From: Treponema sp. | GTDB taxonomy: Bacteria; Spirochaetota; Spirochaetia; Treponematales; Breznakiellaceae | Direction of reading: 5' to 3' | Length of the DNA stretch: 59,037 nt | Assembly (NCBI GenBank): GCA_009781635.1 | Contig: WQXU01000016.1 | Location: 1-59,037 of the forward strand | Part shown: positions 1-59,037 of the stretch, piece by piece | Layout: each line of letters starts with the position of its first letter | Position numbering within the stretch: the stretch's first letter is position 1 | The notes under the pieces: model-generated | What the model was told of the DNA's origin: nothing | Database searches by the model: none | Seen by the model: the letters and a program-made list of their open reading frames with translations, nothing else | Position numbers and translations under genes: made by a program

Positions 1-330
1 GATTTTTACAAGTTTTCTCTGATATAAATTATCCTGCTCAAGAATTTTTTCGTAAACACGCCCAATATACATCAGCAGCCTGACCGGGACATTGTTGTTT
101 ATGGAGCTTTGGTGTTCGATTAATACGACGATACGATCATTGATAGTGAAGGAGATATCGTTAATTTGATTCATGTAGATCGCATCGGATAAGGTGTTGA
201 TGTCGATGATTGCATCCGGCAGAATGTCGACTCCTTCAATTGCTGAATAAACCTCTCTTAAAACTTCCGGATTGGAAAACAGGGTAGAAAACACGCTGCT
301 TTTGTGTTTCCTGTTTACATTTGAGTCCAT
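1..330 (-). CDS. Rpn family recombination-promoting nuclease/putative transposase (partial, N-terminal 110 codons)
   Basis: Only the N-terminal part is present; the gene runs off the left edge. Translating the minus strand from 330 gives an open frame with the blocks 'FSTLFSNPEVLREVYSAI', 'INTLSDAIYMNQINDISF', 'RIVVLIEHQSSINNNVP' and 'RLLMYIGRVYEKIL'. These are characteristic of the Rpn/PDDEXK_2 family; the Asp in 'INDISF' and the Glu/Gln in 'LIEHQS' fit its modified PD-(D/E)XK site. Rpn proteins are DNA endonucleases that promote RecA-independent recombination and occur in many copies in gut treponemes. The ATG at 328-330 has a GAGG ribosome site five bases upstream. The gene is divergent from the phosphofructokinase gene. 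Function is inferred from the family only; the C-terminal half cannot be judged. Confidence 0.8.
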   Translation of the reverse strand, partial: MDSNVNRKHKSSVFSTLFSNPEVLREVYSAIEGVDILPDAIIDINTLSDAIYMNQINDISFTINDRIVVLIEHQSSINNNVPVRLLMYIGRVYEKILEQDNLYQRKLVKI

Positions 331-353
331 ATATACCTCGCAAAGAAAAGCTG

Positions 354-373
354 GAACCTTCATAAAAAGGTTC
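354..373. repeat. small hairpin GAACCTT-n6-AAGGTTC
   Basis: A perfect 7-bp inverted repeat (354-360 and 367-373) with a six-base loop lies just upstream of the Rpn start codon. A related pair of GAACC/GGTTC hairpins occurs at 2752-2782. Function unknown. Confidence 0.5.
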
Positions 374-470
374 ATGTATATATGGCGCAGCCGTGCGTGG
401 CGCTTTAGTGAAACGGGAAAAAATGACAAAAAATAGTTTAATACTGGCTTTTTGCGCCCTTCAATTTAAC

Positions 471-499
471 TTGTGAATTATTACAGGTGGCATTATACT
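471..499 (+). promoter_or_regulatory. predicted sigma-70 type promoter for the phosphofructokinase gene
   Basis: TTGTGA (471-476), a 17-base spacer and TATACT (494-499) face the gene at 639. Transcription would start near 506 and give a leader of about 130 bases, which contains the hairpin at 531-551. Predicted by eye from the consensus. Confidence 0.5.
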
Positions 500-530
500 T
501 AAAATATATAAATTAACTGTAAATCAACAA

Positions 531-551
531 CCTCGCCCTGAAGGGACGAGG
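531..551 (+). other. GC-rich hairpin in the phosphofructokinase leader
   Basis: CCTCG-CCC, loop TGAA, GGG-A-CGAGG forms an 8-bp stem with one bulged A. No T-run follows, so it is not a standard intrinsic terminator. It lies inside the predicted 5' leader of the gene at 639. The rest of the 330-638 gap holds the promoter at 471-499 and the small hairpin at 354-373; nothing else was recognised. Confidence 0.5.
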
Positions 552-638
552 TATGTTGTTCTGTAAGGTATGGATTGTATGCGGGGTATTAAACCCGCCT
601 GCGAATAAATGTTTTATAATTAACTCTAGGGGGACGCT

Positions 639-1970
639 GTGACGGAAAATCTGGATTTTACTATCGAGGAACTTGGGAGGCAAACGGTTAAATCGCCTAT
701 AATTATGTCTAAAGAACTTGGAGACAAGGCTGCCAATTACGTTACGGATGACAGATTTGTGCGTTTAAGTTCATTCATAATACCCGGAGAACAGCCGGCT
801 GTAAAAAGGTCGCAGGTTCTGGAGCGTTCCGGTCCAAGAGAATTTATTTACTTTACTCCTGCCCATGTGCACGCAGGGATTGTAAGCTGCGGAGGCCTGT
901 GCCCCGGAATCAATGATGTAATCAGATCGATTGTACGCTGCCTGTGGACACGGTACGGCGTTACAAGAATTACCGGTATACGTTACGGGTACAGGGGTTT
1001 TCTGCCTGAGTCGCAGTTTGGCGTCATGCAGCTTGACCCTGATGTTGTCGATGATATTCATAAAATCGGCGGTACATTTCTGGGTAGCGCGCGCGGCGGC
1101 GGCAAGGAAGTTGAGAAAATTGTCGATGCAATGGAAAAGCTCAATTTAAACATGCTCTTTACGATCGGCGGAGACGGAACTCAGCGGGGTACTCTTGATA
1201 TCGCCGAAGAAATTGACAAGAGAAAATTAAAAATTGCAATGATAGGAATTCCCAAAACCGTAGACAACGATTTTGCGCTGATAGACCGTTCCTTTGGATT
1301 CAGCACCGCAGTTGCCAAGGCGGTTGAAGTTGTTTCGGCTGCGCATATGGAAGCAACATCGGCAATCAACGGCATTGGGCTTGTAAAAGTTATGGGCAGG
1401 GATTCGGGTTTTATCGCAGCGCATACGGCGCTTGCAAGCCATGAAGTAAACTTTGTGCTGATTCCGGAAGTGCCTTTTAACCTGGAAGGCTATAACGGAT
1501 TTCTGGCTCATCTGGAAGAACGGATAAAAAAACGCAAGCATGCGGTTATAGTTGTGGCGGAAGGCGCCATGCAGGATCAGCTTCTTGTAGAAAAGAAGTT
1601 CGATGCCGGCGGCAATGTTAAAATGGCGGATGTTGGAATATATCTTCGAAGCAGGATACTAAAACATTTTGATGAAAAAAATATCGAAATAAACCTTAAG
1701 TACATCGACCCAAGTTATGCGATACGTTCCGCTCCGGCAAATCCCGATGATTCAGTTTATTGCGAACGTCTTGGTAACGCGGCGGCGCACGCTGCAATGA
1801 CAGGAAAGACAAAGGTAATTATTGGGCTTGTTAATAACAGGTTTGTTCATCTGCCGATCAAGACTGTAATAACTCACCGTAACGTGGTTAACCCTGAAAG
1901 CAGTCTGTGGCGCGATACAATTGACGCTACGCATCAGCCTCCGTTAATGGTAAACAGGTTTAACGGTTAA
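639..1970 (+). CDS. pfkA: 6-phosphofructokinase (clade X, probably ATP-dependent)
   Basis: Phosphorylates fructose 6-phosphate to fructose 1,6-bisphosphate in glycolysis (cytoplasm). At 443 aa it is longer than the ~320-aa bacterial PfkA and fits the ~440-480-aa clade X enzymes of spirochaetes, Entamoeba and trypanosomes. Visible motifs: 'GGLCPG' near residue 84, 'GGDGTQRG' near 177, 'PKTVDND' near 205, 'MGRDSG' near 253 and 'VAEGA' near 309. The Gly after GGD (rather than Asp) predicts ATP as phosphoryl donor, whereas the Lys of PKTVDND is shared with pyrophosphate enzymes, so donor choice is inferred and less than certain. The start is GTG at 639 with AGGGGGA five bases upstream. The last four bases overlap the convergent SpoU gene. 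Confidence 0.93.
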
Positions 1971-2728
1971 AGCTCGTAAATTGCGTGCAGAAAAAGAGCT
2001 GCAGCCTGTGAAACATTCAAGCTGTCTATATTTCCTGTTCCCGGAATACGAAGCATATGCGAACATTGATCTTTAACTTCTTCCGGCAAACCGGTTTCCT
2101 CATTGCCAAGAACAAGGACAATCCCCTTTTTGCTCTGTGTGTTCTTTGCAATACTGCTTAAGTCGCTGATACGCATTCTGGCTCTTATATCCGTACCGAT
2201 TGTTATAAGACGTTTCGATGCATCCTTAAGAAATGCGGATGTGCTTGTTATCCTGCGTACTGTTAAGTGCTCAAGACCGCCTTCGGCGATACGGTAGGCG
2301 CTGGTTGTAAGGCGCGCTTCAGTGTCTCTTTCATTTAATACAATATAGCTTACATCAAAAAATGCGGCGGCTCTTGCGATAGCTCCCAGGTTGTGATCAT
2401 TTCCGACAGAGTGAAGAAGAACGCCTGTCCTGCCTTTGTCTGCCCACAGATCAAGATCTTCAAGGCTTAATGGCTCTATGACAGGCTCTTCGATCATGGC
2501 GACTACGCCCTGATGATGAACGCTTTTGCAAACCCTCTCCAGCTCTTCCTCTTCGCAAATTTTATATGGGCGTTTGCGTTCTGCAAGTTGTTTGCAGATT
2601 GCGGTAAATGATTGCAGCCGGTCTTCGCGAAGGAAGAGCCTGTTAACAGACTGCGGATGATGTTCGCAGACGGCAAGTACCGCATTCATGCCGCAGACGG
2701 CAAGTTCATTTGTCAGTTTGTTTCTCAT
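1967..2728 (-). CDS. TrmH/SpoU family RNA 2'-O-methyltransferase
   Basis: A 253-aa SPOUT-class, SAM-dependent methyltransferase expected to methylate a ribose 2'-OH in rRNA or tRNA. The C-terminal half carries the knotted SPOUT motifs: '[19 protein letters not shown]' (motif 1, Asn), '[15 protein letters not shown]' (motif 2) and '[19 protein letters not shown]' (motif 3). The N-terminal ~95 residues form the usual substrate-binding domain ('VNRLFL', 'HHQGVVAMI'). The target nucleotide cannot be told from sequence. The start ATG (2726-2728) has AGG upstream. The gene is convergent with the phosphofructokinase gene and divergent from the GerMN gene. Confidence 0.9.
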
Positions 2729-2751
2729 GGTAACCTGTGCCTTAATTCAAC

Positions 2752-2782
2752 GAACCATCAGGTTCGGCGAACCCTTAGGTTC
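2752..2782. repeat. two GAACC-n4-GGTTC mini-hairpins in tandem
   Basis: GAACC (2752-2756)/GGTTC (2761-2765) and GAACC (2769-2773)/GGTTC (2778-2782) lie between the SpoU and GerMN starts. They share their core with the hairpin at 354-373. Possibly a small local repeat family; function unknown. Confidence 0.45.
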
Positions 2783-2827
2783 GATGTATCAGTATACAAT
2801 AAAATTAATACTTGGTATCATGCTTTT

Positions 2828-3592
2828 GTGGCAAAGCGCAAAACAAATACAAAAGCTCAATCTAAGGGGTCTCAGGCGGTAGTCATTTTCTGGCTTGCCT
2901 TTGTCATTATTATCATCAGTATTTTTATGATTAATGCGCCTGTTATTCAGAAAAACTTCGATCTTTTTAAAACACGCCTTACAGCTGCTCCGGGTGCAGA
3001 AGAAGAAATACTTGAAATTGAAGAAGAGCCGCCTGTAACAGTTACAGTAGAGCAGCGGCCGCCCGAACCTCCGCAGGTTACAGAGCCTGTAAGAACAACG
3101 CCTCAAGCGGAAAGACCGGCTGAAACAACAAGGCCTCAGACACAGCCGCAGGTTCAAACGCCTGCTCCCGTACAGACAAGGGAAAGGGCAATTTATTTTA
3201 CCAATGTAGGAAATGACGGGCAGATTCTCCATTCAAGGGTAACGCGCAGAGTTCCGGTTTCTGACTCGCCGATGCAGGACGCTCTTAATGTACTGCTTGC
3301 AGGTCCTTCCGCAGATGAAGTCGGGCGCGGCATTTTAAATCTTATACCGCAAAACACAAGAGTTCTTTCCGCCGCAATACGCGGAAGCACCGCATACATA
3401 AATTTCAGCGAAGACTTCCTTTATAATACATTCGGCGTAGAAGGCTATGTAGCTCAGCTGCGCCAGATTGTCTGGACTGTCACCGAGTTTCAAAATGTAA
3501 GGGATGTACAATTTTTAATCGAGGGAAGAAGGTTCGATTACCTTGGCGAGGGAATCTGGATTGGAAGCCCAATCAGCCGTCAATCCTTTTAA
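2828..3592 (+). CDS. membrane-anchored GerMN domain protein
   Basis: About 254 aa. A short basic N-terminus is followed by one membrane segment (around residues 18-39, 'VVIFWLAFVIIIISIFMI'), a Pro/Glu/Thr-rich periplasmic linker (roughly 60-120) and a C-terminal GerMN domain ('VTRRVPVSDSPMQDALNVLL', 'INFSEDFLY', 'IVWTVTEFQNVRDVQFLI'). GerMN domains occur in spore-germination and cell-envelope lipoproteins; a binding role at the envelope is inferred, with no known catalytic site. The GTG start at 2828 was chosen because it gives a 'MAKRK' N-terminus directly ahead of the membrane helix; the frame is open further upstream, but that part lies antisense to the SpoU gene. No strong ribosome site is visible. 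The 3' end overlaps the YmdB gene by 20 bases. Confidence 0.8.
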   Translation: MAKRKTNTKAQSKGSQAVVIFWLAFVIIIISIFMINAPVIQKNFDLFKTRLTAAPGAEEEILEIEEEPPVTVTVEQRPPEPPQVTEPVRTTPQAERPAETTRPQTQPQVQTPAPVQTRERAIYFTNVGNDGQILHSRVTRRVPVSDSPMQDALNVLLAGPSADEVGRGILNLIPQNTRVLSAAIRGSTAYINFSEDFLYNTFGVEGYVAQLRQIVWTVTEFQNVRDVQFLIEGRRFDYLGEGIWIGSPISRQSF

Positions 3593-4430
3593 CCGAAATT
3601 GCTTTTCCTGTATAGGCATTAATCTCCGCAATTACGCCCTGCATTTTTCCGGGGTTTTCCGATACTGCCGTTTCCATATGATACAGCACCTGCCTGTGCG
3701 CGCGTTCAATACAGATAGCAGGGTTCATGCCTATTACGCTTTCTGTGAGACCTGTCATTCCAAGGTCTGTTATGTATGCGCTGCCTCCCGGCAGTATTTT
3801 TTCATCGGCTGTTTGCACATGTGTATGCGTGCCGGCAATTATCGACGCACGTCCGTCTGCAAAATAAGCAAGAGCTTCTTTTTCCCGGCTGGATTCGGCA
3901 TGGAAGTCAACAAGTATTATAGGAAAAATAGAAGGAGCAAGAGAGCCGTCGGCTGTTAAAAGAGGATGAATGTCAGAAGCCGGTCCTGCGAACTTTCTTA
4001 TAATGCTCTCAAAGCAATGGAAGGGGCAGTCGATGGGACTCATCAATTCACGCCCCTGCAGATTTATGACCAGCCAGTTGAAGCCTCTTTTTTCAATATA
4101 CATATATCCGTTACCCGATAAACTCTGGGTAATGCCGGAATCTGAAGGATAATTTGCAGGACGCAGAACCCTTCTCTCTGTTTCCAGGACAGGCCAAAAC
4201 TCGCGTTTCTCCCAGACATGATTTCCAGTTGTAACTATATCCGCTCCGGCTGCAACTATACGCCTGAAATCCGCTTCCGTTATGCCAAAACCATCAGCGG
4301 CGTTTTCACCGTTAACTGTGACAAAGTCGATGTTGTGTTCTTTGATAAGGGCCGGCAATCTGGCTTCAAGCGTTTTCAGGCCTTGGGCGCCTACAACATC
4401 GCCAATCATCGCCGCTTTTACTAATTGCAT
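3573..4430 (-). CDS. ymdB: YmdB-type metallophosphoesterase (TIGR00282 family)
   Basis: A 285-aa calcineurin-like phosphoesterase; family members hydrolyse 2',3'-cyclic nucleotides and influence biofilm and motility decisions in Bacillus. Metal-site motifs are in order: 'IGDVVG' (about 9-14), 'VNGENAADGFG' (39-), 'TTGNHVWEKRE' (67-), 'VDFHAE' (about 173) and 'AGTHTHVQTAD' (about 198). 'LGMTG' near residue 223 is also a family signature. Length matches the usual 260-285 aa. ATG at 4428-4430 is followed at once by the core beta strand 'KAAMIGDVVG'. The gene is convergent with the GerMN gene, with which it shares 20 bases. Biochemical substrate in this organism is unknown. Confidence 0.88.
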   Translation of the reverse strand: MQLVKAAMIGDVVGAQGLKTLEARLPALIKEHNIDFVTVNGENAADGFGITEADFRRIVAAGADIVTTGNHVWEKREFWPVLETERRVLRPANYPSDSGITQSLSGNGYMYIEKRGFNWLVINLQGRELMSPIDCPFHCFESIIRKFAGPASDIHPLLTADGSLAPSIFPIILVDFHAESSREKEALAYFADGRASIIAGTHTHVQTADEKILPGGSAYITDLGMTGLTESVIGMNPAICIERAHRQVLYHMETAVSENPGKMQGVIAEINAYTGKAISVKRIDG

Positions 4431-4547
4431 AACTAAAGTTTATCCTGTATTAGACTTGTTCGGCAACCGGTTTTTTATTTTATAAGTACTTCCGGCCGGT
4501 GAAATCCAAGTATTGATAGATTGCAATTTTCTATATACACTAAGCCT

Positions 4548-5213
4548 ATGACAAGGGGAATCATTCTTGCAGGCAACGAATCTGCTCTTAGCCGGGCAAT
4601 CGAAGCCGAGACTCGCAATAAAGTTGATCAATATGCCGTAGCTTTAATACCAAACAGGCTTTCCGGGGCGCCGAAGAGCGTACAGCAGGAAAATGAAAAA
4701 CGCCTGTCCCTTGACTGGAATCCATCAAGCCCGATTTCCGCCCGGACCCTTGTTATTGCCGCCGAAAACCGTCTTGAAAAAATTGATGAGGCAATACTTG
4801 TCTGTTCGCCTCCCTCCATCCGCAGCAGCGCGGCAGCGCTTTCCTTTTCTGATGTTGAAATAATGATTAATGATCATATAAAGGGCTGGTTTTTTTTGGT
4901 TAAGGAAATTGCCGCTGTTTTCACATCACGCAAACACGGAACTCTGGCGCTTGTTTATACAGATATCGCATCTCCCGGTAAAGATGAGGCTGCTGATGTC
5001 CTTGGGCCTTCTGCCATTGCGTCTTTTCGCGCTCTTACTCATGGTTTGCTTGCCGCTGCGCATAATGAACCCTATGTTACCATGGGTTTCTCTGCGTCCG
5101 ACACAGGTAACGAAACGGCTTTTGCCGCTTTTATCTATAAAACCCTTGATGAGATTTCAAATCGTTCAAAAGGCAAGATGCACAAGTTTGGCAGATTTAA
5201 TTTTTTTAAATAA
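4548..5213 (+). CDS. SDR-like Rossmann-fold protein, probably degenerate
   Basis: About 221 aa, not assigned to a named gene. The pattern recalls short-chain dehydrogenases: 'GIILAGNESALSRAIEAE' at the N-terminus in the place of the glycine-rich nucleotide loop, 'IDEAILVCSPPSI' in the place of the NNAG strand, 'NDHIKGWFFLVKEIAAVF' for the following helix and 'GTLALVYTDIA' for the Ser-bearing strand. The canonical TGxxxGxG and YxxxK catalytic pairs are not seen, so a catalytic role is doubtful. ATG 4548 is preferred because the first beta strand follows immediately; a TTG at 4521 would add nine residues with no better ribosome site. It could instead be an unrelated alpha/beta protein. Confidence 0.6.
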   Translation: MTRGIILAGNESALSRAIEAETRNKVDQYAVALIPNRLSGAPKSVQQENEKRLSLDWNPSSPISARTLVIAAENRLEKIDEAILVCSPPSIRSSAAALSFSDVEIMINDHIKGWFFLVKEIAAVFTSRKHGTLALVYTDIASPGKDEAADVLGPSAIASFRALTHGLLAAAHNEPYVTMGFSASDTGNETAFAAFIYKTLDEISNRSKGKMHKFGRFNFFK

Positions 5214-5402
5214 TTGAGTTGTTCAGTTAATATTAAACAGGAACCAATAAAAAACCGCTAATCCATTACAGTAAAATGAATTATATTTAATACAGTTTTC
5301 CATAAAGAGCGCAAAAATTTCTAAAAACTGGAGATTTTTTAGAAGCAGCCGGATGTAAAAAAAAGCTACGTACAGCAGTAAAAATGTCTTATATTCTACA
5401 TT

Positions 5403-8400
5403 ATGCGATTAATCAGATCCTATATTAAAAAAATTTCTTCTGCACATTTGCCTTTTGTGCAGGTACTGTTTGTATTTCTGGCATTTTCGCTGATGGGTGT
5501 TGTATGTTATATATTTGCAGATAAAATCGAACGCCGGCATCTGGAACAGGAAGCTGTCGCATTGTCAATGTATATTGAATCTCAGCTGGACGCTGATTTG
5601 AATGAATTTGAAACTATATTGAACGTAATAAGCGAAACAATCCGAATGATGATTTTACGGGGCGCATCGTACAGCGAAGTAACGGCATACATCACTGATA
5701 TAACTGCATTTGGCCGCGGCGATGCGAATATTGCCGGGTTTCACAGTGTTTTTGCCTTGTTTGACGTGTTTGAGTGGCCTCATCAGGCAGGATTTAACGG
5801 AATAGCGCCGGATCTGGACTGGGCAAGCCTTCTTTTAAGCGGGACATATGTACCGCATGAACGCGAATGGTATACAGCGGCTGTAGCAGCTAACGGAATG
5901 ATAGCTGCTGCAGAGCCGTATGAAAATACGGATGAAGACGAAGTTGCCGTCACGTACGCGCGCTGTATATTCGGCGATGACGGCAATCGTATTGCCGTTA
6001 TCTGTCTTGATATTTCACTTGAAAGACTCCGTAAACTTAATAATGACAGGAGCCTTGGAATTGCAGCTCCGGCAGACAGCTATAAAAATAATTTAAACAC
6101 TATTTTCTGGTTTCTTGTCATTCTGGGATTTTCTTTTGCATTGGGATTAAGCATCATTTTAATCCGTATTTACATGGAAAAACTCATAACGGAAAAGCGC
6201 ATGCAAATCATGCTTAATTCAGCGCCGTTCGGGGTTAATTTCTTTGAGAGAAAGAATTACAAAGTTATAGACTGCAATCAGGCAGCTCTTGTAATGTTTG
6301 GAATAACGGACAAAGAAGAATACAAGGCAAGGTTTCACGAGTTCTCGCCTGAGTTTCAGCCCAGCGGAGTATTATCTAATTTATGGAGGCCTACTTTACT
6401 GGAGGAGATACTGGACAGAGGCGGAGGGCAGTTTGAATGGACGCATTTAAAACCAAACGGCGAGCTGCTTCCGTGTGAAATTACTATTGTCCGCTCGACA
6501 TACAAGGAAAAAGATATCTATATGGCGTACATGCGCGATTTGCGTGAAACAAAGGCTGTCATCGCCGAGAAGGACAAGGCAATCGAAGAAAAAAACATGC
6601 TCAGTAATCTGGGAAATATAATGAACTGCCTTGATGTTATGATCTATGTTACAGATCCAAATACAGGCGAAATTCTTTTTATAAATGATGCGATGAAAAA
6701 ACATTACAGTATTCAGGACGATTGTGTCGGGAAATTGTGCTATAAAACTCTGCAGAAAGATATTGATACCAGATGCAGTTTCTGTCCCTGTATTGAACTT
6801 GACAGTGATCCCGGCAAAACAATTGTATGGGAAGAACACAGCACTTTAACAAACCGTATATACCGGAATATAGACAGATATATTGAATGGCCCAACGGTA
6901 AATTAGCGCATATGCAGCATTCTGTTGACATGACGGAATTGATTGCGGCAAAAGATGAGGCAGAACAGAACAGCCGTTATAAAAGCGCATTTCTTGCCAG
7001 CATGAGCCATGAAATACGCACCCCCATGAACGCAATTCTTGGTATAGCCGAAATTCAGCTTAGAAAAAATAATCTTTCGCCGGATAACGAGGAATCATTC
7101 AGCAAGATATATGAATCAGGCGACATGCTGCTTAATATTATCAACGATATTCTCGATCTTTCCAAAATTGAGGCGGGTAAACTTGAGCTGAATCCCGTAA
7201 AGTATGATATTCCAAGTTTGATTAACGATACAGCTCAGCTAAACCGCCTTCGTTATGAAAGCAAACCTATATTATTTTCGCTTCAGATTGATGAAGACAC
7301 TCCGCATGATTTATTCGGAGATGAGCTGCGTATAAAACAGGTGTTGAATAACATTCTTTCCAATGCGTTTAAATATACATCTAAAGGGAATGTTGAGCTT
7401 TCAGTTTCTTCTATTTATGAAAGTGAAAGCGATGATGTAACAATTGTTTTTAAAGTAAGCGATACAGGCCAGGGCATGACAGAAGCGCAGATAGACAAGC
7501 TTTTTGATGAGTATACGCGTTTTAATCTTGAAGCAAACCGCACTACAGTCGGCGCAGGTTTGGGAATGAGTATCACAAAACGTCTTGTTGATCTTATGGA
7601 AGGAAAAATATTTGTTGAGAGCAAGGTGGATGAAGGCTCTGTATTTACAGTGCATATTCCCCAGAAACGCATAGGGTCTGCTTTGTGCAGCTCTGAACTT
7701 ACGTGCAAACTGCGGGAATTCAGTTATCATAATACATTGATATCAAAGAAAGTGCAGTTCATGCGCGAATATATGCCTTACGGCAAAGTCCTGATAGTGG
7801 ATGATGTTGAATCCAACATATATGTAATAAAAGGCATGCTGGTGCCTTACGGAATAAATATCGAATCAGTATCCAACGCTTTTGATGCAATTGACAAAAT
7901 CAAAAACGGAAATGTATACGATATTATTTTTATGGATCATGTGATGCCGAAGATGGACGGTATGGAAGCTGTGAAAATCATCCGCAGCATGGAATATAAG
8001 CATAATATTATTGCGTTAACTGCAAATGTTCTGATCGGCCGCGAGCAGATATTTCTGCAAAACGGATTTGACGGTTTTCTTTCAAAACCGGTTGATTCGC
8101 GCGAGCTGAACCGTATATTAAATGAATTTATCCGTAACAGAAAAGATCCGGATGTTGTGGAAGCGGCGCGGAAAGAACAACGCAATAATATGATGAGCAG
8201 TAATCCGTCTGTATTCGGAAAAGAAATCTTCTTTATAAGAGATGCCGAAAACGCAGTAAAAACACTGGAGGAACTGTCCGGCAAAATACAGGCTCCGGAC
8301 GATGAGGAGATAAAACTGTACATTACTACCGTTCACGGAATAAAAAGCGCTCTTGCGAACATTGGCGAATACGAACTATCCGGCACTGCCCACAAGCTTG

Positions 8401-8738
8401 AAAAAGCCGGTTATGACAGAAATCTCTCTGTTATTCAAAGCGAAACTGCCGCATTCATGGAAATGTTAAGGTACCTGATTGTTAAACTAAAACCGGTTGA
8501 AAATGACAGTAATATAAAAATCTCCGATGAAAACGCAGCCTATCTGCGCAGGAATCTGTTCGAAATAAAAAACGCATGTGTGGTATTAGATAAAAAAACC
8601 ATAAAAGCAAAACTGAAAGAGTTAAGAATGAAAAAGTGGCCAGGATACATTAATGCCATTCTGGATGATATTGCCATTGACATATTGCACAGCGAGTTTA
8701 AAAAGGCTGCGATCAGAGCCGATGAATATTTGTTTTAA
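5403..8738 (+). CDS. Cache-PAS hybrid sensor histidine kinase with REC and HPt domains
   Basis: A 1111-aa membrane sensor. Order: membrane helix (about 18-40), periplasmic dCache-like region (about 45-215), second membrane helix (about 235-258), PAS (about 270-380), a second PAS-like unit with several Cys ('CVGKLCYKTL', 'RCSFCPCIEL', about 400-500), HisKA with 'SMSHEIRTPMN' (His about 536), HATPase ('NNILSNAFKYT', 'DTGQGM', 'GAGLGMSIT'), REC ('LIVDDVESN', phospho-Asp about 845 in 'FMDHVMPKMDG', 'LSKPVD'), and a C-terminal HPt ('VHGIKSALANIG', His about 978). It thus holds a complete internal phosphorelay, but no output regulator is encoded next to it. The cysteine-rich PAS could bind a metal or Fe-S ligand, which is speculation. 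It ends four bases before a convergent gene. Confidence 0.93.
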   Translation: MRLIRSYIKKISSAHLPFVQVLFVFLAFSLMGVVCYIFADKIERRHLEQEAVALSMYIESQLDADLNEFETILNVISETIRMMILRGASYSEVTAYITDITAFGRGDANIAGFHSVFALFDVFEWPHQAGFNGIAPDLDWASLLLSGTYVPHEREWYTAAVAANGMIAAAEPYENTDEDEVAVTYARCIFGDDGNRIAVICLDISLERLRKLNNDRSLGIAAPADSYKNNLNTIFWFLVILGFSFALGLSIILIRIYMEKLITEKRMQIMLNSAPFGVNFFERKNYKVIDCNQAALVMFGITDKEEYKARFHEFSPEFQPSGVLSNLWRPTLLEEILDRGGGQFEWTHLKPNGELLPCEITIVRSTYKEKDIYMAYMRDLRETKAVIAEKDKAIEEKNMLSNLGNIMNCLDVMIYVTDPNTGEILFINDAMKKHYSIQDDCVGKLCYKTLQKDIDTRCSFCPCIELDSDPGKTIVWEEHSTLTNRIYRNIDRYIEWPNGKLAHMQHSVDMTELIAAKDEAEQNSRYKSAFLASMSHEIRTPMNAILGIAEIQLRKNNLSPDNEESFSKIYESGDMLLNIINDILDLSKIEAGKLELNPVKYDIPSLINDTAQLNRLRYESKPILFSLQIDEDTPHDLFGDELRIKQVLNNILSNAFKYTSKGNVELSVSSIYESESDDVTIVFKVSDTGQGMTEAQIDKLFDEYTRFNLEANRTTVGAGLGMSITKRLVDLMEGKIFVESKVDEGSVFTVHIPQKRIGSALCSSELTCKLREFSYHNTLISKKVQFMREYMPYGKVLIVDDVESNIYVIKGMLVPYGINIESVSNAFDAIDKIKNGNVYDIIFMDHVMPKMDGMEAVKIIRSMEYKHNIIALTANVLIGREQIFLQNGFDGFLSKPVDSRELNRILNEFIRNRKDPDVVEAARKEQRNNMMSSNPSVFGKEIFFIRDAENAVKTLEELSGKIQAPDDEEIKLYITTVHGIKSALANIGEYELSGTAHKLEKAGYDRNLSVIQSETAAFMEMLRYLIVKLKPVENDSNIKISDENAAYLRRNLFEIKNACVVLDKKTIKAKLKELRMKKWPGYINAILDDIAIDILHSEFKKAAIRADEYLF

Positions 8739-8742
8739 GTTT

Positions 8743-10809
8743 TCATCTTTCAAAAATGGATTTTTTAATTCTGCGTAAAAGGCTTATTTTTGCAAGCGGT
8801 ATCCGCAGAAACTCTGTACCGGTGTCTTTATGATCCGGTAAAATTACAAGAATAAGTTCGTTTCCTTCCTTTTCCAGCGCCTGGGGGATGCCGTATATTT
8901 TTTTCTCTTTGTTTTTTACCTGCCATGAAACTTCTACAGGCGACTGCTGCGATATTGCCTGTTTGGCTATGTTCTGCTTTCCTGAATAATCCATGCGCTT
9001 TGCTTCAAGTTTCTCGTAACGGATATTTGCATCCCTTAACTGAGCTTCGCATAATACAAGGCGCCTTTCTATTCTTGCAGAAAGCTCAGCCCGTTCAGTT
9101 TCACTTAATGCCATTGTTTGAAGTATTGCCTGAAAGTCAGTTGTTAAAGAAAGAGGCTTTGTTCCTGAAACGGGATTTGCGGCAGTGACAGAAGGGATAT
9201 CCGCTCCAGGCTGCACTGTTAAAGACGGCGCAGGGAAATAACTGCCGCTTGCAAAAACATTTTCTTTTCTTTCTTTTTTGCGGGCGATTATATCAATACC
9301 TGCGCTGCGAAGGACAGCTTCCGCTTCATCCATTGTGTTTTCGTTTAACAGGTACAGTCCCGGAGCAAGCGTTTCTGTAATCAGCCGGGCAAGAGAATCA
9401 GTTTCTGTTAAATAACGCCGGTCTTCTGCAAGCTGCAGGATAACTCCCTTTTTTAATGAAACTTCCCTATGGCGTTTTTCCCAGTCATTCAGATTCCAGA
9501 TTAGAGTATCATCGGTTTTGCCGCCCGAAAGCTGAATCAGTAATTCCGTAATTTCATCTGCGCTTATGCCATTGTCAAAGGAGCGGATTGCGCATTCCTT
9601 GTCAAGTTCAAAGCGGATAACAGTACATCCCTGCGCAGGGCTTGTTTCGCGTATGTATAAAAAAGAGGCGAGCCTGACTGCATCGGCAAATTTTATTTCC
9701 GGATAAACCAGAATGGAAGAGCCTGAATCTATTGCAATTACAGGGCTGCCTGTGTCCGTAATATTTTCTGCAATTGCCCCTGACTGCATTAAACCTGCCG
9801 CTGTTCCGGAAATAAGGCCGGTTTTTTCAAGAGCGTCAAACAGGGATTCTGTTCTGATACTTTCAGTCATGTTCATCTGCGCTTTAAGTACTTCCGCTTT
9901 TTTCCTTAAAGTTTCTTTTGGATATTGAATTTCCTCTTTTAGGGAATCTAAAAAACAGTGAATAAAATTTGTTATTTCCCGGATCTTGTTTTTAAAAAGC
10001 GGCGGCAGAATTTCCAGTGGAGGAGTTAAGGCGGAGTAAATCATCAATGCTGCGGCGCAGTATTCCATTCTTCCGCGCGAAGAAAGCAGAACAAAATCGT
10101 TAATGTACCTGTTATCGGGAGTGAGTCTGTCTTCGTTTATGTAAAAAAGTCCAAGGACCTGCAGAGCGCCAAGGAGGGATTCAAGATTGATGCCGGGGAA
10201 AAGGATTTTACTGTCATCAATGACTTTTTTGCGTATAACTCCCTCGGATTTATAAAATGATTCGCGCTTTGATACAAATGAAAAAAGAGCCGCAAGCGTT
10301 AAGTCATTGATCGCTGTTTGTCCTGCCTTTCCCCGGCGGACAGCCTGAGATGCTTTACCGGCAGAGGCTGCGGGGAAGAGAGATGCTGTGTTTTTGGTAA
10401 TGGGGAGGAGTATGGATTTTAAAACGGGATTTAACGCAAGGCGCGTTATTTTTTCATTTGTAAAACGGTACAGAATAAAACGTTCTTCCAAATTTACAAT
10501 TGCATCCTGTAATTGCGCATAACTAAACTCGTCATGGAAAAAATCTGCAAGCTGCCCGGGAACAGGTTCGCCGAAAAGAGATGCTGCCATGATGATTTTT
10601 GAGTCTGTCTCATCGATATATGCGGCAATTGTTTTTTGAATGTCATTGCGCAGCAAAAACGCTTCCAGATCATTTAACAGCTGCTGTTTATTAAAGGGAG
10701 TTTTTATTTTTCCGAAAACGCTCCGCATTAATTCAAAAAATGAATTATCCGGCATTGTCATTACTGCGGATTTCCAGAAAGCTGCAGGACGGAAAATGAT
10801 GCTTTTCAT
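8743..10809 (-). CDS. helicase-associated protein (Helicase_C_3/XPB N-terminal-like domain)
   Basis: A 688-aa protein encoded directly downstream of the XPB-like helicase; its ATG abuts that gene's stop codon. Residues about 370-510 show the Helicase_C_3 pattern seen in stand-alone partners of bacterial XPB: 'ILVYPEIKFADAVRLASFL' , 'FDNGISADEITELLIQLSG' and 'WNLNDWEKRHREVSLKKGV'. The C-terminal ~130 residues contain a coiled-coil-prone stretch ('LCEAQLRDANIRYEKLEAK') and a small beta-rich WYL-like tail ('VEVSWQVKNKEKKIYGIP'). A DNA-processing role together with the helicase is inferred from fixed neighbourhood; no catalytic motif of its own is visible. Confidence 0.75.
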   Translation of the reverse strand: MKSIIFRPAAFWKSAVMTMPDNSFFELMRSVFGKIKTPFNKQQLLNDLEAFLLRNDIQKTIAAYIDETDSKIIMAASLFGEPVPGQLADFFHDEFSYAQLQDAIVNLEERFILYRFTNEKITRLALNPVLKSILLPITKNTASLFPAASAGKASQAVRRGKAGQTAINDLTLAALFSFVSKRESFYKSEGVIRKKVIDDSKILFPGINLESLLGALQVLGLFYINEDRLTPDNRYINDFVLLSSRGRMEYCAAALMIYSALTPPLEILPPLFKNKIREITNFIHCFLDSLKEEIQYPKETLRKKAEVLKAQMNMTESIRTESLFDALEKTGLISGTAAGLMQSGAIAENITDTGSPVIAIDSGSSILVYPEIKFADAVRLASFLYIRETSPAQGCTVIRFELDKECAIRSFDNGISADEITELLIQLSGGKTDDTLIWNLNDWEKRHREVSLKKGVILQLAEDRRYLTETDSLARLITETLAPGLYLLNENTMDEAEAVLRSAGIDIIARKKERKENVFASGSYFPAPSLTVQPGADIPSVTAANPVSGTKPLSLTTDFQAILQTMALSETERAELSARIERRLVLCEAQLRDANIRYEKLEAKRMDYSGKQNIAKQAISQQSPVEVSWQVKNKEKKIYGIPQALEKEGNELILVILPDHKDTGTEFLRIPLAKISLLRRIKKSIFER

Positions 10810-12567
10810 TTATATGCGCCCTTTTTCTGACTGCCCGGTCTGCCGGGGATTCCATTTTTGAATTGAGTATTTGTAACCCTGCTCGGTAAGGAACTTCTGC
10901 CTGTTAGCTGCAAATTCTTCCTCTACAGTGTAGCCGGAAACAAGTGAAAAGAACCATGAGTTGCGCGTATTGCTGCGGCAGCCATTGGCATCACTGCCAT
11001 TGTTTGTATTAAGTCCCTTTGGCCTTAAAATTCTTCCAAGCCGCTGCGCCTCTTCCTGCCGCGAACCGAAAGAGCCGGAAACCTGCACCGCCATGGATGC
11101 ATCGGGAAGATCGATTGCAAAGTTCGCCACCTTTGACACAACAATGACGCGGACTTCTCCGCGTTTAAAGCTTGAGTAGATACGCTCCCTTTCTGCATTT
11201 GGAGTTCTTCCTGTAATAAGCGGCGCATTTAAAATCTTTGCAAGCGAATCAAGCTGGGACAAATACTGCCCTATTACCAGTATTTGATCTTCCTTATGAT
11301 TCTCTATTAATTGCAGTACAATATTTTCTTTTAACGGATTTTCTGCGGCTATCCTGTATTTTTCCCTTTGCGATGCCGTTGCATATGGTATTTTGAGTTC
11401 CTGCGGTAAATCCAGCCTAATCTCTGTGCAGAATGCCTCTGCAATCCATCCCCTGTTTTCCAGGTCTTTCCATGGAACATCATAGCGTTTGGGGCCTACA
11501 AGACTGAACACCGCATCTTCTTCTCCGTCTTCGCGGATTAAAGCTGCAGTAAGCCCAAGCCTTCTTATTGCCTGCAGTTCGGCTGTTACGCGAAACACCG
11601 GAGCGGGAAGCAGGTGGACTTCATCGTAAATTACAAGTCCCCATGCTCTTTCACGAAAAAGTTTAAAGTGCGGAAAATCAAGGTTTTTATCGGGTCTCCA
11701 GGAAATAATCTGGTAGGTGGCGACAGTCACAGGCGCGACCGCTTTACAGTCCCCTGTATACTCCGCAATTTGATCGCTTGTTAATTCGGTTTTATCCAGT
11801 AATTCTTCCATCCATTGATGCACTGCCGCAACATTTGTTGTCAGTATCAGCGTGTTGGTTTTTAAAATCGACATAATCAGCATGCCGACAATGGTTTTTC
11901 CGGAACCGCAGGGCAGAGCGATTACTCCATAACCGCCGAATGCGCGCGCTGCAGTCAGCTGATAATCCCGCGGTACAAAGGGCCTGCCGGAAAGGCATTT
12001 TTCCCTCAGCCTTATTTCCAAGTCTTCACCTTTTACAAGCGGCGCCTCGTCCTGCACAGGCCAGCCTGCGCGTATAAGTTCGCGTTTTACAGTTCCCCTG
12101 TTTACAAGAGTCAGGTAAAATCCTTTTTTACAGCTGGAATGCATTGCGTCGTTTGATGCTGTAATTAAATATTTATCCAGCGCTTTAATCTGCTCAATCT
12201 CAAGCCGGATTTCATCGTCATCAATCTGCAGGAAAAGCATGTCTTTGTCATTTTCATTTTCCTGTATCATTTTTATTTTTCCGTAACGGGACATCAGAAG
12301 AGAAAAGCCTTCCATTATTCCATCCGGTATTTCGTAACGGCTGTGCTGTCTTAATGTCTCTACTACATCATGCGGCGTAAGGCCCGCGCTGGCGGCATTC
12401 CAGAGGGACAGGGGAGTTATGCGATAAGTGTGAATATGCTCCGGGGATTTTTCAAGTTCGGCGAAGGGCATAATGGCCTGTCTTGTTTCTTCGGCAGTTT
12501 CGCAGTGGATATCAAGAAGCAGGGTTCTGTCGCTTTGCACGATTAACGCTTTTGTTGATGTTGCCAT
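10810..12567 (-). CDS. XPB/ERCC3-type DNA repair helicase
   Basis: A 585-aa superfamily 2 helicase, expected to be an ATP-driven 3'-5' DNA helicase/translocase in repair. Helicase_C_3-like N-terminus (about 1-120: 'RTLLLDIHCETAEETRQAI', 'HTYRITPLSLWNAASAG'), then a damage-recognition-like segment, then the motor: Walker A 'ALPCGSGKTIVGM' (about 217), motif Ia 'ILTTNVAAVHQW', motif II 'IYDEVHLLPA' (about 310), motif III 'GLTAAL', motif V 'VSKVANFAIDLPDAS' and motif VI 'EEAQRLGRILRPKG'. DEVH and 'QRLGRILRP' are typical of the XPB branch. It heads a two-gene unit with the partner at 8743-10809. The bacterial role is less well known than that of the eukaryotic TFIIH subunit. Confidence 0.92.
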   Translation of the reverse strand: MATSTKALIVQSDRTLLLDIHCETAEETRQAIMPFAELEKSPEHIHTYRITPLSLWNAASAGLTPHDVVETLRQHSRYEIPDGIMEGFSLLMSRYGKIKMIQENENDKDMLFLQIDDDEIRLEIEQIKALDKYLITASNDAMHSSCKKGFYLTLVNRGTVKRELIRAGWPVQDEAPLVKGEDLEIRLREKCLSGRPFVPRDYQLTAARAFGGYGVIALPCGSGKTIVGMLIMSILKTNTLILTTNVAAVHQWMEELLDKTELTSDQIAEYTGDCKAVAPVTVATYQIISWRPDKNLDFPHFKLFRERAWGLVIYDEVHLLPAPVFRVTAELQAIRRLGLTAALIREDGEEDAVFSLVGPKRYDVPWKDLENRGWIAEAFCTEIRLDLPQELKIPYATASQREKYRIAAENPLKENIVLQLIENHKEDQILVIGQYLSQLDSLAKILNAPLITGRTPNAERERIYSSFKRGEVRVIVVSKVANFAIDLPDASMAVQVSGSFGSRQEEAQRLGRILRPKGLNTNNGSDANGCRSNTRNSWFFSLVSGYTVEEEFAANRQKFLTEQGYKYSIQKWNPRQTGQSEKGRI

Positions 12568-12611
12568 ATCAATCTAGTTTTAGAATAAACCATACGCAAG
12601 TTCAAGACAAC

Positions 12612-12644
12612 CTCACCCCTGGTGTCTCACCCCTGGTGTCTCAC
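12612..12644. repeat. 14-bp tandem repeat (2.4 copies)
   Basis: The unit CTCACCCCTGGTGT occurs at 12612-12625 and 12626-12639, with a third partial copy to 12644. Each unit holds a small palindrome CACC..GGTG. It lies between the divergent helicase and symporter genes. The only related sequence noticed is GGTGACAGACACC at 19310-19326. Confidence 0.7.
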
Positions 12645-12715
12645 TTTGTGTTCCGCAAACCCTATTTATAAATGATATAAATTATGTTAATTTGAACAAT
12701 ATAAATGGAGGAAAT

Positions 12716-14257
12716 ATGAGTGCAAATCTGCAAATGATGATCGGTTTTGGGCTTTATATGGCTGCGATGATTTCCATGGGTTTATGGTATTCGCTGCGTT
12801 ATAAAAACGAAAGTCCGGAAGAGTATTTTCTGGCAAAACGCCGTTTCGGCCCGTGGCTTACGGCGCTAAGCGCTCAGGCCTCTGATATGTCAGGCTGGCT
12901 TCTTATGGGCTTGCCGGGCGTTGCCTATTTCTACGGACTTGGCGATGCCTTCTGGACAATACTCGGCCTTTTTATCGGTACATGGGTTAACTGGGTTTTA
13001 GTTGCCAAGCGTCTGCGCACATATTCGCAGGTTGCCAACAATGCCATAACCCTGCCTGAGTTCTTCAGTAAACGTTTCCACGATGATAAAAGAATACTGC
13101 TTGCAATTGCCGCGGTTATCAGCTTGTTGTTTTTCTCGATTTATGTCGGCGCACAGTTTATTGTTGTAGGAACACTGTTCAATAAACTTTTTGGTTTTAA
13201 CATGGTGCTCATGGTAATCATCGGCGCTATCGTAGTTTTGGCCTACACCCTTATTGGCGGTTTCTTGGCAGTTGGCGTAACAGACCTTGTTCAGGGTTTA
13301 CTCATGGTAACTTCCCTTTCGCTTGTAATGATCTTCGGATTCTTTTATGCGGGAGGGTTTTCCGGTATCTATGAAAATCTGCAGAACTTCCCGCGCTTTC
13401 TTGATTTCTTTGGTGTCGCAGAACAGACGGGAATGGCCAACAGTGTTCCGCTTTTTTCTGCGGGATCATCATTGGGTTTCATTGCCATTATAAGCACCAT
13501 GGCATGGGGTCTTGGATATTTTGGCATGCCTCAGGTTTTAGTGCGGTTTATGGCTGTTAACAAAACATCCAGTTTAAAACAGTCTATTGTTATTGCAGTT
13601 ATTTGGGTTTTCATTGCACAGGTAGCCGCTGTTTCCATTGGTATTATGGGAAGGGCAATATTCCCCGGTGAATATGCAACCGGAAGAGAAGCCGAAAGCA
13701 TTTTCATTTTGATGTCTCAAAGTTTCTTTCCGCCGCTTTTAGCAGGCATTGTCATATCCGGAATCCTTGCCGCAAGCATGAGTTCCAGCGATTCATATAT
13801 GCTAATCGTATCATCGTCTCTGGCAAATGATATTTACAAAGGCATCTTTAACAAAAACGCAAAAGAAAAAACAGTTATGTGGATAGCGCGTATAACAATG
13901 CTTGTGGTAACAATCTTTGGCGTTATTGTTGCCGCAACAGGCAATGAAACTATTTTCCAGGTTGTGGCCTATGCATGGGCGGGCCTTGGCGCGTCATTCG
14001 GCCCTCTTGTCCTGTTCTCGCTGTTCTGGAAGAGGACAACATTTCCGGCTGCTGTCGCAGGAATGGTAACAGGCGGAGCTGTAGTTTTGATTTGGCGGAA
14101 TTTTATAAAGCCTCTTCACGACATGGTAAATGTTTACGAACTGCTTCCGGCATTTATACTTTCCTGTTTAGTAATTTTAATTGTAAGCCTTAATACAAAG
14201 AAACCCTCCGAAGCAATCGAGAAGGAATTTGAAGCTGCAAAAACTGCAGAGTATTAA
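12716..14257 (+). CDS. putP: sodium/solute symporter, PutP-type (Na+/proline symporter family)
   Basis: A 513-aa inner-membrane transporter of the SSS family with about 13 membrane helices. Signatures: 'YFLAKRRFGPWLTALSAQAS' with 'DMSGWLLMGLPG' (about 30-60), the Na+-site region 'QASDMSGW', 'GGFLAVGVTDLVQGLLM' (about 190), 'FGMPQVLVRFMAV' (about 275) and 'ILAASMSSSDSYMLIVSSS' (about 355). These match PutP, so sodium-driven proline uptake is likely, but substrate within the family is hard to tell. The ATG at 12716 is chosen because GGAGGAA lies four bases upstream; an in-frame TTG at 12692 lacks a site. A strong hairpin follows the stop codon. Confidence 0.9.
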   Translation: MSANLQMMIGFGLYMAAMISMGLWYSLRYKNESPEEYFLAKRRFGPWLTALSAQASDMSGWLLMGLPGVAYFYGLGDAFWTILGLFIGTWVNWVLVAKRLRTYSQVANNAITLPEFFSKRFHDDKRILLAIAAVISLLFFSIYVGAQFIVVGTLFNKLFGFNMVLMVIIGAIVVLAYTLIGGFLAVGVTDLVQGLLMVTSLSLVMIFGFFYAGGFSGIYENLQNFPRFLDFFGVAEQTGMANSVPLFSAGSSLGFIAIISTMAWGLGYFGMPQVLVRFMAVNKTSSLKQSIVIAVIWVFIAQVAAVSIGIMGRAIFPGEYATGREAESIFILMSQSFFPPLLAGIVISGILAASMSSSDSYMLIVSSSLANDIYKGIFNKNAKEKTVMWIARITMLVVTIFGVIVAATGNETIFQVVAYAWAGLGASFGPLVLFSLFWKRTTFPAAVAGMVTGGAVVLIWRNFIKPLHDMVNVYELLPAFILSCLVILIVSLNTKKPSEAIEKEFEAAKTAEY

Positions 14258-14273
14258 TTTACAGCAGGTTCCT

Positions 14274-14302
14274 GTTCAATCCGGAGCTCTTCCGGATTGA
14301 AC
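14274..14302 (+). terminator. hairpin terminator after the symporter gene
   Basis: A perfect 12-bp inverted repeat (14274-14285 with 14291-14302, core TTCAATCCGGA/TCCGGATTGAA) with a five-base loop starts 17 bases after the symporter stop. The following sequence (gcctgcgcttcttt) is only moderately T-rich, so termination is likely but not textbook. Confidence 0.7.
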
Positions 14303-14348
14303 GCCTGCGCTTCTTTACAACCAGCCGTCAATCTCCTAGAATAAAATA

Positions 14349-14654
14349 ATGGAACCCAGGATTAAGGACAAATCGTCTTCAAAGACAGATGAAAAATATA
14401 AAGAGCCTGAACAATTCAGGGTGGTTCTCCTAAATGATCATTTTACAACCATGGATTTTGTGGTTGAGGTTCTGATGATCATTTTCCATAAAGGCATTGA
14501 TGATGCGTACAAGATAATGCTGGATGTTCACAAGAAAGGCAAGGGAATCGTGGGGGTTTACACCTGGGATATTGCTGTAACAAAGACCGAGCAGGTACAC
14601 GTTGCCGCCAAGGCGAATGAGTTTCCGCTTCGGTGTATTGTGGAACCAGCCTGA
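14349..14654 (+). CDS. clpS: ATP-dependent Clp protease adaptor ClpS
   Basis: A 101-aa N-recognin that delivers proteins with destabilising N-terminal residues to ClpA-ClpP. Sequence features: 'FRVVLLNDHFTTMDFVVEVL' (about 26-45), 'IMLDVHKKGKGIVGVYTWDI' (about 56-75) and 'EFPLRCIVE' at the end. The Asn and Asp of 'LLND' and the His of 'DVH' form the known N-degron pocket and are all present; the usual second Asp is His here. Length is typical. The start lacks an obvious ribosome site. It is the first gene of a unit with clpA (69 bases downstream) and aat. Confidence 0.93.
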   Translation: MEPRIKDKSSSKTDEKYKEPEQFRVVLLNDHFTTMDFVVEVLMIIFHKGIDDAYKIMLDVHKKGKGIVGVYTWDIAVTKTEQVHVAAKANEFPLRCIVEPA

Positions 14655-14722
14655 TTATTGTGCTATATTATATTTATAGAAGATGCTGTTAAAAAGATAA
14701 AAAATAACATGAGGATGGATAA

Positions 14723-17086
14723 ATGAGAGTTTCAGGTCATGTGCAGGCAATTATTGACGCCGCGTATAATGAAGCCAAACTTCGCAACCATGAATACCTG
14801 ACACCGGAGCATATTCTCTATGCGGCTCTGGCTTTTGACGAGGTTCAGGTTGTGCTGTTTTCCTGCGGCGCGGATCTGGAGCAGATAAGGCTTGGAATGG
14901 AAAATTATTTTGAACAGAAAATGCCGGTTACAGCGGCGGGAGAACCTACCAAAACCGTAGGCTTCAACTGCATTATTGAGCGGGCTGTTATGCAAAGCAA
15001 ATCTGCTCAAAAAGAAATGATAGATGTAGCGGACATTCTTGTTTCTCTTTATGACGAGGAGCGTTGTTACAGCGCTTATTATTTAAGAAAGGCAGGGGTT
15101 AAACGCCTTACTCTTTTACAGATGCTGTCTCATAACTACGGAGACGGAAAATACGGCAGCGTTGAGGAAGAAGCTGATCCTGATATCCATAAAAAGGAAA
15201 AAAAGAAAACAGCCCTGGAGCGTTATGCAATTGATCTTACAGCTCTGGCCCGCGCGCAAAAACTTGAACCTGTTATCGGCAGGGAAGAAGAGCTGGATCG
15301 TACGGTGCAGGTGCTCTGCCGCAGATTGAAGAACAACCCTATTCATGTCGGCGATTCCGGCGTTGGAAAGACGGCAATCACAGAGGGGCTTGCGCAGAGG
15401 ATTGTGGCAGGCGATGTGCCGCCTGTTCTTAAAGAGTTCAGTATTTTTTCACTTGATATGGGCGCGCTTGTTGCAGGCACAAAGTACCGCGGCGATTTTG
15501 AAGAAAGGGTAAAGCGCGTTGTAGAAGAAATGCTGAAGAAAGAAAAGGCGATTCTCTTTATAGATGAAATACACACCCTTGTCGGAGCGGGCGCCGTTTC
15601 CGGCGGAGCGCTGGACGCTTCCAACTTACTGAAACCCGCGCTTACATCCGGAAAGCTCCGCTGCATTGGCTCAACAACGCATGAAGAGTACAACAAGTTT
15701 TTTGAAAAAGACCGCGCGCTTTCCAGGCGGTTTCAGAAGATCGATATAAACGAACCGTCGGAAGAAGTGGCAATTGATATTCTGAAAGGAGTTAAATCCA
15801 GATACGAGGATTATCACCATGTCCATTACAGCAATGAAGCTGTGGAGACTGCGGTGCGTCTTTCCGCGCAGTTTATAACAGAGCGCCGTCTGCCGGATAA
15901 GGCAATTGATGTTATTGATGAGGCTGGCGCTCATGCGCGTATAGAAGCTTACAAAAAGCAGATACAGAAAGAGAAGAGCGCGGAAACTGTAACTGTTAAT
16001 GAAGCGGACAGCGCCTCAGTTAATGAAGAAAAAAATGCCGCTGCGGAAGATGAATCTACCACCGTGCAGGACGGCAATGTTGAGATAATCGAAATCAGCC
16101 TTCCTGTTATCGAAGCTGTTGTTTCAAAAATTGCGCGCATCCCGCAGAAATCTGTCGGCGAGAGCGAAAAGGACAAGCTTAAAGAACTTGAGACAAGGCT
16201 TAAGGAGCGGGTTTTTGGACAGGACGATGCTGTTGCGGCAGTTGTAAAATCTGTTAAGCGCTCGCGGGCAGGATTCAGGGCGGATGGAAAACCGGTTGCA
16301 AACTTTCTCTTTGCAGGACCCACCGGCGTTGGAAAGACAGAACTGGCGCGTCAGCTTGCGGAAATCCTCGGTGTTGCAATGATCCGTTTTGACATGAGCG
16401 AGTATCAGGAGAAGTACACAGTCTCGCGGCTTATAGGTTCCTCTCCGGGATATGTTGGTTATGAAGACGGCGGCCAGCTTACAGACGCAGTGCGCAAACA
16501 GCCTCATGCGGTAGTCCTGCTTGACGAAATTGAAAAAGCGCACAGTGATATATTCAATATACTCTTGCAGATAATGGATTACGCAACCCTTACCGACAAT
16601 CAGGGCCGCAAAGCCGATTTCCGCAATGTAATACTGATAATGACAAGCAATGCCGGAGCAAGGGATATCGGCAAGGGGCTTATCGGTTTCGGCGATCGCA
16701 TTCAGGACGGCAGCGCAGTTGATGATGCAGTGGAAAAAATATTTACACCGGAGTTCCGCAACCGGCTTGATGCAATTGTGCGGTTCGATCATCTTTCGCG
16801 CGACATCATGGTTTCCATTGTCCGCAAAGAACTGGATGCCTTCGCTGTGCAGCTTGCGGAGAAGAACGTAACAATTACAGTGACTGGAACCTGTGTAGAC
16901 AAACTTGCCGATGAAGGCTACAGCCGCGAGTTTGGCGCCAGGAATGCAGGCAGGCTTATCGAAGATAAAATTAAAAGCGCTTTTGTTGATGAAGTTCTGT
17001 TCGGCAATTTAAGCGAAGGCGGCAGTGTTGTTGTTGACTGGCGTGACGGCTATTGCATAGATGTCAGGGAAACTGCGGAAGTCTAG
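14723..17086 (+). CDS. clpA: ATP-dependent Clp protease ATP-binding subunit ClpA
   Basis: A 787-aa AAA+ unfoldase that feeds substrates to ClpP. N-domain (about 1-145, 'HEYLTPEHILYAAL'), D1 with Walker A 'HVGDSGVGKTAITEG' (about 206-220; unusual GDSGVGKT for the common GEPGVGKT), Walker B 'AILFIDEIHTLVG', D2 with 'FAGPTGVGKTELARQ' (about 533) and 'VLLDEIEKAH'. Between D1 and D2 there is an insertion of about 45 residues rich in Glu, Ala and Val (about 415-460), longer than in E. coli ClpA. The ATG follows GAGG. The TAG stop shares its last base with the GTG start of aat (TAGTG), implying translational coupling. No clpP is in the window. Confidence 0.94.
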   Translation: MRVSGHVQAIIDAAYNEAKLRNHEYLTPEHILYAALAFDEVQVVLFSCGADLEQIRLGMENYFEQKMPVTAAGEPTKTVGFNCIIERAVMQSKSAQKEMIDVADILVSLYDEERCYSAYYLRKAGVKRLTLLQMLSHNYGDGKYGSVEEEADPDIHKKEKKKTALERYAIDLTALARAQKLEPVIGREEELDRTVQVLCRRLKNNPIHVGDSGVGKTAITEGLAQRIVAGDVPPVLKEFSIFSLDMGALVAGTKYRGDFEERVKRVVEEMLKKEKAILFIDEIHTLVGAGAVSGGALDASNLLKPALTSGKLRCIGSTTHEEYNKFFEKDRALSRRFQKIDINEPSEEVAIDILKGVKSRYEDYHHVHYSNEAVETAVRLSAQFITERRLPDKAIDVIDEAGAHARIEAYKKQIQKEKSAETVTVNEADSASVNEEKNAAAEDESTTVQDGNVEIIEISLPVIEAVVSKIARIPQKSVGESEKDKLKELETRLKERVFGQDDAVAAVVKSVKRSRAGFRADGKPVANFLFAGPTGVGKTELARQLAEILGVAMIRFDMSEYQEKYTVSRLIGSSPGYVGYEDGGQLTDAVRKQPHAVVLLDEIEKAHSDIFNILLQIMDYATLTDNQGRKADFRNVILIMTSNAGARDIGKGLIGFGDRIQDGSAVDDAVEKIFTPEFRNRLDAIVRFDHLSRDIMVSIVRKELDAFAVQLAEKNVTITVTGTCVDKLADEGYSREFGARNAGRLIEDKIKSAFVDEVLFGNLSEGGSVVVDWRDGYCIDVRETAEV

Positions 17087-17775
17087 TGCGCTCTCTTCCT
17101 GCCGGACCAGATCCGAAATTTCCCTATCTTGATGAATCAGTGTTTTACAGATTTCCTGATCCTGAAAAATGGAACCATAACATTATATCTATAGGCGGAA
17201 ATCTTTCGCCGGGAATTCTGCTTTCTGCATATGAACAGGGAATCTTTCCGTGGTTTAACAGGGAAGACCCTGTTATCTGGCAATCGCCGGATCCGCGCTG
17301 CCTTATTTTCCCGGACGGGCTGCGCATCTCTTCTTCAATGAAAAAGATTTTAAAAAAAGGCATATTTAAAATTACATTTGATGAAAACTTTGACGGTGTA
17401 ATCAGGGGATGCGCAGATATTGTACGGCCGGATCAAAATGGAACATGGATAACAGAACATATAATTGAAGCATACACAAAACTGCATCAGCTTGGCTGGG
17501 CGCATTCTGCAGAAGCCTGGCAGGACGGAGAACTTGTCGGCGGCTGTTACGGCCTGCTGCTCGGAAAAATATTCTGCGGTGAATCAATGTTTTCCAGAAC
17601 AGCAAACGCATCCAAGGCTGCCTTCTTAAGCCTTGCAAGCCTGCTTTTTAAAAACAGAGCGGCTTTTATTGACTGTCAGGTTCCGACCAGTCACCTTATG
17701 AGCCTTGGCGGAGAAGAAATATCACGCGATGATTTTCTGGAACTAATAAAATTATATAAAATATCCAGATACTGA
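17086..17775 (+). CDS. aat: leucyl/phenylalanyl-tRNA-protein transferase
   Basis: About 229 aa. Transfers Leu or Phe from aminoacyl-tRNA to proteins with N-terminal Lys or Arg, making them ClpS substrates. Family motifs are clear: 'FPDPEKW', 'GNLSPGILLSAYEQGIFPWF', 'WQSPDPRCLIFPDGLRIS', 'TWITEHIIEAYTKLHQLGWA', 'HSAEAWQDGELVGGCYGLLL' and 'GESMFSR...ASKAAF'. GTG at 17086 was chosen since it overlaps the clpA stop (TAGTG) and places 'FPYLDESVFYRFPDP' at the normal distance from the N-terminus; a TTG at 17053 lies inside clpA. Gene order clpS-clpA-aat is a full N-degron pathway apart from ClpP. The stop codon lies inside the tandem repeat at 17771-17835. Confidence 0.93.
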   Translation: MRSLPAGPDPKFPYLDESVFYRFPDPEKWNHNIISIGGNLSPGILLSAYEQGIFPWFNREDPVIWQSPDPRCLIFPDGLRISSSMKKILKKGIFKITFDENFDGVIRGCADIVRPDQNGTWITEHIIEAYTKLHQLGWAHSAEAWQDGELVGGCYGLLLGKIFCGESMFSRTANASKAAFLSLASLLFKNRAAFIDCQVPTSHLMSLGGEEISRDDFLELIKLYKISRY

Positions 17776-17835
17776 TGAAATCAACTGATGAAATCAACTG
17801 ATGAAATCAACTGATGAAATCAACTGATGAAATCA
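17771..17835. repeat. 13-bp tandem repeat, five perfect copies
   Basis: ACTGATGAAATCA is repeated five times without a mismatch. The first copy contains the aat stop codon (TGA at 17773-17775), and the array ends five bases before the M18 peptidase stop, so it fills the gap between two convergent genes. A copy-number-variable locus is likely; each unit adds TGATGA stops in frame. Confidence 0.95.
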
Positions 17836-17839
17836 GATA

Positions 17840-19297
17840 TCAGGCATCTTTAAGAAAAGCGATGTAACCCCTGTATGTCATGTAAAGATCAACTTTGCTT
17901 ATCACTTCGAAGGGCGAGTGCATGGACAGAACGGGAACGCCGCAGTCAAGTACATCAATCCCAAGATTTGCAGCATACAAAGCGATAGTTCCGCCGCCGC
18001 CCTTATCTACTCTTCCAAGTTCGCCGCACTGCCACTGTACCTTGTTCCTGTTCATGATAGCCTGGATTTTTGCGCAGTATTCCGCATTAGCATCGCTTGC
18101 GCCGTACTTGCCTCCGGAGCCTGTGTATTTTTCCAGTACAATTCCCCTGCCTATATACGGAGCATTTTTTTTATCGAACACTCCCTGATAAGTCGGATCA
18201 AAAGCCGCATTGACATCGGCCGACAGCATGGAAGAGCGCGACAGGCTTAACCTAAGATCTGCCTCTGTGCCGCCGTGCAAAAGTCCAAGGAAGTTTTGCA
18301 TGTTTAATGATCGCGCACCTGTGTTTCCTGCAGAACCTGTTTCTTCCTTGTCTGACAGATAACATACGGCAGTTTTTGCAGGTATGGATTTGACTTCGGC
18401 ATTTTTGGCGTCTATGCGCGCTAAAGACAGCAGCGCCTGAATTGCAGGCCATGCGCAGCAGCGGTCGTCCTGGCCATATGCGCCTATTAAGCTGCGGTCA
18501 AAGCCGACATCGCTTGCCTTAAATGCCGGGACAAACTCTATCTCTGCGCTTGTAAAATCTTTTTCTGTAATGCCGTACTTTCTATTTAACAGATCCAGAA
18601 CATATAATTTTACCCTGTCCTTTTCATCTTTATCAGCATAGGGACGCGAGCCTGCAAGAATGTCAAGGTCTTCGCCTTCCACCACCATTGCCGCTTTTTT
18701 ATCCATTTGATCTTTTGCAAGATGCGGCAGGAGATCCGTAACCGTGAACACAGGATCGCCCGGGTCTTCGCCGATCTTAACCGTTGTTTTTTTACCGGCT
18801 TCGTTTATAAATACTCCGTGCATGGAAAGCGGAATGGTTGTCCATTGATATTTTTTAATGCCGCCGTAGTAGTGCGTATCGAAAAGGGCCAGCTCCGAAT
18901 CTTCATAAAGCGGTTTTTGTTTTAAATCAAGCCGGGGAGAATCTATGTGCGCGCCGAGGATATTAAAACCTTCTGCGGCAGGTTTTTTTCCTATAACAGC
19001 GGCAATAACCGATTTACAGCGGATATTTTGATAAACCTTCATGCCCGGTTTTAGTATTTTATGAACCGGCTCCTGATCTATAGATATATTGTCTATATTT
19101 TTAAAACCGTTTTTTTCCAGCAGATCGCAGATTACATCGATGCACTCACGTTCAGTCTTTCCCGTATCAAGGAATTTTTTATATGACGAGGCAATTTCTT
19201 CAACTTCCTTTTCGGCTTTTTTATTAATTTCATCCCAGCAGTTTTTCTGCTTGTAAAAAAGTTTATCCGATAATTTTTCCTTTTTTGCCTTTGCCAT
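17840..19297 (-). CDS. M18 family aminopeptidase
   Basis: A 485-aa zinc metallopeptidase (aspartyl aminopeptidase/ApeB-like) that removes N-terminal, often acidic, residues from peptides in the cytoplasm. Metal and catalytic motifs: 'LGAHIDSPRLDLKQKPLYED' (about 108-127, His and Asp), 'GAYGQDDRCCAWPAI' (bridging Asp), 'LSDKEETGSAGNTGA' (catalytic and metal Glu), 'YGASDANAEYCAKI' and the late metal His in 'PVLSMHSPFEVISK' (about 456). The M18 family normally spans 430-490 aa. The ATG follows AGGAGGGATCGTT, a strong ribosome site. It is divergent from gltX. Confidence 0.92.
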   Translation of the reverse strand: MAKAKKEKLSDKLFYKQKNCWDEINKKAEKEVEEIASSYKKFLDTGKTERECIDVICDLLEKNGFKNIDNISIDQEPVHKILKPGMKVYQNIRCKSVIAAVIGKKPAAEGFNILGAHIDSPRLDLKQKPLYEDSELALFDTHYYGGIKKYQWTTIPLSMHGVFINEAGKKTTVKIGEDPGDPVFTVTDLLPHLAKDQMDKKAAMVVEGEDLDILAGSRPYADKDEKDRVKLYVLDLLNRKYGITEKDFTSAEIEFVPAFKASDVGFDRSLIGAYGQDDRCCAWPAIQALLSLARIDAKNAEVKSIPAKTAVCYLSDKEETGSAGNTGARSLNMQNFLGLLHGGTEADLRLSLSRSSMLSADVNAAFDPTYQGVFDKKNAPYIGRGIVLEKYTGSGGKYGASDANAEYCAKIQAIMNRNKVQWQCGELGRVDKGGGGTIALYAANLGIDVLDCGVPVLSMHSPFEVISKVDLYMTYRGYIAFLKDA

Positions 19298-19309
19298 AAC
19301 GATCCCTCC

Positions 19310-19326
19310 TGAAGGTGACAGACACC
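19310..19326. repeat. palindromic GGTGACAGACACC element
   Basis: GGTG-ACAGA-CACC lies between the divergent M18 and gltX genes, overlapping the upstream region of the M18 ribosome site. It resembles the CACC..GGTG unit at 12612-12644. Could be an operator or a dispersed repeat. Confidence 0.4.
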
Positions 19327-19350
19327 TCCCATTATGATACAGTATTTTAC

Positions 19351-20883
19351 ATGATTATACGAGATCGATATGCGCCGTCACCCACAGGCCTTCAGCATAT
19401 AGGCGGGATTAGAACAGCTCTTTTTAATTATCTTTTTGCCCGCTCTGTCCAGGGGGGGAAATTTATTCTGCGGCTGGAAGATACCGACAGAACCCGTTTT
19501 GACGAAAGTTATGTGCAAAATCTCTACGATACATTTGAGTGGCTCGGTCTTGCCTGGGACGAAGGTCCCGCCTTTGAGAACCGCAGTTTTAGCGCCGGAG
19601 GAGGGCAGTTTGGTCCCTATATCCAGTCTGAGCGCACCCATCACTACAAAAAATATGCGCAGGAACTTCTTGACAAGGGGCAGGCTTACTATTGTTTTTG
19701 CTCTGCGCAAAGGATTGATGAAGTGCGCCGGCAGAGGGAAGCCTCTCATTCATCGGAAACCGGTTACGATCGTTTCTGCAGGAACATTGATCCGCAGGAA
19801 GCCGCCAAAAAAGCTGCATCGGGCGAGGCCTGCACTGTAAGGCTTAAGATACCTCTTGGCGAGGCAACACTTTTTAATGATCATCTGCTGGGCGGTATAG
19901 AATGGAAGAACGATGATGTAAATCCCGATCCTGTGCTTTTAAAATCTGACGGTTTTCCCACATATCACCTTGCAAATGTAGTTGATGATCACTTAATGGA
20001 AGTGACTCATGTTCTTCGCGCGCAGGAATGGCTTGCATCTACACCCCTCCATGTAATTATGTACCGTGCTTTTGGCTGGACGCCGCCTGAGTTTTGCCAT
20101 CTTCCGATGGTGATGGGACAGGACGGAAAAAAACTTTCTAAACGTCACGGCGCGACAAGCATTGATGAATTCCGCAAACAGGGATACCTTCCCGCCGCGC
20201 TGTTAAATTATGTCGCGCTTTTGGGCGCATCATACGAAGAAGGAAAGGACATTTACACGCTGGATGAACTTGCACAGCGCTTCAGCCTTGAAAAATTAAA
20301 CAAGGCGCCCGCGGTTTTTGATTATAAAAAACTTGAGTGGTATAACGGGCAATACATAAGAATGATGAGCGATGATGAGCTTGCACAGCAGTGTTTACCG
20401 TATGCGGCGGATGCAGGATTGTTTAGCGGTGAGAAAGAGGAGGCTGCTAAACAGATGGATACTTTTACAAGAGCAATTCCATTGGTTAAAGAGCGCCTTG
20501 TCTTCCTTAACGAAGTTCCGGAAAAAATCGCCTACCTTTTTAAAGAGCCGCAGTTACCGGCAGCCGAAGAGTTTATTCCGAAAAAAAGCGATCTTGCAAA
20601 AACAATCGAGCTATTGCAAATTGGAAAAGAACTGGTTTGCGCTCTGGCTGAAGCGCCGGATGACGGGCATGCGGAAAGCCTGATTAAAGCGGAGGCGGAA
20701 AAAAGAGATGTTAAACTTGGAGATCTTATGATGCCGCTGCGGGTTGCGGTTACAGGCAGCCGCGTAAGTCCTCCGCTGTTTGGATCGCTGCGTATACTTG
20801 GCGCTGATTGTTCTGCGGAACGTGTGCAGAAAGCGCTGGAAAAATTAAAACTCCAGTCCGAAGACAAGACCGGCTGTAAATGA
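19351..20883 (+). CDS. gltX: glutamyl-tRNA synthetase
   Basis: About 510 aa, class Ib synthetase that charges tRNA-Glu. The class I HIGH motif is 'LQHIGGIRTALFNYL' (about 12-26) and the KMSKS motif is 'KKLSKRHGAT' (about 255). Other family blocks: 'RLEDTDRTRFDESY', 'GPYIQSERTHHYKKYA', 'FPTYHLANVVDDHLMEVTHV' and 'VLRAQEWLASTPLH'. The Zn-finger Cys positions of some GluRS are partly present ('YYCFC'). ATG 19351 was chosen because 'MIIRDRYAPSPTG' then aligns with the usual N-terminus; a GTG at 19315 would add 12 residues. The 3' end overlaps the convergent exported-protein gene by 39 bases. Confidence 0.95.
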   Translation: MIIRDRYAPSPTGLQHIGGIRTALFNYLFARSVQGGKFILRLEDTDRTRFDESYVQNLYDTFEWLGLAWDEGPAFENRSFSAGGGQFGPYIQSERTHHYKKYAQELLDKGQAYYCFCSAQRIDEVRRQREASHSSETGYDRFCRNIDPQEAAKKAASGEACTVRLKIPLGEATLFNDHLLGGIEWKNDDVNPDPVLLKSDGFPTYHLANVVDDHLMEVTHVLRAQEWLASTPLHVIMYRAFGWTPPEFCHLPMVMGQDGKKLSKRHGATSIDEFRKQGYLPAALLNYVALLGASYEEGKDIYTLDELAQRFSLEKLNKAPAVFDYKKLEWYNGQYIRMMSDDELAQQCLPYAADAGLFSGEKEEAAKQMDTFTRAIPLVKERLVFLNEVPEKIAYLFKEPQLPAAEEFIPKKSDLAKTIELLQIGKELVCALAEAPDDGHAESLIKAEAEKRDVKLGDLMMPLRVAVTGSRVSPPLFGSLRILGADCSAERVQKALEKLKLQSEDKTGCK

Positions 20884-21684
20884 CCTTGTTCCTGCATCGA
20901 AGAGATCGTTAAAAATTAAATCCACCAAAAATTTAAATTGATTTAATGCCGGGATTGCCGACACATCCAGCCTGAAACCGGTATTTAAAATACCGCGCCA
21001 CACTGAAGCAGAATGGCAGAGGCTGTCATTCGGCCATGAGTTATCGCTGTAACCGAAGTTTGCAAAATCTGTAATCCAGTGCACTGCATTTCCGAAAACG
21101 TCAGGAAACAAAATGATGTCAAAGCCCATTCCAAAATCGATGTTGCTGATGTTAACAGGGCCGCCTGTGAAAAATGTTTTGCCGACGGCAATGGTTGTTT
21201 CGGCAGCCATGTTAAAAATATTTCCTGTGTATGTAACTGCCGCATAAGGCTGATATGCATTGTAATTGTAATCCCTGTTTGTAAGGTTAATTAACTGAAC
21301 GTTCCCGCCGATTGCAACAGCCGTGCTTCCCTTGGTTGGAAGTTTTGCTTTAAACCCAAGCAGCAGATCCTCATTTGTCTGCTGAAAAATCTGGGGCTGA
21401 ATGTCAAAAGCTGCGGATATTTCCGCTATTTTAAATATGCTTATTGTTACCGCAGGCAGATGCGCAGTTCCCCTGTCCGAATTAATCACAGCCCTGTAGC
21501 CTATATCAAAACCAAAATCCTTTGAACTATCCCAGCCAATATGCCCGGAGGGAATGGAAAAAAGCCCTGTAGATCCGTTTATGCTCTGTCCCCTGGATCC
21601 GGCAGCGTTTGACTGCGCAAAAACAGAGGGAGTAATAATCAATATAATTGATAAAAGAAATAAAAGTGAGGTTATTTTTTTCAT
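20845..21684 (-). CDS. exported beta-barrel-like protein, unknown function
   Basis: About 279 aa. A clear signal peptide ('KKITSLLFLLSIILIITPSV', cleavage probably after 'FAQ') is followed by alternating beta-rich segments with many aromatic and Gly residues ('FGFDIGYRAVINSDRG', 'ISAAFDIQPQIFQQ', 'TGNIFNMAAETTIAVG', 'RSFTAGLVFGLEF' ending in Phe). The terminal Phe and strand pattern suggest an outer-membrane barrel, which is an inference. ATG 21684 is chosen because AGGAG lies six bases upstream; an ATG 18 bases further up has none. The last 39 bases are antisense to the end of gltX. Family name not recognised. Confidence 0.72.
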   Translation of the reverse strand: MKKITSLLFLLSIILIITPSVFAQSNAAGSRGQSINGSTGLFSIPSGHIGWDSSKDFGFDIGYRAVINSDRGTAHLPAVTISIFKIAEISAAFDIQPQIFQQTNEDLLLGFKAKLPTKGSTAVAIGGNVQLINLTNRDYNYNAYQPYAAVTYTGNIFNMAAETTIAVGKTFFTGGPVNISNIDFGMGFDIILFPDVFGNAVHWITDFANFGYSDNSWPNDSLCHSASVWRGILNTGFRLDVSAIPALNQFKFLVDLIFNDLFDAGTRSFTAGLVFGLEF

Positions 21685-21712
21685 GAGATTCTCCTGTTTC
21701 AATAATCGGCAT

Positions 21713-22450
21713 TTAAAGCAGGTTTTTTAATTCTTCAAATACACTGCCCAAATCATCAAAATGAAGGAATGCCCTTCTGTCCAGAGGAGTAGGCATGTTG
21801 TTTACAATTACAATTTTCCCGCCGCCGCGCAGAGTATATTCAGGCATACCCGCAGCCGGAAATACAGTCAAACTTGTTCCCAGAACAAGCATTACATCGG
21901 CTTTTTGCGATTCTGTTACTGCCTGTTTAAGCGCGTTTGCAGGAAGCCCCTCGCCGAAAAATGTAATTGCAGGTTTTAAAACCCTGCCGCATTCCGGGCA
22001 TTTGGGCATTTCGCCCTTGCGGACAACGCCGGCGGCTTCCTCATAACCTACATTAATCCCTGCGCATCTTAAACAATAATGCGTTACAGGGGAGCCGTGG
22101 ATTTCAATTACATTTTTACTGCCGCCCTTCTGATGCAGCAGATCAATATTTTGCGTAATCAGGGCTTTTAAATAACCGCGCTGTTCAAGTTCGCCCAGTG
22201 TTATGTGAACAATCGACGCTTCTTTTTCATCAAGGTTATAAATAAATGAGCCGGCCTGTTTGTAATAAAGTGAAGGATCTTTCTCAAAATAATCTATGCT
22301 GAAAATTTTTTCTGCATCCATCTCGTTGTAAAGTCCGTTTTTTCCGCGGAAATCGCGAATCCCCGAGAGCGTACTTACGCCTGCGCCTGTTAAAGCGACA
22401 AGATGTTTTGCTTCCTTTATTAAGGTAAATAATTTATTTATATCTTCCAT
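21713..22450 (-). CDS. cobB: Sir2 family NAD-dependent protein deacylase
   Basis: A 245-aa sirtuin that removes acyl groups from lysines using NAD+. Motifs: '[18 protein letters not shown]' (about 19-36), '[13 protein letters not shown]' (about 98), catalytic His in 'VIEIHGSP' (about 117), a zinc ribbon 'CLRC' ... 'CPEC', '[11 protein letters not shown]' and '[16 protein letters not shown]'. The usual 'GAGIS' is 'GAGVS'. The absence of the Y-x-x-R acid-pocket pair is not fully checkable by eye, so deacetylase versus desuccinylase is open. It lies 13 bases downstream of the substrate-binding lipoprotein gene on the same strand, with which it may be co-transcribed. Confidence 0.9.
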
Positions 22451-22463
22451 AATACTGATTATA

Positions 22464-23258
22464 TCAGAACTGTCTTACAGATGAAACTAAATCCATGTTA
22501 AATATTTTCCTGGAAATTTCCAGCATTGTGCCGTCTTCGAACAGCTCTTCAAGCGCGTTATTAAGCGCATCTGTCAGCGCGTCATTTCCTTTTTTCAAAC
22601 AGATGCCGATAAACTCGTCAGAAGGGCCCTGCCAGATGATTTTAACGGGAGAGTTTTCTTTTTCCGCATAAAAGGAAGCCGTAATGTTATCTGCAATGAC
22701 AGCATCAACCCGTCCGAGTTCAAGATCGTTAAAACAGTTTATTATCTTGTCGTAGGAGAAAGCTGTAAACAAAATGCCTTTTTCTCTTAGCCTTTCTGTA
22801 AAATACTGCGCGGTTGTATCACCCTGGTAGGCGGCTCTGTATCCCGCTATATCTTCCGGCTTTTCTATACTGAAAGGCGAATCTTTTCTGACTGCGATTG
22901 TCATTGAACTGTCTATGTAAGGCCTTGTAAAATTAAATCTCATCCGGCGTTCCGGAAGAATAGTTATATTTACCGCGATGTCATATTTGTTTGTATCAAG
23001 TCCTGCAAAAATACCTTCCCATGCAGTGTCTATAAATTTTACTTTTAAGCCCAGTTTCTCCGCCAGCGCTCTTGCAAGTTCAATATCAAAGCCAAGAAGC
23101 GTAGTGCCGTCTGTATCATAATATTCCATGGGGGGATAACCAATTTCCACGCCGACAAGCAGAACTCCGTCTTCAATGGTAAGGCCGCTGTGTTTTTGCC
23201 TGACGCAGCCAATTGCAATTACTGATACGATTAACAGCGCAGATAAATATTTTTTCAT
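22464..23258 (-). CDS. amino-acid ABC transporter substrate-binding lipoprotein (SBP_bac_3)
   Basis: About 264 aa. Lipoprotein signal with lipobox 'VIAIGC' near residue 18, then a family-3 solute-binding fold: '[20 protein letters not shown]', '[20 protein letters not shown]', '[20 protein letters not shown]', '[19 protein letters not shown]', '[14 protein letters not shown]' and '[13 protein letters not shown]'. The Arg/Asp pattern fits polar amino-acid binding. ATG 23258 was chosen for the lipoprotein signal; an upstream ATG at 23336 would add 26 residues. Neither has a good ribosome site. No permease or ATPase gene is adjacent, so it may work with a transporter elsewhere or as a sensor. 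Confidence 0.85.
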
Positions 23259-23373
23259 TATTTTATTTATTGAGTATAAATAAATTTGCTGATTTGGTAA
23301 ATGGAATAAGATAAATTCCGTATATTGATATTCCATTATGATTATTGTAAAATGGCAAAATGGAGGTGTGTTT

Positions 23374-23415
23374 ATGACAGAATACTCTTCAATTGAAGGT
23401 TTTAAATATGGATAA
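23374..23415 (+). CDS. 13-codon leader ORF overlapping the voltage-sensor gene
   Basis: ATG at 23374 lies seven bases after GGAGGTG, the best ribosome site nearby. It encodes MTEYSSIEGFKYG and stops at TAA 23413-23415, overlapping the ATG (23408) of the next gene by eight bases in another frame. Translation may couple to the downstream gene. Too short for homology; peptide production is inferred only from the ribosome site. Confidence 0.45.
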   Translation: MTEYSSIEGFKYG

Positions 23416-24502
23416 AATCAGACAACGCCTTTATGTAATTCTGGAAAAAGAACCAAAAAGGGAAGATAAGGTAAGCCGTTTTTTCAATCTGTTCCTGCTG
23501 TTTTTTATCTGGATTAATTTAACTGTTGTTATTTTGGGTTTGATATTTGATCTTCATGACAACTTCTTAATCATATATAATTATTTTGAAATATTTTCCA
23601 TAGCGCTTTTTACAATTGAGTTTTTATTAAGAATCTGGATAGATCCCTACAAGCCGCCGTCTCTTGTTTCAAAGAATGTTTTATTATCAAAGCTGCCTCC
23701 GTATCTGTGTTATATTTTTTCTCCTTTGGGGTTAATAGATCTTTTAGCCATTTTGCCGTTTTATCTTCCGCTTATTTTTCCCATCGACCTTCGCATTCTG
23801 CGCGTACTGCGAATGTTCAGGCTTCTTAGAGTTTTAAAACTGAGCCGTTATGATAAAACTGTAAAAATGCTCAGCAAAATTCTGGACAATGTTTTACAGG
23901 GCCTTGCCAATATTATTGAATTCCGCGACAAGGAATCGGGCGAGCATGTTAAAAGAACTCAGTTATATGTAAAGGCATTAATTGATTACCTGATAGATAC
24001 TGAATCCGTATACGCCGGAGAGTTAAGAAAGCTTCAGCCGGATATAATCATAAAATCAATGGCGCTTCATGATGTTGGAAAGATTGCAATTCCGGACAGA
24101 ATTCTTCAGAAGCCTGCCAGGCTCGAACCTGATGAATATGAAATAATGAAAACACATGCTGTACGCGGCAAGGAAATTATAAATGAACTCGGTCACGGCA
24201 ATACATCGATCTATTTGAAACACTGCGAAGACATTTGTTACTGTCATCATGAACGCTGGGACGGCAAGGGCTATCCTCAGCAGTTAAAAGAAGAAGAAAT
24301 TCCACTGACTGCACGCCTTGCAGCATTGGCAGATGTATACGACGCGCTGGTTTGCGTTCGCGCTTATAAACCTTCCATGCCCTACGAAGAAGCAGTAAAA
24401 ATAATCACGGATGGACGCGGCTGTCATTTTGATCCTGTTATTGTCGATGCCTTCCTGGAAATAAAAGAACAATTTATGGAAATTACGCAAAAGTACAGAT
24501 AA
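23408..24502 (+). CDS. voltage-sensor domain fused to an HD-GYP cyclic-di-GMP phosphodiesterase
   Basis: About 364 aa. The N-terminal half has four membrane segments: S1 (about 25-47), S2 (58-77, with Glu71 and Arg75), S3 (102-122, with Asp111) and S4 (129-147). S4 carries Arg at 129, 132, 135, 138, 141, Lys 144 and Arg 147, exactly every third residue, the hallmark of a voltage sensor. There is no S5-pore-S6; the chain passes through a short helix straight into an HD-GYP domain: 'EFRDKESGEHVKRT' (171-184), 'HDVGKIAIPD' with His221-Asp222, and 'HHERWDGKGYP' with GYP 288-290, all intact. Known HD-GYP proteins hydrolyse c-di-GMP; control by membrane potential is inferred. ATG 23408 chosen; a TTG at 23393 is also in frame. 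Confidence 0.85.
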   Translation: MDKIRQRLYVILEKEPKREDKVSRFFNLFLLFFIWINLTVVILGLIFDLHDNFLIIYNYFEIFSIALFTIEFLLRIWIDPYKPPSLVSKNVLLSKLPPYLCYIFSPLGLIDLLAILPFYLPLIFPIDLRILRVLRMFRLLRVLKLSRYDKTVKMLSKILDNVLQGLANIIEFRDKESGEHVKRTQLYVKALIDYLIDTESVYAGELRKLQPDIIIKSMALHDVGKIAIPDRILQKPARLEPDEYEIMKTHAVRGKEIINELGHGNTSIYLKHCEDICYCHHERWDGKGYPQQLKEEEIPLTARLAALADVYDALVCVRAYKPSMPYEEAVKIITDGRGCHFDPVIVDAFLEIKEQFMEITQKYR

Positions 24503-24537
24503 AAAATATTTTGATACCTGCATAGTAATCTTTTTAC

Positions 24538-24566
24538 TTGTTTTTATGACAATTTTATAGTATAAT
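24538..24566 (+). promoter_or_regulatory. predicted promoter of the twin-kinase/GH5 operon
   Basis: TTGTTT (24538-24543), a 17-base spacer and a perfect TATAAT (24561-24566). It would start transcription near 24573, ahead of the small ORF at 24603 and the kinase gene at 24679. Confidence 0.6.
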
Positions 24567-24602
24567 TTCTTTTAATCACCGACCCTGATGTATGAGGCTT
24601 TT

Positions 24603-24677
24603 ATGTCATCTTTTCTGCTGAAAATTTTTATTCCGGCAGCGAATGATGAAAAAATATTAAATGAACTAAGGGTATAA
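24603..24677 (+). CDS. 24-codon leader ORF ahead of the first twin kinase
   Basis: ATG 24603 follows TGAGG with six bases between. The frame encodes MSSFLLKIFIPAANDEKILN plus four residues and stops at TAA 24675-24677, one base before the kinase ATG at 24679. The kinase's own ribosome site (CTAAGGG) lies inside this ORF, so its translation may open or block that site. No homology assignable. Confidence 0.45.
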   Translation: MSSFLLKIFIPAANDEKILNELRV

Positions 24678-24678
24678 G

Positions 24679-27600
24679 ATGAGAGTAAATATTTTTATCT
24701 TTCTGTTAATGATTGCTGCGTTACTTCCCGGCTGCAAGGGAGCAGAGAGGCAAAATCCTGACAATATTTCCGCACTAAACCTTCCAAGGTCATTTAGGGA
24801 ACTTCCCGGCATAACAATTGAAGAAATAAGGGATATCGAAGCGCTTCAAAAACAGAATAGAGTATTTGTTTACGGCATGCCTTCAAGCACTGAAGCATTC
24901 ATGGAAAATGAAATAGCAAGAGGGTTTTCTGCGTTGTTCTGCGAATGGCTTTCTGATTTTTTTGAAATTCCTTTTAAACTGGAACTCTTTGAGTGGTTCG
25001 ATCTTCTTGACGGCCTTGAAACGGGAGCGGTTTCTTTTTCCGGTGAATTAACGCCTACCGAAGAAAGACACAAAATATATCATATGTCTATTCCAATTGC
25101 TTCGCGGTTATTAAAAGCATACCGCATCGACGGAAGCAGATCTCTTGCAGATATAGCGGAAGAACGTTTACTGCGGTTCGGATTTATAGAAGGCACTGCT
25201 ACAATCGATACTGTAGTCTCTGAATTTGAAAGCGGCGCTTTTGATATTGTACTGCTAAATGATATAAGTAATGTTTATGATGCGCTGAAAAGCCGGGAAA
25301 TAGATGTTTTTTATTACAGCGGAACGGCAGAAGCGAATTTTGTTCAATACAATGATTTAATTACACAGCACTTTTATCCATTAACATACCGGCCTGTATC
25401 ATTGGCAACTCAGGATGATGAACTTAAGCCTGTAATTTCGGCAGTTGATAAATTTTTAATCAGCGGCGGTTTTCAATATATCAACAATATATACAATCTT
25501 GGCGAAACAGAATTCAAAAAACACAAACTTCTTTCATGGCTTACAGATGAGGAAAAAGAATATATAAAAGAAAACAAAGAAGTAAAATTTGTCGCCGAAT
25601 ATTATAACTATCCTGTCAGTTTTTTTAATGTGCACGAAAATGAATGGCAGGGAATAATTTTTGATGTGCTGCCTGCAATTGAAGAGCTTACAGGATTAAC
25701 ATTTTTACTAAAAAATGATCAATATACCGAGTGGCCTGATTTACTAAGAATGGTTGAAGAAGGTGAAGTCTCCATGACTGCTGAATTGGTACGTTCAAGG
25801 GATCGTTTAGGGCGATTTTTATGGGCGGCCGTTCCCAGTTTGGCCGACTATTATATACTTATTTCAAAGGCTTCTTTTCCGAATATGAATATTAATGAAG
25901 TAATGGGAGTAAGAATAGGGCTTGTTTGGGGTTCTGTATACGCTGAAATTTTTAACCGCTGGTTTCCGGATCATCAGGCCTCTGTAGAGTATATAAGTTC
26001 AAACGCGGCATTCGAAGGACTGGAGCGCGGCGAAGTTGACATGGTCATGACAAGCCAGAACAGGCTGCTTGCCATCACCCATTATAATGAATTTGTAGGA
26101 TACAAGGCAAATATAATTTTTGATTATGTTTCTGAATCGCGTTTGGGATTTAACATTAATGAAACTATTTTATGTTCCATTATGGATAAAGCGCTGGGCA
26201 TGGTTGATCTAAAATCAATTTCGGCTCAATGGATGAGAAAAACATATGATTACCGCAGCAAGGTGGCACAAGCGCAGCGGCCGTGGTTTATAGGTTCATT
26301 TGTTTTGCTGTTGTTTGTTGTTTCTCTTCTTGTCATTTTATTTTTAAAATACCGCAAGGAAGGAATAAAACTTGAAGGACTTGTACAGGAACGTACTGTT
26401 AAATTGAATAAATACCAGAAGGAACTGGAATCTGCGCTTGAAGCTGCAAAGAATGCCAATAACTCAAAATCGATATTTCTTGCAAACATGAGCCACGAGA
26501 TCCGCACTCCGATGAACAGCATCATGGGATTTTCCGAGCTTGCTCTTGACGGCGAAGCATCGCAGAAGACAAGGGATTATCTGCAGCATATCCGGACAAA
26601 TGCAGAATGGCTGCTTCAGATTATAAATGACATACTTGATATTTCCAAAATAGAATCCGGCAAGATGGAGCTTGAAAGAATTGATTTTGACATGCACGAT
26701 TTATTTACAAGCTGCCGTACATTGATTATGCCAAAGGCTGTTGAAAAAGGCATTTTACTGCATTTTTACGCTGAGCCAAGTATAGGCAGAAGACCGGTGG
26801 GCGATCCTACAAGGCTGCGCCAGATATTTTTAAATCTGCTTTCCAATGCCGTAAAGTTTACAAATGCCGGCCTTATCAAGCTTATTTCTGACATTACCCA
26901 TGTAGACGGCGGTACAATTTCCATACATTTTGAGATTAAAGACAGCGGTATCGGTATGACTCCCGAGCAGATAGAAAAAATATTCGATCCTTTTATGCAG
27001 GCGGAAATCGGCACTACACGCAAGTACGGCGGAACGGGGCTTGGGCTTGCAATCACAAAAAGTATTATAGAAATGATGGGAGGAAAACTTCAGGTAGAGA
27101 GCGTTCCCGGGATTGGAAGCAAATTCAGTTTTGATCTGACATTTGATACCGTAGATGTATCTGATGTAAAAGTATATCAAAGAAAAACAGTGCTTAATGA
27201 AATTGAAAAGCCGGTATTTGACGGAGAAGTACTGTTATGCGAAGATAATGCGATGAATCAGTATGTTATATGCGAGCATCTTTCAAGAGTTGGCCTTAAA
27301 ACTGTAATTGCGGAAAACGGCAGGATTGGCGTTGATATTATTATAGACCGTATGGAAAAAGGCGAAAAACTTTTCGATCTTATTTTTATGGATATGCATA
27401 TGCCTGTAATGGACGGGCTTGAGGCGGCATCAAAAATAATCAAACTTAATACAGATATTCCGATAATTGCAATGACGGCTAACGTCATGGCGGACGACAA
27501 GGAGGTTTACAAAGCAGGCGGAATGGTTGATTGTTTGGGGAAACCGTTCACTTCGCAGGAATTGTGGCAGTGTCTTTTAAAGTATCTGACTCCTGCGGCA

Positions 27601-28182
27601 GCCGGGAAGGAAGTGCAGGATGAGAGACAGAATTTGGATTATGATTTGGAATTTCAAAAATCGCTTGAAGAATATTTTCTAAGAAATAATATGGATATAT
27701 TTAAAGAGATAATAAAAGCAATTGAAGACGGCGATATTAAACTTGCGCACAGGATTGTGCATTCATTAAAGAGTAAATCGGGGCAGATTGGCAAGGCGCA
27801 GCTGCAATATGCCTCTGCAAATGTGGAAAAGCATCTTAAAGACGGCAAAAACCTGGTTCCCCAGGAACTGCTTGCAGCGCTTAAAAAAGAGCTGAGTACG
27901 GTGCTGGCGGAATTGTCTTTGGTATTTGACAAAGAGCCTCAATTAAGAAAGAATCAACAAGAAGAAGACAGTGTAATTGATGCGCAGGCTTCGCGTGCGC
28001 TTTTTGAAAAACTGGAACCAATGCTGAAAATGGGTAATCCGGAATGTTTAAAACTTACAGCCGGCCTGCGTGCGGTTCACGGAGACAAGGAATTGAAAAA
28101 CCAGCTGATACAGCAAATAGATGATTTTGAATTTGAAGCTGCTCTTGCAACGCTTGCTGAATTAAAACCGGAGCTTAATTAA
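24679..28182 (+). CDS. EvgS/BvgS-like hybrid sensor kinase with two solute-binding domains
   Basis: An 1167-aa protein. Signal with lipobox-like 'LLPGC', two tandem family-3 solute-binding domains in the periplasm (about 50-275 and 300-530), one membrane helix (about 537-557), HisKA 'ANMSHEIRTPMN' (His about 606), HATPase ('LLNLLSNAVKFTN', 'KDSGIGM', 'GGTGLGLAIT'), REC ('LLCEDNAMNQ', phospho-Asp about 905 in 'FMDMHMPVMDG') and HPt ('RIVHSLKSKSGQIG', His about 1028), followed by a ~90-residue tail repeated in the next gene. The layout matches BvgS/EvgS venus-flytrap kinases. First of a three-gene unit with a paralogous kinase (three bases downstream) and a GH5 glucanase, suggesting a role in sensing sugars or peptides around fibre. 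No DNA-binding regulator is adjacent. Confidence 0.93.
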   Translation: MRVNIFIFLLMIAALLPGCKGAERQNPDNISALNLPRSFRELPGITIEEIRDIEALQKQNRVFVYGMPSSTEAFMENEIARGFSALFCEWLSDFFEIPFKLELFEWFDLLDGLETGAVSFSGELTPTEERHKIYHMSIPIASRLLKAYRIDGSRSLADIAEERLLRFGFIEGTATIDTVVSEFESGAFDIVLLNDISNVYDALKSREIDVFYYSGTAEANFVQYNDLITQHFYPLTYRPVSLATQDDELKPVISAVDKFLISGGFQYINNIYNLGETEFKKHKLLSWLTDEEKEYIKENKEVKFVAEYYNYPVSFFNVHENEWQGIIFDVLPAIEELTGLTFLLKNDQYTEWPDLLRMVEEGEVSMTAELVRSRDRLGRFLWAAVPSLADYYILISKASFPNMNINEVMGVRIGLVWGSVYAEIFNRWFPDHQASVEYISSNAAFEGLERGEVDMVMTSQNRLLAITHYNEFVGYKANIIFDYVSESRLGFNINETILCSIMDKALGMVDLKSISAQWMRKTYDYRSKVAQAQRPWFIGSFVLLLFVVSLLVILFLKYRKEGIKLEGLVQERTVKLNKYQKELESALEAAKNANNSKSIFLANMSHEIRTPMNSIMGFSELALDGEASQKTRDYLQHIRTNAEWLLQIINDILDISKIESGKMELERIDFDMHDLFTSCRTLIMPKAVEKGILLHFYAEPSIGRRPVGDPTRLRQIFLNLLSNAVKFTNAGLIKLISDITHVDGGTISIHFEIKDSGIGMTPEQIEKIFDPFMQAEIGTTRKYGGTGLGLAITKSIIEMMGGKLQVESVPGIGSKFSFDLTFDTVDVSDVKVYQRKTVLNEIEKPVFDGEVLLCEDNAMNQYVICEHLSRVGLKTVIAENGRIGVDIIIDRMEKGEKLFDLIFMDMHMPVMDGLEAASKIIKLNTDIPIIAMTANVMADDKEVYKAGGMVDCLGKPFTSQELWQCLLKYLTPAAAGKEVQDERQNLDYDLEFQKSLEEYFLRNNMDIFKEIIKAIEDGDIKLAHRIVHSLKSKSGQIGKAQLQYASANVEKHLKDGKNLVPQELLAALKKELSTVLAELSLVFDKEPQLRKNQQEEDSVIDAQASRALFEKLEPMLKMGNPECLKLTAGLRAVHGDKELKNQLIQQIDDFEFEAALATLAELKPELN

Positions 28183-28185
28183 AAT

Positions 28186-31100
28186 ATGATAAAATGGAAC
28201 CTTAACGGAAAAATCATTTTTCCCTCAGTTATAATTCTCTTTCTTCTTGTTGTTATGATAACTGTCTATTCCTCTTTTATTTATAATAGATTCACGACAC
28301 TTCTTAATCAAAGAAATATAAATTTTGTTGAAAGTAATTTAAAAGGCGATCTTGAAAGATACGAACACAATTCAAGAGCGGCGGCAGTTTCTGTGACCCG
28401 TTTTAAGGAAGTTATAGAGGCGGTAAGGGAACGAGACAGGGAAAAAATTATAGAAGTGTTAATTCCAATGGTGGATTTATTCGATATTACCTATTTTACT
28501 GTCGCAGATGAAAATGGATTTACACTTGCAAGAACATACGAACCTTTGCATTACGGTGATCCGATCTTTGGAGTACAGAATATTAAGGATGCCATGAATG
28601 GCATTGTATCTACATATTATGAATCAGGGCCTGTAATAAATATTTCTGTTCATACGGGCGCGCCTGTTTATGATACGGACGGTACTCTGATTGGAGTTAT
28701 TTCGGCAGGTGTCAGGCTTGATGAAAATGAATCTGTCGACAAGCTAAAAGAGCGTTTTAACGCAGAGTTCTCTGTTTTTTTGGGGAGAACAAGAATTGCA
28801 ACAACAATTATAATAGACGGAGAACGCATAACCAGCACTCAGATGGATGAAGATTTTTACAGAAACTTTAATAAGTACGGAACAAATCATTTTGATTCTT
28901 ACAGTTTAATGGGAAGATATTATCATGCATTTCTGCATCCGTTTACTGATGCCAATAATGAAATATTCGCAATGATGATTATCGGCATTTCAAACGAAGA
29001 ACAGATACGTGAAAGAAACCACCTGACAATATATAATGCGCTTGTTGGCCTGTCATGCCTTGTTCTTGCCGTTTTTGCATTGATGAATATTATTACAAAA
29101 ATAACTAAACCTGTAAATAAACTGGTAGAGCTTGTCTCCGGCGTTACGCAGGGGAATTTGAATGTCGATATTGACAGAATACAGTCTGTCGATGATGAAA
29201 TAGGGCTTTTAAGCTATGACATTTATATGCTTATTGATGTAGTTAAATCAATGGTAGATGACCTGTCGCATCTTACAAAAGAGCTTAATGCTTCCGGAGA
29301 CATAAAGTTCCAGATTGATTCAGACAAATACAGCGGATCTTACAAGGAAATAATTGAAGGAATAAATGCCTTATGCAATTCAATTTCCATGAAAAATAAA
29401 ACCATGGCAGTCATGGATTACCTGGATACAATGATATGCGTTACCGATTTTGACTATAACATTCTTTATTTGAATCAAAAGATAATTGATACATACAAGA
29501 TAGACAGAGAAAACATTATAAAGCAAAAATGTTTTAAAGCGATAAGAAATGCGGATAACCCGTGCGAGCATTGCAAGCTGCCGGAGCTTGCAGATAATAA
29601 AGAAACATATGTGTCAACAGAGTATACATACAATTATGATGAATATATCGGAAAGTGGCTTGGAAGAAGATCGGCAGTAATACCCTGGATAGACGGCTCC
29701 AGAGTGTTGTGCAATTATTCCAAGGACGAGTCGAAGGTAATTGATTACGAAGAACAGCTGCGTTCAGCCGTAGACAAGGCGCAGGCGGCATCTATTTCTA
29801 AATCTGTCTTCCTTGCAAATATGAGCCATGAGATACGGACGCCAATGAACAGCATCATGGGTTTTTCCGAGCTTGCAATGGATGATGTTATTCCGGTAAG
29901 GACAAAAGAATATCTGGGAAAAATTCTTGAAAATACAAAAGGACTTTTACAAATTATAAATGACATTCTGGATATATCCAAAGTTGAATCAGGAAAGATG
30001 GAAATAGAAGAAATACCTTTTGATCTTCATGAGCTGCTTGCAAGCTGCAGATCTCTTGTTCTGCCGAAAGCGGTTGAAAAAGGCATTACTCTGTATTTTT
30101 ATGCAGAGCCAAGTATTGGAAAAATACCGTTAAGTGATCCTACAAGGCTGCGTCAGGTGATAGTAAACCTTCTTTCCAATGCAGTAAAATTTACAAATAC
30201 AGGGACAATAAAAGTTCTTGCGGAAATAAAAGAGAAAACAGAAAATGTTGTTACAATGTACTTTGAAGTAAAAGACAGCGGGATCGGCATGACAGATGCT
30301 CAGATTGAAAAAATATTTGATCCTTTTATGCAGGGAGAATCAGGTACGACAAGAAAGTACGGAGGCACAGGACTTGGACTTACAATTACCAAAAGTATTA
30401 TCGAGTTAATGGGCGGGATGCTTTCAGTAGAAAGCTCTCCCGAGACCGGCAGCAGATTTTATTTTACCCTTGCGTTTAAGACAATAGATGCGACAGGCGA
30501 TGATTTGTATAAGCAAAAACTGGCTTATAATGAATATGACAAACCTATTTTTGACGGTGAAGTGCTGTTATGCGAAGATAATGCAATGAACCAGCAGGTT
30601 ATCTGCGAGCATCTTGCGCGGGTGGGGTTAAGAACAGTTGTAGCATGGAACGGTAAAATAGGGCTGGATTTTGTCCGCGAGCGTAAATTAAAAGGAGAAA
30701 AGCAATTCGACTTAATTTTTATGGATATGCATATGCCTGTGATGGACGGCCGCGAAGCATCCTTGAAAATTCTGGAACTTAATTTAAACATCCCGATAAT
30801 CGCAATAACAGCCAATGTCATGTCGGATGACAGAGAGATGTACAAGGAAAACGGACTAAGTGATTGTGTCGGAAAACCTTTTACATCGCAGGAGTTGTGG
30901 AGTTGTCTCTTAAAATACCTTGTCCCCGTAAGTATGGGAGAAAAAAGCGAGAATGATGAGCACAGCATGGAGAAAAACAACTTTTCTGAAAAGGCAGAGA
31001 CCTTTCAAAAATCGCTTCAATCATTATTTGTCAGGAGCAATCAGAATAAATTTAAAGAAATTACAGATGCGCTGGAGAAGGATGATATTAAACATGCTTA

Positions 31101-31554
31101 CAGGCTGGTGCATGGTTTAAAGAGCAATGCCGGCCAGATTGGAAAAACAATTCTGCAAAAAGCGGCCGCAGAGGTTGAGCGCCGTCTTAAAGACGGGGAA
31201 AGAAATGTAACAGAAGATCAATTAAAGATCCTGGAAACGGAATTAAAGATAGTCCTTATTGAACTCTCCCCGCTTATTGGACCGTCTGCAGGTGAGGAAA
31301 TTTCCGGATATAAGCAGAATAGCGGGCAGGAAGAAATAATGGATACAGAATCTGTAGTAAAATTAGTTAATACTCTTGAGGCGCTGCTCAAAACAGGTAA
31401 TCCCGAATGCCTGAAGATGCTCGGCGGTATCCGCTGTCTGCCCGCAGATGAAAATATCAAGATAAAACTAATGCAGCAGATAGAAGATTTTGAATTTGAA
31501 AAGGCACTGTCTGATTTTGCCGTATTAAAAGATGAAATTAATAAAAATATATAA
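28186..31554 (+). CDS. Cache-HAMP-PAS hybrid sensor kinase with REC and HPt domains
   Basis: An 1122-aa protein. Membrane helix (about 10-32), periplasmic Cache domain (about 35-275, 'SAGVRLDENESVDKLKERF'), second helix (about 279-303), HAMP (about 303-355), PAS (about 405-510, with 'CEHCKL'), HisKA 'ANMSHEIRTPMN' (His about 548), HATPase, REC (phospho-Asp about 847) and HPt ('LVHGLKSNAGQIG', His about 976). From HisKA onward it is closely similar to the preceding gene, including the conserved tail ('MLGGIRCLPADENIK'), so the pair arose by duplication with exchange of the sensor half. It starts three bases after the preceding stop and ends 18 bases before the GH5 gene. Confidence 0.93.
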   Translation: MIKWNLNGKIIFPSVIILFLLVVMITVYSSFIYNRFTTLLNQRNINFVESNLKGDLERYEHNSRAAAVSVTRFKEVIEAVRERDREKIIEVLIPMVDLFDITYFTVADENGFTLARTYEPLHYGDPIFGVQNIKDAMNGIVSTYYESGPVINISVHTGAPVYDTDGTLIGVISAGVRLDENESVDKLKERFNAEFSVFLGRTRIATTIIIDGERITSTQMDEDFYRNFNKYGTNHFDSYSLMGRYYHAFLHPFTDANNEIFAMMIIGISNEEQIRERNHLTIYNALVGLSCLVLAVFALMNIITKITKPVNKLVELVSGVTQGNLNVDIDRIQSVDDEIGLLSYDIYMLIDVVKSMVDDLSHLTKELNASGDIKFQIDSDKYSGSYKEIIEGINALCNSISMKNKTMAVMDYLDTMICVTDFDYNILYLNQKIIDTYKIDRENIIKQKCFKAIRNADNPCEHCKLPELADNKETYVSTEYTYNYDEYIGKWLGRRSAVIPWIDGSRVLCNYSKDESKVIDYEEQLRSAVDKAQAASISKSVFLANMSHEIRTPMNSIMGFSELAMDDVIPVRTKEYLGKILENTKGLLQIINDILDISKVESGKMEIEEIPFDLHELLASCRSLVLPKAVEKGITLYFYAEPSIGKIPLSDPTRLRQVIVNLLSNAVKFTNTGTIKVLAEIKEKTENVVTMYFEVKDSGIGMTDAQIEKIFDPFMQGESGTTRKYGGTGLGLTITKSIIELMGGMLSVESSPETGSRFYFTLAFKTIDATGDDLYKQKLAYNEYDKPIFDGEVLLCEDNAMNQQVICEHLARVGLRTVVAWNGKIGLDFVRERKLKGEKQFDLIFMDMHMPVMDGREASLKILELNLNIPIIAITANVMSDDREMYKENGLSDCVGKPFTSQELWSCLLKYLVPVSMGEKSENDEHSMEKNNFSEKAETFQKSLQSLFVRSNQNKFKEITDALEKDDIKHAYRLVHGLKSNAGQIGKTILQKAAAEVERRLKDGERNVTEDQLKILETELKIVLIELSPLIGPSAGEEISGYKQNSGQEEIMDTESVVKLVNTLEALLKTGNPECLKMLGGIRCLPADENIKIKLMQQIEDFEFEKALSDFAVLKDEINKNI

Positions 31555-31572
31555 TGATTGTAGAGGATAAAT

Positions 31573-32823
31573 ATGAAAAAGATTCCGAAGCTTTTAAACG
31601 GTCAGAGCGGATTGATTTTTGGAATTGCAATTATTGCTGTAATTGTTTTTGTCAGGGTAAGCTGCAGCAGTATGAAAGGGAATGAATATGTAATTGACAT
31701 TCCGGGAACGCCTGATGTTTTGCAAACATTCAATGAGTATACCGCTTCTGAAATAACGGCAAATATCAAAATAGGATTAAATTTTGGAAACACTCTGGAT
31801 GCCCACTATGACATTAACGGCTTTCCCTGGTTAGGCGGCGGCTCATATAAAAACACAAGTGTTTCTGAACTGGAAAGAGCATGGCAGAATCCGTCTATAA
31901 GAGAAGATACTGTTATCAGTATTAAAGAAGCGGGATTTAACGCTGTAAGAATTCCTGTTACATGGTATAAGGCAATTGATTCAAATAATATTATCCGCAA
32001 AGACTGGATGACAAGAATAGTTGAAGTTGTTAACTATGCAATTGACAATGACATGTATGTAGTTCTGAACTCGCATCATGACGAAGAAATATTTAAATTT
32101 ACAAATGCGCAAACCGGAGCATCGCTTATTGCGTTCCGGAAGATTTGGGAGCAGATTGCAGGAACATTCAGAAATTACGATGAAAGATTAATTTTTGAAG
32201 CATTAAACGAACCAAGAACCAAAGGCTCTCCCAATGAATGGAGCGGCGGCACTACAGAGGAGCATTTGAATATAAACAAGTACTATCAGGCCTTTGTTGA
32301 TATTGTCAGGGCAAGCGGCGGAAATAACGGCAAGCGCGTTTTAATGGTAAACTCATATGCAGCATCCGCAGAGCAAATTGCAATGGACGGCCTTGTCATT
32401 CCAAAGGATACTATTCCTGACAGGATTGTTGTTTCCATTCATGCATATTCACCGTATTATTTTGCTTTGCATTCCAATGAATCATTCAACAAATGGAATG
32501 CGCTTAATCCTGATGATACAAGTCCGATTACGGGTATGATGGATCGTATATATAGAACATTTATCAGTAAAGGAATCCCTGTTATAATGGGTGAATTCGG
32601 CGCAATGAATAAAAACAATGATGAAGCAAGAGCCGCATGGGCGGAATTCTATGTAAAAACCGCCATGGACAGGGGGATACCGTGCTTTTGGTGGGACAAT
32701 GGAATCAGAACAGGTTCAGGAGAAAAATTTGCATTAGTCAGCAGACACGATGGTTCGTTTCCTTTCCCTGAAGTAGTTGCCGGTTTAATGCGGGGAGTAT
32801 CAGGCTGGAATAAAGAGCCGTAA
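31573..32823 (+). CDS. GH5 endo-glucanase (cellulase family), membrane-anchored
   Basis: A 416-aa protein. An N-terminal hydrophobic segment (about 12-31, 'LIFGIAIIAVIVFVRVSC') may be a signal anchor or a lipoprotein signal. The catalytic GH5 (beta/alpha)8 domain shows 'GLNFGNTLDA' (about 58), 'FNAVRIPVTW' (about 120), 'VLNSHHDE' , acid/base Glu in 'IFEALNEPR' (about 212), 'VSIHAYSPYYFAL' (about 285), nucleophile Glu in 'PVIMGEFGAMN' (about 340) and 'IPCFWWDNG' (about 370). Family enzymes cut beta-1,4-glucans or xyloglucan; the exact substrate is not certain. The ATG follows GAGGATAAAT. It is the last gene of the unit with two sensor kinases, which suggests that fibre breakdown and sensing are co-expressed. 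Confidence 0.92.
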   Translation: MKKIPKLLNGQSGLIFGIAIIAVIVFVRVSCSSMKGNEYVIDIPGTPDVLQTFNEYTASEITANIKIGLNFGNTLDAHYDINGFPWLGGGSYKNTSVSELERAWQNPSIREDTVISIKEAGFNAVRIPVTWYKAIDSNNIIRKDWMTRIVEVVNYAIDNDMYVVLNSHHDEEIFKFTNAQTGASLIAFRKIWEQIAGTFRNYDERLIFEALNEPRTKGSPNEWSGGTTEEHLNINKYYQAFVDIVRASGGNNGKRVLMVNSYAASAEQIAMDGLVIPKDTIPDRIVVSIHAYSPYYFALHSNESFNKWNALNPDDTSPITGMMDRIYRTFISKGIPVIMGEFGAMNKNNDEARAAWAEFYVKTAMDRGIPCFWWDNGIRTGSGEKFALVSRHDGSFPFPEVVAGLMRGVSGWNKEP

Positions 32824-32868
32824 TATAAACTGAGTCACTTGAATATTGCAAAGCGCTGAACCGGGCAG

Positions 32869-32897
32869 TTGACAGTTCTCCTGATTTTTTACATAAT
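32869..32897 (+). promoter_or_regulatory. predicted promoter of carA-carB
   Basis: A perfect TTGACA (32869-32874), a 17-base spacer and CATAAT (32892-32897). Transcription would begin near 32905 and leave a leader of about 165 bases before carA. Confidence 0.65.
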
Positions 32898-32932
32898 AAA
32901 TATGTTGAACAAAGGCGTTCATCAGATGATAC

Positions 32933-33037
32933 CCTGACCACATGACCACTTAATATTGAAAGATATCAGTATTAAATAATCATCAAATGATTAACAGGTC
33001 AGGTGATCCGGCGTCATGTGGTGCCCGCCTTTTTTTT
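32933..33037 (+). promoter_or_regulatory. possible attenuator in the carA leader
   Basis: Competing pairings are visible: CCTGACC (32933-32939) with GGTCAGG (32997-33003), and CCACATGAC (32938-32946) with GTCATGTGG (33013-33021). The latter overlaps a terminator-like stem GGCG (33010-33013)/CGCC (33026-33029) followed by eight T (33030-33037). This is the form of a transcription attenuator. It could instead be only the terminator of the upstream GH5 unit; the downstream position relative to the carA promoter favours regulation. Confidence 0.5.
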
Positions 33038-33071
33038 GGATCGGTAAGACTCTGGACAGGAAGGAATTTTC

Positions 33072-34145
33072 ATGAGCGGGCAGGCATATTTAATTTTAGA
33101 AAACGGCGCGGTCTTTGAGGGCAGTTTTTTCGGCGCACAAGGCGATGTAACAGGTGAAATAGTTTTTAATACCGGAATGACAGGTTACCTGGAAACACTA
33201 ACCGATCAGAGTTACTACGGGCAATTTGTTCTTCAGACATTTCCGCTGATAGGAAACTGCGGCATAATTCCCGATGATTTTGAAAGCGCCGGAATCGGGC
33301 TGAAAGCGTACATCGTCAAATATCCATGCGGCATGCCTTCAAATTTCCGGAGTTCTGTTAAAGATGATGAAAAAAACCTTGATGCATTTCTAAAGTCGCG
33401 GGGTATCATTGGCCTTCACGGCATCGACACAAGATCTCTTGCGAAAATAATCCGCGATAACGGAGTCATGAACGGAAAAATTACTTCTTCCAAACCTACT
33501 GACGCAGATCGCAGGGAAGCGAAAAACTATTCTGTTACCAATCCCATTGCCTCTGTTTCACAGCGCAGCATTACAAAAGCAGGCATAGGCAAACGGCGGG
33601 TTGCGCTCATGGATTTCGGCGTAAAACGCAGCATCATAAATGAACTTGCTGCGCGGGAATGCGAAGTAAGTATATTTCCGCATGATACCCAGGCGGATGA
33701 GATTATGAAAATTAACCCGCACGGAATCATGTTAAGCAGCGGCCCCGGTGATCCTGCTGATCCGGGAAATAAAAAAATAATTGAAACAATCCGCGTTTTA
33801 ATAAAAAAAGATTTGCCTGTTTTCGGCATATGTATCGGACATCTGCTTTTAGCGGTTGCAAACGGATATAAAACAAAAAAAATGAAATTCGGCCATCGCG
33901 GAACAAATCAGCCGGTCAAAGACACAAAAAGCGGGCGCGTATTTATAACAAGCCAGAGCCACGGTTATGAAGCAATTGCAGATAACAGCTCGTTTATCAA
34001 TGTGAACGACGGCAGCTGCGAAGGACTGGATTACGGCGTTTCATTCTCGGTGCAGTTTCACCCTGAAGCCCGCGGCGGGCCGCTGGATACAGGCTTTTTG
34101 TTTGACATGTTCATGAAAAGGATTGACGCATATGCCATTAAATAA
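33072..34145 (+). CDS. carA: carbamoyl-phosphate synthase small (glutaminase) subunit
   Basis: A 357-aa class I glutamine amidotransferase that supplies ammonia to CarB for pyrimidine and arginine synthesis. N-terminal CarA domain ('GEIVFNTGMTGYLETLTDQS', 'NCGIIPDDFES', 'GLHGIDTRSLAKIIRDNG'), then the amidotransferase domain: 'LSSGPGDPADPG', nucleophile Cys in 'FGICIGHLLLAVANG' (about 254; the usual GHQ is GHL here), 'FGHRGTNQPV', and His/Glu in 'VQFHPEARGGPLDT' (about 338). The ATG follows GGACAGGAAGG. It overlaps carB by 14 bases. Confidence 0.94.
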   Translation: MSGQAYLILENGAVFEGSFFGAQGDVTGEIVFNTGMTGYLETLTDQSYYGQFVLQTFPLIGNCGIIPDDFESAGIGLKAYIVKYPCGMPSNFRSSVKDDEKNLDAFLKSRGIIGLHGIDTRSLAKIIRDNGVMNGKITSSKPTDADRREAKNYSVTNPIASVSQRSITKAGIGKRRVALMDFGVKRSIINELAARECEVSIFPHDTQADEIMKINPHGIMLSSGPGDPADPGNKKIIETIRVLIKKDLPVFGICIGHLLLAVANGYKTKKMKFGHRGTNQPVKDTKSGRVFITSQSHGYEAIADNSSFINVNDGSCEGLDYGVSFSVQFHPEARGGPLDTGFLFDMFMKRIDAYAIK

Positions 34146-37100
34146 AGATATTAAAAAAGTTTTGGTAATAGGTTCCGGCCCCATTGTAATCGGCCAGGCT
34201 GCGGAATTTGATTATGCCGGTACGCAGGCCTGCCGCGTGCTTCGCGAAGACGGGATTGAAATTGTCCTTGTAAACTCAAATCCGGCTACAATCATGACAG
34301 ATAACAATATTGCAGACAAGATTTACATTGAACCGCTGACGCTGCCGACTATAAAGCGCATTATCGAAAAAGAACGTCCGGACAGCATTTTATCGGGCCT
34401 TGGCGGACAGACAGGCTTAACGCTGTGCATGCGTCTTGCGCGTGACGGTTTCCTTGAAAAAATGAATGTCCGCCTTTTGGGTTCTTCGCCTGAAACCATA
34501 GACAAGGCGGAAGACAGAAAACTTTTTAAAGAGACAATGCTAAGTATAGGACAGCCCTGCGTTCCCTCCGTGATAGCGACAGATACGGAAACAGCAGTCA
34601 GGTTTGCAGATGAAATTGGATATCCTGTAATTATACGTCCGGCTTTTACGCTTGGCGGCAGCGGCGGAGGAATTGCGGCGGACGAGGCAAAGCTGAGGGA
34701 AATTGCATCTAACGGAATTGCGCTTTCGCCGATTAATCAGGTGCTTGTGGAAAAATCAATCACCGGCTGGAAAGAAATCGAATTTGAAGTTATGCGCGAC
34801 AGCGCCGGAAATGCAATCATTGTATGTTCCATGGAAAACTTTGATCCTGTCGGTGTGCATACCGGTGACAGTATTGTCATCGCGCCCTGCGTTACGCTTG
34901 CAGACAGGGAGTATCAGATGCTGCGCTCAGCATCGCTTGATATTATAAGATCGCTGGGAGTTGAAGGCGGATGTAATGTGCAACTGGCGCTTCATCCCCA
35001 CAGTTTTGAATATGCGGTAATAGAAGTAAATCCGCGTGTTTCACGTTCGTCCGCTCTTGCAAGCAAGGCAACAGGTTATCCGATTGCAAAGGTTGCAACA
35101 AAGGTTGCAATTGGTTATACGCTTGATGAAATTACAAACGCTGTCACAGGCACCACATACGCGGCTTTTGAACCTGCTCTTGATTATGTTGCGGTGAAAT
35201 TCCCGAAATGGCCCTTTGATAAATTTGTATACGCCAACAGGGAATTGGGAACGCAAATGAAAGCAACAGGCGAAGTTATGGCAATTGCCGACACCTTCGC
35301 AGAAGCTCTGCTTAAAGCTGTCCGCGGCGCAGAGCTGGGGCTTGAAAGCCTTGATCTCCCGCGTTTGTCCAGTAAGACTAATGAAGAAATAAGAGAGCTT
35401 TTGAATACCATTACTGATGAGCGGTTATTTATTTTATACGAAGCGGTAAAACGCGGTATGAGTACGGAAGAACTGTATGATATTACAAAGGTAGACCGCT
35501 GGTTCCTGAATGATTTAACAGGCGTTTACAGAGCCGCAGAAGATTCCGGCCGGATTGCAGCTAACACGGTTCAAAATAAAAGTTCCGGATTAATTTATAA
35601 AATGGTAGATACCTGCGGAGGAGAATTTGAAGCAAAAACTCCGTATTTTTATTCCATTAAAAACGGCGTGGAAAACGAAGCACTTCCTTTTATTCAAAAA
35701 AGCGTTAAACAGCGGATAGTTGTTCTTGGCAGCGGCCCGATACGGATAGGGCAGGGTATTGAATTTGATTATGCCTGCGTACACTGCGTATGGACATTAA
35801 AAAGCATGGGGTATGAAGTTATTGTCATCAACAATAATCCGGAAACAGTATCAACAGATTTTGATACCGCAGACAGATTGTACTTTGAACCTCTATTTAT
35901 TGACGATGTGATGAGAATCATAGAAATAGAAAAGCCATTGGGTGTTATTGTCGCATTCGGCGGCGGCACTGCAATAAAGCTGACAAAAAAACTCCATGAG
36001 CGCGGAGTAAAAATAATAGGCACTTCAGCCGACAGTATCGACATAAGCGAAGACAGGGAACGCTTCGATGCGCTGCTTGAGAACCTGCATATTAAACGCC
36101 CGGATGGTTTTGGCGTGATGACAGAGGCGGAAGCTCTTGATGCCGCAGGTAAACTTGGCTATCCGGTTCTTATGCGTCCGTCTTATGTACTTGGCGAACA
36201 AAATATGATTATCGCGTTTTCACCGGATGATATACGCGAGTACATGGAAATAATTCTGCGTTCCAGGCAGGATAATCCTGTATTAATCGACAAATATTTA
36301 AGCGGCCGTGAAATTGAAGTTGATGCGATTTTTGACGGAACGGATGTTTTAATTCCCGGTATCATGGAGCACATTGAACGCACCGGCGTTCATTCCGGCG
36401 ACAGTATAGCTGTGTATCCTGCATTGAATGTGGATGATGCGCTTGCAGAGGATCTTTTTGAAGTTACAAGAAAACTTTGCAAGGCGCTGGAAGTCCGGGG
36501 CCTTGTCAATATCCAATATGTGTTATACGAAAACGAAATATATGTTATAGAAGTAAATCCCAGGGCATCGCGTACTGTTCCGTACATAAGCAAGGTTACG
36601 GGCGTTCCTGTTTGCGAGCTTGCAACAAAAGTCAGCATTGGGCAGAAACTTTCTTCCCTTGGTTATTCATCCGAAGGAGAATCATCTTCTGACATTTTTG
36701 CAGTCAGCTTCGGAGGAAGCTCCGGCATTGCAAAGATTCCTCCGTATGTTGCGGCAAAGGTGCCGGTATTCTCTTTTGAAAAACTTGCCGGCCTTGATAC
36801 GCATTTGGGCCCTGAAATGAAATCCACCGGAGAAGTCCTGGGGATTGGAAAAAATCTGGAAGAAGCGCTTTACAAGGGACTTGTGGCTGCCGGTTACAAG
36901 ATGAAAAAAACAGGCGGTGTATTACTTACAATCCGCGACGGTGACAAGGGAGAAATAATCGGCATTGCGCAGAAATTTTCAAGGCTTGGGTTCTCTCTCC
37001 ACGGCACAAGAGGCACTGCAAGGTTCCTTAATGCAAAAGGTTTTACGGTTCAGCCTATAGACAAGATACGCGATAACCCTGCCGTAAACACAGAAACGCT

Positions 37101-38172
37101 TTTGGCAAGCGGGCAGATTAGTTATATTATTTCTACATCGGAAAAAGGCAGAGACCCTGCGCTGGATGACGTTAAGCTCCGAAGAAAGGCATGCTCTCTT
37201 GGCGTGCCCTGTTTAACATCAATTGATACGGCAAATGCGCTTGCAGACTCGCTGCTTTCCGATTACAGCGAAATAAATACAGAGCTCGTTGACATAAACA
37301 ATTTAAGAACCAGCCGTGTAAAAATTCCTTTTACAAAAATGCATGGAACAGGCAACGATCATATTTATATAAACTGTTTTGATTTTGATATCAATTCACC
37401 GGAATCTTTGTCTGCGCTGTTATCTGACAGGCATAAAGGAATCGGCGGTGACGGAGTTGTGCTTATTTTAAAATCCGATACTGCGGATGCGAAAATCAGG
37501 ATATTTGATCTTGACGGCAGCGAGGACAGCATAGGGGGCAATACTCTAAGATGCGTTGCAAAGTATCTTTTTGATAACGGCATTGTCAATAAACTGAACA
37601 TGCGCATAGAAACTCTAAGCGGTATAAGAGAAACAATTATTTCCACAAGGAATGGAAAGGTATCATCTGTAAAAGTAAATATGGGACGGGTTGAACTGCG
37701 GCCGGAAAAAATCCCCGTTAACCTGCCGGGCGATTGCGTTATTGCAAGACAGGTTGAAATCGGCGGAACAAATTATGCAGTCACATGTGTTTCGATGGGT
37801 AACCCGCATGCTGTAGTTTTTTGCCACAATTCCTCTGAAGGCGGCGTGGACAGAATAAATCTTGCCGCTATCGGACCGGTATTTGAAAACAATCCGCTGT
37901 TTCCGAACAGGGTGAATGTCGAGTTTGTGGAAATTATGGACAGGAACTTTTTAAAAATGCGAGTTTGGGAGCGCGGAAGCGGTGAAACGCAAGCCTGCGG
38001 TACCGGAGCCTGCGCCGCAGCGGTTGCTGCAGTTTTAAACGGTCATTGTGAAAAAGGCGCGGATATAAAAGTGCAGCTTCCCGGCGGTGAGCTTATCATA
38101 AATTACACAGGCGATGCAGTTTATATGACAGGCAATTGCGTTAAAATATACGATGGGGTTGTAGAAATATAA
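34132..38172 (+). CDS. carB: carbamoyl-phosphate synthase large subunit fused to a diaminopimelate epimerase-like domain
   Basis: One frame of about 1346 codons. Residues 1-1064 are a complete CarB of normal length: two ATP-grasp halves ('[20 protein letters not shown]' at the start, '[19 protein letters not shown]' near 535) and the C-terminal MGS-like domain ('[13 protein letters not shown]'). Residues 1065-1346 are a DapF domain: '[18 protein letters not shown]', '[11 protein letters not shown]', '[10 protein letters not shown]', '[20 protein letters not shown]'. The second catalytic Cys is present (residue 1289), but the first, normally in MCGNG, is Gly (residue 1135, '[10 protein letters not shown]', codon 37534-37536). 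No stop or start separates the two parts. CarB activity is expected; epimerase activity is doubtful. ATG 34132 has AAGGA upstream. Confidence 0.9.
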   Translation: [1346 protein letters not shown]

Positions 38173-38200
38173 AACCTGTATCTGTTTTTAAAACAACAGA

Positions 38201-38908
38201 CTAGCTTTGTTTTTTAAGGTTATCAAGATTGTGTTTGGCAGCAGTATGTTCCTGAATTGCCGCATGGTTGTACCACTCAAATGCCTTAAGAGAATTTTTA
38301 GGAACGCCGTTGCCTTGCTCATAACAGGATCCAAGATGATTCTGGGCCGGAGCATATCCGTTCTCCGCAGACTTTCTATACCATTCCAGCGCTTTCGCCA
38401 TATCCTTTGCTATTCCCTTGCCTTGCTCATAACATTCACCCATGTTGTATTGAGCAAATGCATTTCCCTGCAGTGCAGCTTTATGGAACCAGTTATACGC
38501 ATCTTCATAATCTCTTTGTACGCCATTGCCGTTGCTGTAGCAAAATCCCAGATTACCCTGGGCCGGAGCATACCCCTGCTTTGCTGACAAATAGTAATAT
38601 TCGACAGCTTTGTCTAAATTATGCTCTACTCCATTGCCGCTTTCATAACACCATCCCAGGTTACACTGAGCCGGCGCATAGCCTTGTTCAGCTGCTGCGC
38701 GGTAATATTCAACCGCTTTATTATAATTATGAGGTATACCCTGGCCTTTTTCATAACAAAATGCCAGATTACACTGAGCCGGCGCATACCCGAATTTGGC
38801 AGCAGAGCTAAAATATTCATAAGCCTGCGCAAAATCATTAAGCATTCCCGCCGCATTCCCCTTATTGTATAAATCAATTGCTTCTTTAATTGTTTTTTCG
38901 TCCGCCAT
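38201..38908 (-). CDS. Sel1-like repeat protein
   Basis: A 235-aa protein made of about six 36-residue Sel1 (SLR) helix pairs with the unit 'A..YY..AA.QGYAPAQ.NLG.CYE.GNGV'. Examples are 'GYAPAQCNLGWCYESGNGV' (about 75) and 'GNAFAQYNMGECYEQGKGI' (about 147). No signal peptide, so probably cytoplasmic. SLR proteins act as scaffolds; the partner is unknown. The ATG follows AAGGAG. The strong repeat at DNA level could allow change in unit number. It is convergent with carB-dapF, 28 bases apart. Confidence 0.88.
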   Translation of the reverse strand: MADEKTIKEAIDLYNKGNAAGMLNDFAQAYEYFSSAAKFGYAPAQCNLAFCYEKGQGIPHNYNKAVEYYRAAAEQGYAPAQCNLGWCYESGNGVEHNLDKAVEYYYLSAKQGYAPAQGNLGFCYSNGNGVQRDYEDAYNWFHKAALQGNAFAQYNMGECYEQGKGIAKDMAKALEWYRKSAENGYAPAQNHLGSCYEQGNGVPKNSLKAFEWYNHAAIQEHTAAKHNLDNLKKQS

Positions 38909-38953
38909 ATTAATTCTCCTTGTTTTTGTTTGTGTAAAGAGAGCTATTAATTT

Positions 38954-38983
38954 AGTATACTTTTAATAATTACATTATGTAAA
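38954..38983 (-). promoter_or_regulatory. predicted promoter of the Sel1-repeat gene
   Basis: On the minus strand TTTACA (38983-38978), an 18-base spacer and TATACT (38959-38954) point toward the gene starting at 38908. Confidence 0.4.
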
Positions 38984-39090
38984 CCTTATTCTTTTACTTT
39001 TTCAGGATTAACATAAATTTAATATATGAAAACTTTCCTTCATAATCTGTAGACAACAGGCTCTAATTAATGTTATACATATAAAGCATT

Positions 39091-41985
39091 ATGAGCAAAT
39101 TTATTTTCACAGTTGAGACAGAGGCATTCGAGGGCGTAAAAAGAACCGCAAGAAAAGTAGCTGCAGATTTTGAGAAAGTCAGCGGTACGCTTCCCTGTAT
39201 TGGAGAAAAGCTTCCGGCGGATACAAATAGCGGGGACAGTATTATTTTTGCAACACTGGGTAAAAGTCCGCTTGTTGACATGTTTATAAAAGAGGGAAAA
39301 TTCGATCCGTCCGCTATCCGCGGCAAGAGGGAAGTTTATCAGATAAAATTTATAAATGTTTCCGGAAACAATTTAAAAACATTGCTTATATGCGGAAGCG
39401 ATAAACGCGGAACAATTTACGGCATGTTTGCATTGTCTGAATATATCGGTGTTTCTCCCCTGCATTTCTGGGGCGATGTTGAGCCTGATAAAAACGAAAA
39501 TATTGAAATTACAGATAAAATTGAAACAATTTCCAAAGAGCCAAGCGTAAAATACCGCGGATTATTTATTAATGATGAATGGCCGTGTTTTGGAAGCTGG
39601 ACATTTTTGCATTTTGGCGGTTTCACAGCCGAGATGTACGATCATGTTTTTGAACTTTTGCTGCGTCTTAAAGGCAACTATCTTTGGCCTGCAATGTGGT
39701 CATCCTCGTTTGCTCTGGACGGTCCCGGAAAGCGCAGTGAGGAACTTGCAGATATCTACGGGATAGTTGTCGGCGCTTCTCATCATGAGCCATGCCTGCG
39801 CGCCAGCGAAGAATGGGATAGGGTCAGAGGAGTAAAATCCGTATACGGCAATGACTGGAATTATGAAAAAAACAAAAACGGCCTTTTAAAATATTGGGAA
39901 GACGGTTTAAGAAGAAGCGGCAAGTATGAGAAAATTATTATCATAGGCATGCGCGGAGAACGTGACAGTTCCATGCTGGATTACAACTCATCGCTTAAAG
40001 AAAATATTGACATATTAAAAGATATAATTAAAAACCAGCGCGATCTTATAAGAAAAAATGTTAATCCGGATATTGATTCTGTTCCTCAAATGCTGGCTTT
40101 CTATAAGGAAGTGGAAGAATATTACTACGGCAACGAACAGGTTGAAGGTTTAAAAGACTGGGATGAGCTTAACGGCGTTATATACATGCTTTGCGAAGAT
40201 AATTTCGGATTTGTCCGCACGCTGCCGGTGAAAGAAATCCGTGAGCGCAAGGGCGGTTTCGGCATGTATTATCATTTGGATTACCACGGAGGACCTGTTT
40301 CCTATGAGTGGATGCCCTCCACATCTTTTGAAAGAATATGGGATCAAATGAGCATGGCTTACGATTACGGAGCCAGAGAAGTATGGGTTATTAATGTCGG
40401 CGATCTGAAATTCAATGAAGTACCCTTTGCGTATTTTATGGAGCTTGCCTATGACTTTGAAAAATGGGGGACAAATTCAGCTAACAGCATTGATGAATAC
40501 ACTGAAATGTGGCTGAAAAAAACATTCCCGTCCGTTGATGAAGCAGTCCGTAAAAAGATGTCGCTCGTTCTTCACGGATATATCAGAATGAATGCAATGC
40601 GCCGGCCCGAAACACAGAATGCCGGTACCTATCATCCGTGCAATTATTTAGAGACGGACAGGATGCTTTCTCTTGCTGACAGCATTGATGCGTTAAATGA
40701 AGAAGTCCATTCAGAGCTTTCAAAAAATACAGAAAATGTAAAAACAGCTTATTATATATTAATATATTATCCGGCGAAGGCGAGCGTTAATTTGCTTAGG
40801 ATGAATTTGCTGGCAGGAAAAAACAGGCATTATGCATATCAGGGAAAAAAAGCCGCCAATGATTATGCGGCGCTTGTTACAGAATGTATTGAAAAAGACC
40901 GCGCATTATCCGAAGAACTGGCATTATTCAGAAACGGCAAATGGAAGGGCATGGAACTTGAACAGCATATTGGTTTTGTAAAATGGAACGAGGATAACTG
41001 CAGGTATCCGCTGCGTATTCAGGTTGAACCTGCGTACAAACCCCGTATGATTTTATCACGAAAAGACAACGAAAGAATTTATGCCAAAAATTACGGGAAC
41101 CCGGAAAAAATAAAAGTTGATGATTTTCTTTATGCAGGAAATGACATTGTTATTATAGAAATTGCCAATGATGGAATTGGCAGCATTGATTATGTTATCC
41201 AGACAGACAAAGAGTGCGAATGGCTTGAAATTGACATTGCTTCAAACAACGGCAAAGGTGTTTTAAAAGGAACTGTAGAGTCTCAGGATGATATTATACT
41301 TCGCTGTAACAGGCAAAAGCTTGCATGTAAGTCTCCTTCTGGAGAGATTCAAACAACACAGATATTTGTAAAAGACAACGAAACAACTGTAGCAATCGAA
41401 GTAAAAGCAAAAACCATTAATACGGAAAATCTGCTTCCTATGACATTTTTGAATAACAAGGGTGTAATAACCATGGAAGCAAATCACTTTTGCAATAAAA
41501 AAGATGCAGGTGGCAGCGGTTTTATTGAACTTAAAAATTACGGCAGAAGCGGCTGCGGCATGAAGGTTTTTCCAACCACCGTTAATTTCAGCGATGATGA
41601 AGAAAAGCCCGTTCTTACATACCGGTTTTTAATAGAAGAAACCGGTGAACATATTGTTGAGGTATGGACAACGCCGGTAAACTCTGTGCAGCAAAACAGT
41701 CCGCTGCGGTTTTTACTTTATAGTTCACAGGACAAGCAGATTATCACTTCTGTATCCAGCGACTTCAAAGCAGGAAGCCCGCAGGACAGAGAGTGGAGCA
41801 AGGGCGTACTTGATAATATACGTGTTAACAAAACATCTTTTACATTTGAAAAAGGCATTCGTGAAATTTCCGTTGGCGCGCTTGAAGCCGGGCTTGTGCT
41901 TGAAAGAATCCTTATTTACAAAAAAGGCATAGAGCCTTTAATGTCATATCTTGGACCGCCTGAGAGTTTCTTCGTAAAACCTTAA
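39091..41985 (+). CDS. GH115 xylan alpha-glucuronidase-like enzyme
   Basis: A 964-aa protein of the GH115 type, enzymes that remove (4-O-methyl-)glucuronic acid from xylan. Family blocks: 'IIFATLGKSPLVDMFI' (about 50), 'ICGSDKRGTIYGMFALSEYI' (about 100), 'FINDEWPCFGSW' (about 155), 'LKGNYLWPAMWSSSFALDG' (about 192), 'GVVVGASHHEPCLRASEEW'-like block (about 225), 'IIIGMRGERDSSM' (about 290), 'YYHLDYHGGPVSYEWMPS' (about 390) and a beta-rich C-terminal domain ending 'EAGLVLERILIYKKG'. No signal peptide is visible, so the enzyme probably acts inside the cell on imported aldouronic acids, which is an inference. No strong ribosome site precedes ATG 39091. It overlaps the convergent GGDEF gene by four bases. 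Confidence 0.9.
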   Translation: MSKFIFTVETEAFEGVKRTARKVAADFEKVSGTLPCIGEKLPADTNSGDSIIFATLGKSPLVDMFIKEGKFDPSAIRGKREVYQIKFINVSGNNLKTLLICGSDKRGTIYGMFALSEYIGVSPLHFWGDVEPDKNENIEITDKIETISKEPSVKYRGLFINDEWPCFGSWTFLHFGGFTAEMYDHVFELLLRLKGNYLWPAMWSSSFALDGPGKRSEELADIYGIVVGASHHEPCLRASEEWDRVRGVKSVYGNDWNYEKNKNGLLKYWEDGLRRSGKYEKIIIIGMRGERDSSMLDYNSSLKENIDILKDIIKNQRDLIRKNVNPDIDSVPQMLAFYKEVEEYYYGNEQVEGLKDWDELNGVIYMLCEDNFGFVRTLPVKEIRERKGGFGMYYHLDYHGGPVSYEWMPSTSFERIWDQMSMAYDYGAREVWVINVGDLKFNEVPFAYFMELAYDFEKWGTNSANSIDEYTEMWLKKTFPSVDEAVRKKMSLVLHGYIRMNAMRRPETQNAGTYHPCNYLETDRMLSLADSIDALNEEVHSELSKNTENVKTAYYILIYYPAKASVNLLRMNLLAGKNRHYAYQGKKAANDYAALVTECIEKDRALSEELALFRNGKWKGMELEQHIGFVKWNEDNCRYPLRIQVEPAYKPRMILSRKDNERIYAKNYGNPEKIKVDDFLYAGNDIVIIEIANDGIGSIDYVIQTDKECEWLEIDIASNNGKGVLKGTVESQDDIILRCNRQKLACKSPSGEIQTTQIFVKDNETTVAIEVKAKTINTENLLPMTFLNNKGVITMEANHFCNKKDAGGSGFIELKNYGRSGCGMKVFPTTVNFSDDEEKPVLTYRFLIEETGEHIVEVWTTPVNSVQQNSPLRFLLYSSQDKQIITSVSSDFKAGSPQDREWSKGVLDNIRVNKTSFTFEKGIREISVGALEAGLVLERILIYKKGIEPLMSYLGPPESFFVKP

Positions 41986-43604
41986 CACGGATCAAAACAT
42001 TCAAACGTATACTGGTTGCGTCCGTTATTTTTGGATTTATATAATGCAGCATCGGCGCGTTTAACATAATCGCTTTCTTCGTGCGAATGTTTTACAATGC
42101 CCGTTGTTCCGCCTATGGAAACAGTTACATATTTTGCAGTGTCGCTGTTTTCATGGGGTATATTGCATTCGCTGATACTGTTAAGTAATTTTTCTGCAAT
42201 TAAAAGCGCGCCGTTTTCATCAGTATTCGGCAACACAACAACAAATTCTTCTCCGCCGTACCTTGCGGCAAAATCATCGTCTCTTGTTATATTTCTGGAA
42301 ATAATTGCCGCAACTTTTCTGAGGCAGTTATCGCCCATATCATGCCCGTATGTGTCGTTGAATTTTTTAAAGAAATCAATGTCCAGCATAAGCAGGCTGA
42401 GTTTTCCGCCTGTACGGGACAGAGACTTGATAATTTTTTTCATGCTCCCGTCAAAAAACCGCCTGTTGTAGAGTCCTGTTAGCTGATCTATTACTGTCAT
42501 ATTAAGGAATTTCCCCAATGTTTCAATTTCGTTTTTGTTTTTGGCTTCGTTATACCATTTCAAGTCCCAATCAGATGAAATTTGACCAATTGATTTTATT
42601 ATCTGATTTAAAGGTTCCAGTAATTTTGCTACAAAAATATTAAAAATAGTAAAGACGGATAAAATAACAATTATCATCACGCCGAAAAGGATTGTCATTC
42701 TGGTGTTAAGGGCTTCCCCTATGTAAAACGAATGAACTGCGGTTACATACCAGTCTAAAGCGCTGATTGTGCCAAGAACGGCTATACCTTTTTCATCTAT
42801 TGTATCGAAATATATAATCTCCTCATCTTTTAATTTTAAACTTTGAGAAAAGATTTCTTCTCCGATAAGGCCGTGTCTGTCTTTTATATTAACCTTGTTT
42901 TTCACAAGATTAATGTCACGCGCTCCTGTAATCTCGCCGGCAAGATTAAAAAAATACAGTTGAGCGTTTCCCGTATAGTGAATGTATATGTCGTTAATGA
43001 AATCTGATAAATTTATACCGGTTCCGACAATACCGACAGGAATATTTTCAATATTGAATACCGGAGCGTTAATCCAGAGATTTGTTACGTTAAGATCGGG
43101 ATTATAATTTATATTTAAATTATACAAGTCTGTTTCATAGAGAGTCATGTTATACCAGTAATTTTCAGGGCTGTCAGGATCAATTGTGTACTGCTCATGG
43201 AGAGTTGAGTAAAATATGTTATCCTTGTCATTAACCCAGAAAATTGATTTTCCCACCAATGCGCGGCAGTATGAATTTAATTCGTCAAAAGCCAGATCTT
43301 TCAGTTCAGAATCGTAGGGATTGTCAAAATATTTTACTATTATCGGCGAGTCAGCCATTTTAAGAACAATGGCAATTTCCGCATTAACAGATGCTTCCAG
43401 TCTGAGACGTTCAAGCTCTACGGTTTTCATAAGTTCATACCCGGAATTCTGGTGAAGAATCTGTTCCATTAAAATAACGAAAGCAATGCTGCTTACAGTA
43501 AAAATAAGCAGAAAAAGGATGCAGGAGAAAACAATAAAACTTCTTTTCATGGAAGTTTGGCGTTTCTGTGAAACTGGTATTGTAAAAATATTTTTCAATG
43601 CCAT
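41982..43604 (-). CDS. Cache-domain diguanylate cyclase
   Basis: A 540-aa membrane protein making c-di-GMP. Membrane helix (about 20-45), periplasmic dCache-like region (about 50-300), second helix (about 305-330, 'ILFGVMIIVILSVFTIFNIF'), linker and GGDEF domain (about 370-535). The active site is 'RYGGEEFVVVLP'; five residues upstream lies 'RDDD', a proper RxxD inhibitory site, so product feedback is expected. 'DIDFFKKFNDTYGHDMGD' is also intact. The ligand of the Cache domain is unknown. It is the natural counterpart of the HD-GYP enzyme at 23.4 kb, though not linked to it. Confidence 0.92.
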   Translation of the reverse strand: MALKNIFTIPVSQKRQTSMKRSFIVFSCILFLLIFTVSSIAFVILMEQILHQNSGYELMKTVELERLRLEASVNAEIAIVLKMADSPIIVKYFDNPYDSELKDLAFDELNSYCRALVGKSIFWVNDKDNIFYSTLHEQYTIDPDSPENYWYNMTLYETDLYNLNINYNPDLNVTNLWINAPVFNIENIPVGIVGTGINLSDFINDIYIHYTGNAQLYFFNLAGEITGARDINLVKNKVNIKDRHGLIGEEIFSQSLKLKDEEIIYFDTIDEKGIAVLGTISALDWYVTAVHSFYIGEALNTRMTILFGVMIIVILSVFTIFNIFVAKLLEPLNQIIKSIGQISSDWDLKWYNEAKNKNEIETLGKFLNMTVIDQLTGLYNRRFFDGSMKKIIKSLSRTGGKLSLLMLDIDFFKKFNDTYGHDMGDNCLRKVAAIISRNITRDDDFAARYGGEEFVVVLPNTDENGALLIAEKLLNSISECNIPHENSDTAKYVTVSIGGTTGIVKHSHEESDYVKRADAALYKSKNNGRNQYTFECFDPC

Positions 43605-43725
43605 ATTGTTTATCCAAAATTTTATATAATTAAATATATACTATATAACTATTATGTTCAATAAAAAATTTGTAGTATATTATTGTAAAGCGTAATTTTT
43701 TGGAATATGTTGCTAAAGTATATAA

Positions 43726-43986
43726 TTAACCGGCTTCAGCAAACGGCAATACCTCGATCCTGTCGTCAGGATGTATCTTTGTATCCAGTCCACCTGTCAT
43801 CATAAGCCCCTTGCCGTTAACAAGAAAGAAACAGGTTTCTTCGCCCAGTAAAAAATCTTTTAATTTCTCTCCGTAGTAATTGCAAAGTTCATCAATGAGT
43901 CCGCGTATGCTTGCGCAGTCTTTTGCATCAAAAAACCTGTCGCCGTTTGTATAATCAAGCGCATTGCCGTAAAATAATACTTTCAT
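43726..43986 (-). CDS. MoaD/ThiS-like sulfur-carrier protein
   Basis: About 86 aa, last gene of the tungsten-oxidoreductase operon. Ubiquitin-like fold features: 'MKVLFYGNALDYTNG' at the start, 'FFLVNGKGLMMTGGLDTKIH' and the end 'DDRIEVLPFAEAG'. Carriers of this class donate sulfur from a C-terminal Gly-Gly that is adenylated by a ThiF/MoeB partner, but this one ends Ala-Gly. The start ATG overlaps the stop of the ThiF-like gene (ATGA), so the two are coupled. An upstream in-frame ATG at 44022 would lie inside that gene and lacks support. A role in the molybdo/tungstopterin of the neighbouring oxidoreductase is inferred. Confidence 0.82.
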   Translation of the reverse strand: MKVLFYGNALDYTNGDRFFDAKDCASIRGLIDELCNYYGEKLKDFLLGEETCFFLVNGKGLMMTGGLDTKIHPDDRIEVLPFAEAG

Positions 43987-44717
43987 TTTAGACTCCCGGT
44001 TAGAGGACTGCACACAGGACATTTTTCATTTCGTTTTATCTCTGTATAATTAATGCTCATGCGCTGGCCGTCATATATCAGCAATTTATTTATTAAGGGG
44101 TTTGGCATTTCAAGCAGCGTTAAAAGCGCGGTATTGGCCTGGATTGTTCCAATAAGGCCCGCAGTTGTCCCTATAACGCCATATGTTTTTGTCTTTATCC
44201 TTTTTTCCGGAAATATACAATTGAGGCATGGCGTATCAGGCGGATTTGAAAACATGATGCAGCCGGAAAATTCGTTTATGCCGCCGTCAATGTACGGAAG
44301 GTTTAATGATACACAGGCTCTGTTTATTGATGAACGTGTTTCAAACGAGTCTGCCGCGCCGATAATAATATCATAACCTGTGATGATTTTTTTTGCATTC
44401 AGATCAGTCAGACGTTCATTGTACCTGATTATTTCGATCTCATTGTTAAGCCTGGAAAGTTTTTCCCCTGCGGAGTCTGCCTTGGATCTTCCGATGTCAT
44501 TGCTGTAATGTAAAAACTGACGGTTTAAATTACTTAGCGCTGCAGTGTCAGAATCAACAATACCCAATCGTCCAATCCCTGCCATAGCAAGATATACAAG
44601 GACAGGAGAACCAAGCCCGCCGGCGCCAATAACAATAACAGATGAGCGCGCAAGTTTACTCTGCCCCTTGCTGCCTATTTGCTTAATTATTGTCTGCCTT
44701 GCATAGCGATCGTTCAA
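43983..44717 (-). CDS. ThiF/MoeB-family adenylyltransferase
   Basis: About 244 aa. Activates the C-terminus of a MoaD/ThiS-type carrier with ATP. Motifs: 'MNDRYARQTIIKQIGSKG' at the start, 'VIGAGGLGSPVLVYLAMAG' (about 30), 'VDSDTAALSNLNRQFLHY' (about 53), 'DIIIGAADSFETR' (about 118) and zinc Cys pairs 'CLNC' (about 165) and 'CPVC' (about 237). The TTG at 44717 is taken as start because AGGAG lies five bases upstream and the family N-terminus follows; an earlier TTG at 44741 overlaps the AOR stop. Its end overlaps the carrier gene by ATGA. It cannot be told from sequence whether it serves molybdopterin or thiamine, but context favours the former. Confidence 0.9.
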   Translation of the reverse strand: MNDRYARQTIIKQIGSKGQSKLARSSVIVIGAGGLGSPVLVYLAMAGIGRLGIVDSDTAALSNLNRQFLHYSNDIGRSKADSAGEKLSRLNNEIEIIRYNERLTDLNAKKIITGYDIIIGAADSFETRSSINRACVSLNLPYIDGGINEFSGCIMFSNPPDTPCLNCIFPEKRIKTKTYGVIGTTAGLIGTIQANTALLTLLEMPNPLINKLLIYDGQRMSINYTEIKRNEKCPVCSPLTGSLK

Positions 44718-44737
44718 TGCTTCTCCTGTGTGAGCAA

Positions 44738-46501
44738 TCAACCGGGTTCCTGTAATAATGCTTCTGTTCTCTTTGTATACTTCTCTATCATGCGGTATGC
44801 AATTTTTTCATCCAGCTTGCCGTGCATGCTGTTTGTTTCAAAAAGTCTTTTTGGCAGTTTAACGTTGTTCTGGACAAATCCAAGCTCGTTTTTTATCTGC
44901 AATTTGGTTTTGTAAATACGTTTTCCTATATTTGTAAGATCATCATTTGTAAGATTCCAGCCAATACTGTTTAACGCGTCAAGGATTGTCTGCCTGTCAT
45001 AAATCCTTCTTGCAAAAAGGCACATGACAAGAGAATTGGTCATGCAGCGTTCGCATTCTTCTGTAAATATTTTATCTATGTACGCATCTTCATCGAACTC
45101 TTTCATGCTCTGATCTATACCGTACCCGCCGTTGCAAAGATGGGAATGCCTTGCGCCGACTGCAGCTCCTACAATAGCGCCGTAGCCTGTATGATAACCT
45201 GCCATTTCATTGCCGGCTATCTGCAGGGCAAAATTCGCTCCGCCGTATTTTGAAGAAGCGTACTTGCTGCCCCTTCCGAGTATGCGGTAAAATTTATTTT
45301 CTCCGGTAGCCAGATAATCAATTGCCTTGATATAGCCTTCAGAATCGCCGAATTTTAAATTCACAAGAGTATCTTCTGCTGTTATATAACCATTTTCCAG
45401 AGCTTCCGTTGCCCAGCCGAGGCATACGCCCGTACTGATTGCATCCAGCCCGTACTCCTCAACTTCTTCTATAATTGCAAGTATTTCGTCCGTGGATTTT
45501 ACGCCAAGCAATGTACCCAGCGCATATATAAGTTCAAAATCATACGCGACGCTTATTGCCTCATATTCATGGCCCTTGTCAAACTCCCGGCGGTACATGC
45601 CGATATGAATGCAGCCTACAGGGCAGCCTGTGCATGACATTTTACGCACCAGATTTTTATGCGCAAAGGCTTCGCCGCTTATATCCTCTGCATGTTCAAA
45701 TGAATTTGCGCGCAGGTTGTATGTCGGCAGAGCGCCGGACTTGTTAAGCGGAAGAATATTTATCGGCGTACCTGCATCATGATACTTTGCCATGTTGTCT
45801 GTGGCTGTGCATTTTTTATATATATCCTTGTAAACTTTAAAATACTTTTTCTGATCCAGAACAGGGATGGATCTGTTGCCGTGAATTGTAATTGCTTTAA
45901 GGTTTTTGCTGCCCATGCAGGCTCCAAGCCCCATTCGTCCGAAGTGACGGTATGTGTCAACGCATACTCCGGCAAAAGCAACGCCGTATTCTCCTGCCTG
46001 CCCGATACGTATGATCGATCTCTTGCCGGGCGAGGTTCCGTCCCCGTGTTCGCGGTCGCGGATGCTTTGCCCGGTATCTCCAACCGGCAATCCCCAAATG
46101 GCGCGCGCGTCACGCACATTAACGCTGTTTGTGGAAATTGCAAGATAGCTGCGTTTTTTTGCCTTGCCTGTTATGACAAGCGCATCGTATCCTGCCATCA
46201 GCATGGACATAGCCATTCGTCCGCCGGCATAACTCTCTCCGAGTTCTCCTGTAAGAGGCGATATAAACATGGCAACTGTTTTTGTAAGCACGGGGAATAT
46301 ATACGCTCCGGCGCCGATGGCAAATACAATCGGCTGAGACGGCGCTGTCGGTTCAAGTTCGCTTTTAATGTTCTCCTGAAGCAGCTTGCTTGCAATGCCT
46401 ACGCCGCCAAGGTAAGGCAAAAGATCTTCGCGCTGTTCAACGCTGATTTTTTCTGTTTCAAGATCGATATATAGAACTTTGATGTATTTTTCATTAAGCA
46501 T
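44738..46501 (-). CDS. aldehyde:ferredoxin oxidoreductase family protein (tungsten/molybdenum pterin enzyme)
   Basis: A 587-aa enzyme of the AOR family, which interconverts aldehydes and carboxylates with ferredoxin. N-terminal domain ('GGVGIASKLL', 'FAIGAGAYIFPVLTKTVAMF', 'GESYAGGRMAMSMLMAGYDA'), pterin region ('GRMGLGACMGSKNLKAI', about 190), 4Fe-4S Cys motif 'CTGCPVGCIHIG' (about 288) and the fourth Cys in 'NSLVMCLFARR' (about 505), with the pterin site 'HLCNGGYGID' near 455. Substrate in this subfamily is not known; the arrangement with a 4Fe-4S partner is like YdhV-YdhY. The ATG follows GGGAGGCG. It lies between the ferredoxin and the ThiF-like gene and overlaps the latter's upstream region. 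Confidence 0.92.
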   Translation of the reverse strand: MLNEKYIKVLYIDLETEKISVEQREDLLPYLGGVGIASKLLQENIKSELEPTAPSQPIVFAIGAGAYIFPVLTKTVAMFISPLTGELGESYAGGRMAMSMLMAGYDALVITGKAKKRSYLAISTNSVNVRDARAIWGLPVGDTGQSIRDREHGDGTSPGKRSIIRIGQAGEYGVAFAGVCVDTYRHFGRMGLGACMGSKNLKAITIHGNRSIPVLDQKKYFKVYKDIYKKCTATDNMAKYHDAGTPINILPLNKSGALPTYNLRANSFEHAEDISGEAFAHKNLVRKMSCTGCPVGCIHIGMYRREFDKGHEYEAISVAYDFELIYALGTLLGVKSTDEILAIIEEVEEYGLDAISTGVCLGWATEALENGYITAEDTLVNLKFGDSEGYIKAIDYLATGENKFYRILGRGSKYASSKYGGANFALQIAGNEMAGYHTGYGAIVGAAVGARHSHLCNGGYGIDQSMKEFDEDAYIDKIFTEECERCMTNSLVMCLFARRIYDRQTILDALNSIGWNLTNDDLTNIGKRIYKTKLQIKNELGFVQNNVKLPKRLFETNSMHGKLDEKIAYRMIEKYTKRTEALLQEPG

Positions 46502-46521
46502 AAAAACGCCTCCCTGGAATC

Positions 46522-46971
46522 TTAATCAACCTTTACCACCTGAGAGTGATTAAGCAAAGGCTCTCCTCTCGATTCAACCATCAGAAGGCAGTCATGCGGG
46601 CAATACCGGGTGCAGACTCCGCAATGGCGGCATATAATCGGCTTTTTTGTTTCCTCATCAAAATTAACTGCATGTACAATGCAGGCGTTTTCGCAGTCAC
46701 GGCAGCCAATGCACTTTTCTTCCTTTAATAAGACGCCGCCGCCTGTTCGCTTTTCCAGAGCATGGCTTGGGCATACTTCCATGCACGCCGGTTCATTGCA
46801 GCCAAGGCATACAATGGCAATAAAATTGCTGGCCATGCCTCCTGTTGTACGCACTCTTATCGCGCTTTTTATAAGAGAATGGTTATTGTTATTTATTACC
46901 GAACAAACACTCATGCAGGAGAAACAGCCAAGGCATTTTCTCATTTCTTTGGGTTGTAATATTTTTGGCAT
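46522..46971 (-). CDS. 4Fe-4S dicluster ferredoxin-like subunit
   Basis: About 149 aa, first gene of the AOR operon. Four Cys clusters typical of HycB/YdhY-type electron-transfer subunits: 'CLGCFSCMSVC' (about 13-23), 'CLGCNEPACMEVCPS' (about 58), 'CIGCRDCENACIV' (about 90) and 'CRHCGVCTRYCPHDC' (about 120), giving up to four [4Fe-4S] clusters. It probably passes electrons between the AOR enzyme and a soluble ferredoxin or membrane partner. ATG 46971 is chosen because AGGAGGAAGG lies just upstream; an in-frame start 27 bases earlier has none. It is divergent from the antiporter gene. Confidence 0.9.
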   Translation of the reverse strand: MPKILQPKEMRKCLGCFSCMSVCSVINNNNHSLIKSAIRVRTTGGMASNFIAIVCLGCNEPACMEVCPSHALEKRTGGGVLLKEEKCIGCRDCENACIVHAVNFDEETKKPIICRHCGVCTRYCPHDCLLMVESRGEPLLNHSQVVKVD

Positions 46972-47074
46972 TAACCTTCCTCCTGATAAATGCCGCAATT
47001 AAAAGCATAGAATCTTTTAGGACACTAGACATATCATACTGGAAAACATATTATTAATAAAGTAGTGTTATAAA

Positions 47075-49150
47075 ATGCAAATTACTGATTTAGTAGCCGG
47101 ACTGGTTCTCCAGATTGGCATCATATTGCTTGCAGTACGCTTTTTTAAACAGCTGGCAAAGAAGATAAAAATGCCTTCTGTACTGGGGGAGTTGTTAGCA
47201 GGCGTTGTTATAGGTCCGTTCGCATTGGGCGGCATTGCCCTTCCTTTTTTTCCAGATGGTATTTTTCCCCTTGCATTAACTGAGACTCACACTTTAGCGG
47301 TCAGCCTTGAGTTATATGCATTTGCTACAGTCGCTTCCATTGTTCTGCTTTTTGCCTCCGGGCTTGAAACAGATCTAAGTATGTTTTTGCGTTATTCCCT
47401 TGCAGGCGGTTTTATCGGCATTAGCGGCGCGCTCCTTTCGTTTGCGGCAGGAACACTTTGCGGCGTAGTTTTACTCGGCTCTTCTTTTTGGGATCCGCGG
47501 TGCCTGTTTCTGGGCGTAATTGCCACAACGACATCCATTGGTATAACCGCAAGAACCCTGTCCGAAAAAAGAAAACTTGATTCACCCGAAGGCGTAACAG
47601 TTTTATCAGCATCGGTTTTTGACGATGTAGTATGGATCATCCTTCTTGCTGTGGTGCTGGGAATTGTCTCCATCATGGGCGGGCAAACCGGCGGCGGGCT
47701 TTCTGTTCAGTCAATTCTGCTTCCGGCAGGAAAAGTTTTAGGTATCTGGTTCGGCGTAACAGTGCTGTTGTTAATTTGCTCAAAAACGCTTGCCGCCTTT
47801 CTGAAATTGTTTAAAAACAATCTGGAGTTCTCCGTGCTTGCCCTGGGAATAGCGCTGATACTTGCAGGTCTTCTTGAGAAGCAGGGGCTGGCATTAATCA
47901 TCGGCGCATATATTACCGGGCTTTCACTTTCAAAGACCGACATTGCAGCTGTGATACAGGAGAAAATCCGCGCCTTGTACGAATTTTTTGTACCAATGTT
48001 TTTTGCAGTCATGGGTATGATGGTAAATGTCCGGGAGATTGCAACGCCGTCAGTTTTAATCTTCGGCGCTTTATATGCATTGGCTGTTATTCTCTCCAAG
48101 GTAGTCGGCGGCGGCGGTCCGGCCCTGCTTTCGGGATTTAACCGCATAGGAGCATTGCGAATCGGCGCAGGATTAATTCCCCGCGGTGAGGGCGCTTTAA
48201 TCACATGCGGCATTGGACTTGCAACCGGCGTTCTTAGTAATCAGCTTTTTTCCGCGTCAATATTTATGATTTTTATTACCATTGTAATTTCTCCCATGCT
48301 GCTTGGCATGTTTTTAAAAATCCAGGGACAGGGAACAAGAAAGCCTGTAAAAAACAGCGACAGTGTAAATGAGGTTTGGAATTTTGAATCTGCAGAAATT
48401 GCAGATCTTGTTGTGGAAAATCTTTTGGATGAATTGCGTGATGAAGGATTTTTTGTCCAGACAATGAATGTCGGCGAAGGCCTTTCGCAGGCGCGCAAGG
48501 ATGATATCGCGCTGTTTATTACTGAAGAGCATTCATCAATAATGGTTACAACTTCCAAAACGGATATGCCGTTTGTTAAAAATGAAATATACGAAGTTAT
48601 CCTTAACCTGTTTAATAAAATCGAGCGGCTCAAGACATCCGCCGATCCTGCCAAAATGAAAATGGGTTTACTGGACACGGAAGCCCGGACAACAAAGGAT
48701 ATACTTGCGCTCATAACCCCTGAATGTTTTACTCTGGAGCTGAAAGGCGAAACAAAGAAAGAGATTATAAATGAACTTGTAAATATACTGGATAAAAAAG
48801 GCAAGCTGCTGGACAGGGAGAAAGTTCTTGCGGATGTGCTTGAAAGAGAAAAAAGCATGAGCACCGGAATGGATCACGGCATCGCGCTTCCTCATGCAAA
48901 GACTGACGGAATTGCCGATACATCGGTTGCAATAGGCATTAAAAAAGACGGCGCTAATTTTGAATCCATGGACGGGCAGCCTTCGCAGTTCTTTGTCCTG
49001 ATTGTTTCCCCGAAAAAAGATTGCGGTCTGTATGTTCAATTCCTAGCCGCTGTCGGCTCCCTTCTTAGAGACAAGAATCTGCGTGATGCAGTACTAAGCT
49101 CATCCGCTCCGCACGAAGCCGTTGAGTTACTGCGTAAACATAAGAGTTAA
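47075..49150 (+). CDS. CPA2 cation/proton antiporter fused to a PTS EIIA domain
   Basis: A 691-aa protein. N-terminal Na+(K+)/H+ exchanger with about 12 membrane helices (about 1-410): 'MPSVLGELLAGVVIGPFALG', 'LLFASGLETDLSMF', 'ASVFDDVVWIILLAVVLGI' (paired Asp of the ion site near 187), and 'RIGAGLIPRGEGALITCGI'. A cytosolic linker domain of unknown type follows (about 425-525). The C-terminus (about 545-688) is a fructose/Ntr-type EIIA with the phospho-His in 'GIALPHAKTDG' (about 608). The layout suggests ion exchange gated by PTS phosphorylation, which is an inference. Similar fusions are known in spirochaetes. No clear ribosome site precedes ATG 47075. Confidence 0.9.
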   Translation: MQITDLVAGLVLQIGIILLAVRFFKQLAKKIKMPSVLGELLAGVVIGPFALGGIALPFFPDGIFPLALTETHTLAVSLELYAFATVASIVLLFASGLETDLSMFLRYSLAGGFIGISGALLSFAAGTLCGVVLLGSSFWDPRCLFLGVIATTTSIGITARTLSEKRKLDSPEGVTVLSASVFDDVVWIILLAVVLGIVSIMGGQTGGGLSVQSILLPAGKVLGIWFGVTVLLLICSKTLAAFLKLFKNNLEFSVLALGIALILAGLLEKQGLALIIGAYITGLSLSKTDIAAVIQEKIRALYEFFVPMFFAVMGMMVNVREIATPSVLIFGALYALAVILSKVVGGGGPALLSGFNRIGALRIGAGLIPRGEGALITCGIGLATGVLSNQLFSASIFMIFITIVISPMLLGMFLKIQGQGTRKPVKNSDSVNEVWNFESAEIADLVVENLLDELRDEGFFVQTMNVGEGLSQARKDDIALFITEEHSSIMVTTSKTDMPFVKNEIYEVILNLFNKIERLKTSADPAKMKMGLLDTEARTTKDILALITPECFTLELKGETKKEIINELVNILDKKGKLLDREKVLADVLEREKSMSTGMDHGIALPHAKTDGIADTSVAIGIKKDGANFESMDGQPSQFFVLIVSPKKDCGLYVQFLAAVGSLLRDKNLRDAVLSSSAPHEAVELLRKHKS

Positions 49151-49573
49151 ATGATATTTTGTCAAAACTTATGAGAATATAATATTAAACTTGCTGAAGG
49201 ACAATAGTAAAAACTGTTCCACAGGTCAAAAATAATTACTAAAATTACAAGTGAACCCTTACAAGTGGATTATATAAAACACCTGTCGGCGCAAACACCT
49301 CTGTGATTTGCCAGTCATATTTTGCGATTATGAAAAAGAATTGGAAGCATAATTTGAAAAAATGCTGAGGTATAACCTATAATCCAGTAGTATCCAAGTT
49401 AAAAAACAGGGCATGAATTTATGTTTATCATTATTTTTTACTTGATTTTATCCAAAATATTGATTAATATAACACAATTAACTGGTAGGAATGACATGTT
49501 TTATAATTTATCTTTTTTTAGAAAATATGACTAAAAACTGGGGGATAAATATTTTGGACATTAGTATATCGAT
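49151..49573. other. AT-rich gap at the left edge of the cassette array
   Basis: No gene is visible in these 423 bases. The segment 49247-49276 (AAGTGAACCC...AGTGGATTATA) is a degenerate copy of 50264-50294, so the unknown gene at 49574 is flanked by imperfect direct repeats. A possible promoter is TTGATT (49442-49447), 17 bases, TAATAT (49465-49470). A recognisable attC core was not found here. Confidence 0.45.
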
Positions 49574-50266
49574 ATGAGTAATAAAAAATTATGGTTTGTC
49601 TTGCTTGCTATTATAGTATTAACATTATCAATGATAGTATATTTAATTTTAACTATCGATAAAAACATGAGAGATACTATTAGATTCGAAATATTGAATA
49701 ATCTTCTTCAGTTATTTGTTATAATGATTATTGGAGGAATGGTTGCATATTTTTTTAAAAGTCGTGAAGAAGCAAGAAAAGAAGAAAATCTTCGAAAAAA
49801 TAAAGAATTAGATGCAGAGCGTAATCTCAATGAAATAAGAATCGATTATTTTAATCGATTAGGAGAAGTATATCGTGAGGTTAAAAGCATACGAAGAATC
49901 CTCACAGCAGGAGGTTTGTCAAATAAATACAATGCTTCATTATCCAAAAAACAAATAGAGTTTTATTGTGAACAGATGAAATTACTTAACAATAACCAAT
50001 TATTGCTTGAATGTTTAATGATTGAGGCTATAAGTATCCCTGCAATTGTTAAATTAAAAGACGTGGAGACATTACTACACAAAATGGAAGATTATCTTAG
50101 ACAAATATTAAAAGAATATGAGACAGTAAAAGCGAAGACAAATTTAAATTATTCTGATCTTACAATACTTGATAAATTTATAAATTCATCGGAATATGGG
50201 TTTTTAGAAAATTTTTCAATGCCATATAAAACAATAATAAAAAAAATAGGTAAATATTTTATATAA
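49574..50266 (+). CDS. cassette-encoded membrane protein with coiled coil, unknown function
   Basis: A 230-aa protein, not recognised. Two membrane helices near the N-terminus (about 5-26, 'LWFVLLAIIVLTLSMIVYLI', and 38-61, 'EILNNLLQLFVIMIIGGMVA'), then a charged, probably coiled-coil region (about 64-95) and a helical cytosolic part ('EVYREVKSIRRILTAGG', 'EFYCEQMKLLNNNQLLLECL'). Two helices plus a helical cytosolic domain is a layout shared by several anti-phage effectors and by signalling proteins, but no motif ties it to either. An in-frame stop just upstream fixes ATG 49574 as the first start; GGGGGAT is too far away to be a normal ribosome site. It lies between degenerate repeats. Confidence 0.7.
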   Translation: MSNKKLWFVLLAIIVLTLSMIVYLILTIDKNMRDTIRFEILNNLLQLFVIMIIGGMVAYFFKSREEARKEENLRKNKELDAERNLNEIRIDYFNRLGEVYREVKSIRRILTAGGLSNKYNASLSKKQIEFYCEQMKLLNNNQLLLECLMIEAISIPAIVKLKDVETLLHKMEDYLRQILKEYETVKAKTNLNYSDLTILDKFINSSEYGFLENFSMPYKTIIKKIGKYFI

Positions 50267-50390
50267 GTGACCCAATGAAGAGTGGATTATAATGATTATA
50301 AACAATTAAAAGATCTGTGTGCAACAAGTAGTTTTATGAAAGTGGGGTGTATACCTCGCAGACAGTTTTGTGCTAATCATGTGTTAGGCG
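50264..50390 (+). repeat. degenerate attC-like site (right half recognisable)
   Basis: The right arm GTGCTAATCATGTGTTAGGCG (ending 50390) matches the right arm of the full site ending 51649 and ends in GTTAGGC, a perfect GTTRRRY core. The left arm is not clear; the region 50264-50294 instead repeats 49247-49276. The orientation would be the same as the 51469 site. Confidence 0.6.
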
Positions 50391-50519
50391 AAATACCTAT
50401 TTTCACCTTTAAATGGCCCGAGTTCAAATAACAACTTAAAGTGAGTTGTTTTGACACATCTCAAACCAAATACTAAAATAATATTAAAATATGTGTAACT
50501 TTGGTTTTAAGGTAATCGC

Positions 50520-50548
50520 TTGATAAAAATATGAATCTGTGATATAAT
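50520..50548 (+). promoter_or_regulatory. predicted promoter inside the second cassette
   Basis: TTGATA (50520-50525), 17 bases, TATAAT (50543-50548), directly ahead of AGGAG and the ATG at 50566. The cassette thus seems to carry its own promoter. Confidence 0.6.
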
Positions 50549-50565
50549 ATATTTCAGGAGTAAAT

Positions 50566-51462
50566 ATGCGATACAAAGAACAATTAGCAAAACTGAATGA
50601 AGCTTTTTCAATTATTAACATTGATGGAAAACAAAATAACAGTGGGTATTTCTCTGTTAAAAACATATCTAATTTAAGATATTCAGTTAATATTGTCAAA
50701 AATTTTAAATATTTGAATCCAGAATTAGAAAACATAATGTCACTGACTTATTTCATGGAAAACCCTCTTGATGTTATGGAATTAACTTCTCAAGTGTATA
50801 ATAATTTTGATTCTTTGATGAAAGCACTAAAAAATAAAATATCAAGTTATATTAAATCTTTGGAAAATATTGTTATAGCCGATTCAGAATTATCTCTGGA
50901 AATAAAGCTTATAGAACACGCATCAATTGATGAAATAGGAAAAGAGCTAATAAGTATTGACAAATTAATTAATCAAGTAATTACTCATAAAAAAATTAAT
51001 GGAAGTTATAAATTTTCTTCATTTGATGTAGGTTCTTCATGGATATACATAATTCTTAGTTCTGCCTTAACTTTAAGTATAATAGCTGCTATAATTTGGT
51101 CAGCATGTGTAATAAGAAAAAAAATAATTGAAGGTAACATTCTTGATGAAAAATTAAAGCAAATGAAATTACAAACTTCTTCTCTTGAGGACATAAAGAA
51201 GAGCAATCAAGAATTAATTAGTAATGCAATATTAGCTGAAGCTCTAAATATATTGAAAATATTTGACTTAGATAACACTGAAAATGAATATTTAAATAGA
51301 GTCAAAAACTCAATAAAGGAGTTCGCTGAACTAATAAATAGTGGTGTAGAAATTCACCCAGCATTATTTGCTCCAGAAGAATCAAGAAATCTGTTTCCAG
51401 ATTATAGTTCATTGAATATTATAGAAAGCAAAATTAAGGCTATAACAGAAAAAACAAAATAG
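50566..51462 (+). CDS. cassette-encoded single-span membrane protein, unknown function
   Basis: A 298-aa protein, not recognised. The first ~150 residues are helical and charged, one membrane helix lies at about 162-184 ('WIYIILSSALTLSIIAAIIW'), and the rest is coiled-coil-like ('EGNILDEKLKQMKLQTSSLE', 'NSIKEFAELINSGVEIHPAL'). ATG 50566 has AGGAG six bases upstream and a consensus promoter at 50520-50548. The stop codon lies seven bases before the attC-like site, the usual position of a cassette gene. Very Ile/Lys/Asn-rich, unlike the core genes, which fits recent acquisition. Confidence 0.72.
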   Translation: MRYKEQLAKLNEAFSIINIDGKQNNSGYFSVKNISNLRYSVNIVKNFKYLNPELENIMSLTYFMENPLDVMELTSQVYNNFDSLMKALKNKISSYIKSLENIVIADSELSLEIKLIEHASIDEIGKELISIDKLINQVITHKKINGSYKFSSFDVGSSWIYIILSSALTLSIIAAIIWSACVIRKKIIEGNILDEKLKQMKLQTSSLEDIKKSNQELISNAILAEALNILKIFDLDNTENEYLNRVKNSIKEFAELINSGVEIHPALFAPEESRNLFPDYSSLNIIESKIKAITEKTK

Positions 51463-51468
51463 GTAATT

Positions 51469-51649
51469 CGCATAACGTTTAAGATTGACGGACGGTTTAA
51501 ATTGAGCCTGATAAGGAAAATGCGAAGCATTTTTACAGGCACAAAAAAATGTGGTGGAAGAAAATTACACAAAGGGCGAAAGCCCGACTGTAATTTTCTG
51601 GAACCCTAGCCGCCGAACAGGCGGCGTAGCGTTAATCGTGTGTTATGCG
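51469..51649 (+). repeat. attC-like integron recombination site, plus orientation
   Basis: 181 bp bounded by CGCATAAC (51469-51476) and GTTATGCG (51642-51649). Left inner arm GTTTAAGATTG and right inner arm CGTTAATCGTGT follow the R/L box layout. The centre folds into three hairpins: AAAATGC/GCATTTT, GAAAATTACA/TGTAATTTTC around GGGC/GCCC, and GCCGCC/GGCGGC. The site starts just after the stop codon of the gene at 50566-51462. Confidence 0.85.
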
Positions 51650-51688
51650 ACATTGGGCAAAATTATTAGAAAGTAATTATATCAATTG

Positions 51689-51717
51689 TTGTAATTCTCT
51701 ACTAATTGCGGTATAAT
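51689..51717 (+). promoter_or_regulatory. predicted promoter inside the third cassette
   Basis: TTGTAA (51689-51694), 17 bases, TATAAT (51712-51717), about 35 bases before the ATG at 51752, which is preceded by GAGAAAGG. Confidence 0.55.
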
Positions 51718-51751
51718 TCTTTTTGAATTTAACCGAGAGAAAGGCGGCAAA

Positions 51752-53844
51752 ATGGACGTTTATAAATTAAAAAATAATCTTGCTATAAAAAATCCCGAAC
51801 TAGCTAAACAGTGGCATCCTTCAAAAAATGGAGGCTTAACGCCTAATGATGTTACATATGGTTCGCACAGAAAGGTTTGGTGGGTATGTGTAAAGGGGCA
51901 TGAGCGGGAGGCTGTTATTAAAAGCAGAGTTAATGGTAGGGGCTGTCCTTACTGTTCAGGTCGACGAGTCTGTGCGGACAATTGTTTACAAGCCTTGAAT
52001 CCAGAATTATCAAAGCAGTGGCACCCTACAAAAAACAGAGATTTAACTCCTAATGATGTTACAAGGGGTTCGCACAGAAAGGTTTGGTGGAGATGTAAAA
52101 ATGGCCATGAATATATAGCATCTGTTACGAACAGGAGTGAAGGTAGAGGTTGCCCTTATTGTTCAGGTAACCGTGTTTGCGCAGATAACAATTTACAATC
52201 AATGAATCCAGATATAGCAAAACAATGGCATCCCACTAGAAATGGAGGCTTGAGACCGAACGATGTAACAACAGGTTCTGATAAAAAGGTTTGGTGGCAA
52301 TGTAAAAAAGGTCATGAGTGGCAGGCAGGTATTTATAACAGAGTAAATGGAAATGGTTGCCCATACTGCTCAGGTAGGCGTGCTTCTGCTGATAATTGTT
52401 TACAAGAAACACATCCAGAGCTTGCTAAGTAATGGCATCCTACCAAAAATGGTGATTCAACTCCCAATGATGTAACTGCAGGTTCTCATAGAAAGATATG
52501 GTGGAAATGTGAAAAGGGACATAGCTGGAAAGCACCTATCTATAGTAGAGCAAATGGGAACGACTGTCCAACTTGCAACCTTGAGAGTCAAACCTCATTT
52601 CCAGAGCAAGCAATATACTTTTATCTAAAAAGTGTTTTCTCCGATACCTTAAGCCGTTATAAGTATAACAACAGATTTGAGATTGACATTTTCGTGCCAA
52701 GTTTAAATTTTGGTATTGAGTACGATGGTTTTATTATCATAATGATAAAATATCAGATTACGAAAAAACGAAAAGCCTCTTAAATGCAGGTGTTTGCCTT
52801 TTAAAAGTAAAAGAAGTAGAAAAGAGCATCATAGGTTGTTATTGCACCAATAATATTATTGTATCCAGTAGAAGCCCATCTGAGGTACAACTCAATGAAA
52901 TTATCATCGAGTGTTTTAAGTATATAAATTGGAAATTTAACTCACAGTTTTATTTTATCGATGTCGATGTGAAAAGAGACAGGGCTAAAATATATGAATT
53001 GTATATAAAAACTGAAAAGAAAAAAAGTTTTTTTGCAAAATATCCCGAACTTTCCATGCAATGGCATCCCACAAAAAATTTAAACGTAAAACCAGATATG
53101 GTGAGGTTAAGTTCAAATAAAAAAATTTGGTGGCAATGCGAAAAAGGGCATGAGTGGGAAGCTTCAATAGCCAACAGGCGGACAACTGGTTGTCCATTTT
53201 GTTCAGGACAGCGTGTATGCGCTGATAACTGCTTGCAAACATTAAGGCCAGAACTTGCAAAACAATGGCATCCTACAAAAAATGGTAATTTAACCCCGAG
53301 TGATGTTACAATAGGCACCTCAAAAAAAGTTTGGTGGCGATGTGAAAAAGGACACGAATGGGAAGCACCTGTACATAATAGAACAAAAGGGTATGGATGC
53401 TCAATCTGCTCAGGGCATCAAGTATCTTCCGATAATTCTTTGCTGACACTTAATCCCGAATTAGCAAAACAGTGGCATCCTTCTAAAAACGGAGATTTAA
53501 CATCTAGTGATGTCACAGTAAGTTCAAATAGAAAAATTTGGTGGATATGCGAAAAAGGGCATGAATGGGAAACTTCTATTGCAAAAAGAACAATCGGTAG
53601 GAGTTGCCCATATTGCTCAAATCAACGAGTACATAAAGATAACTGTATGCAAACATTAAGCCCAGAACTTGCAAAGCAATGGCATTCTACAAAAAATGGC
53701 AATCTAACTCCTCGTGATGTTACCATAGGTTCTGGCAAGAAAGTGTGGTGGCAATGTAAGAAAGGGCATGAGTGGCAAGCTGCGATCTGTGATAGGTCAA
53801 GAGGCAGAGGCTGTCCTTTCTGTTCGGGGAAACGCAAATGCTAG
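51752..53844 (+). pseudogene. broken zinc-ribbon repeat protein with internal PD-(D/E)XK nuclease domain
   Basis: One gene with two lesions. Eight ~68-residue zinc-ribbon units ('PELAKQWHPTKNG', 'KVWWQCKKGHEW', 'GCPYCSG', 'ADNCLQ'; DUF4379-like) surround a nuclease domain. Units 1-4 and the domain are upstream, units 5-8 downstream. In unit 4 the Gln of 'AKQWHP' is a TAA stop (52430-52432). The nuclease part ('SFPEQAIYFYLKSVF', 'RFEIDIFVPSLNFGIEYDG') loses one base near 52732; shifting frame restores 'YHNDKISDYEKTKSLLNAG' and runs on without a stop to 53844. Known relatives are full-length proteins with a Vsr/DUF559-like fold, perhaps defence or mobile-element nucleases. Fragments 51752-52432 and 52969-53844 (GTG start) remain open. 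Confidence 0.85.
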
Positions 53845-54560
53845 ATATTGATGCAGGAGCCACAATAGGTCTCATTAAATTTTTTGATAGCAAAAAGTAT
53901 GCCGAGGATTTGCTTAATGGCAAGCTTTTTTGCCATGAAAGCGGCTGGTTTCGCAAGCTTGATGATTCTTTTCGCGGAGACAAATATGACGGGAAGAGAC
54001 CAATTAATGTAAATGGCAAACTACTTCAGTGGGGCAATATTAACGCTACAGCTTCTGGAGTTATGTCTGCTGGGTTTGTTGGTGATAACAAATTGCCTAT
54101 TTATTGCTTATCTATTATTGACATAAATATTCTAGACAAATTTCAAGAAAATACATACTTGTTCAAACCTTGTTTTGTAGAAAAAATGAAACAATTCGGT
54201 AAATATGCAGTGTTGCTAACAAATTATGGAGAATTTGTTGATGATATTAGCGAATATGCAACCTCTAAAGAACTAGCCCTTACAAATTTTCGTGTTGAGT
54301 ATGTAGATATAAAAAAAGAATACCAAATTGATGACTATAACAATACTCGTTCATTAAAACCATTTTTTACAAAAGATATAGAATATGAATACCAAAATGA
54401 AATTAGGTTTCTTTGGCAACAAAAAGATGGACAGCCATTGATTGACAGTAAAAATAATAGCATTATGTTTGATTTAAAGAAACAGATGAAAGGTACCATT
54501 ACATCAATAGATAAATTATTGACTGTTCCCTTTGTTTTCTCAGTGAAAAAACAATATTAA
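53838..54560 (+). CDS. cassette protein of unknown function, possibly DUF2971-like
   Basis: A 240-aa soluble protein. Its ATG overlaps the preceding stop by seven bases (ATGCTAG), implying coupling with the zinc-ribbon/nuclease gene. The N-terminus 'KFFDSKKYAEDLLNGKLFCH' with 'FRKLDDSFRGDKYDGKRPI' recalls DUF2971 proteins, which start with a 'small footprint, FNDPFEG' segment, and the later 'YEYQNEIRFLWQ' recalls their 'w.yEkEwR' block. The link is tentative. No signal peptide or membrane helix. The pairing with a nuclease gene in one cassette would fit a two-gene defence unit, but nothing proves it. It ends 12 bases before the inverted end of the cassette. Confidence 0.68.
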   Translation: MLDIDAGATIGLIKFFDSKKYAEDLLNGKLFCHESGWFRKLDDSFRGDKYDGKRPINVNGKLLQWGNINATASGVMSAGFVGDNKLPIYCLSIIDINILDKFQENTYLFKPCFVEKMKQFGKYAVLLTNYGEFVDDISEYATSKELALTNFRVEYVDIKKEYQIDDYNNTRSLKPFFTKDIEYEYQNEIRFLWQQKDGQPLIDSKNNSIMFDLKKQMKGTITSIDKLLTVPFVFSVKKQY

Positions 54561-54582
54561 AAAACTCAAAAATGCCCAACGT

Positions 54583-54754
54583 CGCATAACACACGATTAG
54601 CGCTACGGGCGCTGTTCGCGCCCTCGGGTTCCGCAAAACCGTGTTCGGGCTGCGCCCTCTGCACGGTTTTCGCTCCACCACATTTGGGGCAGGGGGCATT
54701 GCTTCGCAAGCCCTATAACCTGCCCCAAACGTCGCCAATCTTAAACGTTATGCG
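54583..54754 (-). repeat. attC-like integron recombination site, minus orientation
   Basis: 172 bp bounded by CGCATAAC (54583-54590) and GTTATGCG (54747-54754). Its arms are reversed relative to the 51469 site: ACACGATTAG on the left, CAATCTTAAAC on the right. Internal hairpins include GGGCGC..GCGCCC, AAAACCGTG/CACGGTTTT and GGGGCAGG/CCTGCCCC. Confidence 0.85.
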
Positions 54755-54779
54755 ATGGAACGGCGTACACAACTATTCC

Positions 54780-55250
54780 TTATAATTTTTCATAATATAT
54801 TATATCCATATTTTCATTTATTTTTTCTATTTGTCCAGTTCTTTTATATCCTATTTTTTCATATAAATAACAATTACCTTCTTCTTGTAATATTGTATCC
54901 AATATCCAACCATTTTTTGGTTTATATTTTTCTTCAATTATTTTAAAAACTTTTTGTGCAATTCCTTTATTATGATATTCTGGTAAAATAAATATGGGAG
55001 CAACTCTGCATTTTAACTCTTTATCCAATCTAATGACTCTTATTGCACCTACAGAATTATTTTCTATTTTTATTATATAATAATCCGTATATTCCTGTTT
55101 TAATCTGCTAATAACCCTGTCAATATTTTCATTTCCAGGGTTTGTATCATAATCTTTATATTTTTCCAACAGTGATTTAAATGACTTAATTTGCATTTTA
55201 TGTATTTCTTCTGCATTTTCAACTGTCGCTTTTTCTAAAATAATTTCCAT
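54780..55250 (-). CDS. GNAT family N-acetyltransferase
   Basis: A 156-aa acetyl-CoA-dependent acyltransferase. N-terminal strand-helix 'EIILEKATVENAEEIHKMQI', the central strand 'SVGAIRVIRLDKELKCRVAP', the acetyl-CoA loop 'ILPEYHNKGIAQKVF' (about 92-106, HNKGIA for the usual R/QxxGxG/A) and the C-terminal 'CYLYEKIGYKRTGQIEKI'. Substrate unknown. It is the second gene of a cassette; AGGA precedes the ATG. 33 bases separate it from the upstream GNAT gene, and the attC-like site lies 25 bases beyond its stop codon. Strongly AT-rich. Confidence 0.88.
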   Translation of the reverse strand: MEIILEKATVENAEEIHKMQIKSFKSLLEKYKDYDTNPGNENIDRVISRLKQEYTDYYIIKIENNSVGAIRVIRLDKELKCRVAPIFILPEYHNKGIAQKVFKIIEEKYKPKNGWILDTILQEEGNCYLYEKIGYKRTGQIEKINENMDIIYYEKL

Positions 55251-55283
55251 AGTATTTTCCTTTTTTTAAGATGTTTGATATTT

Positions 55284-55790
55284 TTATTCTAATATTTTAT
55301 TCATTACATATGAATTAAATGGAAATAATTTTTTACCATCTTTTTCTATTCCAGAAAGATCATCTATTCTTACATATTTATAATTTAATTTTTTATACCA
55401 TTCAATTAATATTTTATTTTCATCCACTACATATATTTCGATTATTTTTCCATTATTTTCTCGAATATTATTTTCTACATATTCCATTAGTTTTTTGCCT
55501 ATTCCCTTATGTCTATGCTCTGGTAATGTTACCACCCTTTTAATAAAATATTTATCTTCTTTATTATTAAATTGATAACCAGCACAACCAATTATTTGTC
55601 CATTAATTTTGTATCCAAACATTTTTAATCCATTATCGAAATCTTTTTCAATTTCATCATAATTTATAAATGCTGGAAATCTTGTAGCATTTTCAATTGT
55701 ATAATTTAATTGTAATGCAACTGTATTAAAAGCTATATTCATAATATTTGCAATAATTTTACTGTCTTTTAATTCAATTATGTTTTCCAT
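55284..55790 (-). CDS. GNAT family N-acetyltransferase
   Basis: A 168-aa acetyltransferase, distinct from its neighbour. Acetyl-CoA loop 'TLPEHRHKGIGKKLMEY' (about 88-104, RHKGIG), 'FGYKINGQIIGCAGYQF' before it, and 'EWYKKLNYKYVRID' near the end. Substrate unknown; an antibiotic, polyamine or protein N-terminus are all possible. The ATG follows TTAGGAG. It begins 94 bases inside the minus-oriented attC-like site at 55884, so in the minus direction the cassette reads attC, GNAT, GNAT, attC, a normal cassette layout with two genes. Confidence 0.9.
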   Translation of the reverse strand: MENIIELKDSKIIANIMNIAFNTVALQLNYTIENATRFPAFINYDEIEKDFDNGLKMFGYKINGQIIGCAGYQFNNKEDKYFIKRVVTLPEHRHKGIGKKLMEYVENNIRENNGKIIEIYVVDENKILIEWYKKLNYKYVRIDDLSGIEKDGKKLFPFNSYVMNKILE

Positions 55791-55883
55791 ATATTCTCCT
55801 AATTTATTTTAAACAATATTTTAAATATTTATTCAATTGTATAATGAACATTTTTGGTCATTATATCATATTAGCCGTTCTTT

Positions 55884-56057
55884 CGCATAACACACGATTA
55901 GTGCTGCGGGCGCTGTTCGCGCCCTCGGGTTCCGCAAAACACCGTTCGAGCTTTGCCCTCTGCAACATTTTGCTCCACCACATTTTTGAAGCTCTGCAAA
56001 ACCTTCAGTTTCGCTTATTCGGGCTGTAAAAACGTCGCCAATCTTAAACGTTATGCG
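55884..56057 (-). repeat. attC-like integron recombination site, minus orientation
   Basis: 174 bp bounded by CGCATAAC (55884-55891) and GTTATGCG (56050-56057). It is closely similar to the site at 54583 over the first ~70 bases (GGGCGCTGTTCGCGCCC hairpin) and over the last 20, with a different middle. Confidence 0.85.
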
Positions 56058-56106
56058 AAGTGCCAAAATCAACTTACAAAAACGATTGACTGAAAATAAA
56101 TAAATA

Positions 56107-56907
56107 ATGTATTATGAATTTATGGAAAATAAATCAATTGAAGAAAGTATTGTTTCTGCTATGGATATGACCGATATTAGTTTAATAAAACATTTACCTT
56201 ATATTTTACAGGATTTTTGGGAAATTGGCTCTTCTTCAGAAGAGATTATCAAAATAATCAAAAAATATAAAACGGATTACTCAAATCTTAATATATTAGA
56301 TTTAGGTTCCGGAAAAGGAGCTGTTTCTATAAAAATAGCGGCTGAATTAAAGTGTGTTTGCTTCGGAATAGACGCAATAAATGATTTTGTTGTTTTTTCC
56401 AACAATAAAGCAAAAGAATATTCTGTAAATAATATATGTACCTTTGAAACAAATGACATTAGGGCCAGAATAAAAACATTAGAAAAATATGACATTATTT
56501 TGTCAGTGGCAATAGGACCTGTTTTTGGCAATTACTATAAGACATTAATTGAATTGGACACTCACTTAAATAATGATGGGTTAATCATTATTGATGATGC
56601 TTTTAATGAGGATGATTGTAATAATGATTTTCAAAATATCTTGCGAAAAAAAGAAATAATCCAGCAAATAAATAATGCTGGAATGGATTTAATTGAAATA
56701 ATAACAGTAAATGAAATTATCGGGATTAATGAAGAATATGAAAATCAATTTCAAAATATACAAAAAAGATGTAATGAATTAATTGAAAAATATCCTGAAA
56801 ATAAAAAGGCATTTTTAAGATTTATAGAGGAACAAAAAGAAGAATATGAGATATTAAGTAATGAAATAATTCCAGCAATATTTGTAATAAAGAAAAGGCA
56901 GTCATAA
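56107..56907 (+). CDS. class I SAM-dependent methyltransferase
   Basis: A 266-aa protein. The Rossmann core begins at about 60: motif I 'NILDLGSGKGAVSIKIA', motif II 'VCFGIDAIND', a motif III-like 'TFETNDIRA' and motif IV 'YDIILSVAIGPVFGNYY', then 'NNDGLIIIDDAFNEDD'. Substrate unknown; a small molecule is likely given the UbiE-like core. The first ATG is 56107; a second at 56122 ('MENKSIEES') may be the real start because TTGACT (56086-56091), 18 bases and TATTAT (56110-56115) form a possible promoter whose start point would fall there. Between a minus-oriented attC-like site and a truncated site end. Confidence 0.85.
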   Translation: MYYEFMENKSIEESIVSAMDMTDISLIKHLPYILQDFWEIGSSSEEIIKIIKKYKTDYSNLNILDLGSGKGAVSIKIAAELKCVCFGIDAINDFVVFSNNKAKEYSVNNICTFETNDIRARIKTLEKYDIILSVAIGPVFGNYYKTLIELDTHLNNDGLIIIDDAFNEDDCNNDFQNILRKKEIIQQINNAGMDLIEIITVNEIIGINEEYENQFQNIQKRCNELIEKYPENKKAFLRFIEEQKEEYEILSNEIIPAIFVIKKRQS

Positions 56908-56921
56908 AAAAAGTGTTTTTT

Positions 56922-56933
56922 ACTTCTCATAAC
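56922..56933. repeat. truncated right end of the last cassette
   Basis: ACTTCTCATAAC is the inverted copy (11/12) of GTTATGCGAAGT at 56050-56061. The stop codon of the convergent sensor-kinase gene begins two bases later, so no complete attC fits here. It may mark a former attC cut by rearrangement, or insertion at a secondary site next to the kinase gene. Confidence 0.6.
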
Positions 56934-56934
56934 A

Positions 56935-59037
56935 TCATTTTAAGTATATTCTTAGTTTCTCTATTACCCTGTCAATATCAAGCGGTTTTCCGAGATGATC
57001 ATCCATCCCTGCGGTAATACATTCCTCTATGTCGCTCTTAAAGACATTAGCTGTCAAAGCAATAATGGGTATTCGCTGATGATGTGAATACATTCTAGTT
57101 TCGTTTGCAGTGAAACTTGCGGACTGTTTTTCCTCAAATTCACGAATACGGCGGGTTGCTTCATACCCATTCATTACCGGCATTTGTACATCCATAAAAA
57201 TGATGTCGTACTTATCGGGAGCCGCTTCTACCATTTTTAATGCATCTTCGCCGTTTTCTGCGCAGTCAATAGAAAGCCCGGTATCCTCCAGCAACGCAAT
57301 AAGAATTTCACGGTTAATTTCTACGTCTTCGGCAACCAGAAGATTTTTGCCTCCAAACTCACCGTCTTTGATAGAAATATCTTTTTTGATATCATCATAT
57401 ATTCCCAAACTTTCATTTATGCAGTCAACTATCATTGAAGACATAAGCGGTTTTAACAGACATTTATTTACGCCGGAGTGTAACGCTTCTTCCTTGATTT
57501 GCTCCCAATCCATTGCCGTAATCATTATTACTACTGACGGTTTACTTGACATTGATTCTTTAACTTTTCTAGTAAGTTCAATTCCGTCCATACCGGGCAT
57601 ACGCCAGTCAATAAAATATATGTCAAAAGCTCCGCGTTCTTCTATAATCCGGCAGGCTTCATAACCGTCAGATGCCGCATCGCAGTTCATTTCAAGCTGT
57701 CCGAATAATTCTAAAAATTGATCACGTGTTTCCGGTTCATCGTCTACTACCATAATCCGGACATTTTTCCAGTTAACTCCGGGAGAAAGCATTGATACAG
57801 GACTTTTTTCGCTGCGCTGCGCTTTTATGGTAAAAATAAATTTAGAGCCTTTGCCAAGCTGCGATTCGACCCAAATTTTTCCGTCCATAAATTCGATGAT
57901 ATGTTTGGATATGGCAAGACCAAGACCTGTTCCTCCGTACTGCCGGCTGGTTCCGCTTTCCGCCTGCTCAAACGCAGAGAACAGCTTTTCATGTTTTTCC
58001 GGGGATATGCCGATTCCGCTGTCAATTATTGCAATACGTAATTCGCAATTTCCGTCAACTTCATTTATCAAAGACGCTTCAAGGTTTATTTCTCCGCTTT
58101 CAGGCGTAAATTTAACGGCATTAGCCAGCAGATTTGTGATAACCTGCGCCAAACGCTGGTCGTCTCCAATCAAAAACCGCGGTATATTACTGTCAATATT
58201 TAAAGTTAACCGCTGTTGTTTTTCATCAACTCTGAAATTTATAACTGACAGTACTTTTTGAAGCATTCTTTCAAAATTAAATTCAATGGGAGACAGTTCA
58301 AGTTTGTTTGCTTCAATTTTCGCCATGTCCAACACATCATTAATTACACCTAACAAGTGGGAAGACGCATCCCCAATCTTGTTCAATGCATGATTTTTCT
58401 GCACTATGTCATCTGATTTCTTTCCAATGATAGTCATTCCGATGATGGCATTCATCGGGGTGCGCATTTCGTGGCTCATGCTTGAAAGGAAATTACTTTT
58501 CGACCTACTGGCAACCTCGGCTTCCTGCCGAAGTTTCTCAGTGTTTAATAATATGTTTTTCTCTTCTGTTACATCCATCAATGCGCCTGCAACATATATG
58601 GGATTACCGTCATTATCGCGGATTGTTTCGCCGTGAGCGCGAAAGTATGAATATTCGCCGTTTTTCTTTAACAGGCGGTATTCTTCATCAAACGGCGTGT
58701 TACCCGTTTTATCAAGCACGTGAGCTGCAAAAGCGTTAATCGCTTTTTCTTTATCTTCGGGATGTAGCTTATCGCTCCAGCTGTTTATAATGTTGGGAAA
58801 ATCAATTTCATTTGAATATCCCAGCATATTTCTGAATTCATCAGAATAAATGCCTTTATTTTCAGGATTAAGCGGATCATCCCCGGACACATGCATATCC
58901 CATAAGGCTATTTATGTCGCTTTAAGTATAAGATTTAATTTTGAAAGCTGCTGTTCATTTGTTACATGCGCTTTTTTTAACTCCAGCTCCCGTCTGCGTA
59001 TTTCGGTAATATCATGGGCGTAACCAATTATTGCAAA
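56935..59037 (-). pseudogene. PAS hybrid sensor kinase split by an in-frame stop (partial)
   Basis: Runs off the right edge. The main open part (56935-58896, 653 aa) has a PAS domain (about 1-110, 'SDEFRNMLGYSNEIDF', 'YRLLKKNGEYSYFRAHGE'), HisKA 'SMSHEMRTPMNAI' (His about 147), HATPase ('TNLLANAVKFT', 'DSGIGIS', 'GGTGLGLAISK'), REC1 ('MVVDDEPETRDQF', Asp in 'FIDWRMPGMDG') and REC2 ('LVAEDVEINREI', Asp in 'FMDVQMPVMNG'). Upstream the same frame continues as '...LSKLNLILKAT', TAA at 58912-58914, 'IALWDMHVSG'. Relatives read 'LKATKIALWDM', so one A-to-T change made a stop. A PAS sensor beyond the edge is thus cut off. The fragment could still be made from internal ATG 58896. Confidence 0.85.

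Follow-up and report, generated by a model that had tools for sequence, protein, structure and literature searches.

The window analyzed here, a stretch of 59,037 nucleotides from a Treponema genome (contig C16; assembly of 2.77 Mb in 51 contigs, 99% complete), carries on its forward strand an open reading frame (23408-24502, start ATG at 23408, stop codon at 24500-24502) for a protein of 364 amino acids, in which a voltage sensor domain (VSD) is fused to an HD-GYP phosphodiesterase domain. The gene and its parts are as follows:

23395..23399, +, GAAGG, resembling a ribosome-binding site, 8 nt 5' of the ATG (read from the sequence)
23408..24502, +, VSD-HD-GYP fusion gene, 364 amino acids plus stop
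23468..23545, +, S1 helix, amino acids 21-46 (AlphaFold2 model)
23561..23641, +, S2 helix, amino acids 52-78, with E61-x6-F68-x2-E71-x3-R75 (Kv charge-transfer pattern)
23699..23776, +, S3, amino acids 98-123, with D111
23789..23848, +, S4, amino acids 128-147, with R129, R132, R135, R138, R141, K144, and R147
23849..23887, +, junction helix, amino acids 148-160, extending S4 into the enzyme; the S4-S5 linker begins here in Kv relatives
23888..24499, +, HD-GYP phosphodiesterase domain, amino acids 161-364
23927..23947, +, D174-K-E176-S-G-E-H180, counterparts of PmGH D183, E185, and H189
24068..24082, +, H221-D222-V-G-K225, HD motif and catalytic Lys
24155..24157, +, H250, metal ligand
24245..24277, +, H280-H281-E-R-W-D-G-K-G288-Y289-P290, HHExxDGxGYP motif
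24332..24343, +, D309 (metal ligand) to D312, counterparts of PmGH D305 and D308

Promoter and terminator scans of the region gave predictions at chance level only, and Rfam gave no match. In Pfam, the first half of the protein matches Ion_trans above the cut-off (amino acids 24-169, E = 1.3e-14), but only over profile positions 2-132 of 241, the S1-S4 half; the C-terminal domain matches HD_5 (amino acids 217-344, E = 1.6e-28), and neither a Response_reg receiver domain nor a PTEN-type family was matched. The S5-P-S6 unit with its TxGYG filter is absent by sequence, Pfam, and AlphaFold2, S4 leading straight into HD-GYP. The sequence-only reading had described S1-S4 joined to HD-GYP without pore helices, Arg or Lys at every third residue of S4 from 129 to 147, Glu in S2 and Asp in S3, and a full set of HD-GYP catalytic residues. 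The partial Ion_trans match followed by HD_5 bears out the first of these, and the seven S4 charges, residues E61, E71, and D111, and eight metal ligands with the GYP motif agree with the others.

A scan of GTDB genomes recovered three further full-length fusions (L001, 78% identity; L002, 70%; L003, 70%), and its remaining matches are HD-GYP proteins with other N termini. The distribution is narrow, comprising four species of one genus (4 of 40 genomes), and five further genomes of the genus encode Kv channels whose VSD is of the same kind. Searches with a VSD profile found no fusions beyond those four among the loci read from 200 genomes of the family, and the fusion in the window was the sole HD-GYP fusion among the loci read from 393 Spirochaetota genomes, where the other loci were mostly pore channels, some with RCK or cyclic-nucleotide domains. 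Its own genome contains no other Ion_trans gene. The close relatives are Treponema metagenome-assembled genomes (MAGs), whose isolate names (such as Co191, Emb289, and Nt197) suggest an origin in termite guts. An Ion_trans search of 398 genomes of the Neptunomonas phylum says little on VSD-only proteins because only the best-scoring matches were listed, nearly all of them combining VSD and pore.

The genes flanking the fusion are unrelated in the four species, with no operon conserved across them, and the shared unit under selection is therefore the gene itself. Both parent gene types occur in the genus and the assembly is in 51 contigs, so that an artificial joining of a Kv gene to a REC-HD-GYP gene, or the loss of a pore through an assembly error, had to be considered. 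The survey of spirochaete genomes proposed with the sequence-only reading answers this point: the same junction is present in three other Treponema MAGs at 70 to 78% identity and with different flanks. Four independent copies in 40 genomes therefore refute an assembly or binning artifact, whose probability is negligible. Carriage by mobile elements is likewise unsupported, since none of the plasmid records covers 80% of the protein (the best matches are to the HD-GYP part only) and a scan of IMG/VR with the VSD alignment confirmed nothing.

Downstream of the fusion on the same strand, the window contains two tandem genes for hybrid histidine kinases with HisKA, HATPase, REC, and Hpt domains (24679-28182 and 28186-31554), whose inputs are a solute-binding protein and a cache domain, respectively; they are not conserved beside the fusion in the other species. 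A gene for a GGDEF diguanylate cyclase lies on the opposite strand (41982-43604).

Arg or Lys occupies exactly every third position of S4 (129, 132, 135, 138, 141, 144, and 147). Together with E61, F68, E71, R75, and D111, these charges correspond to the gating charges and charge-transfer center of Kv channels. Their counterparts in Kv1.2 we take to be E226, F233, E236, R240, D259, and R294-R309, with R129 as one extra. None of the 12 residues varies among the four fusions, whereas 68 of the 160 columns of the VSD region are invariant (hypergeometric P = 1.9e-5), and almost all the spirochaete Kv channels compared have identical letters at these positions. Searches of PDB sequences with phmmer match the first half of the protein to Kv4.2, Kv1.2-Kv2.1, and Nav1.7. 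By all sequence criteria, the sensor half is a Kv-type VSD.

The structure models agree with this assignment. AlphaFold2 predicts four membrane-length helices (21-46, 52-78, 98-123, and from 128), the last a single helix of residues 128-171 that enters the HD-GYP domain, with no further hydrophobic helix pair after S4; the absence of S5-S6 is thereby confirmed. Confidence in the VSD is moderate (pLDDT about 50-68) because only four sequences inform this part of the alignment. With VIA-align, residues 16-148 superpose on Kv4.2 with a Z score of 10.1 (2.9 Å over 115 residues) and fit the voltage sensors of Kv4.2, Nav1.7, SLC9C1, and KCNQ1 with Z scores of 9.7-10.3. A Z score near 10 alone could reflect a common helical arrangement, but the sequence matches and Foldseek concur on a voltage sensor: for a model of the VSD alone, itself poor (pLDDT 57.5), all 50 matches listed are voltage-gated channels. 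A nontransmembrane S4 would have spoken against a voltage sensor; in the model, S4 is predicted to span the membrane, packed as in solved voltage sensors.

The four helices might be a mere membrane anchor, tethering a constitutively active phosphodiesterase to the inner membrane. Activity in the absence of an input is possible for HD-GYP enzymes, and the VSD evolves faster than the HD-GYP domain (dN of 0.18-0.31 versus 0.12-0.17). Purifying selection acts on both halves, with dN/dS, where dS was computable, of about 0.11-0.17 for the VSD and 0.07-0.12 for HD-GYP, values that are rough because dS is near saturation. In an anchor the gating residues would be expected to decay, yet they are kept, whereas the remaining charged positions of the VSD region are invariant in just 14 of 25 cases; an anchor is thus very unlikely. 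The domain could instead be a membrane receptor that relays to HD-GYP a signal from lipid, pH, mechanical stretch, or a partner protein. Some VSDs are modulated by lipids, and the linker stands in for the site at which a receiver domain would feed in its signal. However, a domain sensing lipid or pH alone would not need every S4 charge and its partners in S2 and S3, and these are invariant although the fusions diverge at as many as 39% of VSD positions, making a nonvoltage input unlikely.

Proton conduction, with HD-GYP sensing local pH or regulating a proton leak, is suggested by the resemblance to Hv1, which is likewise a pore-less VSD according to a 2024 review (PMC13095418). In Hv1, too, a cytosolic helix extends S4, but an enzyme domain is lacking. 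No Asp corresponding to the Hv1 selectivity residue D112 was seen in the membrane span of S1 (residues 21-46) of the fusion when the two were matched by eye, and this S1 has N37, which is common in Kv relatives. Proton conduction is highly improbable, and a Kv-type voltage sensor remains the preferred reading of the domain.

In the enzyme half, alignment places D174, E176, H180, H221, D222, and K225 at PmGH D183, E185, H189, H221, D222, and K225, and H250, H280, H281, D309, and D312 at PmGH H250, H276, H277, D305, and D308, the roles of the PmGH residues being those described previously (PMC4159591). All eight PmGH metal ligands, as well as D183, K225, and D308, have counterparts, and neither the ligands nor the GYP motif vary among the four fusions. 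A degenerate enzyme was ruled out because all ligands are kept. The second half of the protein matches PA4781 (4r8z) and PmGH (4mcw) in phmmer searches of PDB sequences, and its model, for which confidence is high over most of the domain (pLDDT about 90-98), superposes on the HD-GYP domain of PA4781 with a Z score of 28.8 (residues 151-364; 2.2 Å over 210 residues; VIA-align) and on PmGH with one of 25.2. Sequence and fold make this half a member of the HD-GYP family, and its substrate would be c-di-GMP.

PA4781, the closest solved relative, may itself prefer a substrate other than c-di-GMP, and V-cGAP3 is also among the closest solved HD-GYP chains. The domain could thus act on pGpG or 3'3'-cGAMP or serve as a protein interaction module, in which case voltage control may still apply. 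Against this, the domain has every ligand of the trinuclear subfamily, its E176-S-G is similar to the E/D-T-G signature of those enzymes, and the genome encodes many GGDEF proteins; a different substrate or role is quite unlikely. The genome has 12 or more GGDEF genes and five PilZ matches, so that a c-di-GMP network on which the enzyme could act is probably in use.

Each half of the fusion has an identifiable source. In the HD-GYP tree, the four fusions form one clade (support 97/96) nested in the REC-HD-GYP group of these Treponema (100/99), and a paralogue in the same genome (L055) has an N-terminal receiver domain and an HD-GYP domain 75% identical to that of the fusion. In the VSD tree, too, the four are a single clade (100/96), placed among the Kv channels of spirochaetes; the closest by identity (L067, 52%) is from the same genus and has a TLTTIGYGD filter. 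The pore-bearing relatives of the VSD are separate Kv genes in other species. The four fusions share a common ancestor, and because the source of each half can be named, a phosphoreceiver appears to have been swapped for a voltage sensor. The simplest account of these trees is a single event, apparently occurring once, in which the receiver of a response regulator phosphodiesterase was replaced by Kv S1-S4, with the junction roughly where the S4-S5 linker would begin. In one of the other species, a REC-HD-GYP gene (L003:8024-9079, reverse strand) whose HD-GYP domain is 74% identical is separated from the fusion gene by 2.4 kb within one contig, so that parent type and fusion are near each other.

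The fusion protein is probably a voltage-gated c-di-GMP phosphodiesterase bound to the membrane. Its Kv-type VSD would reside in the inner membrane with both ends of the protein cytosolic, and a change in membrane potential would move the seven-charge S4 through the charge-transfer center of S1-S3. Since S4 is continuous with the entry helix of HD-GYP, through which the receiver signals in REC-HD-GYP proteins, this movement would shift the first HD-GYP helix and alter the active site or the dimer. Hydrolysis of c-di-GMP would then be gated by membrane potential and, by analogy with Ci-VSP and Kv channels, depolarization may be the activating condition, lowering c-di-GMP. The sequence-only reading of the protein is supported as a whole, with voltage control itself predicted from its parts.

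VSDs are known to drive channel pores, proton conduction, an animal Na+/H+ exchanger, and phosphoinositide phosphatases; the 2024 review lists channels, the sperm Na+/H+ exchanger, voltage-sensing phosphatases (VSPs), and Hv1 as VSD proteins (PMC13095418). VSPs (Ci-VSP and the TPTE family) resemble the fusion in having one pore-less VSD joined through S4 to a cytosolic phosphohydrolase, but their enzyme is PTEN-like, whereas that of the fusion is a bacterial, metal-dependent HD-GYP domain for cyclic dinucleotides, and there is no evidence of common descent of the two fusions. The VSP architecture attributed to the protein in the sequence-only reading therefore stands as an analogy and falls as a homology: the protein may work like a VSP but is not a member of that family because it has no PTEN-like domain. 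SLC9C1, the sperm Na+/H+ exchanger, similarly uses a VSD to drive a nonchannel protein (model fit Z = 10.3), but is an animal protein in which the VSD acts on a transporter that also has a cyclic-nucleotide domain. Spirochaete Kv channels such as L067 have nearly the same gating residues and are the probable type of VSD source, but they possess S5, a TIGYGD filter, and S6. REC-HD-GYP regulators (L055, PA4781, and the RpfG type) share the catalytic residues and the entry helix, but they take their input through a phosphoreceiver, and so from a histidine kinase, instead of through a transmembrane voltage sensor. A literature search, outside which most subscription papers and preprints fell, found no report of a VSD with HD-GYP, c-di-GMP turnover, or HAMP. 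VSD-coupled enzymes are thus already known, and the fusion is the first found with a bacterial second-messenger enzyme as output.

A second protein combining VSD and HD-GYP was reached through an Ion_trans search of 218 Spirochaetota genomes. It has 604 amino acids (L187:1089-2900, reverse strand; G273:C715), belongs to another Spirochaetota family, and contains Ion_trans S1-S4 at residues 52-201 and HD_5 at residues 411-563. Like the Treponema fusion, it holds both domains in one chain without a K+ filter motif. Unlike the fusion, it has two hydrophobic helices around a loop and then a weak HAMP match inserted between the domains, as well as a different HD-GYP domain, and was seen in a single genome, whose assembly has about 730 contigs and 6% contamination; no second copy was found in 364 genomes or in its order. 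The two proteins are not homologous as wholes and were separately built.

Other VSD proteins were also observed. L154:806-2896 (reverse strand), L153:920-1999 (reverse strand), L188:1827-2792, L189:1614-3164, L190:2211-3698, and L191:27-1163 all have an Ion_trans S1-S4 match that leads into a TM-loop-TM unit, with no recognized pore. These six come from spirochaetes and one MAG labeled "Ca. Dependentiae" and possibly represent an undescribed class of VSD receptors. Taken together with the 604-residue protein, they suggest that VSDs were used as receptor inputs more than once in Spirochaetota. Among Kv-like channels, four (L069, L070, L082, and L085) have the filter TVWYGD, TIWYGD, or TIWLGD instead of TxGYGD, and three from one spirochaete family (L106, L107, and L108) combine an AWLGD filter with a shortened S4 bearing fewer charges; K+ selectivity and gating are probably altered in these three.

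It is moderately likely that spirochaetes contain bacterial voltage-gated second-messenger enzymes, built at least twice (counting the 604-residue protein) amid a wider undescribed set of pore-less VSD receptors. If so, a single protein would link the bioelectric state of the cell, by means of the voltage sensor of a K+ channel, to c-di-GMP breakdown and thus to the switch between motility and attachment, so that membrane potential would reach the main lifestyle switch of bacteria by a direct molecular path. The fusion would also be of use as a tool, being a natural phosphodiesterase under voltage control in a single chain, and would make testable how bacteria read their own membrane potential.
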